Origin: Nakamurella alba
GTDB taxonomy: Bacteria > Actinomycetota > Actinomycetes > Mycobacteriales > Nakamurellaceae
DNA: 64,000 nt
Assembly (NCBI RefSeq): GCF_009707545.1
Contig: NZ_WLYK01000001.1
Span: forward strand, 1,116,001-1,180,000
Direction: 5' to 3'
A program made the translations under genes and the position numbers. Shown here in pieces: positions 1 to 64,000 of the stretch. Position 1 is the first letter of the stretch, and the number at the start of each line of letters is the position of its first letter. Below the pieces are notes generated by a model. It was given only the letters and a program-made list of their open reading frames with translations, was not told where the DNA came from and did no database searches.

Positions 1-658
1 GCTGCTGGGCCAGCTCTACACGCTGCTCGGCACCTTCTCGAGCCAGCTGCTGGAACTCCGCCTCGAGGAGACCGTCGCCGGTGCCGTCATCGGCATCCTG
101 GTCTCGTTGCTGGTGCTGCCCACGCACAGTCGGGCCACCCTGAGGGTGGCGCGAAAGGACTTCCTGGACCAGCTCGGCGGTCTGCTGGACGGGGTCGCGG
201 ACACGCTCGACGGACGGACACCGGAGAACGACCTGATCGGCGGGGTGGTCGGCCTGGATGCTGCGGCCCGGCAGCTGATCCGGTTGCGCCGCGGACTCAC
301 CCGGGGTCGGCTCTTCGGCGGTGACCGGGTCGCCACCCGGCACCGGGTGTCGGTGCTGAGCAGCTGCGCGGCAGCGGCCCGGACCCTGGCCGTGGCGACC
401 GGCACGCCGGGTACCGCGCGCCCGGAGCTGGCGGAGGCCGCCCGCACCTTGGCGACCGAGGCGCGGCGGTTGGCCGACGTCCCGGCACTGGTCGACGTCC
501 GGGCGGACGAGAACGGCGGTCCGGCCGGTGATGTCGCGGAGTCGCTGGACCACCTGGACCCGTCGGTGCGGCCGGCCGTCCGGCGCGCCCTGCGCCGGCT
601 CGCCGACGGGCTGGCCCTGCTGGGACCCCGCCCGGTGCCGGAGGTCAGCGCACGCTGA
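1..658 (+). CDS. FUSC-like membrane protein, C-terminal part (5' end outside window)
   Basis: Reading frame 2 is open from the first base to TGA at 656-658. The visible residues begin with a hydrophobic stretch (VAGAVIGILVSLLVLP) preceded by RLEETVAG and followed by a soluble Ala/Arg/Leu-rich helical tail of about 180 residues. The pattern of R-x-E-E-T, a glycine-rich helix and a cytosolic tail resembles the C-terminal membrane half of FUSC/aromatic-acid-exporter-like proteins. This is inferred from pattern, not alignment. The start lies upstream of the window, so length and membrane count cannot be judged. Its last 14 bases overlap the end of the convergent beta-helix gene. Confidence 0.55.
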   Translation, partial: LLGQLYTLLGTFSSQLLELRLEETVAGAVIGILVSLLVLPTHSRATLRVARKDFLDQLGGLLDGVADTLDGRTPENDLIGGVVGLDAAARQLIRLRRGLTRGRLFGGDRVATRHRVSVLSSCAAAARTLAVATGTPGTARPELAEAARTLATEARRLADVPALVDVRADENGGPAGDVAESLDHLDPSVRPAVRRALRRLADGLALLGPRPVPEVSAR

Positions 659-2150
659 ACGGCACAGCCACGCTGTCGGCCGTGTTGCCGGCGGCGTCGG
701 TGGCCCGGGCGACGACGTGATAGGTCCGTCCCTTGGTCAGCGCCAGGGTGTTCACCGGCAGCTTCCACTGCCCGCCGGACAGCGTCGCGGCACCGAAAGG
801 CACGGTGTCCACGAGGATCTGGACCGAACGCACGCCGGACTTGTCGTCCGTCGCCGACGCGGTGAAGGTGGCCGACCGGGTGGCGGACGCGCTCGAGCCG
901 CGGGTGGGGGAGGTGACCCGGACGTCCGGTGCCCGTCCGTCCGCGCCGTCCGTCCGCGACGAGGTGGCCGAGACCTCCACCACCGCACCGGCCGTCGCAC
1001 CGGCCGTCGTGCCGGCGAGCGCGGTCCCCTTCCGGTCCAGCGCCGCGCTCTTCCTCGCGCCGACCGGGCTGATCACCGTCTGCGCCGGATCGACCGGCCG
1101 CAGGTCGTGCCTGGTCCGGTTGACCACATCGACGACACCGTAACGGTTCCCGTTGTTCCCCAGTGCAGACGGAACGCGGCAGAGGCCGAGGTTCCAGCGG
1201 GCGACGACGGTGTTGGTCATGACGGCGCCGCAGTCGGAGAGGTAGTCGACGATGTTGCGGTCGAAGACGGCGCCGGGGGTGGTGATGCGGGCGGCGCCGT
1301 CGAGGAAGGTGTTGTTGCGGACGGTGATGCCGGTCATTTTGGTGTAGCGCAGGTCGATGCTGGTGCCGCCGTTGCAGGCGGCGGACTTGACCAGGCAGCC
1401 CTGGACGAAGTTGGACTCGACGAGGACGTCGTTGACGCCCCAGCCGGATCCGGGGGAGAAGATGATGCCGGCGTTGTAGCAGTTGGCCAGGGTGTTGCCG
1501 CGCAGGGTGATCTTGTTGGCGTCGTAGATCTGGATGCAGTCGGCGTGGTAGCCGGTGGAGCCGCCCTTGGTCTGGTTGTAGTCGTGGACGTAGTTGTTCT
1601 CGACGAGCACGTTGGTGGCGCGGGAGATCTGGATGCCGTCGAGTGAGGAGCCGTCGCGGAACTCGGAGTTGCGGACGGTGACGTTGTTGGAGCGCAGGAA
1701 CATGCCGCCGCCGTCGAGCAGGGCGCCGTCGACGGTGGTGCCGGTGGCGGTGGAGTAGATATAGAAGGTGATGGTGACGGTGACGTTCTTCCACACCAGG
1801 TTGGGGGCGTAGGTGCCCAGGCGGCCGAAGGTGGCGGTGGCGCCGGTGGCGGGGCGGACGGTGACCGGGGCGGTGGTGGTGGCCTTGCCGCCGCGGACGT
1901 CGACGTTGCCGTAGGAACCGCCGGCCAGTTGCACGACACTCCCGGCGGTGGCGGCGGACACGGCGGTGGTCAGCGCGCAGGGACGGGCGGGGGTGCACTC
2001 GGTGCCGCTGCCGGCGGGAGAGACGTAGAGGGTGCGGGCGGCCGCGGCGGCCGACGACGCGGACGAGATCCCGACCAGGCCGCCGAGGACCAGCAGCAGG
2101 GGCAGCAACAGCCGGACCAGTCGGCGGGTGCGGCGCGGGACGGCACGCAT
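645..2150 (-). CDS. Secreted right-handed parallel beta-helix protein with C-terminal Ig-like domain
   Basis: 501 residues. The N-terminus is a Sec signal peptide: basic MRAVPRRTRRLVR, then an Leu-rich core and an Ala-rich cleavage region near residue 38. Residues about 40-330 carry beta-helix repeats with short N/V/T-rich turns (NNVTVRNSEF, NVLVENNYVHDY, NKITLRGNTLANC), as in pectate-lyase-like and right-handed beta-helix proteins that bind or cleave polysaccharides. Residues about 400-501 look like an Ig-like fold (VRSVQILVDTVPFG, then DAAGNTADSVAVPFSVR). No catalytic residues can be assigned, so enzyme versus adhesin is open. Probably exported to the cell surface or medium. Confidence 0.8.
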   Translation of the reverse strand: MRAVPRRTRRLVRLLLPLLLVLGGLVGISSASSAAAAARTLYVSPAGSGTECTPARPCALTTAVSAATAGSVVQLAGGSYGNVDVRGGKATTTAPVTVRPATGATATFGRLGTYAPNLVWKNVTVTITFYIYSTATGTTVDGALLDGGGMFLRSNNVTVRNSEFRDGSSLDGIQISRATNVLVENNYVHDYNQTKGGSTGYHADCIQIYDANKITLRGNTLANCYNAGIIFSPGSGWGVNDVLVESNFVQGCLVKSAACNGGTSIDLRYTKMTGITVRNNTFLDGAARITTPGAVFDRNIVDYLSDCGAVMTNTVVARWNLGLCRVPSALGNNGNRYGVVDVVNRTRHDLRPVDPAQTVISPVGARKSAALDRKGTALAGTTAGATAGAVVEVSATSSRTDGADGRAPDVRVTSPTRGSSASATRSATFTASATDDKSGVRSVQILVDTVPFGAATLSGGQWKLPVNTLALTKGRTYHVVARATDAAGNTADSVAVPFSVR

Positions 2151-2415
2151 GTCAGGTCACTCCCGGTGAGGATCACGGCCAGAAGGCGTCGTGCCCAGAT
2201 CCCCTCCGGTGGAGCACGACTCACCCAGTATGAGTGAATCGATCATGGGCGCCGGGCTCGTCGGAGGGACCGCTCGTCACTGTCGGTGACAGTCGGCGGA
2301 GCCTGCCGTGCCACTGTCCGGCGGGTCTCACCCGCGCAGGTGGCACCGGGCGGGTGGTGACGGATCGTGATGACACACGGTGCGCTCCATCATGCGCCGG
2401 AGTGTTCCTGCAGGT
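2151..2415. other. Intergenic region with two short inverted repeats
   Basis: Upstream of the beta-helix gene; no coding signal seen. It holds ACTCA/TGAGT arms around a 7-base spacer (2219-2235) and a tighter ACTGTC-GGT-GACAGT inverted repeat (2279-2293). Either could be an operator or small hairpin for the beta-helix gene, but the arms are only 5-6 bases and may be chance. Confidence 0.3.
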
Positions 2416-2913
2416 TCACGCCGCGGGTGCTGTCGCGGACCAGCGCTGCCCGACGTTCGCGCACTCCTCGCAGACCGACGCCGGGATCAGGCCGAGCCGC
2501 TGCAGCCGGCCGAACACGATGCAGCCGAGGCAGATCGCGAAGGCCGACTCCAGCAGAGCGGCCACGATCACCAGACCGACCAGCACCCACGGCACCACCC
2601 CGACGCCGACGAGCGCCAGCACGGCCGCGGTGCCGGTCATCACCAGGCCCATGCCCTGCGCGAAGCGCTTCGGCGGGCCGGGGACGAGCTTCGGCGGGCC
2701 GAGCCGCGGGGCGATCACCCGGGTGGCCAGTTGGCCGAACGGGGACAGGGTCGGGCCGGTGAGCACCCGGGCGAGGAACCCGGCGGCCAGCAGCACCACC
2801 AGCACCTCGCTGCGCAGCACCAGGGTGACGGTCGCCAGCACGACGACCAGGCCGGCCACGCTGCGGGCGGCCTTCTCGTTGACGGGGTTGGGGAAGCTGA
2901 ACAGGGCGGACAT
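2416..2913 (-). CDS. DUF4395 family membrane protein
   Basis: 165 residues with four predicted membrane helices: about 18-45 as a pair, then 90-110 and 112-135. Family hallmarks are the N-terminal NPVNEKAARSVAG, the loop PPKRFAQGMGLV and the C-terminal pair of cysteines in FAICLGCIVFG. DUF4395 proteins are small integral membrane proteins of unknown function, often next to thioredoxin or rhodanese genes. No such partner is adjacent here. The upstream region contains a perfect 28-base tandem duplication. Confidence 0.85.
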   Translation of the reverse strand: MSALFSFPNPVNEKAARSVAGLVVVLATVTLVLRSEVLVVLLAAGFLARVLTGPTLSPFGQLATRVIAPRLGPPKLVPGPPKRFAQGMGLVMTGTAAVLALVGVGVVPWVLVGLVIVAALLESAFAICLGCIVFGRLQRLGLIPASVCEECANVGQRWSATAPAA

Positions 2914-2951
2914 CAGGGCTCCGGGAAGATCAGGGCTAACAGGGCAGGCGC

Positions 2952-3007
2952 GGATTCAGCACTGGGGATTCAGCGCAGGGGATTCAGCACTGGGGATTCA
3001 GCGCAGG
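2952..3007. repeat. Perfect tandem duplication, 2 x 28 bp
   Basis: Two identical 28-base units (2952-2979 and 2980-3007). Each is itself built of two related 14-base halves (GGATTCAGCACTGG and GGATTCAGCGCAGG), so the motif occurs four times with a decayed fifth copy after 3007. It lies just upstream of the DUF4395 gene start at 2913 (minus strand). Confidence 0.9.
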
Positions 3008-3137
3008 GAGATCAGCGACAGGCGCTGCTGCAGACCCGGAGCAGGTCGATGTGGCGTCGGGAGGTCAGCGCAGGACGACGGCGCACACCCCGGTTCCCGG
3101 ACACCGGTTCATGATAGGCCCGGCGCGGGCCGGCGGG

Positions 3138-4595
3138 TCAGGCGGACAGTCCCTCGGACCGGTTCCGGCCGGCCCGTTTCGCCCGGTAGAGCGCCTCGTC
3201 CACCCGGCCGATGAGCGCGGTCGGGTTCTCCGCACCGTCCCAGGTGGCGTAGCCGGCGCTCGCCGTGCCCGGGCCGGGGACCGCTGTGCGGAACCGTTCG
3301 ACGACGGCGTGCACGTCGGCCCCGGCGGCGTGCAGGACCGCCAGCGCGAACTCCTCGCCGCCCCAGCGCACCACCAGCGCGTCGTCGCCGAACCGGCTCC
3401 GGGTGTTCGCGGCGAACGCCTGGATCAGGTGGTCGCCGGACAGGTGACCGTGCCGGTCGTTGAACTCCTTGAAGTGGTCGAAGTCCGACATCGCCACGGT
3501 GAGACGGGATCCCGTCCGGACGGCCTGCGCCATCAGCTCGGGCAGCCGACGGTCCCAGACACGCCGGTTGGGCAGGCCGCTGAGCTCGTCGGTCCCGGCC
3601 AGCAGCTCCAGTTCGGCGACCATCCTGGCCTGGTGCAGCGCGATGCCGGCCTGGTCGGCCAGCACGGCCAGCGCCTCGGTGGCCTTGCTCGCGGACAGCC
3701 CGGGAAGTTCCCGCCAGCCCACCTGCAGGACCGCGACCACCTGGCCGTCCGCGCAGACCGGGACCAGCAGGGCGCCGCGGAACCGCCGGTCCACCTGCGG
3801 CAGGAACATGTCCCGGCCGCTGAGCTCGTCCAGGAACAGCGGGTTCGCGGTGCGTCGGACGTGCTCGAGTGCCTTCGGCGTCGAGATCGGGGTGGCGTCG
3901 TCGGAACCGGCCGGATCGCAGACCTCCGCCGTAACCTCCAGATCACTGCTCCCGGTGGAACTCTCGACCAGTTCGGCGCGGTCCGCGCCCACCAGTTCGC
4001 GAGCGGCCCGGACGATCGCCGGCCGGACGTCGTCGCCGGCGCCGATCCGCCGCATGACGGCAGCCACCAGCCGGAGATTGGACTCCGACTCGCGCAGCGC
4101 CTGCTCGGCGGCCTTCCGCTCGGTGACGTCCTGCATGTGCGCCAGCGTCCAGGTCTCGCCGTCCGGGCCGGGGACATGGTTGAACGACAGCCAGGCCCAA
4201 CGGATGCTGCCGTCCGGTCGGACGTAGCGCTTCTCGACCTTCGCCACCCCGTCCGAGGCGTTCTCGACCAGCACGGTGGCGCTGCCGTGCGCGGCGCGGT
4301 CGTCGGGGTGGGTCCACGGCATGCTGTTGCGGCCCAGCAGCTCCGACTGCGGGCGGCCGAACAGCCGGCACAGCGCGGCGTTGACCGCGAGGAAACGGCC
4401 CTGTCCGTCGGCCAGGCCGATACCGACCGGGGACTCGTCGAACACCAGCTTGAAGGCGTCCGGGGTGAGGACCGGCAGCGGATTCTCCGCCGGGTCCGGG
4501 ACGGGGCCGCCGGCGCTGTCGGCACCGTCGGTGAGGGCGTCCACGGTGGTCAGGCCCATCACCCCATCTCGATCGTCACGGCACCCTACCGTCAT
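3138..4595 (-). CDS. Diguanylate cyclase with PAS and GAF sensor domains
   Basis: 485 residues, no signal peptide or membrane helix, so cytosolic. A PAS domain covers about 48-160 (VFDESPVGIGLADGQGRF, with the PAC-like VTERKAAEQAL at its end), a GAF domain about 180-310, and a GGDEF domain about 325-485. The active-site loop is GGEEF (412-416), which is catalytically competent for making cyclic di-GMP from two GTP. The RxxD inhibitory site normally just upstream is absent (GDDALVVR), so product inhibition is not expected. A second possible start is Met13 (4559). Two in-phase 14-base direct repeats lie just upstream of the gene. Confidence 0.9.
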   Translation of the reverse strand: MTVGCRDDRDGVMGLTTVDALTDGADSAGGPVPDPAENPLPVLTPDAFKLVFDESPVGIGLADGQGRFLAVNAALCRLFGRPQSELLGRNSMPWTHPDDRAAHGSATVLVENASDGVAKVEKRYVRPDGSIRWAWLSFNHVPGPDGETWTLAHMQDVTERKAAEQALRESESNLRLVAAVMRRIGAGDDVRPAIVRAARELVGADRAELVESSTGSSDLEVTAEVCDPAGSDDATPISTPKALEHVRRTANPLFLDELSGRDMFLPQVDRRFRGALLVPVCADGQVVAVLQVGWRELPGLSASKATEALAVLADQAGIALHQARMVAELELLAGTDELSGLPNRRVWDRRLPELMAQAVRTGSRLTVAMSDFDHFKEFNDRHGHLSGDHLIQAFAANTRSRFGDDALVVRWGGEEFALAVLHAAGADVHAVVERFRTAVPGPGTASAGYATWDGAENPTALIGRVDEALYRAKRAGRNRSEGLSA

Positions 4596-4981
4596 GTCCG
4601 ATTCGTCCCACAGTGTTCGTCGTTCGTCCCACAGTGCCGACGACCACCGGGACCTCTACTCTCGCCCACGGATCGACGGCCTGGCCGTACCGACGTCCGC
4701 GGTTCGGTGACTCTCGGCAACACCGACCGGACACTTCGCCATCCGGATGCCTGGCGGGCACGCCCGTGCGTGACGGTCGGTGAGGATTTCACCCCTTCGT
4801 GCTGGTCGGAATGTGTTGCCGTGCCGTCGATCGGGTGGTTACCCTTCGCGGCAGGGGTGGATCGCGGGCGGTCGGGGGACCGCCACGCGCTCGGGGTCGG
4901 GGGTGCACCGCGTCGCGTTCGGGGGGCGGTGCCCGCGGTCCGCCCTGCTATGTCAACAGCAACGGCAGAGGGGAAGAGTTC
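4596..4981. other. Divergent intergenic region between GGDEF gene and pilin cluster
   Basis: 386 bases with no convincing gene. On the GGDEF side are two copies of TTCGTCCCACAGTG (4602-4615 and 4623-4636). Nothing firmly recognisable as a -35/-10 pair was found for the pilin cluster, although it must be transcribed from here or further upstream. Confidence 0.5.
4602..4636. promoter_or_regulatory. Two direct repeats, 14 bp at 21-bp spacing, upstream of GGDEF gene
   Basis: TTCGTCCCACAGTG occurs at 4602-4615 and again, without mismatch, at 4623-4636. The 21-base period is two helical turns, so both copies face the same side of the DNA. They lie 7-41 bases before the first possible start of the diguanylate cyclase, consistent with an activator or repressor site. 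The binding protein is unknown. Confidence 0.5.
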
Positions 4982-5245
4982 GTGGGGGAATCAGGTGCGG
5001 GGCGATGGCGGATCAGCCGGGTCGTGACGGCGCTGGTGATCGGATGGTGGGCGCTGTTCACGCAGGTCGCCGGTCACGTGCGCGGGTCGGGGACAGGGGA
5101 GCGGGACCGCGGGGACGTGCCGGGGTGGGTGATGATCACGGTGATGACCGCCATCACCGTGGTCGCGCTGCTGGTGGTGTTCCGGGACCAGGTGACCGAG
5201 GCGGTCACCGAGGCGTTCGACAAGGTCCGGCAGGGTGGCGACTGA
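4982..5245 (+). CDS. Small Flp-pilin-like membrane protein
   Basis: 87 residues from GTG 4982, chosen because AGGGGAAGAG precedes it at good spacing. One hydrophobic segment near the N-terminus (VVTALVIGWWALF) and a second after RDRGDVPGW (VMITVMTAITVVALLVVF), then a short amphipathic tail. The sequence D-R-G-D-V-P-G-W next to a hydrophobic helix recurs in short actinobacterial proteins encoded beside tadE/tadG and is taken as Flp-pilin-like. The Glu at +5 of classical prepilins is missing, so processing by prepilin peptidase is uncertain. First gene of a four-gene cluster. Confidence 0.6.
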   Translation: MGESGAGRWRISRVVTALVIGWWALFTQVAGHVRGSGTGERDRGDVPGWVMITVMTAITVVALLVVFRDQVTEAVTEAFDKVRQGGD

Positions 5246-5640
5246 TCGACCGGCGCGGCGGTGCCGGCCGCCGGGACCGGGGGTCCTCCGTCGCCGAGTT
5301 CTCGATGGTGCTGGTCCTGCTGCTGACGCTGTTCCTGGCGCTGCTGTCGGTCGGACTGTGGGCGTGGGTCCGGGTGATGCTGACCTCTGCGGTGACCGAT
5401 GCGGCGAGATGGGCGGCCGCCGAGGGTGTGCCGGTGGCGGCCGCCACCGAGCGGGTCCGGGCCGCCCTCGGCGACGGCCTGCTCGCCTCCACCTCCGGCA
5501 CGCTGCGCTGCGAATCGGTCGACGAGGGGCTGCTGGTGCGGGTCAGCTGCACGATGACCGCACCCGGACTGATCTCACCGCTGGACGGGGCGCTGCCGGA
5601 GATCACCGTGACCGGCCACGCCCTGCGCGAACGCCCCTGA
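5242..5640 (+). CDS. TadE-like pseudopilin (probable CTG start)
   Basis: About 132 residues. The N-terminus has the pseudopilin signature GSSVAEF followed by a long hydrophobic helix (VLVLLLTLFLALLSVGLWAWV), as in TadE proteins that are cut by prepilin peptidase and help assemble Flp pili. No ATG, GTG or TTG lies between the signature and a GTG 117 bases upstream inside the pilin gene. The first ATG inside (5305) would delete the signature. CTG 5242 overlaps the pilin stop as CTGA and has GGGTGG just before it, so I take it as the start by inference. Two cysteines in the C-terminal half (near residues 92 and 104) could pair outside the membrane. Confidence 0.75.
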   Translation: MIDRRGGAGRRDRGSSVAEFSMVLVLLLTLFLALLSVGLWAWVRVMLTSAVTDAARWAAAEGVPVAAATERVRAALGDGLLASTSGTLRCESVDEGLLVRVSCTMTAPGLISPLDGALPEITVTGHALRERP

Positions 5641-6089
5641 CAGCCGAGAACACCGACGGCGGCCGCGCGGTCATCGAGGTGCTGGTACTGGCTGTGCTGG
5701 TGTTGCTGCCGGTCACCTGGATCCTGCTGTCACTGCTCCGGCTGCAGGCCGCATCGCTGGGCGTGGACCAGGCGGTACGACAGGCGGTACGGGCGCTGGA
5801 TGCGGCGCCGTCGGTGGGCATCGGCATGGAGCGGGCCCGGCTGGTCGCCGGCGTCGCGCTGCAGGACCAGGGCATCGGGACCGACGGGATGGTCGTGTCG
5901 GTGGTGCCGGTCGGTGCGGGATGCGCTGCGCCGCCGGTGGTTCCCTCGCTGCGGCCGGGCGCCGTCTACGACGTCTGCGTGCGGGCGACGGTGACCCTGC
6001 CCGGCGTGCCCTCGATGCTGTCCGGGACCGCCAACACCGCGACCGGAGTGCTCACCTGGCATGTCGGCGAGCTGCGGGAGGGCCGGTGA
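5637..6089 (+). CDS. Second TadE-like pseudopilin (probable CTG start)
   Basis: About 150 residues. Signature GGRAVIE then a hydrophobic helix (VLVLAVLVLLPVTWILLSLL) gives a type IV-like prepilin site with Glu at +5. As in the preceding gene, no ordinary start codon lies between the signature and a GTG 400 bases upstream in this frame, while GTG 5679 would remove the signature. CTG 5637 overlaps the upstream TGA as CTGA. The C-terminal part has a few cysteines and a beta-rich pattern. Probably a minor pseudopilin of the same Tad-type apparatus. Confidence 0.7.
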   Translation: MTAENTDGGRAVIEVLVLAVLVLLPVTWILLSLLRLQAASLGVDQAVRQAVRALDAAPSVGIGMERARLVAGVALQDQGIGTDGMVVSVVPVGAGCAAPPVVPSLRPGAVYDVCVRATVTLPGVPSMLSGTANTATGVLTWHVGELREGR

Positions 6090-6496
6090 GCGGGCGCGGG
6101 CCTGTCGGTGACCGGGGATCGGTGGCGCCGTTGGTGATCGGCATGGCGCTGGTGCTGCTGGTGCTCGGCTATGCGGTCACGGCTGCCGGGTCGGCGTTCC
6201 TGCAACGGCAACAGCTGCAGGCGCTCTGCGACGGGGCCGCGGCTGCCGCGGGTGACACCGTGCGCCCGTCGGAGACGGGTGGCCCGGGACCCAGGCCGGC
6301 CACCGCCGCGGCGGCCGCAGCCCTGCGTTACCTCTCGACCCGCGATGCCGATGTCCGGGTGCAGGTCTCGGTGTCGGCCGGGGCTGCGACGGTGCAGTGC
6401 GCCCGGCTCGCGCCGGTCGTGTTCGGCGAGCTGTTCGGCAGTCCGCAGGTGGAGGTCGGGGTGACGGCGGTCGGCCGGCCTGCCGTGCGTCCGTGA
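6086..6496 (+). CDS. TadG-like pilus assembly protein, short
   Basis: 136 residues from GTG 6086, which overlaps the previous stop as GTGA. The N-terminus DRGSVAPLVIGMALVLLVLG is the TadG/Flp-assembly membrane anchor, followed by FLQRQQLQALCDGAA, the conserved stretch after the helix. The remainder is a small extracytoplasmic Ala/Val-rich domain. Much shorter than classical TadG (over 400 residues); short forms of this kind end many actinobacterial tad clusters. Last gene of the cluster; no TadB, TadC or peptidase follows. Confidence 0.75.
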   Translation: MSGRGPVGDRGSVAPLVIGMALVLLVLGYAVTAAGSAFLQRQQLQALCDGAAAAAGDTVRPSETGGPGPRPATAAAAAALRYLSTRDADVRVQVSVSAGAATVQCARLAPVVFGELFGSPQVEVGVTAVGRPAVRP

Positions 6497-6546
6497 CACC
6501 GGTGGGTCCGTTTGGATTTCCGTCGCGAGAATGGTTGTCTCACAGG

Positions 6547-7269
6547 GTGAGCACCGACACCGACCCGCCCGGCGGCCACCCCGGCGAACCGCACCACGAC
6601 ACCTCCCGGCTGAACTGGCTGCGTGCCGGTGTGCTCGGGGCGAACGACGGGATCGTTTCCACCGCCGGACTTGTCGTGGGCGTGGCCGGTGCGACGGCGG
6701 ACCGCGGGGTCATCTTCACCGCGGGTTTCGCCGGACTGGTGGCCGGCGCGGTCTCGATGGCGCTGGGCGAGTACGTGTCGGTGAGCAGCCAGCGGGACTC
6801 GGAGAAGGCGCTGCTGTCGTTGGAGAAGCGGGAGCTGGCCGAGGATCCCGAGGCGGAGTTCGACGAGTTGGTCGGGATCTACGAGGCCAAGGGATTGCGG
6901 CCGGCGACGGCCCGACAGGTCGCACAGGAACTGACCGCGCACGACGCGCTGGCCGCCCACCTGGACGCCGAGCTGCACCTGGACCCGGAGGAACTGGCGA
7001 AACCCTGGCAGGCCGCCGGCGCGTCGGCGCTGTCGTTCACCGTGGGTGCGCTGCTGCCGCTGGTGGCGATCCTGCTGCCGAACGGGTCCTGGCGGGTTCC
7101 GGTGACGGCCGTCGCCGTCCTGCTGGCGCTGGCGCTCACCGGGGTGATCAGCGCGCGGCTGGGCGGCGCCCGACCGCGGAAGGCGGTGATCCGGGTGGTG
7201 ATCGGCGGTGCCGTCGCGCTGGTCGTGACCTACGCCATCGGCCGGCTCTTCGGCACCGCCGTCTCCTGA
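6547..7269 (+). CDS. VIT family iron/manganese transporter
   Basis: 240 residues from GTG 6547. It opens with a His-rich segment (GGHPGEPHHDTSRLNWLR), then the VIT1/CCC1 signature GVLGANDGIVSTAGLVVGVAGA, a second helix (FTAGFAGLVAGAVSMALGEYVS), a charged cytosolic metal-binding loop (about 80-155, rich in Glu) and three C-terminal helices. VIT proteins move Fe2+ or Mn2+ out of the cytosol. Convergent with the Cys-rich DUF1540 gene. Start choice is moderate, because the frame is open further upstream. Confidence 0.85.
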   Translation: MSTDTDPPGGHPGEPHHDTSRLNWLRAGVLGANDGIVSTAGLVVGVAGATADRGVIFTAGFAGLVAGAVSMALGEYVSVSSQRDSEKALLSLEKRELAEDPEAEFDELVGIYEAKGLRPATARQVAQELTAHDALAAHLDAELHLDPEELAKPWQAAGASALSFTVGALLPLVAILLPNGSWRVPVTAVAVLLALALTGVISARLGGARPRKAVIRVVIGGAVALVVTYAIGRLFGTAVS

Positions 7270-7305
7270 TCGATCAGGAGAATCACTGTGGAGAACAGCT
7301 GCGGG

Positions 7306-7605
7306 TCAGCCCTTCTCGTAGGTCAGACAGTCGGCGAGATCGTGACCGGCACCGATCTTCACCGTGCCCGCGGTGCACTCGAGCGATTCGTTGTGTACGC
7401 AGTCGGCGCGCTGACAGGCGCCCACCTGGCCGGTCACCGTGGGCAGACCGCCCTTGTCGGCGAGCGGGATGAAGGTGGCGCACTCGGCGTCACCGTTCGC
7501 CCCGCCGATGGTGACGGCGAAGGCGTGGCAGGACGAGTGGTCGTTGTACGAGCACCCGGAGACGGTGCACTCGGAGATCTTCGGCATGTCGACGGCGGCG
7601 GTCAT
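7306..7605 (-). CDS. DUF1540 domain protein, two Cys-rich repeats
   Basis: 99 residues with ten cysteines in two similar halves: C-x(4)-C-x(7)-C-x(14)-C around residues 13-41, and C-x(4)-C-x(7)-C-x(11)-C around 64-94. This is the DUF1540 pattern, a small presumed metal-binding module of unknown function. Start is ATG 7605 with a near-ideal AGGAGG ribosome site 5 bases before it, which suggests strong translation. It sits tail-to-tail with a metal transporter gene; a role in metal handling is only a guess. Confidence 0.85.
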   Translation of the reverse strand: MTAAVDMPKISECTVSGCSYNDHSSCHAFAVTIGGANGDAECATFIPLADKGGLPTVTGQVGACQRADCVHNESLECTAGTVKIGAGHDLADCLTYEKG

Positions 7606-7854
7606 CGGTACCTCCTGGGGTCGGTGCCCGACCGGTTGGTCCGGCGTGTCCCGACGGCCTGCCGCGCGGCGGAGCGGCAGGCCGTCGATCTCGACGCTAG
7701 ACCCCCGAAACAGCCTGCGCCAGCAAGGTAGTACTGCCTTACCCGCAGGTCAGAGGCTGTGCGTCCGCTGTCCGGATTGACCTCGCGCGACGGGGGAACA
7801 GCGGTCACCAGGAGCACAGGGCAGGCTGGGCTCCGCGGGAGGACGGGAGCAACG

Positions 7855-8931
7855 GTGGCACGCTTGCGGCGCAGTCATCCCGGGCAGCCGGGCTACGGTC
7901 GCCGGCGGCGCGGGCGCGGCTGGGAGTACCTCGACGAGCACGGCACCGCCATCACGGACCCGGAGATCCGGCACCGGCTGGCCGCTCTGGTGATCCCACC
8001 GGCCTGGACCGACGTGTGGATCTGCCGGTGGCCGAACGGTCACCTGCAGGCGGTGGGCACCGATGTCGCGGGGCGCCGCCAGTACCGCTACCACGCCGAC
8101 TGGGAATCCGGCCGGCACCACCAGAAGTTCGAGCGGGTCGTCGGTTTCGGCCGCCGGCTGCCGATCGCACGGCGTGCCGTGACCACCCACCTGCACGAGG
8201 ACGGCATGCCGCGGGAGAAGGCACTCGCCTGCGCCTTCCGGCTGCTGGACCGCGGGCACTTCCGGATCGGCGGCGAGGTATACGCCGAGTCCAACGGCAG
8301 TTTCGGGCTGTCGACGCTGCGGCAGGAGCACGTGCGGCGCGAGGGGAAGACGCTGGTCTTCGACTACACCGCCAAGTCCGGCCTGCACCGGATCGAGCGG
8401 ATCACCGACCCCGACCTGCTGGACGTGATCGGCGCGATGAAGCTGCGGCGCAGCGGCCCCGACGAACTGCTCGCCTACCGGGACGGCAGGCAGTGGAAGC
8501 ACATCGGCAGTGCCGACATCAACGCCTATCTGAAGGACGTGCTGGCGCCGGACATCTCGGCCAAGGACTTCCGCACCTGGCACGGCACCGTGCTCGGTGC
8601 GGTCGCCCTGGCCCAGCTCACCGAGGACAACCCCGCCGGGAAGCAGTGGTCCCGCCGTGCGGTCGACCGGGCGGTCCGGCAGGCGGTGAAGGCGGTCTCG
8701 CAGCGGCTGGGCAACACCCCGGCGGTCTGCCGGGCCTCCTACATCGACCCGCGGGTGATCTCGGCGTTCGAGGAGCGGCGCACCGTCGGCTCCGCAGTCC
8801 GCCGGGCCACCCGCACCCTCGCCGACACGTTGCCCGACGTGGTCGACGAGGAATCGGCCGGCGAGGTGCTGTCGTTGGTCGCCGGGGCGCCGACGGTGGA
8901 GCGGGCGGTGCTGACGCTGCTCCGCCACTGA
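7855..8931 (+). CDS. DNA topoisomerase IB
   Basis: 358 residues from GTG 7855, preceded by GGGAGGACGGGAGC. The N-terminal domain has GWEYLDEHGTAITDPE and IPPAWTDVWIC; the catalytic domain has FDYTAKSG and the R-T-W-H motif (DFRTWHGTV), with the nucleophilic tyrosine Tyr296 in CRASYIDP. These are the features of the poxvirus-like bacterial topoisomerases IB, which relax supercoils through a 3'-phosphotyrosine link. Length matches the family (about 330-370). An in-frame upstream extension to 7759 lacks conserved features. Confidence 0.92.
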   Translation: MARLRRSHPGQPGYGRRRRGRGWEYLDEHGTAITDPEIRHRLAALVIPPAWTDVWICRWPNGHLQAVGTDVAGRRQYRYHADWESGRHHQKFERVVGFGRRLPIARRAVTTHLHEDGMPREKALACAFRLLDRGHFRIGGEVYAESNGSFGLSTLRQEHVRREGKTLVFDYTAKSGLHRIERITDPDLLDVIGAMKLRRSGPDELLAYRDGRQWKHIGSADINAYLKDVLAPDISAKDFRTWHGTVLGAVALAQLTEDNPAGKQWSRRAVDRAVRQAVKAVSQRLGNTPAVCRASYIDPRVISAFEERRTVGSAVRRATRTLADTLPDVVDEESAGEVLSLVAGAPTVERAVLTLLRH

Positions 8932-8934
8932 GGT

Positions 8935-9366
8935 TCACCCCGTGGCGTGGGCCCCGGCGTAGGTGCCGATGCTGAAGGCGTTGCCCTCAGGGTCCAGGAA
9001 GCCGAACTCCTTGCTGCCGTAGTCGGTCTCCTGCAGCGGCCGCACCACCTGCCAGCCTGCGGCGAGCACCCGCTCGGCCACCACCGCCGGGTCGTCGATG
9101 ACCAGGTACAGGCTGCTGTCGCCCACCCGGGACCGGCCGGTCCAGTCGTTGCCGCGCTCGGTGGAGCCGAACATCACCCCACCCCCGCCCGGCCAGCGCA
9201 ACTCTGCATGCATGATCGGCCGGTCACCGTCGCCGCGGACCACCATGGACTCGGTGAAGCCGACGACCTCCACCAGGTAGGTCAGGGCCGCCTCCGCGTC
9301 GGCGTAGATGAGGGCGGGCCAGGTGCCGATGCGTTCCGTGCCGGTCAGGTGCTCCGTGTCTGTCAT
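8935..9366 (-). CDS. VOC (glyoxalase/bleomycin-resistance) family protein
   Basis: 143 residues with a single VOC fold: N-terminal beta strand ALIYADAEAALTYLVEVVGF, central MHAELRWPGGGGVMFG and the C-terminal FLDPEGNAFSIGTY. The likely metal ligand positions are His53 and the Glu of DPEGN. It overlaps the upstream AraC-type regulator by four bases (ATGA), so the two are co-translated; the regulator may control it. The substrate cannot be told from sequence. Confidence 0.85.
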   Translation of the reverse strand: MTDTEHLTGTERIGTWPALIYADAEAALTYLVEVVGFTESMVVRGDGDRPIMHAELRWPGGGGVMFGSTERGNDWTGRSRVGDSSLYLVIDDPAVVAERVLAAGWQVVRPLQETDYGSKEFGFLDPEGNAFSIGTYAGAHATG

Positions 9367-10202
9367 GCCGTCAGTCTGGACCCGTCGACCGGCTCAGGTC
9401 TTGAAGAAAACAGCGGCGCCTCCGCGCCGAGCCACTCCCGCGGCGAGCAGCCGGCCAGGTCCCGCCAGTCGCGCGACAGGTGAGCCTGGTCCGCGTACCC
9501 ACGCCGGTGGGCGATGTCGGCCAGCGCACGACCGGTCCGCGCATCGGCCACTGCGGCGGTGAACCGGGCGATCCGGGACAGCTCCTTCGCACCGAGCCCG
9601 GTCTCGAACCGCATGCGTTCGGTGAGCCGGCGCCGGGACCACCCCACGAGGTCCGCCACCTGCGGCATGCGGAGCCGGCCGTGTCCGGCCACCACCAACC
9701 GGAACGCCTCGGTCAATTCCGGTGACGGGGCCTGCGCGGCAACGAGTCTGGCGCGGACACCGGCCAGTATCTGATCGCGGACCACGTCCGCCGGTAGGCC
9801 GGCGATCAGCTCCGGGGCCAGCTCCGGCCAGTCGAGATCGGTGAGAGCGAGGACCCTGCCGTGGATCTCGCCGGCCGGTAGGCCGAGCAGGGCGCGCGCG
9901 GCCAACGGGTGCAGGTCGAGCTGCAGTCCGGCCTGCGGACGGTCCTGGGGGAGCAGCACCGACCGGTCGTGCAGCCCGCCCACGAGGGTCCGGAATTCCT
10001 GCACCCGGTGCCCGCCGGTGTCGGGAATGCCGACCGGGACCACGGTCTCGCCGAACGGGACGACCACGGTGATCCATGGCGAGGGCAATCCGCGGTGCAC
10101 GATGCCGGAGGCGCTCGACGACCAGACCAGCGCCCGCCGCACCGCACCGGGCGGGATCCCGGTGAGGTCCAGCCGGCGGCTGCGGCTCGGGAGTTCCTCC
10201 AC
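9363..10202 (-). CDS. AraC family transcriptional regulator
   Basis: 279 residues. The N-terminal half (1-160) is a beta-rich sensor-like region (PSPWITVVVPFGETV), and the C-terminal third (about 165-265) is a double helix-turn-helix: LRMPQVADLVGWSRRRLTERMRF is helix set one and LADIAHRRGYADQAHLSRDWR is set two, ending in the AraC-like GCSPREWL. Starts with GTG. Gene order regulator-VOC with ATGA overlap suggests a two-gene operon, the regulator responding to a small molecule acted on by the VOC protein (inference). Confidence 0.88.
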   Translation of the reverse strand: MEELPSRSRRLDLTGIPPGAVRRALVWSSSASGIVHRGLPSPWITVVVPFGETVVPVGIPDTGGHRVQEFRTLVGGLHDRSVLLPQDRPQAGLQLDLHPLAARALLGLPAGEIHGRVLALTDLDWPELAPELIAGLPADVVRDQILAGVRARLVAAQAPSPELTEAFRLVVAGHGRLRMPQVADLVGWSRRRLTERMRFETGLGAKELSRIARFTAAVADARTGRALADIAHRRGYADQAHLSRDWRDLAGCSPREWLGAEAPLFSSRPEPVDGSRLTA

Positions 10203-10316
10203 CCGATCGAGCGTAGGCGCCCGGCACGCGGCTGTGCGGTAAAATGACTGTCAGGTGTGCCGGGAAGTCTGGTCGGCGGGCAATCGATCGACCCTCGAAC
10301 CCGGGAGGTTCCGCCA

Positions 10317-11660
10317 GTGCGCCGTGCGCTCACCCCTTTCACCCTGCTCGGCCGGGGTAGTTGGCCGGAGGCCAGCCGGATCGCCGGATTGCTCCGCAGG
10401 GAGACGGTCGGCGGTGTGCTGCTGCTGATCGGCACGGTCGTGGCGCTGGTCTGGGTGAACTCGCCGTGGGGCGATGCCTACACCGGGCTCGGGCAGGTGA
10501 GGGTCGGGCCGGCCGCGCTGCACCTGGACCTCACGCTGGCCCAATGGGCCGCCGACGGACTGCTGGCGATCTTCTTCTTCGTCGCCGGACTGGAACTCAA
10601 GCGCGAATTCGTCGCAGGCGACCTGCGCGACCCGCGCCGTGCGGCCGTCCCGGTGGCGGCCGCGGTCGGCGGGATGGCCGTCCCGGCACTGCTGTTCGTG
10701 CTGTTCAACCTCAATTCCGGCGACGGCGCCCTGGGTGGCTGGGCCATCCCGACGGCCACCGACATCGCCTTCGCCCTGGCTGTTCTCGCTGTCATCTCGA
10801 CCTCGCTGCCGACCTCGCTGCGGACCTTCCTGCTGACCCTGGCGGTGGTCGACGACCTGCTGGCGATCGTGATCATCGCCTGCTTCTACACCAGCTCGCT
10901 GCAGCCGCTCTGGCTCGCGCTCGCGCTGGTGCCGCTCGCGCTGTTCGGTTTCCTGGTCCAGCGCCGGGTGCGCTCCTGGTACCTGCTGCTGCCGCTCGCC
11001 GTGCTCACCTGGGCGTTCATGCACGCCTCCGGGGTGCACGCCACCGTGGCCGGGGTGCTGCTGGCCTTCACCGTGCCGGTGGTGCGCAGTGAGGCGGCCG
11101 GCGGGCCGGAGGCCGGGCCGGGTCTGGCCGAGCACTTCGAGCACCGGATCCGGCCGCTGTCCGCCGGGTTCGCCGTGCCGGTGTTCGCCTTCTTCGCCGC
11201 CGGAGTCGCCTTCGGCGGCTGGTCCGGGCTCACCGACTCGCTGGGCGACACCGTCGCGCTGGGCATCGTCGTCGGCCTGGTGGCCGGCAAGACGATCGGC
11301 GTGCTGGCCGGCACCGCGATCGCCTCGAAGGTCCTCGGCATCCGGATGGCCGACGGGATGAGCTGGTGGGACCTGCTCGGCCTGGCGATGCTGGCCGGGA
11401 TCGGGTTCACCGTGTCGCTGCTGATCGGTGAGCTGGCGTTCGGGGCCGGGACGGTCCGTGACGACCACGTCAAGGTCGGGGTGCTGGTCGGCTCGCTGAT
11501 CGCCGCCCTGCTGGCCACCGTGCTGCTGCGCATCCGGGACCGGCACTACCGGCGGATCTGCGCCGAGGAGCAGGTGGACGAAGACCACGACGGCATCCCG
11601 GATGTCTACCAGCGCGACGGGTCCCGGGCCGGCAGTCAGGGGAGCACCGGCGGGCAGTAG
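10317..11660 (+). CDS. nhaA: Na+/H+ antiporter NhaA
   Basis: 447 residues from GTG 10317, picked over GTG 10257 because CCGGGAGG stands 8-9 bases before it. Eleven to twelve membrane helices; motif [13 protein letters not shown] in helix [14 protein letters not shown], and the paired acids Asp179-Asp180 in [10 protein letters not shown] that carry Na+ and protons in E. coli NhaA (Asp163/164). Exchanges internal Na+ for external protons across the inner membrane, maintaining pH and Na+ balance. The C-terminal 40 residues are hydrophilic with a calcium-loop-like [11 protein letters not shown]. Confidence 0.95.
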
Positions 11661-11712
11661 ACACCGGGCGGCGCTAGGGTCGTTCCCGACACCGGTACGG
11701 CGGGAAGGAAGC

Positions 11713-12540
11713 ATGTCCAGCGCACCCTCGGCGCTCGTCCGGCGGCCCTCGCCGCACCTCGCGGACGGGCTGATCACCCACATCACCCGCACCCCGGTGG
11801 ACACGGCCGCCGCCCTGGTCCAGTGGCAGGGCTACGTGGACGCGCTCACCGGTGCCGGCTGGAGCACCGTCGAGGTGGCCGCGGCCCCGGAGTTCGCCGA
11901 CTCGGCGTTCGTCGAGGACACCGTGGTGATGGTCGGTGAGGTCGCGGTGCTCACCAGGCCCGGCGCACCGGAGCGGGCCGGCGAGCCCGACGCCACCGCG
12001 GACACCCTGGCCGCACTCGGACATCCGGTGCGGCGGATGGCCTCCGGCCGGCTCGACGGCGGCGACGTGCTCAAGGTCGGCGACGTGGTCTACGTCGGCC
12101 GCGGCGGCCGCACCGATGCGGCCGGCGTCGCCGAGTTCCGCCGACTGGTCGAACCGCTGGGCCGGCGGGTCGTCGCCGTCCCGATCAGCAAGGTGCTGCA
12201 CCTGAAGTCGGCGGTCACCGCGCTGCCCGACGGCACGATCGTCGGCTACCCGCCGCTGGTCGACGACCCGGCGTTCTTCCCGCATTTCCGGCCGGTGCCC
12301 GAGGAGGCCGGTGCCCACGTCGTCGATCTCGGCGGCGGGCGCCTGCTCGTCGCCGCATCGGCGCCCCGATCGGCGGAGCTGCTGGCCGATCTGGGCTACA
12401 CACCGGTCCCGGTGGACATCCAGGAGTTCGAGAAGCTCGAGGGCTGCGTGACCTGCCTCTCCGTCCGGCTGCGGGTGCCGCCGGCCGGGGTCGCGGAGGC
12501 CGGCACGGTCCCGGCGACACAGGACAGGACGACGCAGTGA
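11713..12540 (+). CDS. Dimethylarginine dimethylaminohydrolase
   Basis: 275 residues from ATG 11713 with GGAAGGAAGC before it. Hydrolyses Nw-methylated arginines to citrulline and methylamines. Visible active-site parts are His163 (VLHLKSAVTALP), Cys248 (EGCVTCLSVRL) and the N-terminal FVEDTVVM and MASGRLDGGDVL segments that build the guanidine pocket. Length fits bacterial DDAH. Its stop overlaps the GTG of dhaK, so it is the first gene of an apparent ddaH-dhaK-dhaL-dhaM operon, an unusual partnership. A TAGGGT box about 30 bases upstream could be its -10 element. Confidence 0.88.
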   Translation: MSSAPSALVRRPSPHLADGLITHITRTPVDTAAALVQWQGYVDALTGAGWSTVEVAAAPEFADSAFVEDTVVMVGEVAVLTRPGAPERAGEPDATADTLAALGHPVRRMASGRLDGGDVLKVGDVVYVGRGGRTDAAGVAEFRRLVEPLGRRVVAVPISKVLHLKSAVTALPDGTIVGYPPLVDDPAFFPHFRPVPEEAGAHVVDLGGGRLLVAASAPRSAELLADLGYTPVPVDIQEFEKLEGCVTCLSVRLRVPPAGVAEAGTVPATQDRTTQ

Positions 12541-13538
12541 AGAAGATCATCAACGACCCCACCGACGTGGTCACCGAGTCGCTCGCCGGGTTCGGCGCCG
12601 CGCACTCCGACATCGTGCGGGTGGTGGACGACCCGCTGTACGTGGTGCGGGTGGACGCCCCGGTCGCCGGGAAGGTCGGCCTGGTGTCCGGCGGCGGCAG
12701 CGGGCACGAGCCGCTGCACGCGGGCTATGTCGGCGCCGGGATGCTGGACGCGGCGGTGCCGGGGGCCATGTTCACCTCGCCGACCCCGGACCCCATCGTG
12801 GCGGCGACCCGGGCCGTCGATTCCGGCGCCGGCGTGCTGCACATCGTGAAGAACTACACCGGCGACGTGCTCAACTTCGAGATGGCCGCCGAGCTGGCCG
12901 GTGCCGAGGGCACCCGGGTGACCACGGTGGTGGTGGACGACGACGTCGCGGTGCAGGACTCGACCTGGACGGCCGGCCGGCGGGGCGTCGGTGGCACGGT
13001 GCTGCTGGAGAAGATCGTCGGCGCGGCCGCCGAGCGCGGTGACGACCTGGACGCGGTCACGGCGCTGGCGTCGAAGGTCAACGCGCAGGTGCGGTCGATG
13101 GGCCTGGCGCTGTCGGCCTGCACCGTGCCGCACGCCGGTGAACCGTCCTTTGTCCTGGGCGACGACGAGATCGAGCTCGGGGTGGGCATCCACGGCGAGC
13201 CGGGCCGCGAGCGGCGGAAGATCGCCAAGGCCGATGTGCTGGTCGGCCTGCTGCTCGACCCGATCGTGGCCGACCTGCCGTTCTCCTCCGGTGACCGGGT
13301 GCTGCTGTTCGTCAACGGCATGGGCGGCACCCCATTGTCCGAGCTGTACCTGGCCTACAACACGGCGCGGAACAGCCTGCAGGACAAGGGGATCACCGTC
13401 GAGCGGTCCCTGGTCGGCAACTACATCACCGCGCTGGAGATGCAGGGGATGTCGCTGACCGTGCTGAAGTTGGACGACGAGATGATCGAGCTGTGGGACG
13501 CGCCCGTGCGGACCGCGGCACTGCGAAAGGGCGTGTGA
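12537..13538 (+). CDS. dhaK: Dihydroxyacetone kinase subunit DhaK
   Basis: 333 residues, GTG start overlapping the DDAH stop (GTGA). Binds dihydroxyacetone through a hemiaminal bond to a histidine; that His is in GVGIHGEPGRE at about residue 219. SGGGSGHEPLHAGYVG (about 47-62) is the family signature. Full length for DhaK (about 330). Works with DhaL (ADP-binding) and DhaM (phosphoryl donor) encoded directly downstream, so this is a PEP-dependent rather than ATP-dependent system making dihydroxyacetone phosphate in the cytosol. Confidence 0.95.
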   Translation: MKKIINDPTDVVTESLAGFGAAHSDIVRVVDDPLYVVRVDAPVAGKVGLVSGGGSGHEPLHAGYVGAGMLDAAVPGAMFTSPTPDPIVAATRAVDSGAGVLHIVKNYTGDVLNFEMAAELAGAEGTRVTTVVVDDDVAVQDSTWTAGRRGVGGTVLLEKIVGAAAERGDDLDAVTALASKVNAQVRSMGLALSACTVPHAGEPSFVLGDDEIELGVGIHGEPGRERRKIAKADVLVGLLLDPIVADLPFSSGDRVLLFVNGMGGTPLSELYLAYNTARNSLQDKGITVERSLVGNYITALEMQGMSLTVLKLDDEMIELWDAPVRTAALRKGV

Positions 13539-14218
13539 GGGTGGCGGTCGACACCGCATCGGTGGTCAGGGCGGTCCAGGCGATGGCGGCGACCACCGCC
13601 GGGCACAAGGCCGAGCTGACCCGGCTGGACCGGGAGATCGGCGACGGCGACCACGGCGAGAACCTGGCCCGCGGTTTCCACGCGGTGCTGGCGAAGCTGG
13701 CCGGCACCGAGCCGGCCACGCCCGGTGCGGTGCTGCAACTCGTGGCGACCACGCTGATCTCGACCGTGGGTGGTGCGTCCGGACCGCTGCTCGGCACCGC
13801 GTTCCTGCGGGCCGGTTCCTCGCTCGGCGGCGCCACCGAGATCGACGGGCCGATGGTGGCGACCGCGCTGGAGGCCGCCCGCGACGGCGTGGTCGCCCGC
13901 GGCAAGGCCGAACCGGGCGACAAGACGATGGTGGACGCGCTGGCGCCGGCCGCCGCCGCCGCCCGGGCCGCGGCCGACGGCGGTGCCGACCTGGTCGGGG
14001 TGCTGGCCGCCGCTTCCGAGGCGGCGACCGCCGGCGCCGCGGCCACCTCACCGCTGCAGGCCCGCAAGGGCCGGGCGTCGTACCTGGGGGAGCGGTCGGT
14101 CGGCCACGTGGATCCCGGGGCCCGGAGCACCGCGTTCCTGCTGGAGTCGCTGGCCCGCCGCGCCGCGGAGCGGGCGGCCGCGACCGACCAGGACCACGAC
14201 CAGGATCCGGCCGGCTGA
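13535..14218 (+). CDS. dhaL: Dihydroxyacetone kinase subunit DhaL
   Basis: 227 residues. The start taken is GTG 13535 (overlaps the dhaK stop as GTGA, GAAAGG upstream); GTG 13541 two codons later is an equal alternative. The ADP-Mg binding motif DREIGDGDHGENLARG is present near residue 30-45, and GASGPLLGTAFLRAG and RKGRASYLGERSVGHVDPGA match the kinase-domain loops. DhaL keeps ADP as a cofactor that is rephosphorylated by DhaM and passes the phosphate to dihydroxyacetone on DhaK. Followed at once by dhaM (ATG overlapping the stop). Confidence 0.95.
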   Translation: MRVAVDTASVVRAVQAMAATTAGHKAELTRLDREIGDGDHGENLARGFHAVLAKLAGTEPATPGAVLQLVATTLISTVGGASGPLLGTAFLRAGSSLGGATEIDGPMVATALEAARDGVVARGKAEPGDKTMVDALAPAAAAARAAADGGADLVGVLAAASEAATAGAAATSPLQARKGRASYLGERSVGHVDPGARSTAFLLESLARRAAERAAATDQDHDQDPAG

Positions 14219-16614
14219 TGTCCGTCGGCCTGATCGTCGTCTCGCACAGCCGGGCGCTGGCGGAGGGCACGGCCGCACTGGCCCGGCAGATGGCGCCGTC
14301 GGTGACCATCGCCGAGGCCGGCGGCACGGAGGACGGGTCGATCGGCACGTCCTTCGACGCGATCATGGCGGCCATCGCGACCGCCGACTCCGGCGACGGT
14401 GCGGTGCTGCTCTACGACCTGGGCAGTGCCCTGCTCACCGCCGAGACCGCACTGGAGTTCAGCGATCCCGAGGCCGCGGAGCGTATCCGGATCGTGGACG
14501 CGCCGTTGGTGGAGGGGGCCGTGGCGGCGGCGGTGGCGGCGGAGTCGGGGGCCGGGCTGGACGGGGTCGCCGAGGCGGCCGGGCGGTCCGGCGGTTCCTG
14601 GGCGACCGTGGAGCCGGCGCAGGTCGCGGTGGGCGACGGCCCGCAGGCCGGACGGTCGGTGCTGGTGGTCAACCCGCTCGGCCTGCACGCCCGGCCGGTG
14701 GCCGCACTGGTGCGGGCGCTGGACGGCTGGGACGCGGTGGTCACCGTGGCGCGGCCCGGCGGCACCCCGGTGGACCTGCACGCGGTGCTGCGGGTGGTGG
14801 CGCTGGCCCTGCGCGGCGGGGAGACGGTCGACCTGGCCGCCACCGGTCCGGACGCGGTCCCGGTGCTGGACGTGCTGGCCGGGCTGATCACCGGCGGATT
14901 CGGCGAGGTCGGCACCGGGGTGCGGCTGGTGCCGTCGTCGATGGGCGCGGCGCCGGCCCGGCTGGGTGCGGCGCCGGCCAACCGGCCCGCGGTCGCCGCC
15001 CGGATCGACGACGGGGTGCTCACCGCGGTCCCCGGCTCGCCGGGGCTGGCCGTCGGCCGGCTCGTCCGGCTGGACCGGGCGCCGGTGCAGGTGACCGGTG
15101 CCGCCGGTCGCGGCACCGATGCGGACGCCGCGGCCGAGGCGATCACGCTGCTGGCCGCTGCGATCGCCGCGGCCGGCCGGAAACTGGCCGCCGGCAACCA
15201 GTTCCAGGTCGCGCACGCCGCATTGCTGGCCGACCCGGAGTTGTCCGCCGCGGCCGGCCGCCGGATCACCGAGGACCACCTGGACGCCGCGGCGGCCTGG
15301 TGGTCGGTGATCGCGGCGCGGGCGGAGGAACTCGCCGCCGACCCGGACGAACTGGTCGCCTCCCGCGGCGCCGATGTCCGGGAGGCCGGCGCCGCCGTGC
15401 TCACCGAGCTCGGCCTGGACGTCGACCGCATCCCGGCGAGCCTGGACGGGGCGATCATCGTCGCCGACGACCTCGGGCCGGGCGAGGTGCCGGTGCTGGT
15501 GGAACGCGGCGCGGCCGGTGTGGTGCTGGCCCGCAGCTCGATCACCGCGCACGCGGTGATCGTCGCCCGCGGGCTGGGCCTGCCGATGGTGCTGCGGGCC
15601 GGCGACCTGCTGGCCCGTCGACCGGCCGGCACGGTGCTGGTGCTGGACGGCGCCGTCGGCACCGTCCAGGTGGATCCGTCGGCGGAGGTGGCCGATGCGG
15701 CCCGGGCCCGGATCACCGCGCTGGCCGACGAACGCGCCGCGCTCACCGCACTGGCGGCGGCACCGGTGGTGCTGCCGGACGGCCGGGAGATCGCCGTGGT
15801 GGCCAACGTCGGGTCGCTGGCCGACGCCCGGGCCGCGGTGGCGAACGGCGCCGACGGGGTGGGCCTGCTGCGCACCGAGCTGCTGCTGCTGGACCGGGAC
15901 ACCTTCCCGGACGAGGACACCCACTGCGCCGATGTGCGGGCGATCCTCGAGGTGCTCGGCGACCGGCCGGTGGTGGTCCGGCTGCTCGACGCCGGCGGCG
16001 ACAAGCCGGTCACCGCACTGGCTCTCGATCCGGTGCAGCACGGCTTCCTGGGTGTCCGCGGGCTGCGGTACCTGCTCGCCCACCCGGATCTGCTGCAGTT
16101 GCAGCTGCGCGCCGTGCTGCGTGCGTCGGTCGGGCACCGGGTGTCGGTGATGGCGCCGATGGTGTCGGTGGCCGCGGAGGTGCACGCGCTGCGGGCCGCG
16201 GTGGACCGGGCGGTGGCGTCGCTCGATGCCGAGGGCGTCGCGTTCGCCGCGCCGGAGCAGGTCGGGGTGATGATCGAGGTGCCGGCGGCGGCGCTGGCGG
16301 CCGACGAGATCTGCGCGGTGGCCGATTTCGTCTCCGTGGGCTCCAACGATCTCACCGGCTACCTGATGGCCGCCGACCGCACCAACCCGGAGGTCGCCGA
16401 CCTGCTGGACCCGCACGGCACCGCCCTGCAGCGGCTGCTGGACCAGCTCTGCGCGCAGGCGAACGCCGCCGGCACGCCGATCGCCGTCTGCGGCGAGATC
16501 GCCGGGATGGTGGACCAGGTACCGGGTCTGGTGGCCCGTGGGGTGCACGAGCTGTCGGTCGCGCCGGCCCGGATCCCGGAGGTCAAGCAGGTGCTGCGGG
16601 CCCTGCCGGTCTGA
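14218..16614 (+). CDS. dhaM: DhaM phosphotransferase fused to HPr and full-length Enzyme I
   Basis: 798 residues in three modules. 1-125 is the mannose-type EIIA of DhaM, with active His10 in VSHSRALAEG. About 143-235 is HPr, with His157 in LGLHARPV. About 260-798 is Enzyme I, with His445 in SSITAHAVIVARGLG, the PEP-binding EVPAAALAADEI and VGSNDLTGY loops, and Cys758 in AVCGEIAG. Every phosphorelay residue is present. E. coli DhaM carries only an N-terminal part of Enzyme I; here the complete PEP-binding domain is present, so the protein could take phosphate from PEP to DhaL without separate PTS proteins (inference). ATGA-type overlap with dhaL. Confidence 0.93.
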   Translation: MSVGLIVVSHSRALAEGTAALARQMAPSVTIAEAGGTEDGSIGTSFDAIMAAIATADSGDGAVLLYDLGSALLTAETALEFSDPEAAERIRIVDAPLVEGAVAAAVAAESGAGLDGVAEAAGRSGGSWATVEPAQVAVGDGPQAGRSVLVVNPLGLHARPVAALVRALDGWDAVVTVARPGGTPVDLHAVLRVVALALRGGETVDLAATGPDAVPVLDVLAGLITGGFGEVGTGVRLVPSSMGAAPARLGAAPANRPAVAARIDDGVLTAVPGSPGLAVGRLVRLDRAPVQVTGAAGRGTDADAAAEAITLLAAAIAAAGRKLAAGNQFQVAHAALLADPELSAAAGRRITEDHLDAAAAWWSVIAARAEELAADPDELVASRGADVREAGAAVLTELGLDVDRIPASLDGAIIVADDLGPGEVPVLVERGAAGVVLARSSITAHAVIVARGLGLPMVLRAGDLLARRPAGTVLVLDGAVGTVQVDPSAEVADAARARITALADERAALTALAAAPVVLPDGREIAVVANVGSLADARAAVANGADGVGLLRTELLLLDRDTFPDEDTHCADVRAILEVLGDRPVVVRLLDAGGDKPVTALALDPVQHGFLGVRGLRYLLAHPDLLQLQLRAVLRASVGHRVSVMAPMVSVAAEVHALRAAVDRAVASLDAEGVAFAAPEQVGVMIEVPAAALAADEICAVADFVSVGSNDLTGYLMAADRTNPEVADLLDPHGTALQRLLDQLCAQANAAGTPIAVCGEIAGMVDQVPGLVARGVHELSVAPARIPEVKQVLRALPV

Positions 16615-16644
16615 CCCGCCCCGCCCGGGAGCATGATGGATGCC

Positions 16645-17700
16645 ATGTCAACGCACGCCAGGACGTCAGCGGATCCGGTCACATCGCTGCCGGTGGTCGA
16701 TCTGTCGCAGTGGGATCCGGCGGTGCCGGACAGCGAGCGATCCGTCGCGTTCCTGGACGGTCTGCGCGACGCCACCCACCGGATCGGGTTCTTCTACCTG
16801 GTCGGCCACGGCATCCCGGACGACCGGATCGCCGAACTGATGGATGTCTCCCGGCGGTTCTTCGCGCTGCCCGAGGCCGACAAGCTGGCCATCGAGAACC
16901 TGCGCAGCCCGCACTTCCGCGGCTACACCCGGGTCGGCGGCGAGCGCACCCAGGGCCGCACCGACTGGCGCGAGCAGATCGACATCGGCCCGGAGCGGCC
17001 CGCGGTCCCGGCCGGCCCGGGGGTGCCGGACTTCGAGGTGCTGGAGGGGCCGAACCAGTGGCCGGCCGCGCTGCCCGAGCTGCAGCAGGTGATGGAACGC
17101 TGGGACGCGACGCTGGCCGATCTCGGCCGGACACTGCTGGCGGCGTGGGCGGTCTCGCTCGGTCAGCCGGCCGACGTCTTCGACGCCGCGTTCGCGGACA
17201 GGCCCTCGACACTGATCAAGATCGTCCGCTATCCGGCCCGGCCCGAGCCGGAGGCGAAGCAGGGCGTCGGCGCACACAAGGACGGCGGGGTGCTCACCCT
17301 GCTGCTGGTGGAGCCGGGCAAGGGCGGTCTGCAGGTGGAGCACGACGGCGGCTGGATCGACGCCCCGCCGGTGCCCGGTGCGTTCGTGGTCAACATCGGC
17401 GAGCTGCTGGAGGTCGCGACCGGGGGCTACCTCAAGGCCACCGTGCACCGGGTGGAGTCGCCGCCGGTGGGCAGCGACCGCATCTCCGTGCCGTACTTCT
17501 TCAACCCGGCGCTGGCCGCCCGGATCCCGTTGCTGACGCTGCCGCCGGAGCTGGCCGCGGAGGCGGCCGGGGTCACCGCCGACCCGGACAACCCGATCTT
17601 CGACACCTACGGCGCCAACGCGCTGAAGAGCCGGCTGCGGGCACACCCGGACGTCGCCGCGATCCATCACGCCGACCTGGTGGCGGCGCAGGCCCACTGA
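16645..17700 (+). CDS. Isopenicillin-N-synthase-like 2-oxoglutarate/Fe(II) oxygenase
   Basis: About 351 residues from ATG 16645; ATG 16633 and 16636 are in-frame alternatives. N-terminal DIOX_N region with IGFFYLVGHGIPD, then the double-stranded beta-helix core. The iron triad is His211-x-Asp213 (GAHKDGGVLTLLL) and His268 (KATVHRVESP), and the cosubstrate Arg is in DRISVPYFF. Members oxidise varied small molecules; the substrate cannot be predicted. It follows the dha operon by about 30 bases on the same strand and may be read from the same transcript. Confidence 0.88.
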   Translation: MSTHARTSADPVTSLPVVDLSQWDPAVPDSERSVAFLDGLRDATHRIGFFYLVGHGIPDDRIAELMDVSRRFFALPEADKLAIENLRSPHFRGYTRVGGERTQGRTDWREQIDIGPERPAVPAGPGVPDFEVLEGPNQWPAALPELQQVMERWDATLADLGRTLLAAWAVSLGQPADVFDAAFADRPSTLIKIVRYPARPEPEAKQGVGAHKDGGVLTLLLVEPGKGGLQVEHDGGWIDAPPVPGAFVVNIGELLEVATGGYLKATVHRVESPPVGSDRISVPYFFNPALAARIPLLTLPPELAAEAAGVTADPDNPIFDTYGANALKSRLRAHPDVAAIHHADLVAAQAH

Positions 17701-17731
17701 TCCGGGCCCGCGCCACCCCCGCCGGCAAGGG

Positions 17732-18463
17732 TCAGCGGCTGGAGTAGCCGCCGTCGATCGGCAGGCTGACACCGGTGATCATCCCGGCCTCGTCACCGAG
17801 CAGGAAGACGATGGGACCGGCGATGTCGTCCTCGGTGGCCCACTTGTGCAGCGGCATGGCCTCCAGGAACGGGCCCTCGATGTCCGGGCGGCCCCAGTAC
17901 CAGGCCGACATCGGCGTCATCACGACGGTCGGGTTCACGCTGTTCACCCGGATCCCGTACTGCCCGAGCTCGAGCGCGCTGACCCGGGTGATGTTGTCCA
18001 GGGCGGCCTTCGAGGAGCCGTAGGAGATGTGCCCGGTCAGTGCGACCAGCGAGGCCTGGCTGGAGACGTTGACGATGGAACCGCCCTTGCCGCCGGCGAT
18101 CATCAGCCGGGCGGCGTACTTGGTGACCAGCAGCGAGCCGCGGGCGTTGATGCTGATGACCCGGTCGAACACGTCGATGTCGGTGTCCTGCGGCGTGGCG
18201 ATCTCGCCGCCGTCACCGCCGCAGTTGACCACGCCGTACAGCTCGGTCAGGCCCTCGATGGCGGTCCGGATGCTGTCCTCGGAGGTGAGGTCGAAAGGCA
18301 GTGCGGTGGCGCCGGTCTCGCCACAGATGGCGGCCAGCTTCTCCTCGTTGCGGCCGGAGGCGAGCACGGTGGCGCCCGCGGCCACCAGCTTGCGAACGGT
18401 GGCGCCGCCGATGCCACCGCTGGCACCGGTGACCAGGATCGTGCGTCCGTCGAACTGGGTCAT
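17732..18463 (-). CDS. Short-chain dehydrogenase/reductase
   Basis: 243 residues, a classical SDR. NAD(P) site TGASGGIGGAT (13-23), with SGRNEEK at the end of strand 2 that suggests NADP(H). Catalytic Ser in VNVSSQAS, Tyr-x-x-x-Lys in SYGSSKAAL. C-terminal VSLPIDGGYSSR is the usual end. Overall resemblance is to carbonyl/L-xylulose reductase-type SDRs, so a sugar or polyol substrate is plausible. Start ATG 18463 with GGAAGGAAG 8 bases before it. Two LacI-type palindromes lie 32-68 bases upstream. Confidence 0.88.
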   Translation of the reverse strand: MTQFDGRTILVTGASGGIGGATVRKLVAAGATVLASGRNEEKLAAICGETGATALPFDLTSEDSIRTAIEGLTELYGVVNCGGDGGEIATPQDTDIDVFDRVISINARGSLLVTKYAARLMIAGGKGGSIVNVSSQASLVALTGHISYGSSKAALDNITRVSALELGQYGIRVNSVNPTVVMTPMSAWYWGRPDIEGPFLEAMPLHKWATEDDIAGPIVFLLGDEAGMITGVSLPIDGGYSSR

Positions 18464-18494
18464 GGGTAGGGCTTCCTTCCGGGTATGACGGCTC

Positions 18495-18531
18495 TGACAC
18501 CGTTGTCAGAAGGAGTATGACAACGATGTCA
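18495..18531. promoter_or_regulatory. Paired LacI/GalR-type operators upstream of SDR gene
   Basis: TGACACCGTTGTCA (18495-18508) and TGACAACGATGTCA (18518-18531) share TGACA-n-CG-n-TGTCA. Both fit the general LacI/GalR operator form (dyad with central CG, TG...CA ends). They start 23 bases apart, about two helical turns. The distal site overlaps a minus-strand TTGACA (18527-18532). No LacI family gene is in the window. Confidence 0.65.
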
Positions 18532-18537
18532 AGCCGG

Positions 18538-18603
18538 CGCGACCAGAGCCGCTGCCGATGGGAGGAGGGGCGCGACCCGAGCCGCTGCCGATGGGAGGAG
18601 GGG
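18538..18603. repeat. Tandem duplication, 2 x 33 bp
   Basis: Units 18538-18570 and 18571-18603 are identical except for one A/C difference. Each ends in GATGGGAGGAGGGG. The repeat runs from just beyond the operator pair to the last base before the ROK gene stop codon. Confidence 0.9.
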
Positions 18604-19839
18604 TCAGCCGGCGCGGCCGTTGACCGGTCCGGACAGGCCGACCGGGCCGAAGAGCTCGGACCGCACACTGCGCAGGGCGGTCTCCACCGCCCCTTGCAGC
18701 ACGCCGTCGCCGGACAGCGTGGAGGTGGCGACGCGGGTGCGCACGAAGGAGAGCTGGCCCAGCCGCTCGACCACCCGCTCGCGCAGCGCCTCGCCGCCGG
18801 CCACGGCCACCGGTCCGCCCAGCACCAGCAGTGACGGGTCCAGCAGGGTGGTCACCGCGGCAGCACCGACGGCGATGCCGGCGGCCAGTTCGGTGAGCAG
18901 TTCGTCCCCGGCGGGCCCGGCGGTCAGCGCGGCGGTGACGATCGCCGCCGGCTCCCCGGCCCGCAGGCCGAACCGGCGGGCCAGTGCCCGCAGCCCCTGC
19001 CCGCCGACCAGCGACTGGAAGGCGCCGGTGCCGCCGCGGTCGGCGCGCGGCGGTTCGATCCCCGGCACGCCGAGGTAGCCGATCTCGCCGGCGCCGCCGT
19101 GGGCGCCGGTGCGCAGTACTCCGTCCAGCACCAGACCCAGGCCCACACCTCGGTCCAGCCAGAGCAGGGCGTAGTCCTCGCAGCCCTTGGCCGCACCGTG
19201 CGCGCCCTCGGCGACCGCGGCCAGGTTGACGTCGTTGCCGTGCGCGACCGGGATGCCGACCGCGTCGGTGATGGTGTCGATGAGACCCGGCGCCTCCCAG
19301 CCGCGGATGTGCCGGGCGTGCCGCAGGTGCCCGGTGACCGGGTCGATGACGCCCGGGGTGGCGACCACCAGCCGGCGGACCCGGGAGCGGTCCGGGGCGG
19401 CGCCGTCGAGCAGACCGCCGACGGCCAGCTCGATCTCGCCCACCGGGCTGGACTCGCGGCGGGCGGCGACCGGCACCTGGTGGGTGGCGATCAGTTCGCC
19501 GGTGAGGGTGGCCAGGCCGGCGACGGCACCTTCCTGCTCGATGTGCACGCCGATCACGTAGGCGGCGCCCGGGTCGACGGCGTAGATGCGGGCGTTCGGG
19601 CCGGGCCCGCCGGCCACCACGCCGGTGGTGGTCACCAGCCCCTTGCCCTCCAGGCGGGCCAGCAGCGAGGACACCGTCGGCTTGGACAGCCCGGTGAGCT
19701 CGCCGATCCGGCCCCGGGTGGACGGCCCGTGCTCCAGCAGCAGGTGCAGCACCACCTGGTCGTTGATCTCCCGCAGCAGGCGCGGCGAGTCGGCGCCGCG
19801 GCGGTCACCGGCGGGGTCGGGTCCGGACATGCGGATCAT
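18604..19839 (-). CDS. ROK family transcriptional repressor
   Basis: 411 residues. N-terminal winged helix (about 20-85): RLLREINDQVVLHLLLEHGP then RGRIGELTGLSKPTVSSLLARLEGKGLV. C-terminal ROK sugar-kinase-like domain: VIGVHIEQEG, ATPGVIDPVTG, GNDVNLAAVAEG and GVGLGLVLDGVL. The zinc cluster typical of ROK (CxCGxxGC) is not visible in GIEPPRADRGGTGAFQ, so zinc binding seems lost. Start ATG 19839 overlaps the nagZ-like stop as ATGA. Last gene of the sugar operon; most likely its repressor, acting at the palindrome near 24724. Confidence 0.9.
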   Translation of the reverse strand: MIRMSGPDPAGDRRGADSPRLLREINDQVVLHLLLEHGPSTRGRIGELTGLSKPTVSSLLARLEGKGLVTTTGVVAGGPGPNARIYAVDPGAAYVIGVHIEQEGAVAGLATLTGELIATHQVPVAARRESSPVGEIELAVGGLLDGAAPDRSRVRRLVVATPGVIDPVTGHLRHARHIRGWEAPGLIDTITDAVGIPVAHGNDVNLAAVAEGAHGAAKGCEDYALLWLDRGVGLGLVLDGVLRTGAHGGAGEIGYLGVPGIEPPRADRGGTGAFQSLVGGQGLRALARRFGLRAGEPAAIVTAALTAGPAGDELLTELAAGIAVGAAAVTTLLDPSLLVLGGPVAVAGGEALRERVVERLGQLSFVRTRVATSTLSGDGVLQGAVETALRSVRSELFGPVGLSGPVNGRAG

Positions 19840-21308
19840 TCTGTCCCTGTCCCGGCCCGCACCCGGAGCAGGGCCCGCACGACGGCCCGGCTGTTGGCCA
19901 GGGTGGCACCGGCGCTGGCGATGGCCGGTGCGGAATCCGGTGCGGCGGTACCCATCTCGACCAGCACCGCGTCGGGACGCAGGCGGCGCAACGCAGTGGC
20001 TGTCTCGTCCATGAACGGGTGCCGGTGCCGGTCCCGGGTGATCAGCAGGACCGACCGGGCCGCAGCGATCTCCGTGGCCGGCAGCGCGGCCCCGGGCAGC
20101 ACCAGGTGTTCGGTGACGGGGCCGGGCAGTCCGGCCTCCGGCCGGGCGGGACCCCAGGGCACCCGGCCGACCGCGATGTTGCGCTGCGGCTGGCAGCGCA
20201 GCACCAGCGTCCCGCCGGCGCCCGGGAGCGCCGGTAGCGGCCCGTTGACCAGCAGTGCGCGGTCGGCGATCTCGTCGGCGAGGGCGGGCGCGGCCTGATC
20301 CCCGGCGTCCGGGGCCGGCCGGCCCAGCGCGCGGGCCCGGGACGCCGCCTCGTACAACCGCTCGTCGCTGATCCGGCCCTGCCGCACCGCCTCCACCAGT
20401 GCGGTGGCCACGGCGTCGACCAGGTCCTCGCCCGCGTCCTCGCCGCCGAAGCAGAGCAGGTCGGCGCCGGCCGCCAGCGCCCGGACGGCACCGTCGACGA
20501 TGCCGTACTGCGCGGCGATGGCCGCCATCTCCAGCGCGTCGGTGACCACGGCACCGGTGAAACCCATGTCCCCGCGCAGGATCCCGGTGAGCCAGCGGTG
20601 GGAGACGGTGGCCGGCAGGGCGTCCACCGCGGGCACCAGCAGGTGACCGGCCATCACCGCGGCCACGCCGGCGTCCAGCGCGGCCCGGAACGGCGGCAGC
20701 GCGGTGAGTTCCAGTTCGTCCCAGGACTCGTCGAGGGTGGCCAGGCCGAGATGAGTGTCCGTCCCGGTGTCGCCGTGACCGGGGAAGTGCTTGACGCAGG
20801 CGGCGACGCCGACGGACTGCTGCCCGCGGACGAAGGCCGCGGTGTGCCGGGCGACCAGATCGGGGGAGCGGCCGAACGACCGGGTGCCGATCACCGGGTT
20901 GGCCGGGTCCAGTGCCACGTCCGCGCACGGTGCCAGGTTGAGCGTCACGCCGGCCCGGACCAGCAGCCGGCCGACGTCCGCGGCGATCGCCTCGGTGGCG
21001 GCGACGTCGTCGACCCGGCCCAGGGCGAAGTTGCCCGGGAAGCGGGAACCGGCGGCGGCGTCCAGACGTGTGACGTCCCCGGCCTCCTCGTCGATGGAGA
21101 CGACGAGATCGGGCCGGCCGGACCGCAGGTCGTCGGTGAGGGTGCGGAGCTGGTCGAGGTCGGCGACGTTGCGGGCGAACAGGCAGACCCCGCCGAGGGA
21201 TTCGTCCAGCCGGCGGCGCAGCCAGTCCGGCGCGGTGAGGCCGTCGAACCCGGGCAGCAGCACGGCGTGGGCCAGCGACTGCAGGGTGCCGATGGTGCTG
21301 CGGGTCAC
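19836..21308 (-). CDS. Glycoside hydrolase family 3, NagZ-like beta-N-acetylhexosaminidase
   Basis: 490 residues, no signal peptide, so cytosolic. GTG start overlaps the permease stop (GTGA). The GH3 NagZ signature KHFPGHGDTGTDTHLGL (about residue 170-186) carries the His/Asp acid-base loop seen in NagZ; the nucleophile Asp is in GFTGAVVTDALEM. A C-terminal domain (about 330-490) extends beyond the minimal NagZ barrel. In an operon with a sugar ABC importer it probably splits an imported N-acetylglucosamine-containing oligosaccharide such as chitobiose (inference from context). Confidence 0.88.
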   Translation of the reverse strand: MTRSTIGTLQSLAHAVLLPGFDGLTAPDWLRRRLDESLGGVCLFARNVADLDQLRTLTDDLRSGRPDLVVSIDEEAGDVTRLDAAAGSRFPGNFALGRVDDVAATEAIAADVGRLLVRAGVTLNLAPCADVALDPANPVIGTRSFGRSPDLVARHTAAFVRGQQSVGVAACVKHFPGHGDTGTDTHLGLATLDESWDELELTALPPFRAALDAGVAAVMAGHLLVPAVDALPATVSHRWLTGILRGDMGFTGAVVTDALEMAAIAAQYGIVDGAVRALAAGADLLCFGGEDAGEDLVDAVATALVEAVRQGRISDERLYEAASRARALGRPAPDAGDQAAPALADEIADRALLVNGPLPALPGAGGTLVLRCQPQRNIAVGRVPWGPARPEAGLPGPVTEHLVLPGAALPATEIAAARSVLLITRDRHRHPFMDETATALRRLRPDAVLVEMGTAAPDSAPAIASAGATLANSRAVVRALLRVRAGTGTE

Positions 21309-22204
21309 CCCTTCACCGCCCCGGCGGTGATCCCGGCGGCCACCTTGCGCTGGATGATCGCGAACAGGATCACGATCGGCAGCGCCACCACCGTCGAGGC
21401 GGCGGTCAGCGCGCCCCAGTCGACACCCTTGGTGGTGATGAAGGTGTCGAGCCAGACGGTGACCGTCTGCTTGTCGTTCTGCTTGAGCAGGACGTAGGCG
21501 AACAGGTACTCGTTCCATGCCTGGATGACCGAGAACACCGTGGTGGCAACAAGTCCCGGCGCCGCCAGCGGCAGGATGATGCGGCGGAAGGCCTGTGCGC
21601 GGGACGCCCCGTCGACCCACGCCGCCTCCTCCAGGTCCCTCGGCACCGAGGCGATGAAGCCGCGCAGCATCCAGACGGTGAACGGCAGCACGAAGGACAG
21701 GTAGGCCAGGGTCAGACCCAGTGCGGAGTCGGTGAGGCCGGCCTGGTTCAGCATCAGGTACATCGGGATGATCAGGCCCTCGACCGGCACCATCTGGATG
21801 GTGATCACCATGATGATCAGGATCTTCCGGCCGGTGAACTTCAACCGGGCCAGCGCCAGGGCGGCCAGGAACCCGATGACCAGGGCGGCGAGGGCGGTGG
21901 CAGTGACCACCACCAGGCTGTTCACCAGGCTGCCGACGAACCGCGGCTGCTCGAAGGCGCGGCGGTAGGAGTCGAGGGTGAACGGTGAGGGGAACCACTG
22001 CGGCTCCACCCGGCGCAGGTTGATGCCGGTCTTGAACGAGCTCGAGACCATCCAGTACACGGGGAAGACCATCACCAGCGCGATGGCCAGCCCGAGCAGG
22101 TTCCACAGGGTGCGGGAGCCGCCCCGGCGCAGCCGGCGGCCGCGCGGCGGCCGGGCGGCGGGCAGCACAGCTGTCTGCGGCGCGAGGGTCGTGGTGGCGG
22201 TCAT
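21305..22204 (-). CDS. Sugar ABC transporter permease (MalG/NgcG type)
   Basis: 299 residues, six membrane helices. The cytoplasmic EAA loop reads EEAAWVDGASRAQAFRRIILPLAAPG, the docking site for the ATPase. N-terminal extension is Arg/Pro-rich. Overlaps the first permease stop by four bases (ATGA) and the GH3 gene by GTGA. No ATPase gene is in the operon; these carbohydrate uptake importers usually share one MsiK-like ATPase encoded elsewhere, which would also be the case here. Confidence 0.92.
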   Translation of the reverse strand: MTATTTLAPQTAVLPAARPPRGRRLRRGGSRTLWNLLGLAIALVMVFPVYWMVSSSFKTGINLRRVEPQWFPSPFTLDSYRRAFEQPRFVGSLVNSLVVVTATALAALVIGFLAALALARLKFTGRKILIIMVITIQMVPVEGLIIPMYLMLNQAGLTDSALGLTLAYLSFVLPFTVWMLRGFIASVPRDLEEAAWVDGASRAQAFRRIILPLAAPGLVATTVFSVIQAWNEYLFAYVLLKQNDKQTVTVWLDTFITTKGVDWGALTAASTVVALPIVILFAIIQRKVAAGITAGAVKG

Positions 22205-23184
22205 CGGGCGTCCGCCTCGGCGTCGGCGGCCTGGGCGGTACGCAGCACCGAGCGGACTGCGAAGATCGAGAAGGCGCCCAGCAGCACGACGCTGATCAGG
22301 GAGATGGCGGCGCCGAGCCCGAAGTTCTTGTTGGAGAAGGATTCCACGTAGGACCAGATGCCGATCGTGTAGTAGGTGTCCTTGTTCGCGCCGATGTCGC
22401 GGAGCAGCCAGATCTGCGCGAACACCCGGTAGTCCCAGATGATCGACAGCACGGTGATGATCAGCACCGTCGGCTTGATGGCGGGGAAGGTGACGGCGGT
22501 GAACACCCGCCAGGCGCCGGCGCCGTCCAGCCGGGCCGCCTCCACCAGCTCGCCGGGGACGGCCGTCAGCGCCGCGTGCAGCGAGATGACCACGAACGGC
22601 AGGGCGCCCCAGACGACGATCGCGCAGATGACCGTCCAGCCGGTGACGGGGGAGGAGAACCAGTTGAAGCTGCGGGTGGGCAGCACCCCGGCGTGGAAGA
22701 GCGTGTAGTTCAGCACGCCGAAGCGTTGGTCGATCAGCCAGCGCCACATCGGCATGGCGATGATCGGCGGCATCGCCCAGACCATCACCATGGCCAGCAG
22801 CATGATCACCCGCACCGAGCGGGAGACCTTCGCCAGCAGATGGGCCAGCAGCAGACCGAGGCCGATGGTCAGGCCGACGGCGATCACCAGGAACCGCACG
22901 GTGTGCCAGAGCGAGCTCCAGAACTCCTCGGCGGCCAGCACCTCGCCGTAGTTGTCCAGGCCGACCCACTCGCTCGGCCGGCCGCCGACGAGCTGGTCCA
23001 GCCCGTACTTCTGGAACGACACGACGATCAGCCGGACCAGCGGGACGAGCAGCACGCCGGCCAGCACCAGCACCAGCGGCGCGACCATCAGGTAGGGGGC
23101 GATCGGCCGGCGGCGGCGGGGTGCGGCCGGTGCCGGTGGTGTCCGCTGTGCGGCGGGCGGGGCCGGTGGGGCGCTGACGGTCAT
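22201..23184 (-). CDS. Sugar ABC transporter permease (MalF/NgcF type)
   Basis: 327 residues, six membrane helices after a Pro/Ala/Arg-rich start. EAA loop: VEAARLDGAGAWRVFTAVTFPAIKP. The conserved WVGLDNYGEVL segment is in the first periplasmic loop. Forms the membrane pore together with the downstream permease. Start ATG 23184; ribosome site is a GAAGG about 8 bases before. Gap of 83 bases to the binding-protein gene. Confidence 0.92.
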   Translation of the reverse strand: MTVSAPPAPPAAQRTPPAPAAPRRRRPIAPYLMVAPLVLVLAGVLLVPLVRLIVVSFQKYGLDQLVGGRPSEWVGLDNYGEVLAAEEFWSSLWHTVRFLVIAVGLTIGLGLLLAHLLAKVSRSVRVIMLLAMVMVWAMPPIIAMPMWRWLIDQRFGVLNYTLFHAGVLPTRSFNWFSSPVTGWTVICAIVVWGALPFVVISLHAALTAVPGELVEAARLDGAGAWRVFTAVTFPAIKPTVLIITVLSIIWDYRVFAQIWLLRDIGANKDTYYTIGIWSYVESFSNKNFGLGAAISLISVVLLGAFSIFAVRSVLRTAQAADAEADAR

Positions 23185-23267
23185 GGGTGAAACCTTCCTG
23201 GGAACGACGTGCCGGTGCCGGGGACGACCGCTGTGGGTTGCGGTGCGGTCGCCCCCGGCCGGTGCGA

Positions 23268-24674
23268 TCAGCTGTTCAGGATCTCGGTGATCTCCTGGCT
23301 GGCCTTCGCGGTGGCGTCGTCGATGGAGGAGGAGCCGGTCAGGATCTCGTCGAACATGTTCTGCAGGATCTGCCCGTCCTCGACCTTCGTCCAGTTCTTC
23401 GAGTTCGGCACGAAGCGCCCGGTGGACGCGGCCTGCACCACGACCTCGGCGTTGGCGTCGCCGGCCTTCGGCTCGAAGGAGGTGGAGTTGGCGATGTAGC
23501 CCTTGCCCGCCAGCACGGCCTGGTACTTCTGGCCGGTCAGCATCTTCGTGTACTCCTTGGCCAGGTCCGCGTTCGGCGACTTGGCGCTGATGGCGATGTC
23601 GGAGCCGCCGAGGAACTGCGGCATCACGGTGCCGGGCTTCGTGCCGGGCACCACGAAGATGCCGACCTTGTCCTTCAGATCCGGGTTGCCGCTGGTCGGG
23701 TCACTGACCACGGCGGGCTTCCAGGAGGCGTCGATGAACATCGCGGCCTGGTCCTGGGCCATGACGAGCGCGTCGTCGGCCTCGTTCTGGCCCTCGCCGC
23801 CGCGGGAGGTGGCGTCCACGAACGCCTTCAGCCGGGTCAGGCCGGCCTTGGCGGCGTCGGAGTCGAGCGCGCCGGTCCAGGTGCCGTCGGCGGCCTGGGT
23901 GGCGATCTCACCGCCGGCGTCCCAGACGAAGGAGACACCCTCGTACCAGTACTGACTGGGGAAGTAGAGCCCGGAGTAGCTGTCGTCCTTGCCCTCCATC
24001 AGCTTGACCGCGGCCGCCTGCAGATCGTCGATGCTGTTGAAAGGCGGCTTCACACCTGCGGTCTCGGCCAGGTCGGTGCGGTAGATGCCGACCCGGACGC
24101 CCGCGTAGTAGGGCACCGCGATGAGCTTCCCGTCGTAGGTCGCCGACTCCTTCAGGCCTTCCAGCCAGGTGTCGGAGTTGTCGAAGTCGGCGGCGTCCAG
24201 CTCCATCAGCGCGCCGGCGCCGGCGAACTGCGCGACCTGGGTGTTGCCCAGCTCCAGCACGTCCGGCCCGCTGCCGGAGGTGTCGGCCAGGCCGGTGGTG
24301 ACCTTGGTGGTGTAGTCGGTCCAGGTCTGCTCCTGCAGGTCGACGGTGACCCCGGGGTGCGCGGCCTCGAACTCGCCGTTCAGCGCCTGGATGTCGATGT
24401 CCTTGAGGGTGTCGCCCTGCATCCAGACGTGCAGGGTGGCCGGCTCGGACACAGTGGGCTCAGACGTGGGTTCAACTGATCCGGTGGCGTCGCTGGTCGG
24501 GGCCGCGGATCCGGTGTCCGCCGCACTGGAGGCGGCAGTGCTCGTCGCGGCGGCGGTGGTGCCCGCGGTGCTGGTGCTCGCACTGTCGGTGGAGGAGCCG
24601 CAGGCGGCGGTGGCGAGCAGGGCGATCGCGGCGATCGCCGTGCCGATGGTGCGCGCCGGTCGCGCAGAAATCAT
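23268..24674 (-). CDS. Extracellular sugar-binding lipoprotein of ABC importer
   Basis: 468 residues. Lipoprotein signal peptide with lipobox LATAAC (Cys25), then a Ser/Thr/Ala-rich linker to about residue 75 and a family 1 solute-binding fold (LHVWMQGDTLKDIDIQ at the start, ITEILNS at the end). Anchored to the outside of the membrane, it captures the sugar for the two permeases. Start ATG 24674 with GAAGGAGC before it. First gene of the operon; a ROK-type palindrome lies about 50 bases upstream. Confidence 0.92.
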   Translation of the reverse strand: MISARPARTIGTAIAAIALLATAACGSSTDSASTSTAGTTAAATSTAASSAADTGSAAPTSDATGSVEPTSEPTVSEPATLHVWMQGDTLKDIDIQALNGEFEAAHPGVTVDLQEQTWTDYTTKVTTGLADTSGSGPDVLELGNTQVAQFAGAGALMELDAADFDNSDTWLEGLKESATYDGKLIAVPYYAGVRVGIYRTDLAETAGVKPPFNSIDDLQAAAVKLMEGKDDSYSGLYFPSQYWYEGVSFVWDAGGEIATQAADGTWTGALDSDAAKAGLTRLKAFVDATSRGGEGQNEADDALVMAQDQAAMFIDASWKPAVVSDPTSGNPDLKDKVGIFVVPGTKPGTVMPQFLGGSDIAISAKSPNADLAKEYTKMLTGQKYQAVLAGKGYIANSTSFEPKAGDANAEVVVQAASTGRFVPNSKNWTKVEDGQILQNMFDEILTGSSSIDDATAKASQEITEILNS

Positions 24675-24721
24675 CGATGCTCCTTCGCTTCTCCCGGCGG
24701 GAGGATCGCCGGGGGGATTGG

Positions 24722-24743
24722 TTAGGGAAGTTTCCCTATCTAA
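24722..24743. promoter_or_regulatory. ROK-type operator in front of sugar operon
   Basis: AGGGAA-GT-TTCCCT (24724-24737) lies inside a wider near-palindrome from TTAG to CTAA (24722-24743). It stands about 50 bases before the binding-protein start. The form resembles the AGGAAAGTTTCCT-type sites known for actinobacterial ROK repressors such as CsnR (from memory of the family), and the operon's last gene is a ROK protein. Confidence 0.6.
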
Positions 24744-24805
24744 TCCGGGAGGTCATGGGGTGTCAATGGTCCGTTCGTGCCGCGTTCGCCGCGATACTGA
24801 CCGCT

Positions 24806-25657
24806 GTGTCGACTGGTGTGGTGCTGGTGGTGCTGCTCGCGGCCGTGCTGCACGTCTTCTGGAACACCCTGGTCAAGCGGGAGTCCGACGGATTCCTGGC
24901 CACGGTGGTGATCGCCGCCGGGGGTGCGCTGATCTGTGCGGTGGCGTTGCCCTTCCTGCCGCCGATCGCGCCGGCCGCCTGGCCCAACGTGGCAGGCTCG
25001 GTGGTCGCGCAGTCGATCTACTATCCGCTGGTCGCCGCGGCCTACCGGGCCGGTGACATGACCGTCGCCTACCCGATCATGCGCGGCACCGCGCCGCTGC
25101 TCGTCGCGGCGGTCAGTGCGCCGCTGCTGGGCGAGATCCTCGGCGCCGCACAGTGGATCGGCATCGGCGTGATCTGCCTGGGGATCTGGGCGGTGGGCGG
25201 CGGGGCGATCCTGCACCGGGGCCCGGGCCGGAGTTCGGCGCGCGGCGTGCTGCTGGCACTGGTGAACGCCGGGGTGATCGCCACCTACACGCTGATCGAC
25301 GGTGCCGGGTCCCGGGCGTCCGGTTCCCCGGCGACCTACACGGCCTGGATCTTCCTGCTCACCGCCGTCCCGATGCTGGTGATGGGCGCGGTGCAACACC
25401 GCGGCCGGCTGCTGCCGGCGCTGCGCGGCCGGTGGTGGGTGGGGCTGGCCGGCGGCGCCGGGAACGTCGGCGCGTACGGGCTGGTGCTGTGGGCGATGAC
25501 CCTGGCGCCGGTGGCGGCGGTGGCCGCCCTGCGCGAGACGTCGATCATCGTCGCCGCGGTCGTCGGCGCGGTCCTGCTGCACGAGAAGGTGGACCGCTAC
25601 CGGATCGCCGGCGCGGTGCTGATCGCCGCCGGCGCGGTGGTGCTGCGCCTGGCCTGA
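24806..25657 (+). CDS. EamA/DMT family transporter
   Basis: 283 residues with ten membrane helices in two EamA halves; first half starts VVLVVLLAAVLHVFWNTLVKR, second at ARGVLLALVNAGVIATYTLID. Inner-membrane exporter of small metabolites, substrate unknown. GTG 24806 chosen because family members start just before the first helix and because GATACT ends 7 bases before it, the spacing of a leaderless actinobacterial promoter. An ATG at 24755 would add 17 polar residues and is less likely. Confidence 0.82.
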   Translation: MSTGVVLVVLLAAVLHVFWNTLVKRESDGFLATVVIAAGGALICAVALPFLPPIAPAAWPNVAGSVVAQSIYYPLVAAAYRAGDMTVAYPIMRGTAPLLVAAVSAPLLGEILGAAQWIGIGVICLGIWAVGGGAILHRGPGRSSARGVLLALVNAGVIATYTLIDGAGSRASGSPATYTAWIFLLTAVPMLVMGAVQHRGRLLPALRGRWWVGLAGGAGNVGAYGLVLWAMTLAPVAAVAALRETSIIVAAVVGAVLLHEKVDRYRIAGAVLIAAGAVVLRLA

Positions 25658-25737
25658 TGGTCCGCTGATCGTCCGGCAGTCGTCTGCCGTGGGCGGACAG
25701 GCCTGCGGTTGCGGCGGGTCGGTGCCAGCATGCCGGG

Positions 25738-26643
25738 ATGGACGACGTGAGATTCGGGGTCAACCTGCGCAGCGCGCTGCCGGCGGACGCGTTGGCGGCG
25801 CAGGTGCGCGGAGTCGAGGACGCCGGGTTCGACATCCTTGCGATGCCCGACCATCTCGGTGCCCCGTCACCCTTCGCCATGCTGGCCGCCGCCGCGATGG
25901 CGACACGGACGGTCCGGCTGCGGACCTCGGTGCTGGACGCCACCTGGTGGAACCCGGCGATGCTCGCCCGGGAGCTGGCCACGGTCGACGTGCTCAGCGG
26001 CGGCCGGGTGGAGCTCGGCGTCGGCGCCGGGCACATGAAGGCCGAGCACGACCTGGCCGGGCTGCCCTGGTTCGCGTTCCCGGAGCGGATCGCCCTGCTG
26101 GAGCAGCTGATCGACGGCACCGCGGCGCACCTGGACCGACCGGACCACGACCCGCCGCCGGTACAGCGGCCGATACCGGTCATGGTGGGTGCCATGTCCG
26201 CGGCCGGACTCGACATCGCGGCCCGCAAGGCCGATGTCGTCGCGTTCGCCGGGTTGCGGCAGCTGCGTGGGCGCCGGCTCGGCGAGTTCGGGTTCGTGAC
26301 GCCGGCCGAGACCGACGAACGGGTGGCGGAGGTGCGCCGGATCCGGCGGGCGCACGGCGACCGGCCCTACGCCTCCGAGGTGCTGCTGCAACTGGTCTCG
26401 GTCGACCGCGACCCGGACGAGGCGGCGGCGGGGTTCGCCGCCCAGCTGGACGGCGCGATGAGCCCGGCGCAGGTCCGTGAGTCGCCGTTCCTGCTGCTGG
26501 CCGGATCCCCGGAGGCCGCGGTGCAGGTGCTGGCGGAGCGGCGGGACCGCTACGGCTTCGACGTGTTCTCCGCCCACCACCGTTCGCAGGACCAGTTGAC
26601 CCTGGTCATCGCGGCAGCGCGATCAGCCCACCGTGACGGGTGA
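25738..26643 (+). CDS. LLM class (F420-type) oxidoreductase
   Basis: 301 residues, a luciferase-like TIM barrel. FGVNLRSALPADALAAQVRGVED at the start, MPDHLGAPSPFAMLAA, the cofactor-contact LDATWWNPAMLARELATVDVLSGGRVELGVGAGH, and VMVGAMSAAGLDIAARKADVVAF. Resembles the actinobacterial F420-dependent subgroup, whose members reduce or oxidise varied metabolites. Substrate unknown. Its 3' end overlaps the convergent MscS gene by 21 bases. Confidence 0.87.
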   Translation: MDDVRFGVNLRSALPADALAAQVRGVEDAGFDILAMPDHLGAPSPFAMLAAAAMATRTVRLRTSVLDATWWNPAMLARELATVDVLSGGRVELGVGAGHMKAEHDLAGLPWFAFPERIALLEQLIDGTAAHLDRPDHDPPPVQRPIPVMVGAMSAAGLDIAARKADVVAFAGLRQLRGRRLGEFGFVTPAETDERVAEVRRIRRAHGDRPYASEVLLQLVSVDRDPDEAAAGFAAQLDGAMSPAQVRESPFLLLAGSPEAAVQVLAERRDRYGFDVFSAHHRSQDQLTLVIAAARSAHRDG

Positions 26644-27768
26644 GGCCTGCTGCGCCGGGACCGTGCCGGGCAGCGGCGGCACACCGGGGACGACACGCAG
26701 CCGCGGCAGCGCGGCCGGGTGGTGCTGCTGCAGGAACAGCACCAGGTCCTCCCGGATGTCGCAGCGCAGGTCGAACAGGTTCGGGCTGTCCGCGGCCGAC
26801 ACCAGGATCCGCACCCGGACGTAGGAGGACACCGCGTCGGTGACCTGGACGATCCCGACCCGCTCGTCCCACCGGCTGTTGCCGGCCAGGTGCTCACGCA
26901 GCCGCGCGCGGACGTCGTCGACCGGCACCGTCCAGTCGAGGTCGAGCTCGACGGTGCCGAGCATGCCCGCCTGCTGCCGGGTCAGGTTCTCGAACGGGGT
27001 GGTGGTGAAGTAGGTGGACGGCAGGATCAGGCTGCGTTCGTCCCACACCCGGACCACCACGTAGGTCAGCGTGATCTCGTCGATGTTGCCGAAACGCCCC
27101 TCCACCACGACCACGTCGTCCACCCGGATCGCGTCGGTGAAGGCCAGTTGGATCCCGGCGAAGACGTTGGCCAGGGCGCTCTGCGCGGCCAGGCCGGCGA
27201 CGATGGAGATCAGGCCGGCCGAGGTCAGCACGCCGGCCCCGGCGATGCGGGCGCCGGGGAAGGTGAGCAGGGCGGCGCCGAGCCCGAGCACCACCAGTGC
27301 CGCCACCACGATCCGCCGCACCAGGGTGATCTGGGTGCGGATGCGCCGGATCTGCCGGTTGCCCTCGCGGGACATGTCGAACCGGGTGAGCAGCAGCTCG
27401 GTGGCGACGATGACGGCGACCGCGAGCAGCCAGGTGATCCCGGCGATCAACGCCAGGGTGAACACCCGGTCGGTGATCTCCCGCCACCGGGCCGGTGCCG
27501 TCGTCGCGTGCGCGCCGATCTGCGCGCCGACCAGCGACAGGGTCCAGCGCAGCGGTCGTCGGGCGGCGCCGGCGGAGGCGGCCACGGTCGACCAGCGACG
27601 GGTGAGCCGGAGGGCCGTACGGGCGAGGACGCCGGCCAGCAGGAAGCCTGCGGTCGCCGCGGCCAGCGTGATCAGGATGGGCAGACCCGTTGCGCGGAAC
27701 AGGCTCTCGGCGTCCGCGACCAGGCCGTCGGGCTCGGCGGCCAGCTGGGTGCCGGGGGTGGGGATCAT
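26623..27768 (-). CDS. MscS family mechanosensitive channel
   Basis: 381 residues from ATG 27768 (GGAAGGAGACC upstream); an ATG nine codons earlier is the alternative. Helices at about 25-48, 85-110, 130-155 and 165-185; the pore helix and beta domain follow with QSALANVFAGIQLAFTD, RVDDVVVVEGRFGNIDEIT and LPSTYFTTTPFENLTR. Opens under membrane tension to release solutes during hypo-osmotic shock. Extra N-terminal helices compared with E. coli MscS (286 residues) are common in actinobacteria. Confidence 0.9.
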   Translation of the reverse strand: MIPTPGTQLAAEPDGLVADAESLFRATGLPILITLAAATAGFLLAGVLARTALRLTRRWSTVAASAGAARRPLRWTLSLVGAQIGAHATTAPARWREITDRVFTLALIAGITWLLAVAVIVATELLLTRFDMSREGNRQIRRIRTQITLVRRIVVAALVVLGLGAALLTFPGARIAGAGVLTSAGLISIVAGLAAQSALANVFAGIQLAFTDAIRVDDVVVVEGRFGNIDEITLTYVVVRVWDERSLILPSTYFTTTPFENLTRQQAGMLGTVELDLDWTVPVDDVRARLREHLAGNSRWDERVGIVQVTDAVSSYVRVRILVSAADSPNLFDLRCDIREDLVLFLQQHHPAALPRLRVVPGVPPLPGTVPAQQASPVTVG

Positions 27769-28074
27769 CGTCGGGTGGTCTCCTTCCGGGTGCATGTCCT
27801 GTCATTCCAGGGGAGCACGGATGACGGTGAGCGACGGGAGATCGAGCGGTGAGGCTTCTCACCGGTGGTCTGTGCGACGGCTGCGCATCCTTCGGCGCCT
27901 CACTCGTCCAGGCGATCAACAGCACCCAACGTGACTGTGCTGAAAGCGTGATGGGCGAGTTCGAGTGAATACCATTGTGTGCCCTGGTGTCACATGTCGG
28001 GTCCGTGTGAACATCTGGCTGCGTCCGAACAGGTGATGGACCGCAAACCGGCGACGAATTACGGGAGGACGACG

Positions 28075-29253
28075 ATGACCGCAACGCGGTGGCGGGGACT
28101 GGCAGGCGGAGCGCTGGCGGCAGCGGTGCTCACGGCGGGCGTACTGGTCGGGACGGCCGGTTCGGCGGTGGCGGCCCCGCTGGGGGAGTTCACCGTCACC
28201 CCGGACACGGTCGCACCGGGCGGCGGTTTCACCTTCGCCGGCACCGGCTGCCTGCCGATGGAGCTCGGCGAGCCGGATCCGCAGGTGCTGCTCTACATCC
28301 TGGCGGTCAACGGCGAACCGGTGGTCCCCGTGCGGACCACCAAGGGCACGTCGGCCCCGACGGACCAGGTGATCGCCACGAGCCGGGCCGAGCCGACCGA
28401 TCCGGTGCCGTCGACCGTGGCCGAGGTCCGCGGGTCCGCCCCGGCGGACGAGACCATCATCGACGTGGTCGACGTGCAGCCCGACGGCACCTGGGCCGTG
28501 ACGTACCCGCCGGGCGAGACGGTCGCCGGTGTGGTGTTCACCATCGGCGCGCTCTGCAGCGGCTACAACTCGAGCTTCGAGTACGAGCCGGTGAAGCTGA
28601 CCTTCGAGAGCGGGCCCGCGGAGATGTACCTGCCCGGCTTCGCGGCCGGTGCGGTCCCGCAGGTCCGCCCGGGTCTGACCTACGACGTGGTCGGCTTCTT
28701 CTTCGAGCCGGGCGAGGAGGTGTCGCTGGCGATGGACGGAACACCGGGGTCGCTGGGCACCCTCATCGCCGACGAGAACGGTGATGTGGCCGCCACCTTC
28801 ACCGTCCCCGCGGGGATGCCGGCCGGGCAGTACACCCTCACCCTGACCGGCCTGACCTCGGGGATCACCTCGCAGACCGTGGTGCAGGTGCTGTCCGCAT
28901 CCGCACCGGTCACCACCACCGTGACCACGGTGCCCTCTGTGACCACTGTGACCACGGTGCCCATTGCGCCTGCCGCTCCGACCGGATCCACCGCCGCCGG
29001 CGGATTCCCGGTGACCGCGGTCCCGGTGGCGGCCACCGGCACCGACCTGGCCTCGGCCGGCGCCGCGGGAACCACGGCCGGCACGCCTGATGCCTCCCAG
29101 CCGGCCGGGTACTCCGGCGGCGGGTACGTCGACCCGCAGCTGGCCTCCACCGGGACCGATGCCGGCGTCCTGCTGCCGATCGGCGCGCTGATGGCGCTGG
29201 CCGGAGCGGGTCTGCTGTTGGCCGGCCGTCGCCGGGCGGTCCGCCACCACTGA
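28075..29253 (+). CDS. Secreted Ig-like surface protein with LPXTG-like C-terminal sorting tail
   Basis: 392 residues from ATG 28075 (GGGAGGACGACG before it). Signal peptide 1-35 ending AVAA. Residues about 40-130 and 175-275 form two Ig-like beta domains (FTVTPDTVAPGGGFTFAG; LTYDVVGFFFEPGEEVSL). A Thr/Val repeat (TTVTTVPSVTTVTTVP, about 280-297) and a Gly/Ala/Thr linker follow. The end is LASTG (about 356-360), a hydrophobic helix and RRRAVRHH: the layout of a sortase-anchored wall protein, though LASTG departs from LPXTG and no sortase gene is nearby. Function unknown. Confidence 0.75.
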   Translation: MTATRWRGLAGGALAAAVLTAGVLVGTAGSAVAAPLGEFTVTPDTVAPGGGFTFAGTGCLPMELGEPDPQVLLYILAVNGEPVVPVRTTKGTSAPTDQVIATSRAEPTDPVPSTVAEVRGSAPADETIIDVVDVQPDGTWAVTYPPGETVAGVVFTIGALCSGYNSSFEYEPVKLTFESGPAEMYLPGFAAGAVPQVRPGLTYDVVGFFFEPGEEVSLAMDGTPGSLGTLIADENGDVAATFTVPAGMPAGQYTLTLTGLTSGITSQTVVQVLSASAPVTTTVTTVPSVTTVTTVPIAPAAPTGSTAAGGFPVTAVPVAATGTDLASAGAAGTTAGTPDASQPAGYSGGGYVDPQLASTGTDAGVLLPIGALMALAGAGLLLAGRRRAVRHH

Positions 29254-29264
29254 TCCACGTACTG

Positions 29265-29305
29265 CGCAGGGGCCGTCCGACAACTCCGGTCGGACGGCCC
29301 CTGCG
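29265..29305. terminator. Strong hairpin, 17-bp stem, 7-base loop
   Basis: CGCAGGGGCCGTCCGAC (29265-29281) pairs perfectly with 29289-29305. It sits 12 bases after the stop of the surface-protein gene. There is no T-run, as is common for GC-rich actinobacterial terminators. Confidence 0.75.
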
Positions 29306-29389
29306 TGCGTAGGCTAGCCTTCCCGAAGGCGGGCCGGATCTGATCGTCCGGGCCCGGGTGCGGTGGACCAGGACAGGCGGGGACGAGCT

Positions 29390-29590
29390 GTGGGCAAGTC
29401 GGGCACCAAGGCCGGGAAGTCCAAGAAGGCGAACGGGTCCGGGAAGAACAATCCCGGGAAGGTGAAGCTCCCGAAGAAGGAGTGCTGCGTCGACAAGCCC
29501 CGCTGCGGCCGTTGCCCGCTGCGTGCTCTCGCGGAGGGCACCCTTCCCGCCGGCTACACCGTGCGCCACCGCAAACTCGTCAAGGTCTGA
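29390..29590 (+). CDS. Small Lys-rich Cys-containing protein, conserved in actinobacteria
   Basis: 66 residues from GTG 29390 with GGGGA 6 bases before it. First 30 residues are Gly/Lys/Ser-rich and highly basic. Then comes the motif CC-x(3)-PRC-x-RCP (residues about 37-47), four cysteines that could hold a metal, and a basic end (RHRKLVKV). Short actinobacterial proteins with this KxCCxxxPRCxRCP motif are familiar but uncharacterised. The charge suggests nucleic acid or ribosome contact (speculation). Convergent with the LLM oxidoreductase gene. Confidence 0.65.
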   Translation: MGKSGTKAGKSKKANGSGKNNPGKVKLPKKECCVDKPRCGRCPLRALAEGTLPAGYTVRHRKLVKV

Positions 29591-29629
29591 GGGTCGCCCG
29601 GCCCGGCAACGATCTCACCGGCAACGTTG

Positions 29630-30709
29630 TCATGGGAGCAGCCGGAAGGTCTCCCGCTCGCGCGCGCGGTAGGTGGTCCGGGTGGCGAGTGCCGACCTGA
29701 CCGCCGGTGCCACCTCGGTGGCGAACAGTTCGATCGAACGGCGCACCAGGGAGGACGGCAGTCCGCCGAGGTCCACCTGGCCGAGGAACCGGTCCAGGTC
29801 CAGGGTGTCGTGCGCCAGCAGCAGCTTGTCGATCACCTGCGCCGGGCTGCCGACGGCCATCGCGCCGTGCGGCCCGGCCAGGGTGTCGAAGCCGTCGCGG
29901 TCGATCGCCCAGCTCCGGTCCCGACCCCGCGGTCTGCTGTACTGCCGGTAGTACGGGAAGAACGTGTCGATCGCCTGCTGCGAGGTCTCGGCGATGTAGA
30001 GGTGACTGGTCACGCCGAGCCTGGTGCCGGCGGCCGGTGCGCCCGCCTTCGCCGCGGTGCGCCGGTAGAGATCGGTGATCGCCCGGGCGCCACGGACGTC
30101 GCCGCCGATCAGCCCGAGCATCATCGGCAGACCCAGGCGGCCGGCCCGCATGGCGGACTGCGGGGACCCGCCGACACCGACCCACACCGGCAGCTCGTCC
30201 TGCGCCGGGCGGGGTGCGATCTGGGCGTCGCGCAGCGCCGGCCGGTAGGCACCGGACCAGGTCACGCGCTCCGAGCGACGGAGTTGCAGCAGCAGGTCCA
30301 GCTTCTCGGCGAAGATCTCGTCGTAGTGCTGCAGGTCGACGTCGAAGAGGTCGAAGGGCTCCACGAAAGCGCTGCGCCCGGCGATGATCTCGGCCCGGCC
30401 GCCGCTCAGCAGGTCGAGCCCGGCGAAGTCCTCGTGCAACCGGACCGGGTCCAGTGCGCTGATCACCGACACCCCGCTGCTCAGCCGGATCCGGCGGGTG
30501 CCCTGGGCGATGGCGGCGAGGGTGACAGCCGGCGAGGACACCGCGAAGTCGAGCGTGTGGTGCTCGCCGAGCGCGACGACGTCCAGGCCGAGCCGGTCGG
30601 CGAGGATGCCGTACGACACGATGTCCTGGACCCGGCGGCCGGGGTCCTGGCGTCGCCCGGTGACCGGGTCGACCTGGAGGTCGCTGAGGGACAGGATGCC
30701 CAGATCCAC
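29630..30709 (-). CDS. LLM class flavin-dependent oxidoreductase
   Basis: 359 residues, a luciferase-like barrel of the larger subtype: LGILSLSDLQVDPVTG, ALGEHHTLDFAVSSPAVTLAAIA (cofactor-side loop), RLSSGVSVISALDPVRLHEDFAGLDLLSGGRAEIIAGRS and PVWVGVGGSPQSAMRAGRLG. Likely FMN-dependent monooxygenase; substrate unknown. GTG start at 30709. No close operon partner. Confidence 0.87.
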   Translation of the reverse strand: MDLGILSLSDLQVDPVTGRRQDPGRRVQDIVSYGILADRLGLDVVALGEHHTLDFAVSSPAVTLAAIAQGTRRIRLSSGVSVISALDPVRLHEDFAGLDLLSGGRAEIIAGRSAFVEPFDLFDVDLQHYDEIFAEKLDLLLQLRRSERVTWSGAYRPALRDAQIAPRPAQDELPVWVGVGGSPQSAMRAGRLGLPMMLGLIGGDVRGARAITDLYRRTAAKAGAPAAGTRLGVTSHLYIAETSQQAIDTFFPYYRQYSRPRGRDRSWAIDRDGFDTLAGPHGAMAVGSPAQVIDKLLLAHDTLDLDRFLGQVDLGGLPSSLVRRSIELFATEVAPAVRSALATRTTYRARERETFRLLP

Positions 30710-30902
30710 CGGTGGAGCCCTTCGTCACGCCTCGGTGAGACGTTCACCGGCCGGGTCCGGGCGAGCCGCGCCGGACGTTGCACTGCGTGACCTCATTGGA
30801 CCACGGGGATGAATGCGATCCCAGGTGTGACCCGGATTTCCTCCGTCGGCATGTCACGGGTGGCCGATCGAGGGTGCCGGGACCTGGGCCGGACGTGGCC
30901 GG
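30710..30902. other. Intergenic region, nothing recognised
   Basis: Upstream of the LLM gene. Ordinary base composition, no hairpin or promoter that I would defend; open frames on the plus strand here lack any protein-like pattern. Confidence 0.4.
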
Positions 30903-30986
30903 TCACGCCGAGGTGTCCCGCCGCGGCACGGGTCCGGGGCGACGCGGGTGTGCGGTGCTGGCGCGGGGGCGCCGGTGGTACGGCAT
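30903..30986 (-). CDS. Possible 27-residue Arg/Pro/His-rich peptide
   Basis: ATG 30986 is preceded by a near-ideal AAAGGAG seven bases upstream; the frame runs 27 codons to a stop at 30903. The peptide is very basic (Arg, His and Pro rich). It follows the DUF4406 gene on the same strand by 62 bases. The ribosome site is the only real argument; composition alone would be expected from random GC-rich DNA. Confidence 0.3.
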   Translation of the reverse strand: MPYHRRPRASTAHPRRPGPVPRRDTSA

Positions 30987-30998
30987 GGGGTGCTCCTT

Positions 30999-31030
30999 TG
31001 TCGTGTTCGGTCGGTGTCGTGTTCGGTCGG
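30999..31030. repeat. Perfect tandem duplication, 2 x 16 bp
   Basis: TGTCGTGTTCGGTCGG occurs at 30999-31014 and 31015-31030, between the DUF4406 stop and the ribosome site of the possible small peptide. Each copy includes TTCGGTCGG. Confidence 0.85.
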
Positions 31031-31048
31031 TCGGGTGTGGGGTGACGG

Positions 31049-31471
31049 TCAGCCGATGCCGGGGATGTCGTCGAGGGAGAACCAGACGTGCAGGCCGCGA
31101 TCCCGGGCCAGCCGGACGTCCTGGTCGGCTCCGGTGGAGTCCCCGGGCAGCCGCAGGACGCCGTCGCAGTGCCGGAGCAGCCGGTCCGCGGTCGGGTACA
31201 TGACCTCGCCGGCGATCGGGTCGTCGAGTGCGGTGACCCCGGCGCCGGCGAGGACCGGCAGGGCGACCCATTCGCCGATCATCGGGATGTGGCCGGCCCG
31301 GAAGATCGGCCAAGCCGCCTCCTCGAGCCGGCGCAGGTTCGCGGCGAGCTTGTCCGGGTCGTCACCGGTGCCGGAGCGGTAGGGCCCGGCGATGAGGATC
31401 AGCAGCGGGCGGTGAGCTGGGGTCCCGGTGGTCGCTGTGGTGTCGATGGTGCTGGTGGTCTGCGTGGTCAT
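31049..31471 (-). CDS. DUF4406 family, nucleoside 2-deoxyribosyltransferase-like
   Basis: 140 residues. After a Thr-rich start, PLLILIAGPYRSGTGDDP (about 24-41) is the nucleotide-binding-like strand-loop of DUF4406; FRAGHIPMIGEWVALPVLAGAG and the acidic DSTGADQDVRLARDRGLHVWF complete the fold. Related to nucleoside 2-deoxyribosyltransferases, but activity is unproven. Divergent from the DeoR-type regulator with only 49 bases between starts, so the regulator may control it. Confidence 0.75.
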   Translation of the reverse strand: MTTQTTSTIDTTATTGTPAHRPLLILIAGPYRSGTGDDPDKLAANLRRLEEAAWPIFRAGHIPMIGEWVALPVLAGAGVTALDDPIAGEVMYPTADRLLRHCDGVLRLPGDSTGADQDVRLARDRGLHVWFSLDDIPGIG

Positions 31472-31520
31472 GCAGGTAGACTACGCACAAACGTGCAGCA
31501 ATGGGAAGGATCGTGAAGAA

Positions 31521-32276
31521 ATGTTGGCAGCCGAGCGTCGGGACCTGCTGCTCGAGCGCCTGCGGACCGACGGCAAGATCGTGGCCAAGGACCTCGCGGC
31601 CGAGCTCGGTCTGTCCGAGGACAGCCTGCGCCGGGACCTGCGCGAGATGGCGGCGGCCGGACTGTGTCAGCGGGTGTACGGCGGCGCGCTGCCGGCCTCG
31701 CCGGCCGCCGCGGACTACGACACCCGGCGGTCGGTGGAACCGGACAGCAAGCGGCGGGTCGCCGCGCGGGCCGTGGAGCTGATCCGGCCCGGCGGCACGG
31801 TGATCCTGGACGGCGGCACGACCACCCTTGCCGTCGTCGACGCGCTCCCGGACGACCTGTCGTTCACCGTCGTCACCCACAGCCCGACGATCGCCGTTGC
31901 GCTGCTGGGGAAACCGGAGGTGGAGGTGCTGATCCTGGGCGGTCGGCTGTTCCGCCACTCGGCGGTCGCCTGCGGGGCCGCGACGGTCGAGGCGGCGGCC
32001 GCGGTGTCCGCCGATCTCTTCCTGCTCGGGGTCACCGGGATCCACCCGGGACAGGGGCTGACCACCGGGGACGCCGACGAGGCCGCGATGAAACGGGCGC
32101 TGGCGGCCCGGGCGGCCGAGACCTACGTGCTCGGCAGCACCGAGAAGATCGGTGCCGCCTCACCGCACCGGGTGCTGCCGCTGGAAGCGGTCAGCGGGGT
32201 GATCACCGACGCGCCCGCCGCGGATCCGACGGTGGTCGAGCTGGTGGCGGCCGGCATGAAGGTGCTCCGCGCCTGA
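31521..32276 (+). CDS. DeoR/GlpR family transcriptional regulator
   Basis: 251 residues from ATG 31521. N-terminal winged helix (1-57): ERRDLLLERLRTDGKIVAKDLAAELGLSEDSLRRDLREM with CQRVYGGAL after it. C-terminal DeoR sensor domain (about 70-230): IRPGGTVILDGGTTTLAVVDAL, VEVLILGGRLFRHSAV and FLLGVTGIHPGQGLTTGDADEA, which bind a phosphorylated sugar or nucleoside. Faces glycerate kinase tail-to-tail and DUF4406 head-to-head; the shared 49-base divergent region is the natural place for its operator. Confidence 0.9.
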   Translation: MLAAERRDLLLERLRTDGKIVAKDLAAELGLSEDSLRRDLREMAAAGLCQRVYGGALPASPAAADYDTRRSVEPDSKRRVAARAVELIRPGGTVILDGGTTTLAVVDALPDDLSFTVVTHSPTIAVALLGKPEVEVLILGGRLFRHSAVACGAATVEAAAAVSADLFLLGVTGIHPGQGLTTGDADEAAMKRALAARAAETYVLGSTEKIGAASPHRVLPLEAVSGVITDAPAADPTVVELVAAGMKVLRA

Positions 32277-32313
32277 TCGACAGCAGCACCTGATCCTGCA
32301 CGTTCCTGCACGA

Positions 32314-33474
32314 TCAATATGGGAATGACAGCAGCCCGGGGTCGTCCAGCACCTGCCGCAGCAGGGACGCGGCAGCGGCGGTCGTCCATTGCTCCGGCGC
32401 GGCCATCGCATCCGCCGGCGACCCGGCGAGTTCCACGGCAGCCGCCGCAGCGGCGATCCCGTTCGCCCGCAGCAGCTCCGGCGGAACGTCCAGCCGCCCC
32501 GCGACCGCCACCGTCGGTACCCCCTGCCGGGCGGCCCGGGCGGCCAGTCCGACCGGTGCCTTGCCGGCCAGCGACTGTTCGTCCAGCGATCCCTCGCCCA
32601 CGACCAGCAGGTCGGCGCCGGCGAGCCGGTCGTCCAGCCCGATCAGCTCGGCGACCAGGTCGATGCCGCGACGCAGCGTCGCACCCAGCACCACCTGCAA
32701 CCCGGCCGCGGCACCACCCGCGGCGCCGCCGGTACCGAGCGCGGCCGCGTCCCGGCCGGTCACCCGGTGCAGCACCGCGGCCAGCCGGGCCAGCCCGGCC
32801 TCCAGCACCTCGACCGTCCCCGGCAGCGCACCCTTCTGCGGCCCGAACACCCGGGCGGCGCCGGACGTGCCCAGCAGCGGGCTCTGCACGTCGCTGCACA
32901 GCACCACGGGCACCCCGGCGAGCCGCGGGTCAAGGCCGGACAGGTCGACCTCCGCCAGGTCGACGAGTGCGGCCCCGCCCGGCGGCAGCGGATCTCCGGC
33001 CGCGTCGGAGAACCGGGCGCCCAGCGCGCGCAGGATCCCGGTCCCGCCGTCGGTCCCCGCCGAACCGCCCAGACCCAGCACGATGCCGGTGGCCCCGGCG
33101 TCGAGGGCGGCGCGGACCAGCTCGCCGGTGCCGAAGGTGTCGGCGGTGCGGGCGGTCTCGTCCGTGGGCACGATCCGGGCCAGTCCGGAAGCCGCGGCCA
33201 GCTCGATGATCGCGGTGCCGTCTCGGACCGCCCAGACCGCCGGCACCGGCCGGCCCAGCGGGTCGGCGGCGGTGGTGGTGCGGGGGAGTGCGCCGGCCGC
33301 CAGCAGCGCGTCCACCGTGCCCTCGCCGCCGTCGCCGACCGGCAGTCGGTGCACCTCGGCCTCCGGGAGCACCCGCCTGATCCCGGCCTCGATCGCGGCT
33401 GCGGCCTGCGGGGCGGTCATCGTGCCCTTGAATTTGTCCGGGCACACCAGGATGCGGGGGCGCGCGGTGTCCAT
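32314..33474 (-). CDS. Glycerate kinase
   Basis: 386 residues from ATG 33474. GarK/GlxK family: VCPDKFKGTMTAPQAAAAIEAGI at the start, LPVGDGGEGTVDAL (about 43-56), GLGGSAGTDGGTGILRALGARF (about 130-151), FGPQKGA and VGEGSLDEQSLAGKAP (about 285-300). Phosphorylates D-glycerate with ATP, feeding glycerate from glyoxylate or serine breakdown into glycolysis. Full family length. Its start lies 24 bases from the start of the divergent kinase-aminotransferase gene, with mirrored TAGCGT boxes 7 bases before each ATG. Confidence 0.93.
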   Translation of the reverse strand: MDTARPRILVCPDKFKGTMTAPQAAAAIEAGIRRVLPEAEVHRLPVGDGGEGTVDALLAAGALPRTTTAADPLGRPVPAVWAVRDGTAIIELAAASGLARIVPTDETARTADTFGTGELVRAALDAGATGIVLGLGGSAGTDGGTGILRALGARFSDAAGDPLPPGGAALVDLAEVDLSGLDPRLAGVPVVLCSDVQSPLLGTSGAARVFGPQKGALPGTVEVLEAGLARLAAVLHRVTGRDAAALGTGGAAGGAAAGLQVVLGATLRRGIDLVAELIGLDDRLAGADLLVVGEGSLDEQSLAGKAPVGLAARAARQGVPTVAVAGRLDVPPELLRANGIAAAAAAVELAGSPADAMAAPEQWTTAAAASLLRQVLDDPGLLSFPY

Positions 33475-33498
33475 CGGCCCCACGCTAGCGTGAGCGGC
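33475..33498. promoter_or_regulatory. Mirror-image leaderless promoters on a 12-bp palindrome
   Basis: CACGCTAGCGTG (33481-33492) is a perfect palindrome in the 24 bases between two divergent ATGs. Read either way it gives TAGCGT followed by exactly seven bases and then ATG (33499 forward, 33474 reverse). TAnnnT about seven bases before the start codon is the -10 position of leaderless actinobacterial genes, so each gene would have its own -10 on overlapping DNA. Confidence 0.6.
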
Positions 33499-35763
33499 AT
33501 GTCGGAGCCGGATGTACTGACCTCCGCGGCGCCACAGGTCGACGCCGACGCGGTCGGCGACATCCTGTTCCGGGGCTGGGGTGTCCGGGCCACCGACACC
33601 CGGCGGCTCGGGTCCGAGCGGGACGTCAACGTGCTGATCCCCGGGGCCGGGGTGCTCAAGGTGTCGAACCCGGCCGAGGACCCGGCGGTGGTCGACATGG
33701 AGATCCGGGCGATGGACCACCTCGGCGCCGTCGACCCGGGGCTGCCGGTACCCCGGGTGCTGCGGACCGGCGACGGCCGGGCCTCGCTCACCCTCATCGA
33801 CGATCTCGGCCGGCACTGCGCCGTCCGCTTCCTGGGCCTGGTGCCGGGCGCGCACCTGGAGGGCTCGCCGATCACCGTCGGCGTGGCCGAACAGGTCGGG
33901 GCGATCGGTGCGCGCACATCGGTGGCGCTGCAAGGCTTCTTCCACCCGGCCGGTGGCCGGCGGATCGGCTGGGACATGCGGGCACTCCCGGACCTGCCGT
34001 TGCCGCAGGGTTCGTCGGCCCGCCTGCGACCGCTGGTGGACCGGGTGCTGCCGGCGCTGGCGGCGACGGCGGCGTTGCCCTCGGGCCTGCAGCACGCCGA
34101 CGTGACACTGACCAATGTCCTGGCCGACGGCGGGACCGTCTGCGGGCTGGTCGATCTCGGCGACATGCACCACACCGCGACGGTCTGCGACCTGGCGGTG
34201 ACCGTGGCCTCCGTACTGCGCAACACCGCCGACGAGCAGCCCGTCGACAGCTGGGGCCTGCTGGCGGCGGTGCTGCGGGGATACCAGCGAGTCCGGCCGC
34301 TGCAGCCGGCCGAGGCAGAGCTGCTGGGGGAGTTGGTGCTGGCGAGACTGGTGCTGAGTGAGGTCATCTCGGACACCCGCGCCGCGCTGCACCCGGACAA
34401 CACCGCGTACATCGGGCAGTACGACGATGCCAACCGCCGGGTGCTCGGGCTGCTGGCCGGCATCGCGCCGGACGACCTCCGCCGGCGGGTCGGCCGGGCC
34501 GCCGGCACCTCCCGGTCGCACCCGCCGGTGACCGGCGACGGCCTGCGCGAACGCCGGGCGGCCGTGATGGGCGGGCCGCTGTCGCCGCTGTTCTACCGCG
34601 CCCCGCTGGACATCGTCGGCGGGCAGGACGTCTGGGTGCACGACCGGGACGGGCGCACCTACCTCGACGCCTACAACAACGTCGCCGTGATCGGACACGC
34701 GCATCCCGCAGTGGCGCAGGCGGTCTCGCTGCAGCTGCGACAACTGGACACGCACTCGAGATACCTGCACGACGGGGTGGTGGAGCTCGCCGAGCGCCTG
34801 CTCGCCACCATGCCGGCGGAGTTGGACACCTGCCTGTTCACCACCTCCGGCACCGAGGCCAACGAGCTGGCGTGGCGGCTGGCCACCGAGTGGACCGGCG
34901 GCACCGCCGCGGTGATCGCCGAGCACGCCTACCACGGGTCGACGAAGTGGACGGCGGACCTCAGCTCCAACGAGTGGCCGCCGGACCACCGGCCGGAGCA
35001 TGTCGGGACCTTCGCCGCTCCCAGGGGTCTCGCTCCCGAGGTGGCTGTCGGCGCCGCCCGGGACCGGGTGGCCGCGGCCACCGAGCTGCTCCGGTCGGCC
35101 GGGGACCGGCCGGCCCTGGTGCTCGCCGACACGCTGTTCACCAGCGAGGGCATCCTGCCGGACGACGGCTTCCTGCAGGGGTTGTCGATCGGCGCGCGGA
35201 AGGCCGGCGCACTGTTCCTGGCCGACGAGGTGCAGGCCGGCTACGGCCGCAGCGGGCAACTCTGGCGCTTCGCGCAGGCCGGGGTGCTGCCGGACATCGT
35301 GACCCTCGGCAAGCCGATGGGCGCCGGCCACCCGATCGGCGCGGTCATCACCCGGCGGGAGATCGCCGACCGCCTGGCCGCCCGCTACGAGTACTTCTCC
35401 ACCTTCGCCGCCACCCCCGTCGCTGCGGCGGCCGCGCTGACCGTGCTCGACGTGCTGGAGGCGGAGCGGATCCCGGAGCGGGCGGCGGTGGTCGGCGAGC
35501 ACCTGCGATCCGGGCTGCGGGCGCTGGCGGGATCCGACGCCCGGCTCGGTGAGGTGCGGGGTGTCGGACTGATCGCCGGCGTCGACCTGCGCGGGCCGGT
35601 CGTACCACGCAACCTGCTGGAGGCGCTGGTCGGCGAAGGGGTGCTGGCCGGCCTCACCGGGCCGACCGGCGCGACGCTCAAGATCCGGCCGCCGCTGACC
35701 TGGCGGGTGGAGCACGCCGACCTGTTCCTGGCCGCGCTGGGCCGGGTGCTGGCTACCGGCTGA
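33499..35763 (+). CDS. Fusion: aminoglycoside-phosphotransferase-like kinase + class III aminotransferase
   Basis: 754 residues. 1-330 is an APH/choline-kinase-type domain with catalytic HADVTLTN (HxDxxxxN) and metal-binding DLGD. About 345-754 is a PLP class III aminotransferase: AYNNVAVIGHAHPAV, FTTSGTEANELAWRLAT, LADEVQAGYGRSG and the PLP lysine in TLGKPMGAGHPIGAVI. Similar bacterial fusions (often with a peptidase M23 domain between, absent here) relate to AGXT2L-type enzymes acting on phosphorylated amino alcohols such as phosphoethanolamine or phosphohydroxylysine. A kinase that phosphorylates the amine and a lyase/transaminase that removes it is the natural reading (inference). Confidence 0.85.
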   Translation: MSEPDVLTSAAPQVDADAVGDILFRGWGVRATDTRRLGSERDVNVLIPGAGVLKVSNPAEDPAVVDMEIRAMDHLGAVDPGLPVPRVLRTGDGRASLTLIDDLGRHCAVRFLGLVPGAHLEGSPITVGVAEQVGAIGARTSVALQGFFHPAGGRRIGWDMRALPDLPLPQGSSARLRPLVDRVLPALAATAALPSGLQHADVTLTNVLADGGTVCGLVDLGDMHHTATVCDLAVTVASVLRNTADEQPVDSWGLLAAVLRGYQRVRPLQPAEAELLGELVLARLVLSEVISDTRAALHPDNTAYIGQYDDANRRVLGLLAGIAPDDLRRRVGRAAGTSRSHPPVTGDGLRERRAAVMGGPLSPLFYRAPLDIVGGQDVWVHDRDGRTYLDAYNNVAVIGHAHPAVAQAVSLQLRQLDTHSRYLHDGVVELAERLLATMPAELDTCLFTTSGTEANELAWRLATEWTGGTAAVIAEHAYHGSTKWTADLSSNEWPPDHRPEHVGTFAAPRGLAPEVAVGAARDRVAAATELLRSAGDRPALVLADTLFTSEGILPDDGFLQGLSIGARKAGALFLADEVQAGYGRSGQLWRFAQAGVLPDIVTLGKPMGAGHPIGAVITRREIADRLAARYEYFSTFAATPVAAAAALTVLDVLEAERIPERAAVVGEHLRSGLRALAGSDARLGEVRGVGLIAGVDLRGPVVPRNLLEALVGEGVLAGLTGPTGATLKIRPPLTWRVEHADLFLAALGRVLATG

Positions 35764-36931
35764 CCCGCTCCGGCGGTGCGAGGGTCCGGCTCAGCCAGGC
35801 GATCCCGACCGCCGCCGCGGCCAGGACGACGCCGGTGCCGACGGCGGCCGGGATGCCGGCGATGCCGATGGCGACACCGCCCGCGGAGGCGCCGAGCGCG
35901 ATACCCAGGTTGACCGCGGAGGCGGGCAGCGATGCGGCCACGGCGGCGGCCGGCCCGGCCAGCGACGCCACCCGGTGCTGGATCGACGGCGCGATCCCCA
36001 TGCCGGAGAGACCGATGCCGACCACGGCGAGACCGGCGACCACCGGGGAGGTACCGCCCAGTGACAGCAGCAGCAACGACAGCGTGACCCCGGCGGTGCC
36101 GACCACGATCGCCCGGCTCGCATCGGCGTCGGCGAAGCGGCCGCCGACGGCCGACCCGGCTGTGGTGGCCACCCCGTAGCCGAGCAGGAACAGGCCGACG
36201 GCCGGCCCGGTCACCCCGCTCGTGCCCTCGAGGAACGGGACGAGGTAGGTGAGCGCCGACTGGATCCCGGCGAACATCACCGCACCCACCGCGAGCACCG
36301 CCAGCACCCGGGGTGCGAAGGCCGACCGGACGGTCGCGGGCCGGTGATCGGCCGCTGCCGGGGCGGCCGCCGGCACCCGAGGCAGCAGCACCGCCGCGGC
36401 GACCAGGACGAGCAGCCCGATCAGCACCACCGCCACGAAGGATCCGCGCCAGCCGACCCAGCGGCCGAGCAGCGTGCCGAGCGGCAGGCCGAGCGCGCTG
36501 GCCGTGGCGAAACCGGAGATCACCACGGACATCGCGCGTCCGGCCCGGGCCGCGGGAACGATCGAGGTGGCAGTGCTGATCGCGGCGGCGATGAACAGCC
36601 CCTATACCGCACCGATGACGACCCGGGCCGCCACGAAGGTGCCGAACCCGGCGCCGAGGGCCGGCAGCAGATCCAGCAGCACGAACAGCACGAGGGCGGC
36701 GAGCAGCACCGGCCGGCGGTCCAGCCGGGCGGTCAGCAGGGCCAGCAGCGGTCCGCCGACCGCCAGGCCCAGGGCGTTGGCGGTGACCAGGGCGCCGGCG
36801 GCCGCCACCGTGACGGCCAGGTCGGCGGCGATCAGGTCGATCATCCCGACCACCAGCATCTCGGCGCAGCCCATGACGAAGGCGCCGGCGAACAGCGTCG
36901 CCAGCACCGGTGCGCTCCGTCGTGTCCGCAT
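35753..36931 (-). pseudogene. MFS transporter interrupted by an in-frame amber codon
   Basis: A complete MFS protein of about 392 codons runs in one minus-strand frame from ATG 36931 (AGAGGAA before it) to TAG 35753, but codon 110 is TAG (36602-36604). Before it are helices 1-3 (TLFAGAFVMGCAEMLVVGMI; ALGLAVGGPLLALLTARLDRRPVLL); after it GLFIAAAISTATSIVPAARAGRAM continues helix 4 without shift, to helix 12. The position is usually Gln or His in related drug-efflux MFS proteins, so CAG to TAG is a likely single change. Restart at ATG 36532 would give only helices 5-12. Overlaps the fusion gene tail-to-tail by 11 bases. Confidence 0.88.
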
Positions 36932-36989
36932 CCGACCGTTCCTCTCCCGCAGGCCTGGGTGTCGACCCATCGCGGCAAGGATCGACCCA

Positions 36990-37012
36990 ATGTGCAACCG
37001 ATGGTTGCACAT
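36990..37012. promoter_or_regulatory. Perfect 10+3+10 palindrome, probable repressor operator
   Basis: ATGTGCAACC (36990-36999), spacer GAT, GGTTGCACAT (37003-37012). It lies 59 bases before the MFS start (minus) and 58 before the acyl-CoA synthetase start (plus), so it is centred between two divergent genes. Size and symmetry are typical of TetR-family or MarR-family operators; no regulator gene is adjacent. Confidence 0.75.
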
Positions 37013-37069
37013 CAGTCCGTCCGGACCGGGCGGTAGCCTGCGGGCGGCGCAGGCGAAGAGGAGTCGACG

Positions 37070-38620
37070 ATGACCACAGCGGCAGCAGATCCCCGGTCCA
37101 GCACGGTGGACGATGTGGTGCGGCGCAGTGCGGGCCGGCACCCGGACCGGGCGGCGCTGGTGTTCGCCGATCGCAGCTGGACCTACGCGGAGCTGGACGC
37201 CGGGGTGAGCCGGGCTGCGGCGCATCTGTTGTCGTTGGGACTGGTCAAGGGGGACCGGGTGGCGACGGTCGGCGCGAACTCGGACGCCTACCTGTTGGCG
37301 TTCCTGGGGTGCGCGCGGGCCGGGTTGGTGCATGTGCCGGTGAACTACGCGCTGACCGGTGGTGAGCTGTCGTACCTGTTGCGGCAGTCCGGGAGCCGGG
37401 TCGCGCTGGTGGACCCGGCGTTGCGGGAGACGGTGGAATCGGTACGGGCGGACACCGCGGTGGAGCAGGTGCTGGTGCTGCACGGTGCGCCGGGTGCGGT
37501 GCTGGAGGGCTGGGCGGAAGGTCCCGTCCCGGAGCTCGAGACCGCTGTGGTCGACACCGATCTGGTGCAGCTGCTGTACACGTCGGGGACCACGGCGCTG
37601 CCCAAGGGCGCGATGATGACGCATCGCGCGCTGGTGCACGAGTACCTCTCGTGTGTGGTCGGTCTGGACTTCACTGCGGTGGGCAGCCAGTTGGTGTGCA
37701 TGCCGCTGTACCACTCGGCGGGGATGCACGTGTTCCTGCTGCCGGGGTTGATGGTGGGGATGACGAACCATCTGCTGCCACGGCCGGACGTCCCGGCGGT
37801 GCTGGGAATGGTGGCCGAGCACCGGATCGAGGCGCTGTTCCTGGCGCCGACGGTGTGGGTGCCGTTGGCCAACCACCCGGACCTGGCGACCGCCGATCTG
37901 TCGTCGCTGCGTCAGGCCTACTACGGGGCGTCGATCATGCCGGTACCGGTGCTGCAGCGGTTGCAGCAGCAGCTGCCGGGGCTGGGCTTCTACAACTGCT
38001 TCGGACAGTCGGAGATCGGCCCGCTGGCGTGTGTGCTGCGCCCGGAGGAGCACGCGGAGCGGCCGGAATCGTGCGGCCGGCCGGTGGTGTTCGTCGAGAC
38101 CCGGGTGGTGGACGAGGAGGGCGCGGATGTGCCGGCCGGGGAGTCGGGGGAGTTGCTGTACCGGTCGCCGCAGCTGTGTACCGGGTACTGGGACAACCCG
38201 GAGGCCTCGGAGCAGGCCTTCGCCGGCGGCTGGTTCCATTCCGGGGACATGGTGCGGGCGGACGAGGCGGGCTACCTGACCGTGGTGGACCGGATCAAGG
38301 ACGTGATCAACACCGGTGGGGTGCTGGTGGCCTCGCGGGAGGTGGAGGACGCGCTGTACACGCACGAGGCGGTGGCCGAGGTGGCGGTGATCGCACAGCC
38401 GGACGAGCGGTGGATCGAGGCGGTGACGGCGGTGGTGGTGCTGCGCGAGGGGCGTGTTGGTGACGACGATCTCGCCGCGGAACTGATCGCGCACGCGCGC
38501 TCCACGCTGGCGCCGTTCAAGATCCCGAAGCGGGTGCACTTCGTCGCCGACCTGCCGCGGAACCAGAGCGGCAAGTTGCTCAAGCGAGTGCTGCGCGACG
38601 ACATCTCCTCCGGGACCTGA
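37070..38620 (+). CDS. Acyl-CoA synthetase (AMP-forming ligase)
   Basis: 516 residues from ATG 37070 (GAGGAGTCGACG before it). AMP-binding P-loop LLYTSGTTALPKGAMMTH, FGQSEIGP (A5-like), the GYWDNPEASEQAFAGGWFHSGDMVRADEAGYL stretch in pieces, DRIKDVINTGG hinge and the C-terminal catalytic Lys in NQSGKLLKRVLR. Activates a carboxylic acid, probably a medium or long-chain fatty acid, to acyl-CoA through acyl-AMP. Divergent from the MFS gene across a perfect palindrome. TTG leucine codons are more frequent in its first half than in neighbouring genes, a weak hint of transfer. Confidence 0.92.
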   Translation: MTTAAADPRSSTVDDVVRRSAGRHPDRAALVFADRSWTYAELDAGVSRAAAHLLSLGLVKGDRVATVGANSDAYLLAFLGCARAGLVHVPVNYALTGGELSYLLRQSGSRVALVDPALRETVESVRADTAVEQVLVLHGAPGAVLEGWAEGPVPELETAVVDTDLVQLLYTSGTTALPKGAMMTHRALVHEYLSCVVGLDFTAVGSQLVCMPLYHSAGMHVFLLPGLMVGMTNHLLPRPDVPAVLGMVAEHRIEALFLAPTVWVPLANHPDLATADLSSLRQAYYGASIMPVPVLQRLQQQLPGLGFYNCFGQSEIGPLACVLRPEEHAERPESCGRPVVFVETRVVDEEGADVPAGESGELLYRSPQLCTGYWDNPEASEQAFAGGWFHSGDMVRADEAGYLTVVDRIKDVINTGGVLVASREVEDALYTHEAVAEVAVIAQPDERWIEAVTAVVVLREGRVGDDDLAAELIAHARSTLAPFKIPKRVHFVADLPRNQSGKLLKRVLRDDISSGT

Positions 38621-38632
38621 CACCGGACCCGG

Positions 38633-38672
38633 TTCCGGACATGCACTGTTCCGGACATGCACTGTCCGGAAC
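38633..38672. repeat. 16-bp tandem duplication merged with a 10-bp-arm inverted repeat
   Basis: TTCCGGACATGCACTG occurs at 38633-38648 and 38649-38664. The second copy is also the left half of GTTCCGGACA/TGTCCGGAAC (38648-38657 and 38663-38672, loop TGCAC). Located between the acyl-CoA synthetase stop and the DinB start; could end the first transcript or control the second. Confidence 0.8.
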
Positions 38673-38690
38673 CCCCGCTACGGTGCCGTC

Positions 38691-39416
38691 ATGGATGAGG
38701 GACGTGAGTTCACCGGGGTCGACCTGACCGGCGCCCGGTTCCGGATGGTCGACCTGTCCGGCGCGATGCTCCGGTCGGTCGCCCTGGCCGGTGCCGAGAT
38801 CGACGGCGAGGCCGATGATCTGGCAGGTCTGACGATCAACGGCGTGGACGTGATGCCGCTGGTGCTGGCCGAGCTGGAGCGCCGGCAACCGGCCCGGGTG
38901 TTGCTGCGCTCGGACGACCCGGCCGACCTGAGGGCGGCGTGGGACGAGGTGGAGCGCGGCTGGGCCGGGCTGGTGGCGATGCTCGCCGACCTCCCGGCGG
39001 GCTCCGACACCGTGTCGGTCGAGGGTGAGTGGTCGTTCCGGCAGACGACCCGGCACCTGGTCTTCGTCACCGACGCCTGGCTCGGCCAGGTGCTCGGGCA
39101 ACGACCGAGGTTCCACCCGTGGGGTCTGGCGTTCACCGACATGGGCGAGTTCGTGCCGGAGGGCACCGATCTCGGACTCGACGACGATGCCGACCCGCCG
39201 CTCGCGGAGCTGCTGGAGGTGCGCGCCGGCCGCATGCAGCTGGTCCGGGACCTGCTGGCCGACGCCGATGCCGCGGTGCTCGCCACGGAGATCCCGCCCC
39301 CGCCCTGGGCAGGCGACCCGGTCAGCACGCTGCGCTGCCTGCGGGTGGTGCTGCGCGAGGAGTGCGAGCACCAGCGTTTCGCCGGGCGGGATCTGGCCCG
39401 GGTGGTCCTACGGTAG
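38691..39416 (+). CDS. DinB family protein with N-terminal pentapeptide repeats
   Basis: 241 residues. 1-45 shows A(D/N)LxX-type pentapeptide repeats (FTGVDLTGARFRMVDLSGAMLRSV, in pieces of five). About 75-235 is a DinB-like four-helix bundle; the His in TTRHLVFVTDAWL and His in REECEHQRF are the expected metal ligands. Bacterial DinB/YfiT proteins include thiol-dependent transferases, substrate unknown. TACGGT ends six bases before ATG 38691, consistent with leaderless transcription. The next gene starts five bases after its stop. Confidence 0.82.
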   Translation: MDEGREFTGVDLTGARFRMVDLSGAMLRSVALAGAEIDGEADDLAGLTINGVDVMPLVLAELERRQPARVLLRSDDPADLRAAWDEVERGWAGLVAMLADLPAGSDTVSVEGEWSFRQTTRHLVFVTDAWLGQVLGQRPRFHPWGLAFTDMGEFVPEGTDLGLDDDADPPLAELLEVRAGRMQLVRDLLADADAAVLATEIPPPPWAGDPVSTLRCLRVVLREECEHQRFAGRDLARVVLR

Positions 39417-39420
39417 GAGG

Positions 39421-40041
39421 GTGACCAGCTATCGGACCCTCGCCGCACCGGCGACGGCGGCGCTGGAGATCAAGCGGTCCCGGTTCCTGGCGCTGCTCAC
39501 CCCGAGCGTCGACGAGACCGATGCCCGGCTGGCCATCGCGCAGGCGCGGGCCGTGCACCCGAAGGCCCGGCACCACTGCACCGCGTTCGTCATCGGCCCG
39601 CGGCAGGAGCTGCAGCGCAGCAACGACGACGGCGAGCCGTCGGGCACGGCCGGCACGCCGATGCTGGAGACGCTGGTCGCCGCCGGGCTGAGCGACGTCA
39701 CCGCGGTCGTGGTCCGTTACTTCGGCGGCATCCTGCTCGGCGCCGGCGGCCTGACCCGGGCCTACCGGGCGGCGGTGGCGGCGGCGATCGAGGACGCCCG
39801 GGTGATCACCCGGGCGCAGCGGCTGCAGTACATGGTGTCGGTCGACTACGCCGCGGCCTCGTCGCTGGAGGCGGAGGCCCGCAAGCAGGGCTGGATCTTC
39901 GGCGCGCACTACGCGGCCGAGGTCGACGTCACGCTGGCGGTGCCGGAGGACGAGCGGGACCTGTTGCAGCTGCGGCTGTCCGAGCTGACCGGCGGGCGGT
40001 CGGAGGCCCGGCCCATCGGCACCGGCTGGGTCACCCTCTGA
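39421..40041 (+). CDS. YigZ/IMPACT family protein
   Basis: 206 residues from GTG 39421. YigZ N-terminal signature: KRSRFLALLTP, HPKARHHCTAFVIG, SNDDGEPSGTAGTPML, then VVVRYFGGILLGAGGLTRAY. The C-terminal half (about 135-206) is the DUF1949 domain. Family members resemble translation factor regulators (IMPACT) and are of uncertain function in bacteria. AGGAGG directly before the start and the 4-base gap to dinB suggest co-expression. Confidence 0.92.
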   Translation: MTSYRTLAAPATAALEIKRSRFLALLTPSVDETDARLAIAQARAVHPKARHHCTAFVIGPRQELQRSNDDGEPSGTAGTPMLETLVAAGLSDVTAVVVRYFGGILLGAGGLTRAYRAAVAAAIEDARVITRAQRLQYMVSVDYAAASSLEAEARKQGWIFGAHYAAEVDVTLAVPEDERDLLQLRLSELTGGRSEARPIGTGWVTL

Positions 40042-40080
40042 CCGGTGGACGACGCTTCGTCGTCGGTGCACAGTGGTGGG

Positions 40081-40569
40081 ATGTGCAACCTCACCGAGAC
40101 CGACCTGCGTCACCTGACCCGCTGCGCGGAGCTCGCCGAGGCGGCGTTCGCCGCGGGGGAGGAGCCGTTCGGCTCGGTGCTGGTGAGCGCCGGCGGCGAC
40201 GTGTTGTTCGAGGACCACAACCGCACCTCCGGCGGTGACGGCACCCGGCACCCGGAGTTCGAGATCGCCCGGTGGGCCGGCGCGCACGTGGCGCCGGCCG
40301 ACCGGGCCGGGTGCACCGTCTACACCTCGGGCGAGCACTGCGCGATGTGCTCCGCGGCGCACGCCTGGAACGGGCTGGGCCGGATCGTCTATGCCGTGTC
40401 GACCGCGCAGCTGGTCGGCTGGCGGACCGACTGGGGCACGGCCCTCGGCCCGGTCGTCCCGCTGTCGATCCGGCAGGTCGCGCCCGGCGTCGAGATCGGC
40501 GGTCCGGCGCCGGAACTGGAGCAGCGGATGTACGAGCTGCACCGGCGGCAGGCCGAGCGGACCCGCTGA
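40081..40569 (+). CDS. Nucleoside/cytidine-deaminase-like enzyme
   Basis: 162 residues from ATG 40081; GTG 40045 is an alternative that adds 12 polar residues. Zinc-dependent deaminase fold: the His-x-Glu is in HPEFEIARWA (the Glu relays protons) and the two zinc cysteines are in EHCAMCSAAHAW. Resembles guanine/tRNA-adenosine-type deaminases of the CDA superfamily; the usual HAE is HPE here. Substrate not predictable. Confidence 0.82.
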   Translation: MCNLTETDLRHLTRCAELAEAAFAAGEEPFGSVLVSAGGDVLFEDHNRTSGGDGTRHPEFEIARWAGAHVAPADRAGCTVYTSGEHCAMCSAAHAWNGLGRIVYAVSTAQLVGWRTDWGTALGPVVPLSIRQVAPGVEIGGPAPELEQRMYELHRRQAERTR

Positions 40570-40635
40570 CACCGTTCCGCGGGATCTGCTGCGTCACAGC
40601 CGGAATTGCCGGGCCGTTCCTGCGTTGCACGCACC

Positions 40636-41277
40636 ATGACAACTCTGGGAATCATCGGTGCAGGGAACATCGGCAGCCAGGTCGCGCGGGCGGCGGTGGC
40701 ACACGGCTACGACGTGGTGATCGCCAATTCGCGCGGGCCGGAGACGCTGGACGACCTGGTCGCCGAGCTGGGGCCGAAGGCCAAGGCGGCCACCGCCGCC
40801 GATGCCGCGGCCGCCGCCGACGTCGCCGTGGTGACGGTGCCGCTCAAGGCCTACCAGGACATCCCGGTCGAGCCCTTGGCCGGGAAGATCGTGCTGGACA
40901 CGAACAACTACTACTGGGAGCGGGACGGCCGGATCGACGAGCTGGAGAAGGGTGAGGCCACCGTCTCCGGACTGCTGCAGCAGCACCTGCCCACCTCGAA
41001 GGTCGCCAAGGCCTTCAACCACATCATGGCCGCCGACATCACCACCGACGTCGCGCCGGCCGGCGCACCCGGCCGCCGGGCCCTCGCCACCTCCAGCGAC
41101 TCCGACGAGGCCGTCGAGTTCGTCACCCGGCTGTACGACGAGTTCGGTTTCGACACCGTCAATGTCGGCCCGCTGTCCGAGTCCTGGCGGGTCGAGCGGG
41201 ACCGCCCGGCCTACGTAGTGCGGCAGACCAAGGACGAGCTGGTCTCGAACCTCGCCATCGCCCCGCGCACCATCTGA
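40636..41277 (+). CDS. NADPH-dependent F420 reductase-like protein
   Basis: 213 residues from ATG 40636. Rossmann fold with GIIGAGNIGSQVARAAVAHGYDV at the start and VIANSRGPETL after strand 2 (Ser-Arg typical of NADP binding). AADVAVVTVPLKAYQDIP and LDTNNYYWERDG match the F420-oxidoreductase/NADP family (YadX-like). Either reduces F420 with NADPH or acts on another substrate. Followed by a hairpin that can end transcription from both sides. Confidence 0.85.
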   Translation: MTTLGIIGAGNIGSQVARAAVAHGYDVVIANSRGPETLDDLVAELGPKAKAATAADAAAAADVAVVTVPLKAYQDIPVEPLAGKIVLDTNNYYWERDGRIDELEKGEATVSGLLQQHLPTSKVAKAFNHIMAADITTDVAPAGAPGRRALATSSDSDEAVEFVTRLYDEFGFDTVNVGPLSESWRVERDRPAYVVRQTKDELVSNLAIAPRTI

Positions 41278-41287
41278 CGCAGCCCGG

Positions 41288-41341
41288 AAGTGACACGCTC
41301 AGGATGTGAGCGTGTCACTTGCGGGCACAAGTGACACGCTC
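41288..41341. terminator. Bidirectional hairpin plus extra copy of AAGTGACACGCTC
   Basis: AAGTGACACGCTCA (41288-41301) pairs perfectly with TGAGCGTGTCACTT (41307-41320), 14-bp stem, loop GGATG. A further direct copy AAGTGACACGCTC lies at 41329-41341, next to the cpaF stop. Between convergent genes, so probably a shared terminator; the third copy makes it look like an intergenic repeat family. Confidence 0.75.
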
Positions 41342-41343
41342 GA

Positions 41344-42630
41344 TCACGACTGACGGTCGTCCGTGTCCTCGCGCAGCAGGTCGGTGAGGACGAATCCGTG
41401 CCGGGCGAAACGGTCCTCGTGCGGCGGGAAGCCCTGCGCGCGGACCAGTCGCCCGTGCCGGGTGATGAAGAGGTCGGCGACCTCGACGACACCGGCCTCG
41501 ACACGGCCTGGCAGGGCGACGATCTCGCGGACGCGGCGGGACCCGTCCGGCTCCAGACCGGCCTGCACCACGATGTCGACCGAGGACGCGACGGTCGGCA
41601 CCACGAACGATGCGGTGACGTTCTCGCCGGCCAGCAGCGGCAGCGTGCACAGCTTGACCACCGCCTCCCGGGCGGAATTGGCGTGCACGCTGCACATCCC
41701 GGGCAGGCCGGAGTTGAGCGCGATCAACAGGTCGAGCGATTCCTCCTGCCGGACCTCGCCGACGACGATGCGGCTGGGCCGCATGCGCAGGGCCTCCTTG
41801 ATGAGCCGGCGCAGCCGGATCTCGCCGTGGCCCTCGAGGTTGGGCTGCCGGGTCTGCAGCGCCACCACGTCCGGTAGTTCGGGCTTGAGCTCGAACACTT
41901 CCTCGGCGGTGATGACGCGTTCGCGGGCGGGCACGGAGTTGACGAGAGCGCCGAGCAGGGTGGTCTTCCCGGCCTGGGTGCCGCCGGAGACGATGATGTT
42001 GAGCCCGGCCGTCACCGCGGCCTCGAGGAAGCGCGCGGCTTGGGCGGTGAGACTGCCACGGGCGACGAGGTCCTCGAGGCCGGGGGCGGCGACGACGAAC
42101 TTGCGGATGTTGACGGCGACGTGGTCGCGGGTGATGTCCGGGATGACGGCGTGCAGCCGGGAGCCGTCGGGCAGCAGGGCGTCGACGAAAGGCGAGGACA
42201 GGTCGATCCGGCGGCCGGAGGGTTTGAGCATCCGCTCGAGCAGGTCACGGACCTCGTCGCCGGTGAGCACCGTGGTGGTCAACTCGGACCGGCCGTGCCG
42301 GGCCACGAACACGCGGCCGGGCTGGTTGATCCAGATCTCCTCGACGTCGGGGTCGTCGAAATAGCGTTGCAGCGGGCCGAATCCGGCCAGCGCGTCGAAG
42401 ACGGTGCGGTGCACGGCGGCCCGGTCGTGCAGTGCCGGGAGAGCGCTGCTGCCGGCGCGTTCCTCGTAGTGCGCGATGACCTCGTCGATGAGCCGGCGGG
42501 CTCCGCGGTGGTCGGTGACCGGGTCGAGGCCGCGGCGCCGGACCAGTTCTCGGACCTCGTCGTGGACGTGGTCCAGTGCGGTGGCCCGGTCCGTGCCGGG
42601 CGCAGCCGTGATCGCCGATGGTGCCGCCAT
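41344..42630 (-). CDS. CpaF/TadA-type secretion ATPase (stand-alone)
   Basis: 428 residues from ATG 42630 (GAGGGGGAACGATC before it). N-terminal helical domain, then the secretion NTPase core: Walker A GGTQAGKTTL (216-225), Asp-box RPNLEGHGEIRLRRLIKEALRMRPSRIVVGEVR in pieces, and His-box GMCSVHANSAREA. Powers assembly of Flp/Tad pili or related type II/IV-like systems at the cytoplasmic face. TadB/TadC membrane partners are not adjacent; pseudopilin genes that could use it lie at 4.98-6.50 kb. Upstream gene is divergent, so it is transcribed alone. Confidence 0.92.
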   Translation of the reverse strand: MAAPSAITAAPGTDRATALDHVHDEVRELVRRRGLDPVTDHRGARRLIDEVIAHYEERAGSSALPALHDRAAVHRTVFDALAGFGPLQRYFDDPDVEEIWINQPGRVFVARHGRSELTTTVLTGDEVRDLLERMLKPSGRRIDLSSPFVDALLPDGSRLHAVIPDITRDHVAVNIRKFVVAAPGLEDLVARGSLTAQAARFLEAAVTAGLNIIVSGGTQAGKTTLLGALVNSVPARERVITAEEVFELKPELPDVVALQTRQPNLEGHGEIRLRRLIKEALRMRPSRIVVGEVRQEESLDLLIALNSGLPGMCSVHANSAREAVVKLCTLPLLAGENVTASFVVPTVASSVDIVVQAGLEPDGSRRVREIVALPGRVEAGVVEVADLFITRHGRLVRAQGFPPHEDRFARHGFVLTDLLREDTDDRQS

Positions 42631-42731
42631 GATCGTTCCCCCTCGATGCGACGGACCCGCCCCCGGATCCATCCCTTCCCCTTGCGGATGAGCCTACGCC
42701 CGGATCCCACCTGTCGGGCAGGATCGGGAGC

Positions 42732-43490
42732 ATGGTCGACGGTGCGGACGCGGACACCTGGTCCGGGCTGGCGGACGGCTGGTCCCGGTACTGGGGCGCC
42801 TCGACCGCTCCGGTGCACGAGGTGCTGATCCAGGCGGCCGGGATCCGCGGCGGGATGCGGGTGCTCGATGTCGGTTGCGGGAGTGGGGAGTTCCTGGCCC
42901 GGCTGGTGGCGGACGGGGTGCTGGTCGCCGGGGTGGACCCGGCGCCCGGGATGGTCGAGTTGGCCCGGCGACGGGTCCCCGGCGGCCAGGTGCATCCCGG
43001 CGATGCCGAGGACATCCCGTTCGAGGACAACTCCTTCGAGGTGGTGACCGCGGTCAACGCCCTGCAGTTCGCGGCGTACCCGTTCGACGCCCTCGACGAG
43101 TGGGCCCGGGTGCTGGTCCAGGGCGGGATGGTGGCCGTGGCCAACTGGGCGGAAGGTGCCCGCAACGACCTGGACGTGCTGGAGCGCGCGGTGGCCGACG
43201 CGGCCGGCGAGCCACTCGCCCCGGACGGCGAACTGCGCCGTCCGGGTGGACTGGAGAACGTGCTCGCCGAGGCCGGTCTGGAGGTTCTGGCCGCCGGGAT
43301 CATCGCGACGCCGTGGCAGCCGGCCGACGACCATGACCTGGTGCACGGCGTCCTGCTCGGCGAATTCGAGGGCACCATGAGCGACCGCGCCCCCGTCGTC
43401 CTCGCCGCGGCCGCACCCTTCCGCCGGCCGGACGGTGGCTACCTGCTGCACAACCACCACCGCTGGGCAGTGGCGCGCCATGTGATCTGA
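42732..43490 (+). CDS. SAM-dependent methyltransferase (class I)
   Basis: 252 residues from ATG 42732 with GGGAGC before it. Motif I VLDVGCGSGEFLARL (about 44-58), acidic end of strand 2 GVDPAPGMVELARR, motif II region AEDIPFEDNSFEVVTAVNALQF. UbiE/Methyltransf_11-like; small-molecule substrate, not predictable. Next gene is another methyltransferase of similar size, 58 bases downstream. Confidence 0.85.
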   Translation: MVDGADADTWSGLADGWSRYWGASTAPVHEVLIQAAGIRGGMRVLDVGCGSGEFLARLVADGVLVAGVDPAPGMVELARRRVPGGQVHPGDAEDIPFEDNSFEVVTAVNALQFAAYPFDALDEWARVLVQGGMVAVANWAEGARNDLDVLERAVADAAGEPLAPDGELRRPGGLENVLAEAGLEVLAAGIIATPWQPADDHDLVHGVLLGEFEGTMSDRAPVVLAAAAPFRRPDGGYLLHNHHRWAVARHVI

Positions 43491-43548
43491 GCCCGATGCA
43501 CCGTCTTTCCGGTTGCGGCTGTCGCACCGGCGACCTGACGATGGGGGC

Positions 43549-44334
43549 GTGGCGGACTGGGACGGGGCGGCCTACGCGGGGATCAACGGACTGCAGCAGG
43601 CGATGGCCGCTGCGTCGTTGGCGGCGGTACGGCTGACGGGGGACGAACGTGTGCTCGACATCGGTTGCGGGGACGGCGCTGTCAGCGCACGGATCGCCGA
43701 GCAGCTGACGGGCGGATCGGTGCTCGGCATCGACCCCAGCCCGCGGATGCTCGAGGTGGCGCGCGAGCGACTGCCCGGTGATCCGCGGCTGTCCTTCGAG
43801 GCCGGCGACGTGATGAACCTGCCCTTCCGGTCCGAGTTCGATCTCGCTGTCTCCTTCAACGCGTTGCACTGGGTCCGCGACCAGGCGCACGCGCTCCGGC
43901 AGATCGCCGCGGCGTTGCGGCCCGGCGGCCGGGCGGTGCTGCTGATGGTCTGCGCCGGCCCGCGTCGCGGCATCGAGGACGTCGCCATGGAGGTGACCGA
44001 GGAGCCGGCCTGGGCCACCGCCTTCGCCGGGTTCCGGTCGCCGTTCTTCCACGCCGACCCGGGCGACTTCGGGTCGGACGCGGTGGACGCCGGCTTCGAG
44101 CTGGTCGACCTGTCCGTCACCGACCGGTCGTGGGAGTTCGGGTCGCGGGAGGCGCTGGCCGACTGGTGCACCGTGGGGTTCGCCGACTGGGGGGCGCGGT
44201 TGCCGCCCGGACAGCTGCCGGTGTTCGTCGGCGAGGTGGTGCGCCGGTACGAGGCGTTCACCCGCAGCCCGGGTCTGTTCGCCTTCTACCAGCTCCGCGC
44301 CGAGCTGCGCCGACCGTCTAGCCTGCGGAGGTGA
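43549..44334 (+). CDS. Trans-aconitate-methyltransferase-like SAM enzyme
   Basis: 261 residues from GTG 43549. Motif I VLDIGCGDGAVSARIAEQL, GIDPSPRMLEVARERL, then DLAVSFNALHWVRDQAHALRQIAAALRPGG. The WDGAAYAGINGLQQAMA start and FNALHWV match the trans-aconitate 2-methyltransferase group (Tam), whose N-terminus normally reads W-x-x-x-Y. Substrate in this organism is inferred only. Its stop overlaps the GTG of the next gene (GTGA). Confidence 0.83.
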   Translation: MADWDGAAYAGINGLQQAMAAASLAAVRLTGDERVLDIGCGDGAVSARIAEQLTGGSVLGIDPSPRMLEVARERLPGDPRLSFEAGDVMNLPFRSEFDLAVSFNALHWVRDQAHALRQIAAALRPGGRAVLLMVCAGPRRGIEDVAMEVTEEPAWATAFAGFRSPFFHADPGDFGSDAVDAGFELVDLSVTDRSWEFGSREALADWCTVGFADWGARLPPGQLPVFVGEVVRRYEAFTRSPGLFAFYQLRAELRRPSSLRR

Positions 44335-45161
44335 CCGCCCCCGATCCCACGCCCGAGACCGTCGGCACCCCGTCCCTGCAGGACGACCTCGCGGTCGCGC
44401 TCCGGCTGGCCGATGCCGCCGACGCGATCAGTCTGGAGCGGTTCGGCGCCGCCGACCTGCACGTGGTGGCCAAGCCCGACCTGACCCCGGTGTCCGATGC
44501 CGACCTGGCCGTGGAGCAACAGATCCGGGCACTGCTGGAGCAGGTGCGGCCGGAGGACACCGTGATGGGCGAGGAGTTCGGCTCCGGGGACGAGACCGCC
44601 CGTCGGCGCTGGGTCATCGACCCGATCGACGGCACCAAGAACTTCGTCCGCGGCGTGCCGGTGTGGGCCACGCTGATCGCGCTGTTCGACGGCGACGAGC
44701 CGGTGGTCGGCGTGGTGTCCGCCCCCGCGCTGGCCCGCCGCTGGTGGGCCGCCACCGGTCTCGGTGCCTTCGCCAGCTTCGCCGATCGCGGCGCGGTGCC
44801 CTGCAAGGTCTCCGGTGTGACCGATCTCGCCGACGCCTCGGTCGCCTACTCCGACCGCGAGGAGTGGATCCGCGCCGGCCGGATCGCCGGGTTCGACGCG
44901 CTGCTGGCGAGCGCCTGGCGGACCCGCGGGTACGGCGACTTCTGGTCCTACCTGCTGGTGGCCGAGGGGGCCGCGGACATCGCCGCGGAACCCGAGCTGA
45001 ACCTGTGGGACCTGGCCGCACTCGTCCCGGTCGTGCGGGAGGCGGGCGGGGTGTTCACCGACGTCGGCGGCGCCCCGATCGGGCCGGGCAGCGTGAGCGC
45101 GCTGGCCACCAACGGCGCACTGCACGAGATCGCCCGGGCCACCCTCGCGCCCGCGGAGTGA
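44331..45161 (+). CDS. hisN: Histidinol-phosphatase HisN (inositol monophosphatase family)
   Basis: 276 residues. IMPase motifs: GEEFGSG (first metal Glu), WVIDPIDGTKNFVRGVPVWATLIAL (Asp-Pro-x-Asp-Gly-Thr, catalytic), and ELNLWDLAALVPVVREAGGVFTD at the C-terminus. FVRGVPVW is typical for the HisN-type branch that hydrolyses histidinol phosphate in histidine synthesis; other IMPase substrates remain possible. GTG start overlaps the preceding stop, and TAGCCT six bases before it could be a leaderless -10. Confidence 0.88.
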   Translation: MTAPDPTPETVGTPSLQDDLAVALRLADAADAISLERFGAADLHVVAKPDLTPVSDADLAVEQQIRALLEQVRPEDTVMGEEFGSGDETARRRWVIDPIDGTKNFVRGVPVWATLIALFDGDEPVVGVVSAPALARRWWAATGLGAFASFADRGAVPCKVSGVTDLADASVAYSDREEWIRAGRIAGFDALLASAWRTRGYGDFWSYLLVAEGAADIAAEPELNLWDLAALVPVVREAGGVFTDVGGAPIGPGSVSALATNGALHEIARATLAPAE

Positions 45162-45292
45162 TGCCGCGGGGCCGACGGGTGAGGACCCCGTGACCAGCAG
45201 TGACGACGAATAACCGCGTGCTCGGCCCGCGCGACATCCCGTACGGCCAGGTCACGTGGAGATAACGAGCCGGACCCGTAAAGTCTCCGCTT

Positions 45293-45982
45293 GTGATTCA
45301 CCTGTCCCACGTGTCGAAGAGTTACAAGACATCGACCCGTCCCGCCCTCGACGACATCTCCGTCGACGTCGAGAAGGGCGAGTTCGCCTTCCTCATCGGC
45401 CCGTCGGGATCCGGCAAGTCGACGTTCCTGCGGCTGCTGCTGCGGGAGGACGTGCCGAGCAAGGGCGAGATCGAGGTGGCCGGGCGTGACCTGGTCAAGC
45501 TGCGGCGGTCGAAGGTGCCGGTGCACCGGCGGCGGCTGGGCTGCGTGTTCCAGGACTTCCGGCTGCTGAACAACAAGACGGTCGAGCAGAACGTCGGATT
45601 CGCGCTCGAGGTGATCGGCCGGCCGCGCGCCGCGATCAACAAGATCGTGCCCGAGGTGCTCGAGCTGGTCGGCCTGGACGGCAAGTCGCGCCGGCTGCCG
45701 CACGAGCTGTCCGGTGGCGAGCAGCAGCGGGTGGCGATCGCCCGGGCCTTCGTCAACCGGCCGCTGCTGCTGCTGGCCGACGAGCCCACCGGCAACCTGG
45801 ACCCGGACACCAGCGCGGACATCATGCTGCTGCTGGAGCGCATCAACCGGACCGGCACGACGGTGCTGATGGCCACGCACGACAACACCATCGTGGACTC
45901 GATGCGGCGACGCGTCATCGAGCTGCAGCTCGGGAAGGTCGTCCGCGACGAGGCGAGAGGCGTCTACGGCGTCGGCCGCTGA
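45293..45982 (+). CDS. ftsE: Cell division ATP-binding protein FtsE
   Basis: 229 residues from GTG 45293. ABC ATPase: Walker [10 protein letters not shown] (about 36-44), Q-loop VFQDFRLL, signature [14 protein letters not shown], Walker [10 protein letters not shown]-loop ATHD. The early [20 protein letters not shown] and [22 protein letters not shown] are typical of FtsE. With FtsX it couples divisome ATP use to activation of cell-wall hydrolases at midcell. TAAAGT ends eight bases before the start, a plausible -10. The prfB gene often found just upstream in actinobacteria is missing. Confidence 0.96.
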
Positions 45983-46059
45983 CCCTCCCCCCCGGGCCGC
46001 CCGTCGGCCTGATCCACACCTGCACCGCGAACAGAGCGGAGCAGCCGCGAAAGGAACAC

Positions 46060-46962
46060 ATGCGCGCCGGATTCATCTTCAGCGAGGCGTTCACCGGCAT
46101 CCGCCGGAACATCACGATGACCATCGCGATGGTGCTGACCACCGCGATCTCCTTGCTGCTGCTCGGGTTCGGCCTGGTGCTGGCCAAGGTCAGCGACAAG
46201 ACCCGGGACATCTTCGGCGACCGGGTCGAGGTGTCGGTCTACCTGACCACCGAGCTGTCCACCGGTGACCCGAACTGCAGCCAGGACATCTGCCAGGCGC
46301 TGCTCAACTCGCTGCAGGCCAACCCCGAGGTGCAGACGGTCGACTTCCAGAGCCAGGACGCCGCGTTCGAGGCCTACCAGCGGCAGTTCGCCGGCCAGCC
46401 GGAGATGCTGGAGATCGCCCGCAAGGAGGCGCTGCCGGCGTCGTTCCAGGTGCGGCTGAACGACCCGACCCGGTTCCGGGTGATCAGCGAGCAGTACACC
46501 GGCCAGCCGGGTGTGCAGTCGGTCAACGACCAGAGCGAGCTGATCGACAAGATCTTCAGCTTCCTGGACTCGGTGCGGCTCGCCGCGATCATCATCGCCG
46601 CGATCCAGGGCATCGCCGCGGTGCTGCTGATCGCCAACATGGTCCAGGTGGCGGCGCTGTCCAGACGCACCGAGACCAACATCATGAGACTCGTCGGCGC
46701 CAGTCGATGGCGCACCCAGCTCCCGTTCATGATCGAGGCGGTGGTCGCCGCGGTGGTCGGCATCGCCCTGGCGATCGGCGGGCTGGTGGTGGCCAAGGTC
46801 AGCCTGCTGGACCGGGTGCTGGGCACATTGATCAACGCGAACGTACTGGCGCCCATCGACGGGTCGGACATCGTCTGGGCCGCGTACTGGTTGGTGCCGG
46901 TGGGGGTGGCGCTGGCCGCGGTCTCGGCCTACACGACCCTGCGGCTGTACGTCCGGATGTAG
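46060..46962 (+). CDS. ftsX: Cell division protein FtsX
   Basis: 300 residues from ATG 46060 with GCGAAAGGAAC before it. Four membrane helices: about 22-42, 168-193, 220-245 and 270-292. A large extracellular loop (about 45-165) contains a Cys pair (CSQDIC), typical of actinobacterial FtsX, which binds peptidoglycan hydrolase activators. Sits in the membrane with FtsE. The last six codons including the stop are duplicated directly after the gene. Confidence 0.96.
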   Translation: MRAGFIFSEAFTGIRRNITMTIAMVLTTAISLLLLGFGLVLAKVSDKTRDIFGDRVEVSVYLTTELSTGDPNCSQDICQALLNSLQANPEVQTVDFQSQDAAFEAYQRQFAGQPEMLEIARKEALPASFQVRLNDPTRFRVISEQYTGQPGVQSVNDQSELIDKIFSFLDSVRLAAIIIAAIQGIAAVLLIANMVQVAALSRRTETNIMRLVGASRWRTQLPFMIEAVVAAVVGIALAIGGLVVAKVSLLDRVLGTLINANVLAPIDGSDIVWAAYWLVPVGVALAAVSAYTTLRLYVRM

Positions 46963-46980
46963 CTGTACGTCCGGATGTAG
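46945..46980 (+). repeat. Tandem duplication of the ftsX 3' end, 2 x 18 bp
   Basis: CTGTACGTCCGGATGTAG (46945-46962, coding Leu-Tyr-Val-Arg-Met-stop) is repeated exactly at 46963-46980. The second copy is in frame and also ends in TAG, so readthrough would add only six residues. A partial third (CTGT) follows. Confidence 0.95.
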
Positions 46981-47056
46981 CTGTTCGGCCTGATGACGAC
47001 GGTGCACGGTCGCGCCCGGGAAATCACTGGCCGCGGCTGAGTACTCTGGTCGGGCC

Positions 47057-47569
47057 ATGGCTACCGACAGACGCGCAGAACGGCGCACCGAGAAGCGGGC
47101 CTCCGGGAAGTCGCTGATCGCGTCGAACCGCAAGGCCCGGCACGACTATTCGATCATCGACGTCCTCGAGGCGGGGATCTCGCTCACCGGCACCGAGGTG
47201 AAGTCCCTGCGGGCCGGCCGCGCCTCCCTGGTGGACGCCTTCGCGACGGTCACCGATGACGAGGTGTGGCTGCGCAACCTGCACATCGCCGAGTACGCCG
47301 AGGGCACCTGGACCAACCACGCCCCGCGCCGGGCCCGGAAACTGTTGCTGCACCGCGCGGAGATCGACCGGCTGCTGGCCAAGCTTCGCGAAGGCGGGCT
47401 GGCCCTGGTGCCGCTGTCCCTGTACTTCCTGGACGGCAAGGTCAAGGTCGAACTGGCCCTGGCCCGCGGCAAGAAGGAGTACGACAAGCGGCAGTCGATG
47501 GCCAAGCGGGACGCCGACCGGGAGATGGCCGTCGCCGCCGGTCGCCGTGCCAAGGGCTACCGGGACTGA
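47057..47569 (+). CDS. smpB: SsrA-binding protein SmpB
   Basis: 170 residues from ATG 47057. Signature [50 protein letters not shown], and GKKEYDKRQ near the end; the basic C-terminal tail inserts into the mRNA channel. Binds tmRNA and brings it to stalled ribosomes for trans-translation. The tmRNA gene starts about 110 bases downstream, the usual pairing. Confidence 0.97.
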
Positions 47570-47608
47570 CCGGCCGGAAAACCCGTCCTCGAACAAGCGG
47601 GGAACAGG

Positions 47609-47614
47609 TAGACT
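47609..47614 (+). promoter_or_regulatory. Candidate -10 box for tmRNA
   Basis: TAGACT stands 64 bases before the mature tmRNA 5' end. A TCGAAC at 47589-47594 could be its -35, but the 14-base spacing is short. A 5' leader would be trimmed by RNase P. Confidence 0.35.
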
Positions 47615-47677
47615 GACTCCGCTGTTCCACCTGTGCAGTACGGAGCAGCACCAGCAGTACCCGAGCAGTCCCCGCAC

Positions 47678-48047
47678 GGGGGTGATCGGTTTCGACAGTG
47701 TCTGTCGAGTGAGGAGAAGCGGGCCGAGGAAGGCAACGATCATCTCGTTAACGATCCGTTGCAAAAAAATCAAGCGCCGACAACAGTCAGCGCGAGTTCG
47801 CCCTCGCCGCCTGAGCGAGTAGCGACTCCGTCAGACCGAGCTCGCCTCCGGCTCGGATCCTGGCGTCGATCAGGAGGATCACCAAAGGACCCGGTCACGG
47901 GGTCCGGCGGGACATCTCACAGTGACTGGGCCTGTCACGATGGCACGTTCGCATGATCATCGGGGCCGAGTAGAGACCTAGCGGACTGCGCCCGGAGAAG
48001 TCCTCACAACACAACATTGGACGCGGGTTCGATTCCCGCCACCTCCA
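47678..48047 (+). ncRNA. ssrA: Transfer-messenger RNA (tmRNA)
   Basis: 370 bases. The 5' end GGGGGTG pairs with CACCTCC (48040-48046) to form the alanine-type acceptor stem with a G-T pair; discriminator A is 48047. GGTTTCGACAG near the start and the T-arm GGGTTCGATTCCCGCC near the end are canonical. The tag frame starts at resume codon GCA 47761 and reads AKKSSADNSQREFALAA then TGA (47812-47814); ALAA targets tagged proteins to proteases. CCA is not encoded (CGA follows), so it must be added. Acts with SmpB to rescue stalled ribosomes. Confidence 0.97.
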
Positions 48048-48050
48048 CGA

Positions 48051-48084
48051 GAAGCCCCCGACCTGCCCGGTCGGGGGCTTCTTT
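48051..48084 (+). terminator. Intrinsic terminator of tmRNA
   Basis: GAAGCCCCCGACC (48051-48063) pairs perfectly with 48069-48081, 5-base loop, followed by TTT. It begins four bases after the mature 3' end. Confidence 0.9.
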
Positions 48085-48129
48085 GGTGTTGGGGACCTGT
48101 TGTTCTGGTTCCGGTCGCGCCGGCTGAGA

Positions 48130-48840
48130 TCAGTGCCGGCCGATGGGGCCGGTGTCGACACGACCCTGCTCGGTGTGGTTGCGCGGGTGGTGGGTCTGCG
48201 ACGGGTGCGGGACACCGGGGTGCGGTGCGTTGGGCCGCAACGGGGCCGGGTTCGGCTGGTAGCAGCGGATCGTGGTGCGCACGACGCCCTGGATCGTCTT
48301 GCGGACCGCATCGGACTCCTGCGGCCCGAAGCCGGCGATGATCAGCGAGACCGACCCGTGGATGGTGCTCCACAGCGCGAACGCGATCAGCCTGGTGTCG
48401 CCGACGAGCGCGCCGCGGGCCTCCGCCTCGCCGACCAGGTCGAGCAGCGCGTCGAAGGTGCCGCCGCTCATCGCCATCTGGTCCGGATCCTGGACGTACT
48501 GCGCCAGGCCGGAGCCGAACATGACCTGGTAGAGGTGCGGGTTCGCGAGCGCCCACTCGCCGTACGTCAGGCCCATCGAGATCAGGGTCTGGATCGGGTC
48601 CTCGTCACGCTGGATCCGGTGCTGTGCCTCGCTGAAGAGTGCGAAGGCACGGCCGTGCAGGGCCGCCAGCAACCCCGGCTTCCCGCCGAAGAGTGAGTAG
48701 ACGGCGGTCGTCGACGTGCCCTCCGCCGCGGCCAGCGTGCGGAGCGACAGCGCGCCGATCCCGTGGTCGGCAACGGTCTGCGCAGTGCGGTCCAGCAGGC
48801 GGGCGCGCAGGTCGGCGTCATGGAGTTTCGGTCGTGGCAC
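48130..48840 (-). CDS. TetR family transcriptional regulator
   Basis: 236 residues. N-terminal helix-turn-helix (about 8-58): LRARLLDRTAQTVADHGIGALSLRTLAAAEGTSTTAVYSLFGGKPGLL in pieces. Ligand domain about 75-195 (GLTYGEWALANPHLYQVMFG) is of the WHG/TetR_C_33 type. The last 40 residues are His/Pro-rich and look disordered. Target genes are not evident; upstream is a 440-base region without genes. Start ATG 48840. Confidence 0.9.
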   Translation of the reverse strand: MPRPKLHDADLRARLLDRTAQTVADHGIGALSLRTLAAAEGTSTTAVYSLFGGKPGLLAALHGRAFALFSEAQHRIQRDEDPIQTLISMGLTYGEWALANPHLYQVMFGSGLAQYVQDPDQMAMSGGTFDALLDLVGEAEARGALVGDTRLIAFALWSTIHGSVSLIIAGFGPQESDAVRKTIQGVVRTTIRCYQPNPAPLRPNAPHPGVPHPSQTHHPRNHTEQGRVDTGPIGRH

Positions 48841-49280
48841 CGCGGCAAATTACCACGAAATGGCGAACCGTTGTGTTCCGGCGCACGGGTGAATCCGACA
48901 CCTACAGAGGCTTTCAAGCTTCGGCGGAGCGAGGACATTGGCCGAACGTTGTTCTAATCGAGACGTTTCGTCACCCGCTCGCATGACTGATCGTGCCAGA
49001 TCGGTGACGATCGGTCGAACATCGTTGTCCCGCCCGTTCTGTCCGAATGGTCCGGAAGTGCGGAATGCGCCCGTCCGCCGACCCGTAGGCCTCGCATCAG
49101 CGTCCCGGATCGGGTGATTCCCGGAGCCGCCGGCGGGGTGTAGACCGCCGCGCAGCTGCTCCGGTCGGGCTTCACCCGCCCGGACCGGCCGCGGCGGCGG
49201 AAGAGTGCCGCCGTATCGGACCAGCGCGGTACCCATCGGGGCGCCGGTGCTGCAGGTCGGACCAGTAGACGTAGAGGCGG
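48841..49280. other. 440-bp region without recognisable genes
   Basis: Lies between the starts of the TetR gene side and the stop of the MgtE-like gene. Composition is slightly less GC-rich near 48841-48980. Short open frames exist on both strands but none has a ribosome site plus protein-like sequence. It presumably holds the TetR promoter. Confidence 0.5.
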
Positions 49281-50588
49281 TCAGGACCGGCCGGCATCCT
49301 TGAGGCGCGGGGTGGACCGCGGGCGGTTCGGGATGTCGCCGATCCCTTCCTCGCGCCAGTTGTCCGGCAGCAGGTGGTCCAGGACGTCGTCGACGGTCAC
49401 GGCACCCAGCAGGTGTTCCTCGTCGTCGACCACCGGGGCGCAGACCAGGTTGTAGGCCGCGAAGAAACGGGTGACCTCGGCGAGGGTCCCGGTGGGGGAG
49501 AGCCTGGCGACCTGGGTGTCGATGGCGGCCGCGACCAGTCCGAACGGCGCCTCCCGGAGCAGCCGCTGGGTGTGCACCACACCGAGGTAGCGCCCGGTCG
49601 GGGTGGCCTGCGGCGGGCGGCAGACGAAGACCATCGATGCCAGTGCCGGGGTCAGGTCGGGGGAGCGCACCCGGGCGAGCGCCTCGGCGACCGTGGCGTC
49701 CGGGGTCATCACGATCGGCTCCGGGGTCATCAGACCGCCGACGGTGTCGAAGGAGTACTGCAGCAGCCGGCGGACCGGGGCCGACTCCTCCGGCTCCATC
49801 AGCTCCAGCAGCCGCTCGGACAGCCCGGTCGGCAGCTCGGCGAGCAGGTCGGCGGCGTCGTCCGGGTCCATCGCCTCCAGGATGTCCGCGGCCCGGGCGT
49901 CGTCCAGGTGGGCGAGCAGGTCCTTCTGGTCGTCCTCCGGCAGCTCCTCGATGACATCGGCGAGCCGGTCGTCGTCGAGCGCGTCGGCGATCTCGTACCG
50001 CCGGGCCGGTGGCAGCTCGCGGATCGCCGAGGCGGCATCCGCGGCGCGGATGCCCTCGAACGAGGCCAGCAACTGCTCCGTGCGCAGGTTGGTGGAGTCG
50101 GTGAAGTCGGTGAGATCCAGCCCGCGCACGTCCGTCCAGCCGAGCACCTGCACCGGGGCCCGCCGGGTGAGCATGCCGCTGCGCTCGCGCACCGCGATCC
50201 GGTCCACGATCCAGTCCCGGGTCCGGGTCTGCTCGATTGCGGCGTCGACGATCGTCGCCGCCGCGGTGGTGGTCGCGATCCGCACCTTCGTCCCGATCAG
50301 CTGACCGCTGACCAGCACCTCGGTCCGGCGCTGCTCGAACTGGCGCAGGCTCACCGATCCGGTGGCCAGCGAGATGCCGTCGCCGGCCACCGAGGTGATC
50401 CGCAGCATGGGCACGAAGATCGGCCGCCGGGTGGGCAACTCGACCACGATGCCGAGCACCCGTGGTGGCTTCCGGTCCAGTCGCAGGGCGGCGACGATGT
50501 CGCGCACCTTGCCGATCGACTCGCCCGAGGGTCCGTAGACCGGCAGACCGACCGTCTGGGCCGCGAAGACCCTCGTTGCACCAGCCAC
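49281..50588 (-). CDS. MgtE N-terminal/CBS domain protein without membrane channel
   Basis: 435 residues from GTG 50588. 1-100 resembles a PRC-barrel (VYGPSGESIGKVRDIVAALR). About 165-285 is the MgtE N-domain superhelix: LASFEGIRAADAASAIRELPP, DALDDDRLADVIEELPEDDQKDLL, AHLDDARAADILEAMDPDDAADLLAELP. About 295-415 are two CBS domains (GGLMTPEPIVMTPDATVAEAL; VVDDEEHLLGAVTVDDVLDHLL). The channel domain that follows in MgtE Mg2+ channels is absent, so this is a soluble Mg2+-sensing relative rather than a transporter. This soluble form is frequent in actinobacteria. Confidence 0.85.
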   Translation of the reverse strand: MAGATRVFAAQTVGLPVYGPSGESIGKVRDIVAALRLDRKPPRVLGIVVELPTRRPIFVPMLRITSVAGDGISLATGSVSLRQFEQRRTEVLVSGQLIGTKVRIATTTAAATIVDAAIEQTRTRDWIVDRIAVRERSGMLTRRAPVQVLGWTDVRGLDLTDFTDSTNLRTEQLLASFEGIRAADAASAIRELPPARRYEIADALDDDRLADVIEELPEDDQKDLLAHLDDARAADILEAMDPDDAADLLAELPTGLSERLLELMEPEESAPVRRLLQYSFDTVGGLMTPEPIVMTPDATVAEALARVRSPDLTPALASMVFVCRPPQATPTGRYLGVVHTQRLLREAPFGLVAAAIDTQVARLSPTGTLAEVTRFFAAYNLVCAPVVDDEEHLLGAVTVDDVLDHLLPDNWREEGIGDIPNRPRSTPRLKDAGRS

Positions 50589-50788
50589 GCCGCAACTGTA
50601 GGGCCCGGTGCCTCCGCTACTTCCCCATGCCGTGACCCAGCAGTTCCCGGCCGTCTCCCATCGTGGGTTCACACCGGTGGGACAGCCCCGGCACGTAGGG
50701 TGTCCAGGCCGGACACCCTTCACCGGGCTACGGCGGAGCAGACCCCGCAGTTGAGAAGACCCAGTACCCGACGAAGGAATCCCTCCCT

Positions 50789-51841
50789 ATGCGTATCCGG
50801 GCAGCCCTCGCGGCCCTGCCGTTGTCGCTCCTGGTGCTCGCCGCGTGCGGCACCGACGACTCGGCCACCCCGACCACCTCGGCGTCGGCGTCCTCCTCCG
50901 GCAGTGCCGTGACCGCCGCGACCCTCGGCCCGGACGTCCCGGCGGCCACGGCCCTCGCCGCGGCCGTGCCGGCCGCCGAGCTGCCCACCGCCACCGGTGA
51001 CTTCGGCACCAAGGCGACGCTGGAGTTCCCGGCCGGGAACCCGGTGCCCAGCCTGCAGCGGGAGATCCTCACCGAGGGCAAGGGAGCAGAGGCCGAGGCC
51101 GGCGACTACCTCGAGGTCAACTACCTCGGTCAGGTCTGGGGCGGCGAGGTCTTCGACAACTCCTACGACAAGAAGCAGTCGTTCTCCTTCAAGATCGGCG
51201 AGGGTGTCGTCTCCGGCTGGAGCGTCGGCCTGACCGGCGTCAAGCAGGGCAGCCGGGTGCTGCTCAGCCTGCCGCCGGCCGACGGCTACGGCGCCACCGG
51301 CAACTCCGACGGGTCGATCAAGGGCACCGACACCATCGTGTTCGTCATCGACGTGATCAACGTGATCAAGTCCGACGCCACCGGCCAGACCGACGCGACG
51401 CCCAACAAGGACCTGCCGAAGACCGGCATCCCGAAGGTCACCGGCAAGCTCGGCGAGGAGCCGACGATCGAGATCGGCGACGCCCCGGAGCCGACCAAGG
51501 CGGAGGTGATCGTCCTCGCCACGGGTACCGGCGAGAAGGTCGTCGCCGGCGACGTCGTCGGCCAGCTGGTCGTCACCGCCTGGGACGGTTCACAGACCAC
51601 CTCGACCTGGGCGAGCGAGACGGACGACGGTGCCGACCCGTCCACCAAGGGCCTGCAGAAGATCACCGCCGCGGTCGGCACCGATGGACAGGAAAGCGTC
51701 ACCGAGGGCCTGATCGGGGTGCCGATCGGCAGCCGGGTGATGATCCTGCTGCCGGGTACGTCGGATTCGACCACCGGCCAGACCTCGACCGCCGCGGTTG
51801 CGGTGATGGACATCGTCGCCCAGGTCTCCAAGACCGGCTGA
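50789..51841 (+). CDS. FKBP-type peptidyl-prolyl isomerase lipoprotein, two domains
   Basis: 350 residues. Lipobox LVLAAC with Cys20 gives a membrane-anchored extracytoplasmic protein. First FKBP domain about 95-195: GDYLEVNYLGQVWGGEVFDNSY, SFKIGEGVVSGWSVGLTGVKQGSRVLLSLPPADGYG, FVIDVINV; it has the aromatic and Asp residues of an active isomerase. The second, about 235-348, keeps only the fold pattern (GLIGVPIGSRVMILLPG) and lacks the aromatic pocket, so it is probably inactive and may bind protein. Likely helps fold exported proteins. A strong hairpin follows. Confidence 0.9.
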   Translation: MRIRAALAALPLSLLVLAACGTDDSATPTTSASASSSGSAVTAATLGPDVPAATALAAAVPAAELPTATGDFGTKATLEFPAGNPVPSLQREILTEGKGAEAEAGDYLEVNYLGQVWGGEVFDNSYDKKQSFSFKIGEGVVSGWSVGLTGVKQGSRVLLSLPPADGYGATGNSDGSIKGTDTIVFVIDVINVIKSDATGQTDATPNKDLPKTGIPKVTGKLGEEPTIEIGDAPEPTKAEVIVLATGTGEKVVAGDVVGQLVVTAWDGSQTTSTWASETDDGADPSTKGLQKITAAVGTDGQESVTEGLIGVPIGSRVMILLPGTSDSTTGQTSTAAVAVMDIVAQVSKTG

Positions 51842-51856
51842 TCCACCGCACGGCCA

Positions 51857-51894
51857 CGAAGGCCCCGCCCGCCACACCGCGGGCGGGGCCTTCG
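51857..51894 (+). terminator. Hairpin terminator, 16-bp stem
   Basis: CGAAGGCCCCGCCCGC (51857-51872) pairs perfectly with 51879-51894 over a 6-base loop, followed by TCGTTC. It lies 15 bases after the FKBP stop. Confidence 0.85.
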
Positions 51895-52140
51895 TCGTTC
51901 ACCGGGGGAGCGCGCCGAGTTCCGCCGATCGACGGCCTCCGGTGGTGGTGCGGGAGCCAGGGGGTCACCCGCAACGCGCGAACGACCGGGAAAGTGGCAA
52001 CAGCACGGCATCCGGAAGATGAACAGTTGGTGAACCAGGTTGTTTCGCCTGGCAAAGCTGCACGTCGCGGCCCGGCGACCGTCCCGGAAGCGTGACGACA
52101 CCGTTGGACAGATGCATTGCGGCACAGCACCATTCACGCC

Positions 52141-53406
52141 GTGACCGAGTTCATCATCCTGGTTCTGGTCGTCGGCACCGCGCTGGCCTTCGACTTCACG
52201 AACGGATTCCACGACACCGGTAACGCCATGGCGACCTCCATCGCCACCGGCGCGCTCACACCGAAGGTGGCCGTCGCCCTGTCGGCGGTGCTCAACCTGG
52301 TCGGTGCCTTCCTGTCCATCGAGGTGGCGAAGACCGTCGCCAAGGTGGTGAAGATCCAGTACACGAGCGACGTCAAGGACGCCTCGGGCACCGTGATCCA
52401 CCACGCCGGGGAGCCGATGCCGTTCTTCGACGCGCCCGGTGGCCATCACCTGCTGATCACCATCGTCTTCGCCGGTCTGGTCGGCGGCATCCTCTGGAAC
52501 CTGACCACCTGGCTGCTGGGCCTGCCGTCGAGTTCCTCGCACGCGCTGTTCGGCGGCCTGATCGGCGCCGCCGTTGCCGGTCTCGGGTTCTCCAGCGGCG
52601 TCGACTGGACGCTGGTGCTGTCCAGCATCGTGATCCCCGCGGTGCTGTCCCCGGTGATCGCCTGCCTGATCGCCGCGGCCGGCACGTTCCTGGTCTTCGC
52701 CATCACCCGCCGGGTGCCGAACGGGTCCCGGGAGCGCGGCTTCCGCTGGGGTCAGGTCGGTTCGGCGTCGCTGGTCTCGCTGGCGCACGGCACCGGCGAC
52801 GCGCAGAAGACGATGGGCGTGATCTTCCTGGCGCTGGTCGCCCACGGGTCGCTGACCTCGACCGACTCGATCCCGTTCTGGGTCAAGGCCTCCTGCGCCC
52901 TGGCCATCGCACTGGGCACCTACATCGGTGGCTGGCGGGTCATCCGCACCCTCGGCAAGGGCCTGGTCGAGATCTCCTCGCCGCAGGGCATGGCCGCCGA
53001 GACCGCCTCCGCCGCCGTCATCATGACGTCCTCGCACCTGGGGATGGCGCTGTCCACCACGCACGTCGCCACCGGGTCGATCCTCGGCTCCGGGGTGGGC
53101 AAACGGGGCGCCCAGGTGCGCTGGCGGGTCGCCGGCCGGATGGCCGTCGGGTGGCTGATCACCCTGCCGGTCGCGGCGATCGTCGGCGCGATCTGCTGGT
53201 TCCTCGCCGACCTGCTCAGCGGTCCGGCCGACGGGCTGCTCGGCATCCTGCTGGTCTTCGCGATCCTGGTCGCCGTCTCCACGGCCATCTACCTCCGCTC
53301 GCGCCGCACCCCGGTGCACGCCGGCAACGTCAACGCGGAGTGGGACGAGTCGTCCAACGGGACCCCCACCGCCCCGGCCGCCGACCGCCCGACCGCCTCG
53401 GTCTGA
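52141..53406 (+). CDS. Inorganic phosphate transporter, Pit family
   Basis: 421 residues from GTG 52141. Ten or more helices; the two inverted family signatures are FDFTNGFHDTGNAMATSIATGALTP near the N-terminus and LAHGTGDAQKTMGVI with TAQGMAAE-like SSPQGMAAETASAAVIM in the second half. Takes up metal-phosphate complexes with protons. Followed by a small membrane protein and a DUF3349 protein, the same order as around pitA in mycobacteria (Rv0545c-Rv0543c), so they form a conserved operon. Confidence 0.93.
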   Translation: MTEFIILVLVVGTALAFDFTNGFHDTGNAMATSIATGALTPKVAVALSAVLNLVGAFLSIEVAKTVAKVVKIQYTSDVKDASGTVIHHAGEPMPFFDAPGGHHLLITIVFAGLVGGILWNLTTWLLGLPSSSSHALFGGLIGAAVAGLGFSSGVDWTLVLSSIVIPAVLSPVIACLIAAAGTFLVFAITRRVPNGSRERGFRWGQVGSASLVSLAHGTGDAQKTMGVIFLALVAHGSLTSTDSIPFWVKASCALAIALGTYIGGWRVIRTLGKGLVEISSPQGMAAETASAAVIMTSSHLGMALSTTHVATGSILGSGVGKRGAQVRWRVAGRMAVGWLITLPVAAIVGAICWFLADLLSGPADGLLGILLVFAILVAVSTAIYLRSRRTPVHAGNVNAEWDESSNGTPTAPAADRPTASV

Positions 53407-53420
53407 AACGGAGCCACGAG

Positions 53421-53684
53421 ATGTCGACGATCCTCACCTCGCTCGCCCCCATCTGGAAGGTCGTGCTGGTCGGCCTGCTGCTCGGGGCAGGGTTGCCCGC
53501 GATCTTCGCGCTCGGCCTGCGTTCGCTGGCCGGCGGGGCCGGACCGGACGGGGCGGTGCGCACCACGCCGGCCGGCCGCATCGGCGCCGGCGTCTGCTTC
53601 CTGGTCGTGCTGCTCGCCGTCGTGCTCGGCCTGGTGGTGCTGACCGCGTCGAAGTCGTTCCTCGCCCGGTTCGGCCTGTCGTGA
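53421..53684 (+). CDS. Small membrane protein of the Pit operon
   Basis: 87 residues from ATG 53421 with CGGAGCCACGAG before it. Two hydrophobic helices: about 12-34 (VVLVGLLLGAGLPAIFALGLR) and 53-75 (GAGVCFLVVLLAVVLGLVVL). No known domain; conserved position between the Pit permease and DUF3349 in actinobacteria suggests a helper of the transporter. Its stop overlaps the next GTG (GTGA). Confidence 0.8.
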   Translation: MSTILTSLAPIWKVVLVGLLLGAGLPAIFALGLRSLAGGAGPDGAVRTTPAGRIGAGVCFLVVLLAVVLGLVVLTASKSFLARFGLS

Positions 53685-54283
53685 CCGACGACCGCACCGG
53701 GACACCCACCCGCACCGGGTTCCTGGCCTCGGTGCTCGGCTGGTTGCGGACCGGCTACCCGGAGGGCGTGCCGCCGACCGACTACTTCCCGCTGCTGGCC
53801 CTGCTCCGGCCGAAACTGACCGACCAGGAGCTGGACGGGATCGTCGAGGACCTGACCACGTCCGGGCACCTGCCGGCCGACCGGGCGGCGATCGCGGCGG
53901 CCGTCCAGCGGGTCACCGACCAGGTCCCGGACGCCGACAGCATCAGCCGGGTCTCCGCCCGGCTGGCCGCGGCCGGCTGGCCGCTGGCCGACGCCGGGAA
54001 CCCGGCGGAAACCGGAGCGCAGAGGCCGTCGGTGCTGCAATCCGTCGTCGACTGGCTGCGCAAGGGCTACCCGGAAGGGGTGCCGCCGACCGACTACATC
54101 CCGTTGGTCGCCCTGCTGCGCCGGCGGCTGACCGACGACGAGGTGCGGTGGGTGGCGGACGAGGTGCTGCGCGAAGGCGGCGGTGTGCCCGACATAGCCG
54201 TCCTGATCACCAAGGTCACCGACGAGATGCCGTCGGACACCGACATCGCCCGGGTGCAGGCCCGCCTCGACGCCACCGTCTGA
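53681..54283 (+). CDS. DUF3349 protein, tandem double domain
   Basis: 200 residues made of two copies of the DUF3349 helical domain: about 13-98 (GWLRTGYPEGVPPTDYFPLLALLRPKLTD) and 113-198 (DWLRKGYPEGVPPTDYIPLVALLRRRLTD). Mycobacterial members such as Rv0543c have a single domain of about 100 residues, so this one is an internal duplication. The family is a small all-helical fold of unknown role, linked by gene order to phosphate uptake. Coupled to the small membrane protein by GTGA. Confidence 0.88.
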   Translation: MTDDRTGTPTRTGFLASVLGWLRTGYPEGVPPTDYFPLLALLRPKLTDQELDGIVEDLTTSGHLPADRAAIAAAVQRVTDQVPDADSISRVSARLAAAGWPLADAGNPAETGAQRPSVLQSVVDWLRKGYPEGVPPTDYIPLVALLRRRLTDDEVRWVADEVLREGGGVPDIAVLITKVTDEMPSDTDIARVQARLDATV

Positions 54284-54289
54284 TCTGAC

Positions 54290-54315
54290 GCGGTGTGATC
54301 GAGCGCGGTGTGATC
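54290..54315. repeat. GCGGTGTGATC direct repeat, 15-bp period
   Basis: GCGGTGTGATC at 54290-54300 and 54305-54315, immediately after the DUF3349 stop. Short; purpose unclear. Confidence 0.6.
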
Positions 54316-54503
54316 CCGGACTCCGCGCCGGCACTCCCGGTGCAGGTCCGGGCCGGTGCTTCCCATGTTCTTCACGTGCGGAGGCCGCACACTGTTCCCG
54401 ACCCCGGAACCGTTCGAGGAGATCGGACGTGGAAACGGGCAGGACGCACGTCCCCGGCGCACGAGGCGCCGGGCGGTGACGTCCGCCGACGAGAGGACGG
54501 AAC

Positions 54504-55364
54504 GTGGCGCAGGGCGGGAAGAAGAACGGCAAGGGACCGGGGAAGAGCGGTCCGGCCCGCAGCGGTCAGTCCGCCGCCCGGCAGAACACCCCCGCCCGCA
54601 CGGGTTCCGCCAAGCAGCAGGCCGGCCGGCAGTCCGTCGCGGCCGTCCGCCGGAACAAGCCGGGGTCCAACCGCACCCAGGTGATCATCGGGTCGGTCGC
54701 CGTGGTGCTGATCGCCGCGGTGATCACCATCGGCCTGGTCATCAACAAGCAGCAGACGGCCGCTCCGGTCACCGACTACGGCCCCTCGACCCAGTCGACC
54801 GCGACCTTCGCCGACAACGTGGTGACTGTGTCGAACGGGTCCCCGTCGGTCACCATCGACGTCTTCCAGGACATGATGTGCCCGATCTGCGCCCAGTTCG
54901 AGGAGCAGTACGGGCAGCAGATCAACAAGGCCGTCGACGAGGGCAAGCTCGCCGTCCGCTACCACACCCTCAACTTCCTGAACCCCCAGTCGGCGTCGAA
55001 GGACTACTCCACCCGGGCCTCTGCCGCGCTGCAGTGCGTCGCCAAGGACGCCACCACGCCCAAGGGTGCCTGGATGCAGTTCATGGAGGGCCTCTACGCC
55101 GACGGCACACAGCCCGCGGAGGGCGGGTCCGCGGACCTGACCAACGCCCAGCTCGGTGAGATCGCCGCCCGGTACAACGTGCCGTCCACCGCGGTCTCCT
55201 GCATCACCGCCGGCACCGATGTGGCCTCCGCCGAGGCGGCCGCGACCGCCGGCAACGCGGTGCTGCAGGCCGCGGTCGGCCGGGTGGCGACGCCCACCGT
55301 GCTGAAGGACGGTGCGCCGCTGGCGACCAACAACACCGCCTGGCTGACCGACCTGGTCGGCTGA
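54504..55364 (+). CDS. Membrane-anchored DsbA-family thiol-disulfide protein
   Basis: 286 residues from GTG 54504. First 57 residues are basic and Gly/Lys/Ser-rich (cytosolic), one membrane helix about 59-80 (VIIGSVAVVLIAAVITIGLVI), then an external thioredoxin fold with the active site Cys126-Pro-Ile-Cys129 (FQDMMCPICA) and a cis-proline loop VATPTVL near residue 268. Typical actinobacterial DsbA-like (mycobacterial Rv2969c-like) oxidoreductase forming disulfides in exported proteins. The frame may also accept a start a little downstream. Confidence 0.9.
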   Translation: MAQGGKKNGKGPGKSGPARSGQSAARQNTPARTGSAKQQAGRQSVAAVRRNKPGSNRTQVIIGSVAVVLIAAVITIGLVINKQQTAAPVTDYGPSTQSTATFADNVVTVSNGSPSVTIDVFQDMMCPICAQFEEQYGQQINKAVDEGKLAVRYHTLNFLNPQSASKDYSTRASAALQCVAKDATTPKGAWMQFMEGLYADGTQPAEGGSADLTNAQLGEIAARYNVPSTAVSCITAGTDVASAEAAATAGNAVLQAAVGRVATPTVLKDGAPLATNNTAWLTDLVG

Positions 55365-55435
55365 GCCGGCGGAGCTGCCCGGAGCCCGTCGTGCCGTCCT
55401 GACCAGCGGATTAGGATCGCGGTCGCCGGAATTGG

Positions 55436-55441
55436 TATGGT
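55436..55441 (+). promoter_or_regulatory. Candidate -10 box for tRNA-Ala
   Basis: TATGGT lies 16 bases before the tRNA 5' end. No clear -35 at 16-18 bases upstream, so the assignment is tentative. Confidence 0.3.
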
Positions 55442-55457
55442 CTTCGGGCAGCTTCAC

Positions 55458-55530
55458 GGGGCTGTGGCGCAGCTGGTAGCGCACCACACTGGCAGTGTGG
55501 GGGTCAGGGGTTCGAGTCCCCTCAGCTCCA
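55458..55530 (+). tRNA. tRNA-Ala (anticodon GGC)
   Basis: 73 bases. Acceptor stem GGGGCTG/CAGCTCC contains the G-T wobble that identifies alanine tRNA. Anticodon stem CCACA/TGTGG with loop CTGGCAG gives anticodon GGC, reading GCC codons, which dominate in this genome. T-arm AGGGGTTCGAGTCCCCT is intact. CCA is not encoded (CCC follows the discriminator A). A hairpin terminator follows 9 bases later. Confidence 0.96.
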
Positions 55531-55539
55531 CCCGTGAAC

Positions 55540-55572
55540 AGAACCCCCGACCGGGATCCGGTCGGGGGTTCT
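55540..55572 (+). terminator. Intrinsic terminator after tRNA-Ala
   Basis: AGAACCCCCGACCGG (55540-55554) pairs perfectly with 55558-55572 over a 3-base loop; no T-run. Confidence 0.85.
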
Positions 55573-55617
55573 GGCGTTTCCGGGCCGGTGCGGCGCCCGT
55601 TCGGCGGCAGGCGCACG

Positions 55618-57390
55618 ATGGTCCGGGTGTGGACCACCCGACCTGAACTCTGGGGCACCTTCGGCATGGTGTCCTCCACCCATCACCTGGCCACCGCGGC
55701 CGGCATGTCCGTGCTCGAGCACGGCGGGACGGCGGTCGACGCCGCCGTGGCCGCCGGCTTCGCGCTGCAGGTGGCCGAACCCCACCTGAACGGCCCGGGC
55801 GGCGACATGTCGCTGCTCTTCGCCGGCCCGGACGGTCTGCCCACCGTGCTGTGCGCCCAGGGACCGGCGCCGGCCGCGGCGAGCGCTGCCCACTACCGGT
55901 CGCTGGGGCTGGACCTGGTGCCCGGTGCCGGTCTGCTGGCAGCGGCGATCCCGGGATCGACGGTGTCCTGGCTGACCCTGCTGCGCGACCACGGCACCTT
56001 CGCGCTGTCGGACGTGCTGCCGTACGCGATCCACCTCGCCGAGGGTGGGGTGCCGGTGCTTCCGACGATCTCGGCCGCGATCGGCGGTGTGCGCGAGCTC
56101 TTCACCGAGCACTGGCCGACCTCGGCGGCCGTGTACCTGGACGGGGGAGCGGCCCCGGCCGCCCGGTCGGTGCTGCGCAACCCGGTGCTGGCCCGCACCT
56201 ACCGCCGGCTGCTCGCCGCGGCGGAGGCCGCCGGGCCGCGCCGGGAGCAGCAGCTGGACGGCGCGATCCGGGCCTGGACCGAGGGGTTCGTCGCCGAGGC
56301 GGTCGACGCCTTCGCGCGGCAGGAGCTGATGGATTCCTCCGGTACCCCGCACGCCGGGGTGATCACCGGCGCCGACCTGGCCGGTTGGCGGCCCGGGTAC
56401 GAGGCGCCGGCCACCGCCCGGTTCGGCGACTGGACCGTGGCGAAGACCCCTGCCTGGGGGCAGGGCCCGGTGCTGCTGCAACAGCTGCGGATGCTCGAGC
56501 GGCTCGGCCTGCCGGGAGCGGTCCCGGACGGCAGCGCGGCGTTCGTCCACACCGTCACCGAGGTGGCGAAGCTGGCCTTCGCCGACCGTGACGCCTGGTA
56601 CGGCGACTCGGCCGACGTGCCACTCGCCGACCTGCTCTCCGACGACTACACCGCGCAGCGGGTGGCGCTGGTCGGCGAGCGTGCCGACGGCGACCTGCGG
56701 CCCGGATCCCCGGGTGGCCGCACGCCCCGCTTGCCGGACTTCCCCGGCGCCGCGGTGCGGTTCGCCGGGTCGGGGGAGCCGACGATCGCCCGCTCCGGCG
56801 TGGTCCGCGGCGACACCTGCCACGTGGACGTGGTGGACCGCTGGGGCAACACCGTCGCGGCGATGCCGTCCGGTGGCTGGCTGCAGTCCTCCCCGGTCAT
56901 CCCGGAGCTCGGGTTCCCGCTGGGATCCCGGCTGCAGATGACCACCCTGGAGGTGGGCCTGCCGGCCACCCTGACCCCGGGACGCCGGCCGCGGACCACC
57001 CTGTCGCCGTCGATGGCGCTGCGGGACGGCCGGGTCGAGATCGCCTTCGGCACACCCGGCGGCGACCAGCAGGACCAGTGGCAGCTGGTCTTCTTCCTCC
57101 GGGTGGCCGCCGGGCTGAACCTGCAGGAGGCGATCGACGCGCCGATGTTCCACAGCACCCACATGCCGAGCTCGTTCCACCCCCGCACCGCGACCCCGCT
57201 CGAGGTCGTCGCGGAGGACCGCTGGGGGAGCGAGGTGCTCGACACGCTGGAGGATCTCGGTCACCGTGTGATCCGTTCCGGACCGTGGACCCTGGGTCGG
57301 ATGTGCGCCGTCCGGCGCGACCCGGAAGCGGGCCTGCTGCACGCCGCGGCCGATCCCCGCGGGTCACAGGGCTACGCCGCCGGCCGGTGA
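55618..57390 (+). CDS. Gamma-glutamyltransferase family protein
   Basis: 590 residues from ATG 55618, no signal peptide. Large-subunit features: GTFGMVSSTHHLATAAG, LEHGGTAVDAAVAAGFALQVAEPHLNGPGGDM. The autoprocessing nucleophile is Thr400 in RGDTCHVDVVDRWGN, with the SGGWLQSSPVIPELGFPLGSR pocket after it. Cleaves gamma-glutamyl bonds or related amides; the lack of a signal peptide and the D/V in THVDVVD-type region suggest a non-glutathione relative (such as an acylase). GTG 55627 is a close alternative start. Confidence 0.88.
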   Translation: MVRVWTTRPELWGTFGMVSSTHHLATAAGMSVLEHGGTAVDAAVAAGFALQVAEPHLNGPGGDMSLLFAGPDGLPTVLCAQGPAPAAASAAHYRSLGLDLVPGAGLLAAAIPGSTVSWLTLLRDHGTFALSDVLPYAIHLAEGGVPVLPTISAAIGGVRELFTEHWPTSAAVYLDGGAAPAARSVLRNPVLARTYRRLLAAAEAAGPRREQQLDGAIRAWTEGFVAEAVDAFARQELMDSSGTPHAGVITGADLAGWRPGYEAPATARFGDWTVAKTPAWGQGPVLLQQLRMLERLGLPGAVPDGSAAFVHTVTEVAKLAFADRDAWYGDSADVPLADLLSDDYTAQRVALVGERADGDLRPGSPGGRTPRLPDFPGAAVRFAGSGEPTIARSGVVRGDTCHVDVVDRWGNTVAAMPSGGWLQSSPVIPELGFPLGSRLQMTTLEVGLPATLTPGRRPRTTLSPSMALRDGRVEIAFGTPGGDQQDQWQLVFFLRVAAGLNLQEAIDAPMFHSTHMPSSFHPRTATPLEVVAEDRWGSEVLDTLEDLGHRVIRSGPWTLGRMCAVRRDPEAGLLHAAADPRGSQGYAAGR

Positions 57391-57579
57391 CCGGCTCCCG
57401 GGCCCGGCCGGGACCGCGGCGCACCGGCGGCGGGTCGGCCGGTACGCCCCCATCATGAGAATTGGTGGTGCCCCCGGGGCGAGTTCTACACGTTGTCGGA
57501 CTAAGCTCCCCCTAGCGCCGTTCCTGCCCCGCCGGGTCGGAATCACGGCGCGTGCGACGAAACTGCTGGAGGGACCGCC

Positions 57580-59331
57580 GTGACCGCTGTTGCACCCCGC
57601 CCCGTGGTGGAGAGGGCCTATCCGGTCCACAAGCTCCGCCCCGGCGTGGCGCTCCTGGGGTATCTGCGCACCACGGATCCGAAGACGCTGGGCAAGATGT
57701 ACATCTGCACGGCGTTCTTCTTCTTCATGGTCGGCGGCGTCATGGCGCTGTTCATGCGCGCCGAGCTGGCCCGGCCGGGCATGCAGTTCCTGTCGAACGA
57801 GCAGTTCAACCAGCTGTTCACCATGCACGGCACGGTCATGCTGCTGTTCTACGCGACCGCCATCGTGTTCGGTTTCGCCAACTTCGTGCTGCCGCTGCAG
57901 ATCGGCGCGCCGGACGTGGCGTTCCCGCGGCTCAACGCGTTCTCCTACTGGCTGTACCTGTTCGGCTCGCTGATCGCGGTGTCCGGCTTCTTCACCCCGG
58001 GCGGCGCGGCCGCGTTCGGCTGGACCGCGTACACGCCGCTGTCCAACGAGGTGAACTCGCCCGGCGTCGGCGGTGACCTGTGGATCATGGGTCTGGCCGT
58101 GTCCGGTCTGGGCACCATCCTGGGCGGCGTCAACATGATCACCACGGTGGTCTGTCTGCGTGCCCCGGGCATGACGATGTGGCGGCTGCCGATCTTCACC
58201 TGGAACATCCTGGTGACCTCGATCCTGGTGCTGATCGCGTTCCCGGTGCTGACCGCCGCGCTGTTCGGCCTGGCCGCGGACCGACATTTCGGGTCACACG
58301 TGTTCGACCCGGCCAACGGCGGCGCGATCCTGTTCCAGCACCTGTTCTGGTTCTTCGGGCACCCCGAGGTCTACATCATCGCGCTGCCGTTCTTCGGGAT
58401 CGTGTCCGAGGTGTTCCCGGTGTTCAGCCGCAAGCCGCTGTTCGGCTACCGCGGCCTGGTGTATGCGACGTTGTCGATCGCGGCGCTGTCGGTGGCGGTG
58501 TGGGCGCACCACATGTTCGCCACCGGCGCGGTGCTGCTGCCGTTCTTCTCCTTCATGACGTTCCTGATCGCGGTGCCGACCGGTCTGAAGTTCTTCAACT
58601 GGATCGGCACGATGTGGCGGGGCCAGGTGTCCTTCGAGACACCCATGCTCTTCGCCGCCGGGTTCCTGGTCACGTTCCTGTTCGGTGGGTTGACCGGTGT
58701 CATCCTGGCCGCGCCGGCGCTGGATTTCCACGTGTCGGACTCGTACTTCGTGGTCGCGCACTTCCACTACGTGCTCTTCGGCACCATCGTGTTCGCCACC
58801 TATTCGGGGATCTACTTCTGGTTCCCGAAGATGACGGGCAGGTTCCTGGACGAGGGGTTGGGCAAGTTCCACTTCTGGACCACGTTCCTGGGCTTCCACC
58901 TGACGTTCCTGGTGCAGCACTGGCTGGGCACCATCGGCATGCCCCGGCGCTATCCGGACTACCTGCCCACCGACGGGTTCACCACGCTGAACATGATCTC
59001 CACGATCGGTGCGTTCGTGCTGGGTGCCTCGACCCTGCCGTTCATCTGGAACGTCTTCCGGTCGCTGCGCTACGGCGAGGTCACCACCGCCGACGATCCG
59101 TGGGGCTACGGCAACTCGCTGGAGTGGGCCACCTCGACCCCGCCGCCGCGGCACAACTTCACCTCGCTGCCCCGGATCCGCTCCGAGCGGCCGGCCTTCG
59201 AACTGCACCATCCGCACATGATCGAGCGGATGCGCACCGAGGCCCACCCACACCGGGACTGGGAACCGCTCGCCGACATCGAGGCCAGCGACCACCTGAA
59301 GATCCCGAACTCGAACACCACGAGCCACTAG
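57580..59331 (+). CDS. ctaD: Cytochrome c oxidase subunit I
   Basis: 583 residues from GTG 57580 with GGAGGGACC before it. Twelve helices; heme a ligand His in [11 protein letters not shown], the Cu-B His and cross-linked Tyr in [11 protein letters not shown], the His pair WAHHMFATG and heme ligands in [10 protein letters not shown]. Core subunit of the aa3 oxidase of the cytochrome bcc-aa3 branch, which reduces O2 and pumps protons. Other oxidase subunits are elsewhere, as is normal in actinobacteria, where ctaD stands next to serB. Confidence 0.97.
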
Positions 59332-59349
59332 CACCACCAGCTCCACCCG

Positions 59350-59392
59350 CCGCGCGGGCCGGGTCCGGGACACCGGGCGCCGGCCCGCGCGG
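59350..59392 (+). terminator. Hairpin between ctaD and serB
   Basis: CCGCGCGGGCCGG (59350-59362) pairs perfectly with 59380-59392, 17-base loop. Lies 18 bases after the ctaD stop and 21 before serB, so it may end or attenuate transcription between them. Confidence 0.6.
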
Positions 59393-59413
59393 CTGTGGCG
59401 GGAAGGCCGGCAG

Positions 59414-60628
59414 ATGAGCAAGCGACCGTTGTCCACCGTGTTGATCACCGTGACCGGCGAGGACCGGCCCGGGGTCACCGGCGTGCTGTTCACCGCGCTC
59501 GCCGCGCACCACGTGGACGTGCTCGACGTCGACCAGGTGGTGATCCGTGGCCGGCTCACGCTCGGTGTGCTGGTCGAGTCGGCCGGCGACCCCGAGTCGG
59601 TGCAGGAGCACGTCGAGCAGGCGATGGCCTCCGTCGGCATGGGTGTCCGGGTCGCGGTCAACCCGCCGGGGGCGCACAGCCGCACCGTCGCGACGCACGT
59701 CGTCGTGGTGCTGGGCCGCCCGCTGCAGGCCCGCGCCATCGCGGTCATCTCCCGGGCGTTCGGCGAGATCGGCGTGAACATCGAGACCATCAAGCGGATC
59801 GCCGACTACCCGGTCACCGGGCTCGAACTCGAGGTCACCGCCCCGGACGACGACCGGCTGCGCAGCACACTGGCCGACCTGGCCGGCGCGCACGGCGTCG
59901 ACATCGCCGTGCAGAAGGCCGGCCTGGCCCGGCGGGCGAAGCGGCTGATCGTGTTCGACGTCGACTCCACGCTGATCACCGGTGAGGTGATCGAGATGCT
60001 CGCCGACCGGACCGGCACCCGCGCGAAGGTCGAGCAGATCACCGCCGCGGCGATGCGCGGCGAGCTGGACTTCGCCGACTCCCTCCGGGCCCGGGTGGCG
60101 ATGCTGGAGGGGCTGGACGCCGCCGTGCTGGACGAGGTCGGCCGCTCGCTCGAGCTGACGCCGGGAGCCCGGACCACCATCCGCACGCTGAAGAGGCTCG
60201 GCTACCGCTGCGGCATCGTCTCCGGCGGGTTCACCCAGGTCGCCAAGCACCTGGTGGAGGACCTGGACCTGGACTTCGTCGCCGCGAACACCCTCGAGGT
60301 CGAGCAGGGCCGGCTCACCGGCCGGGTGATCGGTGACATCGTGGACCGGCCGGGCAAGGCCCGCGCGCTGGCCCGGTTCGCCGTGGAGTCCGGGGTGGGC
60401 CTGTCCCAGACGGTGGCCGTCGGCGACGGGGCCAACGACATCGACATGCTCACCGCCGCCGGGCTCGGCATCGCCTTCAATGCCAAGCCGGTGCTGGCCG
60501 AGGTCGCCGACACCGCGCTCAACCAGCCGTTCCTCGACCCGGTGCTGTTCATCCTCGGCATCACCCGGGCCGAGGTGGAGGCCGCCGACGCCGCCGACGG
60601 CCAGCTCCGCCGCGTCCCCCTCGGCTGA
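59414..60628 (+). CDS. serB: Phosphoserine phosphatase SerB with two ACT domains
   Basis: 404 residues from ATG 59414. Two ACT domains (about 6-82: LITVTGEDRPGVTGVLFTALA; about 95-165) bind amino acids such as serine. The HAD phosphatase starts at 178: FDVDSTLITGE with Asp182 nucleophile and Asp184, GGFTQVAKHL (Ser/Thr motif), and GDGANDIDML for Mg2+. Final step of L-serine synthesis. The double-ACT layout is that of mycobacterial SerB2, which is also next to ctaD. Confidence 0.96.
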   Translation: MSKRPLSTVLITVTGEDRPGVTGVLFTALAAHHVDVLDVDQVVIRGRLTLGVLVESAGDPESVQEHVEQAMASVGMGVRVAVNPPGAHSRTVATHVVVVLGRPLQARAIAVISRAFGEIGVNIETIKRIADYPVTGLELEVTAPDDDRLRSTLADLAGAHGVDIAVQKAGLARRAKRLIVFDVDSTLITGEVIEMLADRTGTRAKVEQITAAAMRGELDFADSLRARVAMLEGLDAAVLDEVGRSLELTPGARTTIRTLKRLGYRCGIVSGGFTQVAKHLVEDLDLDFVAANTLEVEQGRLTGRVIGDIVDRPGKARALARFAVESGVGLSQTVAVGDGANDIDMLTAAGLGIAFNAKPVLAEVADTALNQPFLDPVLFILGITRAEVEAADAADGQLRRVPLG

Positions 60629-60641
60629 CCCCCACCTCCCG

Positions 60642-60740
60642 GCGTGGATCATGTAGGCCTGCAGGGGCGAAGTCGTTGCCTCCTGTCACACCGGTCCCAT
60701 TTCAAGGTCGTGATGACATGCGGGCGAACATGATCCACGC
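60642..60740. repeat. Long-range inverted repeat, 13-bp perfect arms
   Basis: GCGTGGATCATGT (60642-60654) and its exact complement ACATGATCCACGC (60728-60740) flank 73 bases between serB and the Pth2-like gene. Smaller than an insertion sequence and without a gene inside; looks like a REP/MITE-like intergenic element or a long hairpin. Confidence 0.75.
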
Positions 60741-60761
60741 AGGTCAGGAGGTGCAGGGCAG

Positions 60762-61559
60762 ATGACGGGAGAGGCGCTGGCCCCGTTGCGGGCCCGGTAC
60801 GCGCACTGGTTGGGGCTGGACTCGGAGCAGGTGCTCGCCGATCGGGACGAGGCGGCCGAGGACATCCGGGCCATGCAGTTGTTGCTGCGGATGGAACGGG
60901 ACGCCCCGCCGTCCTGGCACCGGGCGCTGGCGATGGCCGCGTCCGGCGCCGCCGCACTCTGCCTGGACCCGCGGGCCGAACCGGGCGGCGAGTGGCACGA
61001 GGCGATCGCCGACTACTGCGGTGGGCACATCCGCAAGGTCACCCGGCGCGGTCGCGGTGCGCAGTGGGAGGCGACCGCCGACCTGCCCGGGCTGTCCTTC
61101 GCCGACGCCGGCACCGAGGTCCGGGCGTTGCTGCCCGGCCGGGTGGCCGAGCTCGACAAGCGGGTGTCCAAGCTGCAGGTGGGCGGCACGGACGCGCCGG
61201 TCGACGTCGACCCGGCACCCGAGGTCGGCCCGCCGACGCCGGAACTGCGCGTCTGGATCAACCCGCACCACCCGATGACCCTCGGCAAGACCATGGCCCA
61301 GGCGGGGCACGCCGGGATGATCGCCGCCGCGCTGCTGGCCACCGACCCGCCGGCGCTGCAGGCCTGGATCGACGCCGGCCTGCCCGCGCGGGCGCGACTG
61401 TTGCACCCGGACGCATGGGACACCCTGGTGGCCCGGCTCGCCGACCCCGGCGAGGCCTGGCGCTCCGAGAAGCTGCTGGCCGTCCGGGATGCCGGCTTCA
61501 CCGAGGTCCCGCCCGGCACCGTCACCGTCGCCGCCCATGCCCCAGCGCGAGGTGCCTGA
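60762..61559 (+). CDS. Pth2-like peptidyl-tRNA hydrolase domain protein
   Basis: 265 residues from ATG 60762. The N-terminal 155 residues (about five helices, ALAPLRARYAHWLGLDSEQVL) have no domain I recognise. About 163-260 resembles Pth2/UPF0099: VWINPHHPMTLGKTMAQAGHAGMIAA contains the GK-x-x-A-Q-x-G/H-A motif. Pth2 proteins release peptidyl-tRNA; this actinobacterial subgroup is longer than archaeal Pth2 (about 120 residues) and its activity is inferred only. Confidence 0.75.
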   Translation: MTGEALAPLRARYAHWLGLDSEQVLADRDEAAEDIRAMQLLLRMERDAPPSWHRALAMAASGAAALCLDPRAEPGGEWHEAIADYCGGHIRKVTRRGRGAQWEATADLPGLSFADAGTEVRALLPGRVAELDKRVSKLQVGGTDAPVDVDPAPEVGPPTPELRVWINPHHPMTLGKTMAQAGHAGMIAAALLATDPPALQAWIDAGLPARARLLHPDAWDTLVARLADPGEAWRSEKLLAVRDAGFTEVPPGTVTVAAHAPARGA

Positions 61560-61643
61560 TGGTCGCGGCCCGCTCTGCGCTCCGGTCCTCGGTCCTGCAC
61601 TCGTACCTCGCTCCGGACCTGCGATCCTCACTCCGGCGACCGC

Positions 61644-63578
61644 TCAGTCCGCCGCCGTGATCCAGAGGGCCTGGTACGGCGCGAGCCAGACGTTGTGGTC
61701 GCTGCCGGCGACGACCTCCTCGCCCGAGATCCGGTCCACCCCATCGGTGATCCCCGCCTCGGCGAGCAGGCCGGCGGGGTAGGGGCGCCAGGAGTCCGTC
61801 ACGTTGTACAGCTCTACCATCGGGCCGATCGGGTGCCGGCGGATCACCGGCAGCACGCCGGGATCGGCAACGGTGCCGATCTCCGAGGACACCGAGGCGT
61901 GCAGCTGCTCGATCCCGGCCCGCACCCGGGCCAGGTGGACCAGGTTGCCGAAGGCCCGGGCCGCGACACTGCCCGGAATGGCGCGGCTGTCGGCCAGCGA
62001 CCAGTCCATCACCGGCCGATGGGTCCAGCGGTTGTCACCCTCGTGGCCGGGCTCGGAGGCCCAGTGCTCGTCGTTGGTCATCGCCAGTTCGTCGCCCTGC
62101 CAGACCACCGGGATCCCGCCCCAGCCCAGCACGATCGCGTAGGCCAGGAACATCCGGCCCACCACGCTGTCCACCATCGACGGATCGCCGCTGTGCCAGG
62201 CGTTCTCGATCCCGCACAGGCTCGCCGCCATGCCGCTGATCCGCCGGTCACCGGTGACCGGGTTGGCCTGGAACACCAGCCCGTGCGCCGGTGATCCGGG
62301 GTAGACGCCGGAGTAGTAGTCGGACAGGAACGACCGGTGCCCGTGCCCGGTCGCGCCGATCGCCGCCGCGTCGGCATCGTCGATGGCCCAACCGATGTCG
62401 TCGTGACACCGGAGGTAGGTCACCCAGGCGGTGGTCGTCGGCGCCACCGGCAGGTTGCCCAGCGCATGCGCCGCCAGCCGGACGTCGCGCGCCGCCAGCA
62501 TGGACCAGATCTGCACCATCAGGCTGTTGTGGTAGGCGATGTCGCTGACCTTGCCGTGGTGCCGGCCCTGACCGAGGTAGTGCACCAGGTCCGCCGGCCC
62601 GACGATCGCCTCCGCCTTGAAACACAATGCCGGACAGGCGATCCGGGCCACCGCGCGCAGCGCCTGGGTGATCGCGTGCACCTCGGGCTGGTTCTGGCAG
62701 TTGGTGCCCAGTCGTTTGTGGATGAAGGCGATCGCGTCCAGCCGCAGCACCTCGACCCCGGCATCGGCGAGGAACAGCACGATCTCCGCGAACTCGCAGA
62801 AGACGTCCGGGTTGGTCCAGTTCAGGTCCCACTGGAAGGAGTTGAAGGTGGTCCACACCCAGCCGAGATCGTCCTGCCAGGTGAAGTTCCCGGGGGCGAA
62901 GTCGGGGAACACCTCGGGCAGGGTGCGCTCGTACGCGTCCGGCATGGTGCGGTCCGGGAAGAGGTGGAAGTAGTCGCGGTACCGCTGTTCGCCGGCGAGC
63001 GCCCGCCGGGCCCACTCGTGCTCCTTCGCGACGTGGTTCAGCACCAGGTCGAGCACCAGACTGATCCCGTTGCGGCGCAGCGCGGCCGACAGGGCGCGCA
63101 GGTCGTCCATCGTGCCCAGGTCGGCCCGGACGCTGCGGTAGTCGGCGACCGCGTACCCGCCGTCGCTGTCGCCCGGACGCGGCTCCAGCAGGGGCATGAG
63201 ATGCAGGTAGGTGACGCCCATCTCGCGCAGGTAGCCGATGCGCTCCTGCACCCCGGCGAGGGTGCCGCCGAACCGGTCGGCATAGGCGGCGTAGCCGAGC
63301 ATCGTCTCCTGCTGGAACCAGTCCGGCTGCAGCACCCGTTCCATGTCCAGGGCGGCCAGGTCCGGTTGCCGCTGGGCGAAGGTGGCCGCGGCGAGCGGGA
63401 CCAGCCGGGTGATCAACTCGTCCGCCACCGCGGACGGGTAGGCCGCGGTCAGCCCGTCCGCCAGGTCGTCCCACCACCGGTCCAGCTGCAGCGCGAAGAG
63501 GTCGCGCCGATGGGCGGGCAGCCCGGACAACGCCGGACCGGCCAGTTCGTGGACCACCGCGGGAGCGCGCACCGGCAC
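61644..63578 (-). CDS. Amylosucrase-like GH13 enzyme
   Basis: 644 residues, no signal peptide. N-terminal helical domain about 1-90 typical of amylosucrase, then a (beta/alpha)8 barrel with nucleophile Asp281 (VLRLDAIAFIHKRLGTNCQNQPE), acid-base Glu323 (FKAEAIVG) and third acid Asp394 in CHDDIGW. The loop DAYERTLPEVFPDFAPGNFTW and length of about 640 match GH13_4, which makes alpha-1,4-glucan from sucrose or, in relatives, hydrolyses sucrose. Start GTG 63578 has CAGACT six bases upstream (possible leaderless -10). Confidence 0.9.
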   Translation of the reverse strand: MPVRAPAVVHELAGPALSGLPAHRRDLFALQLDRWWDDLADGLTAAYPSAVADELITRLVPLAAATFAQRQPDLAALDMERVLQPDWFQQETMLGYAAYADRFGGTLAGVQERIGYLREMGVTYLHLMPLLEPRPGDSDGGYAVADYRSVRADLGTMDDLRALSAALRRNGISLVLDLVLNHVAKEHEWARRALAGEQRYRDYFHLFPDRTMPDAYERTLPEVFPDFAPGNFTWQDDLGWVWTTFNSFQWDLNWTNPDVFCEFAEIVLFLADAGVEVLRLDAIAFIHKRLGTNCQNQPEVHAITQALRAVARIACPALCFKAEAIVGPADLVHYLGQGRHHGKVSDIAYHNSLMVQIWSMLAARDVRLAAHALGNLPVAPTTTAWVTYLRCHDDIGWAIDDADAAAIGATGHGHRSFLSDYYSGVYPGSPAHGLVFQANPVTGDRRISGMAASLCGIENAWHSGDPSMVDSVVGRMFLAYAIVLGWGGIPVVWQGDELAMTNDEHWASEPGHEGDNRWTHRPVMDWSLADSRAIPGSVAARAFGNLVHLARVRAGIEQLHASVSSEIGTVADPGVLPVIRRHPIGPMVELYNVTDSWRPYPAGLLAEAGITDGVDRISGEEVVAGSDHNVWLAPYQALWITAAD

Positions 63579-63617
63579 AGTCTGCGGTACGCGGCCGGTC
63601 CCGGCGCGCGCGACACG

Positions 63618-64000
63618 TCAGTCCAGGACGGTGGCTCCCGCTTCCCGCATCGCCGCGACGGCGGCCTCGGTGTCACCCGGGTTCAGCTCGACGAACCGGG
63701 TCATCGACAGCGGCACGGTGACGTCGTAGCCCAGGCCGACCCCGTCCACCGCGGTGGACTTCACGCACCAGTCGCCGGCCAGGCCGACGATGGAGATCGA
63801 CATGATCCCGTGCTCGTCCAGGATCGTCGACAGCTCGGTGCCTTTCGTCTTCCCCGAACCGAGATCCAGCACGGAGAAACCGGAGTAGCCGTCCTCCGGT
63901 CCGGACCCCTTGCGCACCACCGGTCCCTCGACCGGCAGGCCGGGGACGAACTCGGCGCCGGCGGAACCGATCACGCAGTGCACCGGCCAGATCCCGCCGT
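63618..64000 (-). CDS. Nicotinamidase/isochorismatase-family protein, C-terminal part (5' end outside window)
   Basis: 127 residues visible, the frame is open to the window edge. GGIWPVHCVIGSAGAEF with PVHC (metal/substrate side), KGSGPEDGYSGFSV, and the catalytic Cys in VGLAGDWCVKSTAVDG, as in PncA-type nicotinamidases that turn nicotinamide into nicotinate for NAD salvage. The N-terminal Asp and metal-binding D-x-Q-x-D-F lie beyond the window. Probably the same strand as the amylosucrase gene but 39 bases apart; link uncertain. Confidence 0.85.
   Translation of the reverse strand, partial: GGIWPVHCVIGSAGAEFVPGLPVEGPVVRKGSGPEDGYSGFSVLDLGSGKTKGTELSTILDEHGIMSISIVGLAGDWCVKSTAVDGVGLGYDVTVPLSMTRFVELNPGDTEAAVAAMREAGATVLD

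Follow-up and report, generated by a model that had tools for sequence, protein, structure and literature searches.

Comparative sequence analysis of the tad pilin loci of Nakamurella points to two different answers for two neighbouring pseudopilin genes that both lack an obvious start codon. The first, tadE1, is probably one long gene that is entered from upstream, at an ATG at position 5005 in Nakamurella alba, and the second, tadE2, in the same proposal most likely starts on a CTG at position 5637. With less assurance, the balance of the evidence also leans towards the small pilin gene flp being wholly nested, out of frame, in the tadE1 leader, an arrangement that would have arisen at least twice in the Actinobacteria (in Nakamurella and in Agromyces) and would tie minor-pilin synthesis to tadC while Flp was made freely from its own start. 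Open frames, start positions and their conservation were observed directly, and the way in which the genes would be translated is deduced from the comparison.

The pilin cluster of Nakamurella alba

The window analysed is a stretch of 64,000 nt of the N. alba genome, the plus strand of which carries a cluster of a small Flp-like gene, two TadE-like genes and a TadG-like gene. The features of the cluster are as follows.

4982..5245, plus strand: small Flp1-like pilin gene (flp), GTG start proposed, stop TGA at 5243-5245; includes RGDVPGWVMITVMTA
4993..4997, plus strand: Shine-Dalgarno-like AGGTG, 7 nt 5' of ATG 5005
5005..5640, plus strand: tadE1 as proposed, with an ATG start and 211 aa; frame open from 4774, architecture as in orthologues
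5242..5245, plus strand: CTGA at the flp stop, the CTG probably not being the tadE1 start; GTAG or GTAA in 8 of 14 orthologues of like geometry
5281..5298, plus strand: tadE1 prepilin peptidase motif G-SSVA-E, Gly at 5281
5637..6089, plus strand: tadE2, encoding the second TadE-like pseudopilin, its candidate CTG start forming CTGA with the tadE1 stop
5637..5640, plus strand: tadE1-tadE2 junction CTGA; ATGA or GTGA here in relatives
5661..5678, plus strand: tadE2 prepilin motif G-RAVI-E, Gly at 5661
6086..6496, plus strand: TadG/Rv3654c-like gene, its GTG start forming GTGA with the tadE2 stop; matches Pfam Tad PF13400 at E=3e-8

The flp product gave a weak Pfam Flp1_like match (E=8e-5, below the cut-off), and its GTG start was picked by a Shine-Dalgarno-like GAGG and by length. 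The tadE1 product has the mark of a TadE-like pseudopilin, a G-x4-E prepilin motif with a hydrophobic helix behind it, and residues G, A, E and F are invariant in 13 orthologues. When tadE1 is read from 5005 it shares its first 80 codons with flp, read there in the -1 frame; residues 1-92 form a hydrophilic leader, and the Pfam TadE match (E=2e-9) falls on residues 93-135. A TadE match of E=9e-10 was also obtained for tadE1. The tadE2 product has a prepilin motif and no Pfam match of its own.

In other Nakamurella species tadC lies directly 5' of flp, and the tad operon of N. alba seems to have been broken into three places. The tadBC genes are at genome position C1:1103744-1105192, so that tadC ends at contig position 1105192, some 15.8 kb upstream of the flp-tadE-tadE-tadG cluster (window 4982-6496), and is followed by an unrelated frame; a tadA-type ATPase gene stands alone at window 41344-42672 on the minus strand. 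Between tadBC and the pilin cluster, at window 645-2150 on the minus strand, is a gene for what is probably a secreted right-handed beta-helix protein with bacterial Ig domains. The same genome carries a second tad cluster, with TadE, two T2SSF and T2SSE matches, on the minus strand of contig C13 at 24914-30330 (loci L002 and L068).

Start codons at the flp-tadE1 junction

An earlier sequence-only reading of this DNA placed CTGA at 5242-5245 and at 5637-5640 and GTGA at the third junction, and held that neither tadE frame has an ATG, GTG or TTG until deep in the previous gene; the junctions were borne out, the GTGA lying at 6086-6089, and a frame-by-frame listing of starts confirmed the absence for both tadE1 and tadE2. 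The two CTGA junctions are real but they are not equivalent. A last codon ending in C followed by TGA always gives CTGA, so that a CTG overlapping a TGA is not rare in itself, and the lack of a near start is common to 14 of the 16 other Nakamurella species at the first junction and nearly private to this genome at the second. The idea that paired CTG restarts set pilin stoichiometry falls, as the two junctions have different explanations.

Upstream of its motif the tadE1 frame offers CTG 5242, GTG 5125, GTG 5047, ATG 5044, ATG 5005, GTG 4903 and others further up; GTG 5125, GTG 5047, ATG 5044 and ATG 5005, the nearest standard starts, all lie within flp. TadE1 was found in all 17 species of Nakamurella, the sole genus of its family in the search. 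From the last 60 nt of flp to the prepilin motif 14 of the 16 other species have no ATG, GTG or TTG, and in these TadE1 invariably uses the frame with a four-base overlap of the flp stop; the remaining two (G007 and G012) use a different frame and have nearer starts. The codon overlapping the flp stop is CTG in six of the 14, GTA (as GTAG or GTAA) in eight and a standard start in none. The CTG at 5242 does not, then, occupy a site where orthologues start, and with GTA in eight species and never a standard codon, restart on CTG is not the genus-wide route to TadE1.

It is unlikely that tadE1 is nevertheless translated by ribosomes that stop at the end of flp and restart there on a non-AUG codon, whether CTG in N. 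alba or GTA in sister species. The frame of the four-base overlap is kept in 15 of 15 Nakamurella cases and the codons that follow sometimes resemble a protein N-terminus (VTDPADRG, VADRG), but the -1 frame is the only one left stop-free by flp, so that the geometry is forced. Moreover, loci elsewhere in the class that do start here use GTG or ATG, and a restart at this point leaves unexplained why the frame reaches back without a stop to a standard codon at tadC. A start at the NTG made by the PGW codons of flp was also discarded, CTG being present there in more than half of the species and forced by the Trp codon. A programmed -1 frameshift yielding a Flp-TadE1 fusion would account for the constant -1 phase of TadE1 relative to flp and for the absence of any start codon separating the two. 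However, no conserved slippery heptamer (X-XXY-YYZ) was found in the flp frame, the cleavage site of a fused protein would be expected, from topology, to follow the Flp membrane helix and to face away from prepilin peptidase, across the membrane, and frameshifting needs no open frame upstream of flp, yet the frame is open there. The fusion is extremely improbable and was rejected on the missing slippery site and the membrane topology.

A probable upstream start for tadE1

When the tadE1 frame is read backwards in the Nakamurella orthologues it is open across the whole of flp and the preceding spacer. In 13 of the 14 species without a near start a standard start is found between -1 and +14 nt relative to the tadC stop, nine of these being exact ATGA or GTGA overlaps with that stop, the usual geometry of termination-reinitiation, and the fourteenth species has a tadE1-frame ATG at +67. 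An outer frame with a standard start 5' of flp and no stop through flp is therefore present in 14 of 14 species with tadC adjacent and no near start, and the frame is kept even though the tadC-flp spacer varies from 27 to 207 nt. The sequence-only reading had accepted that orthologues with a clear start elsewhere would count against restart on CTG, and for tadE1 such starts are what the orthologues have, their frames being open back through flp to a standard codon at or near the tadC stop.

Under a null model of synonymous flp recoding, a Markov-resampled spacer and a random frame, the chance of an upstream start was between 0.02 and 0.32 per species (13 species). The product, approximately 1e-15, is overstated, as it treats related species as independent; the class survey described below is a better control, itself made without tree correction. 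The proposal is weakened by the fact that frames in high-GC DNA are often open by chance, and by G007 and G012, whose other, nearer starts mean that shorter forms may also be made. Codon-position GC was tried as a way to show that the tadC-flp spacer is coding, but there was no signal in the tadE1 frame (GC1/2/3 0.72/0.70/0.70), a result that was counted against nesting. A spacer without GC codon bias implies a leader without visible amino-acid constraint, and it seems to be the open frame, not the sequence, that is conserved.

The TadE1 leader is 98-168 residues long in Nakamurella and rich in Arg, Pro, Gly and Asp. All the leaders are hydrophilic and none is hydrophobic enough for a membrane helix, whereas the stretch after the motif is. 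Such a leader could remain cytoplasmic and offer prepilin peptidase the cleavage site that follows the motif Gly, and the enzyme would then remove the leader. In the operon typical of the genus (tadC-flp-tadE1-tadE2-tadG), ribosomes ending tadC would restart on the ATG or GTG that overlaps or adjoins its stop. They would then read the hydrophilic leader across flp, out of its frame, and continue into the prepilin motif and the rest of TadE1. Flp would start independently from its own Shine-Dalgarno site and would thus be wholly nested in tadE1; the two do not share a single initiation site, the Nakamurella flp having its own Shine-Dalgarno-like site 27-207 nt after the tadC stop. The minor pilin would in this way be coupled to translation of tadC, and flp made separately.

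In N. alba tadC is not adjacent, and the choice of the tadE1 start rests on analogy and on a Shine-Dalgarno match. The frame is still open from 4774, and GTG 4903, GTG 4813 and GTG 4780 are possible starts, but ATG 5005, positioned behind AGGTG, is by analogy with the orthologues most likely the best. It lies 23 nt inside flp, so that nesting in the window would be partial unless an upstream GTG is used.

Distribution in the Actinobacteria

A class-wide survey of actinobacterial loci, to which the Nakamurella loci were added, indicates that the normal state is a tadE1 start near the flp stop (about 90 other loci). An upstream start at the tadC stop was present in 17 of 18 loci without a near start, compared to 8 of 97 with one (Fisher p=2e-13), and when only same-frame loci were considered the figures were 17 of 18 and 8 of 41 (p=6e-8). 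The four loci outside Nakamurella that lack a near start are all from Agromyces, a genus in which a start no more than 25 nt from the tadC stop occurs in 45 of 48 loci, in 39 of them as TGATG. About half of the Agromyces loci also have a GTG, TTG or ATG between flp and the motif, and shorter forms of TadE1 may therefore be made as well. In a TadE1 tree the Nakamurella sequences group together (support 1.0), apart from those of Agromyces, which suggests that the nested arrangement probably arose twice. Four class loci outside Agromyces (L101, L126, L135 and L155) combine a near tadE1 start with one at the tadC stop from which the same frame is open, and these could possibly be intermediates of the nested state.

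The tadE1-tadE2 junction

At the second junction the comparison gives a different result. The only starts in the tadE2 frame upstream of its motif are CTG 5637, CTG 5547, CTG 5508 and ATG 5409, the last inside tadE1. A near standard start for tadE2 is present in 88 of 90 loci with a readable junction, the two exceptions being N. alba (CTGA) and N. endophytica (ATAA), and ATGA or GTGA occupies the exact site in 13 of 16 Nakamurella species and in 33 of the 44 further loci surveyed that are not from Agromyces. The earlier reading had suggested checking whether CTGA alternates with ATGA or GTGA in related genomes; it does so here, and not at the first junction, where ATG, GTG and TTG never occur. 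Restart on CTG, proposed for both junctions, stays plausible for tadE2 and finds no support for tadE1, where eight species have GTA. This is the only one of the two junctions at which a CTG in a four-base overlap stands where orthologues start. Given the 13 of 16 species with ATGA or GTGA, a CTG start is the simplest reading for tadE2, and CTG 5637 would be a substitution of the ATG or GTG of relatives in the same overlap. The ATAA junction of N. endophytica (L006) might represent an ATA start for tadE2, or a lost start.

The main rival, which is possible but distinctly less probable, is that tadE2 starts at ATG 5409 within tadE1 and that the start at 5637 has been lost, CTG being a first step along the path taken at the first junction; that junction itself makes an upstream start less far-fetched. 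The tadE2 frame is open from 5196, GGTGA lies upstream of the ATG and a sister species also lacks a start at the junction; however, an 84-residue leader would be required and nearly all the loci surveyed retain a near standard start. CTG is, in addition, the next-best start codon after ATG, GTG and TTG. It is very unlikely that a sequencing or assembly error changed GTG or ATG to CTG at 5637; the ATG or GTG of relatives at this place would fit such an error, but there is no other sign of error and both reading frames are intact. A start on CTG 5637 remains the plausible reading for tadE2.

Known overlapping genes and implications

To our knowledge, long same-strand nested genes have rarely been documented in bacteria, and no description of flp-tadE1 nesting was found in the part of the literature that was covered. 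The closest precedent is rnpA/rpmH of Thermus, where a small gene lies entirely, and out of frame, within an N-terminal extension of the gene that follows, with an initiation site that was called unique among those reported from bacteria up to that time (PMC9841429). In both systems a small gene with its own start lies inside the N-terminal extension of the next gene. In Thermus, however, two AUGs 1 nt apart share one Shine-Dalgarno sequence, whereas the outer start of flp/tadE1 is at the stop of the previous gene, well before the nested start, and flp has a Shine-Dalgarno sequence of its own. Termination-reinitiation gene pairs with overlaps of -4 or -1 nt are known as coupling devices (PMC10666635), and the junctions of tadC with the tadE1 frame, like those among tadE1, tadE2 and tadG, resemble them in their ATGA/GTGA and TGATG overlaps; they differ in that the restarted tadE1 would cross a third gene, flp, before its conserved domain and that the second junction would use CTG. 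The actinobacterial flp-tadE-tadG clusters of the Rv3656c-Rv3655c-Rv3654c type have the same gene order and families as the window, but their usual members start tadE near the flp stop.

For annotation, the absence of a start near the motif need not imply an exotic start codon, and gene finders may truncate these tadE genes or misplace their starts. The nested pair would appear to have been kept, its start tied to the stop codon of the gene before, in about 14 Nakamurella loci and 45 from Agromyces, and the series of loci with a near start, with both or with an upstream start only would provide natural material for testing the origin of such overlaps.
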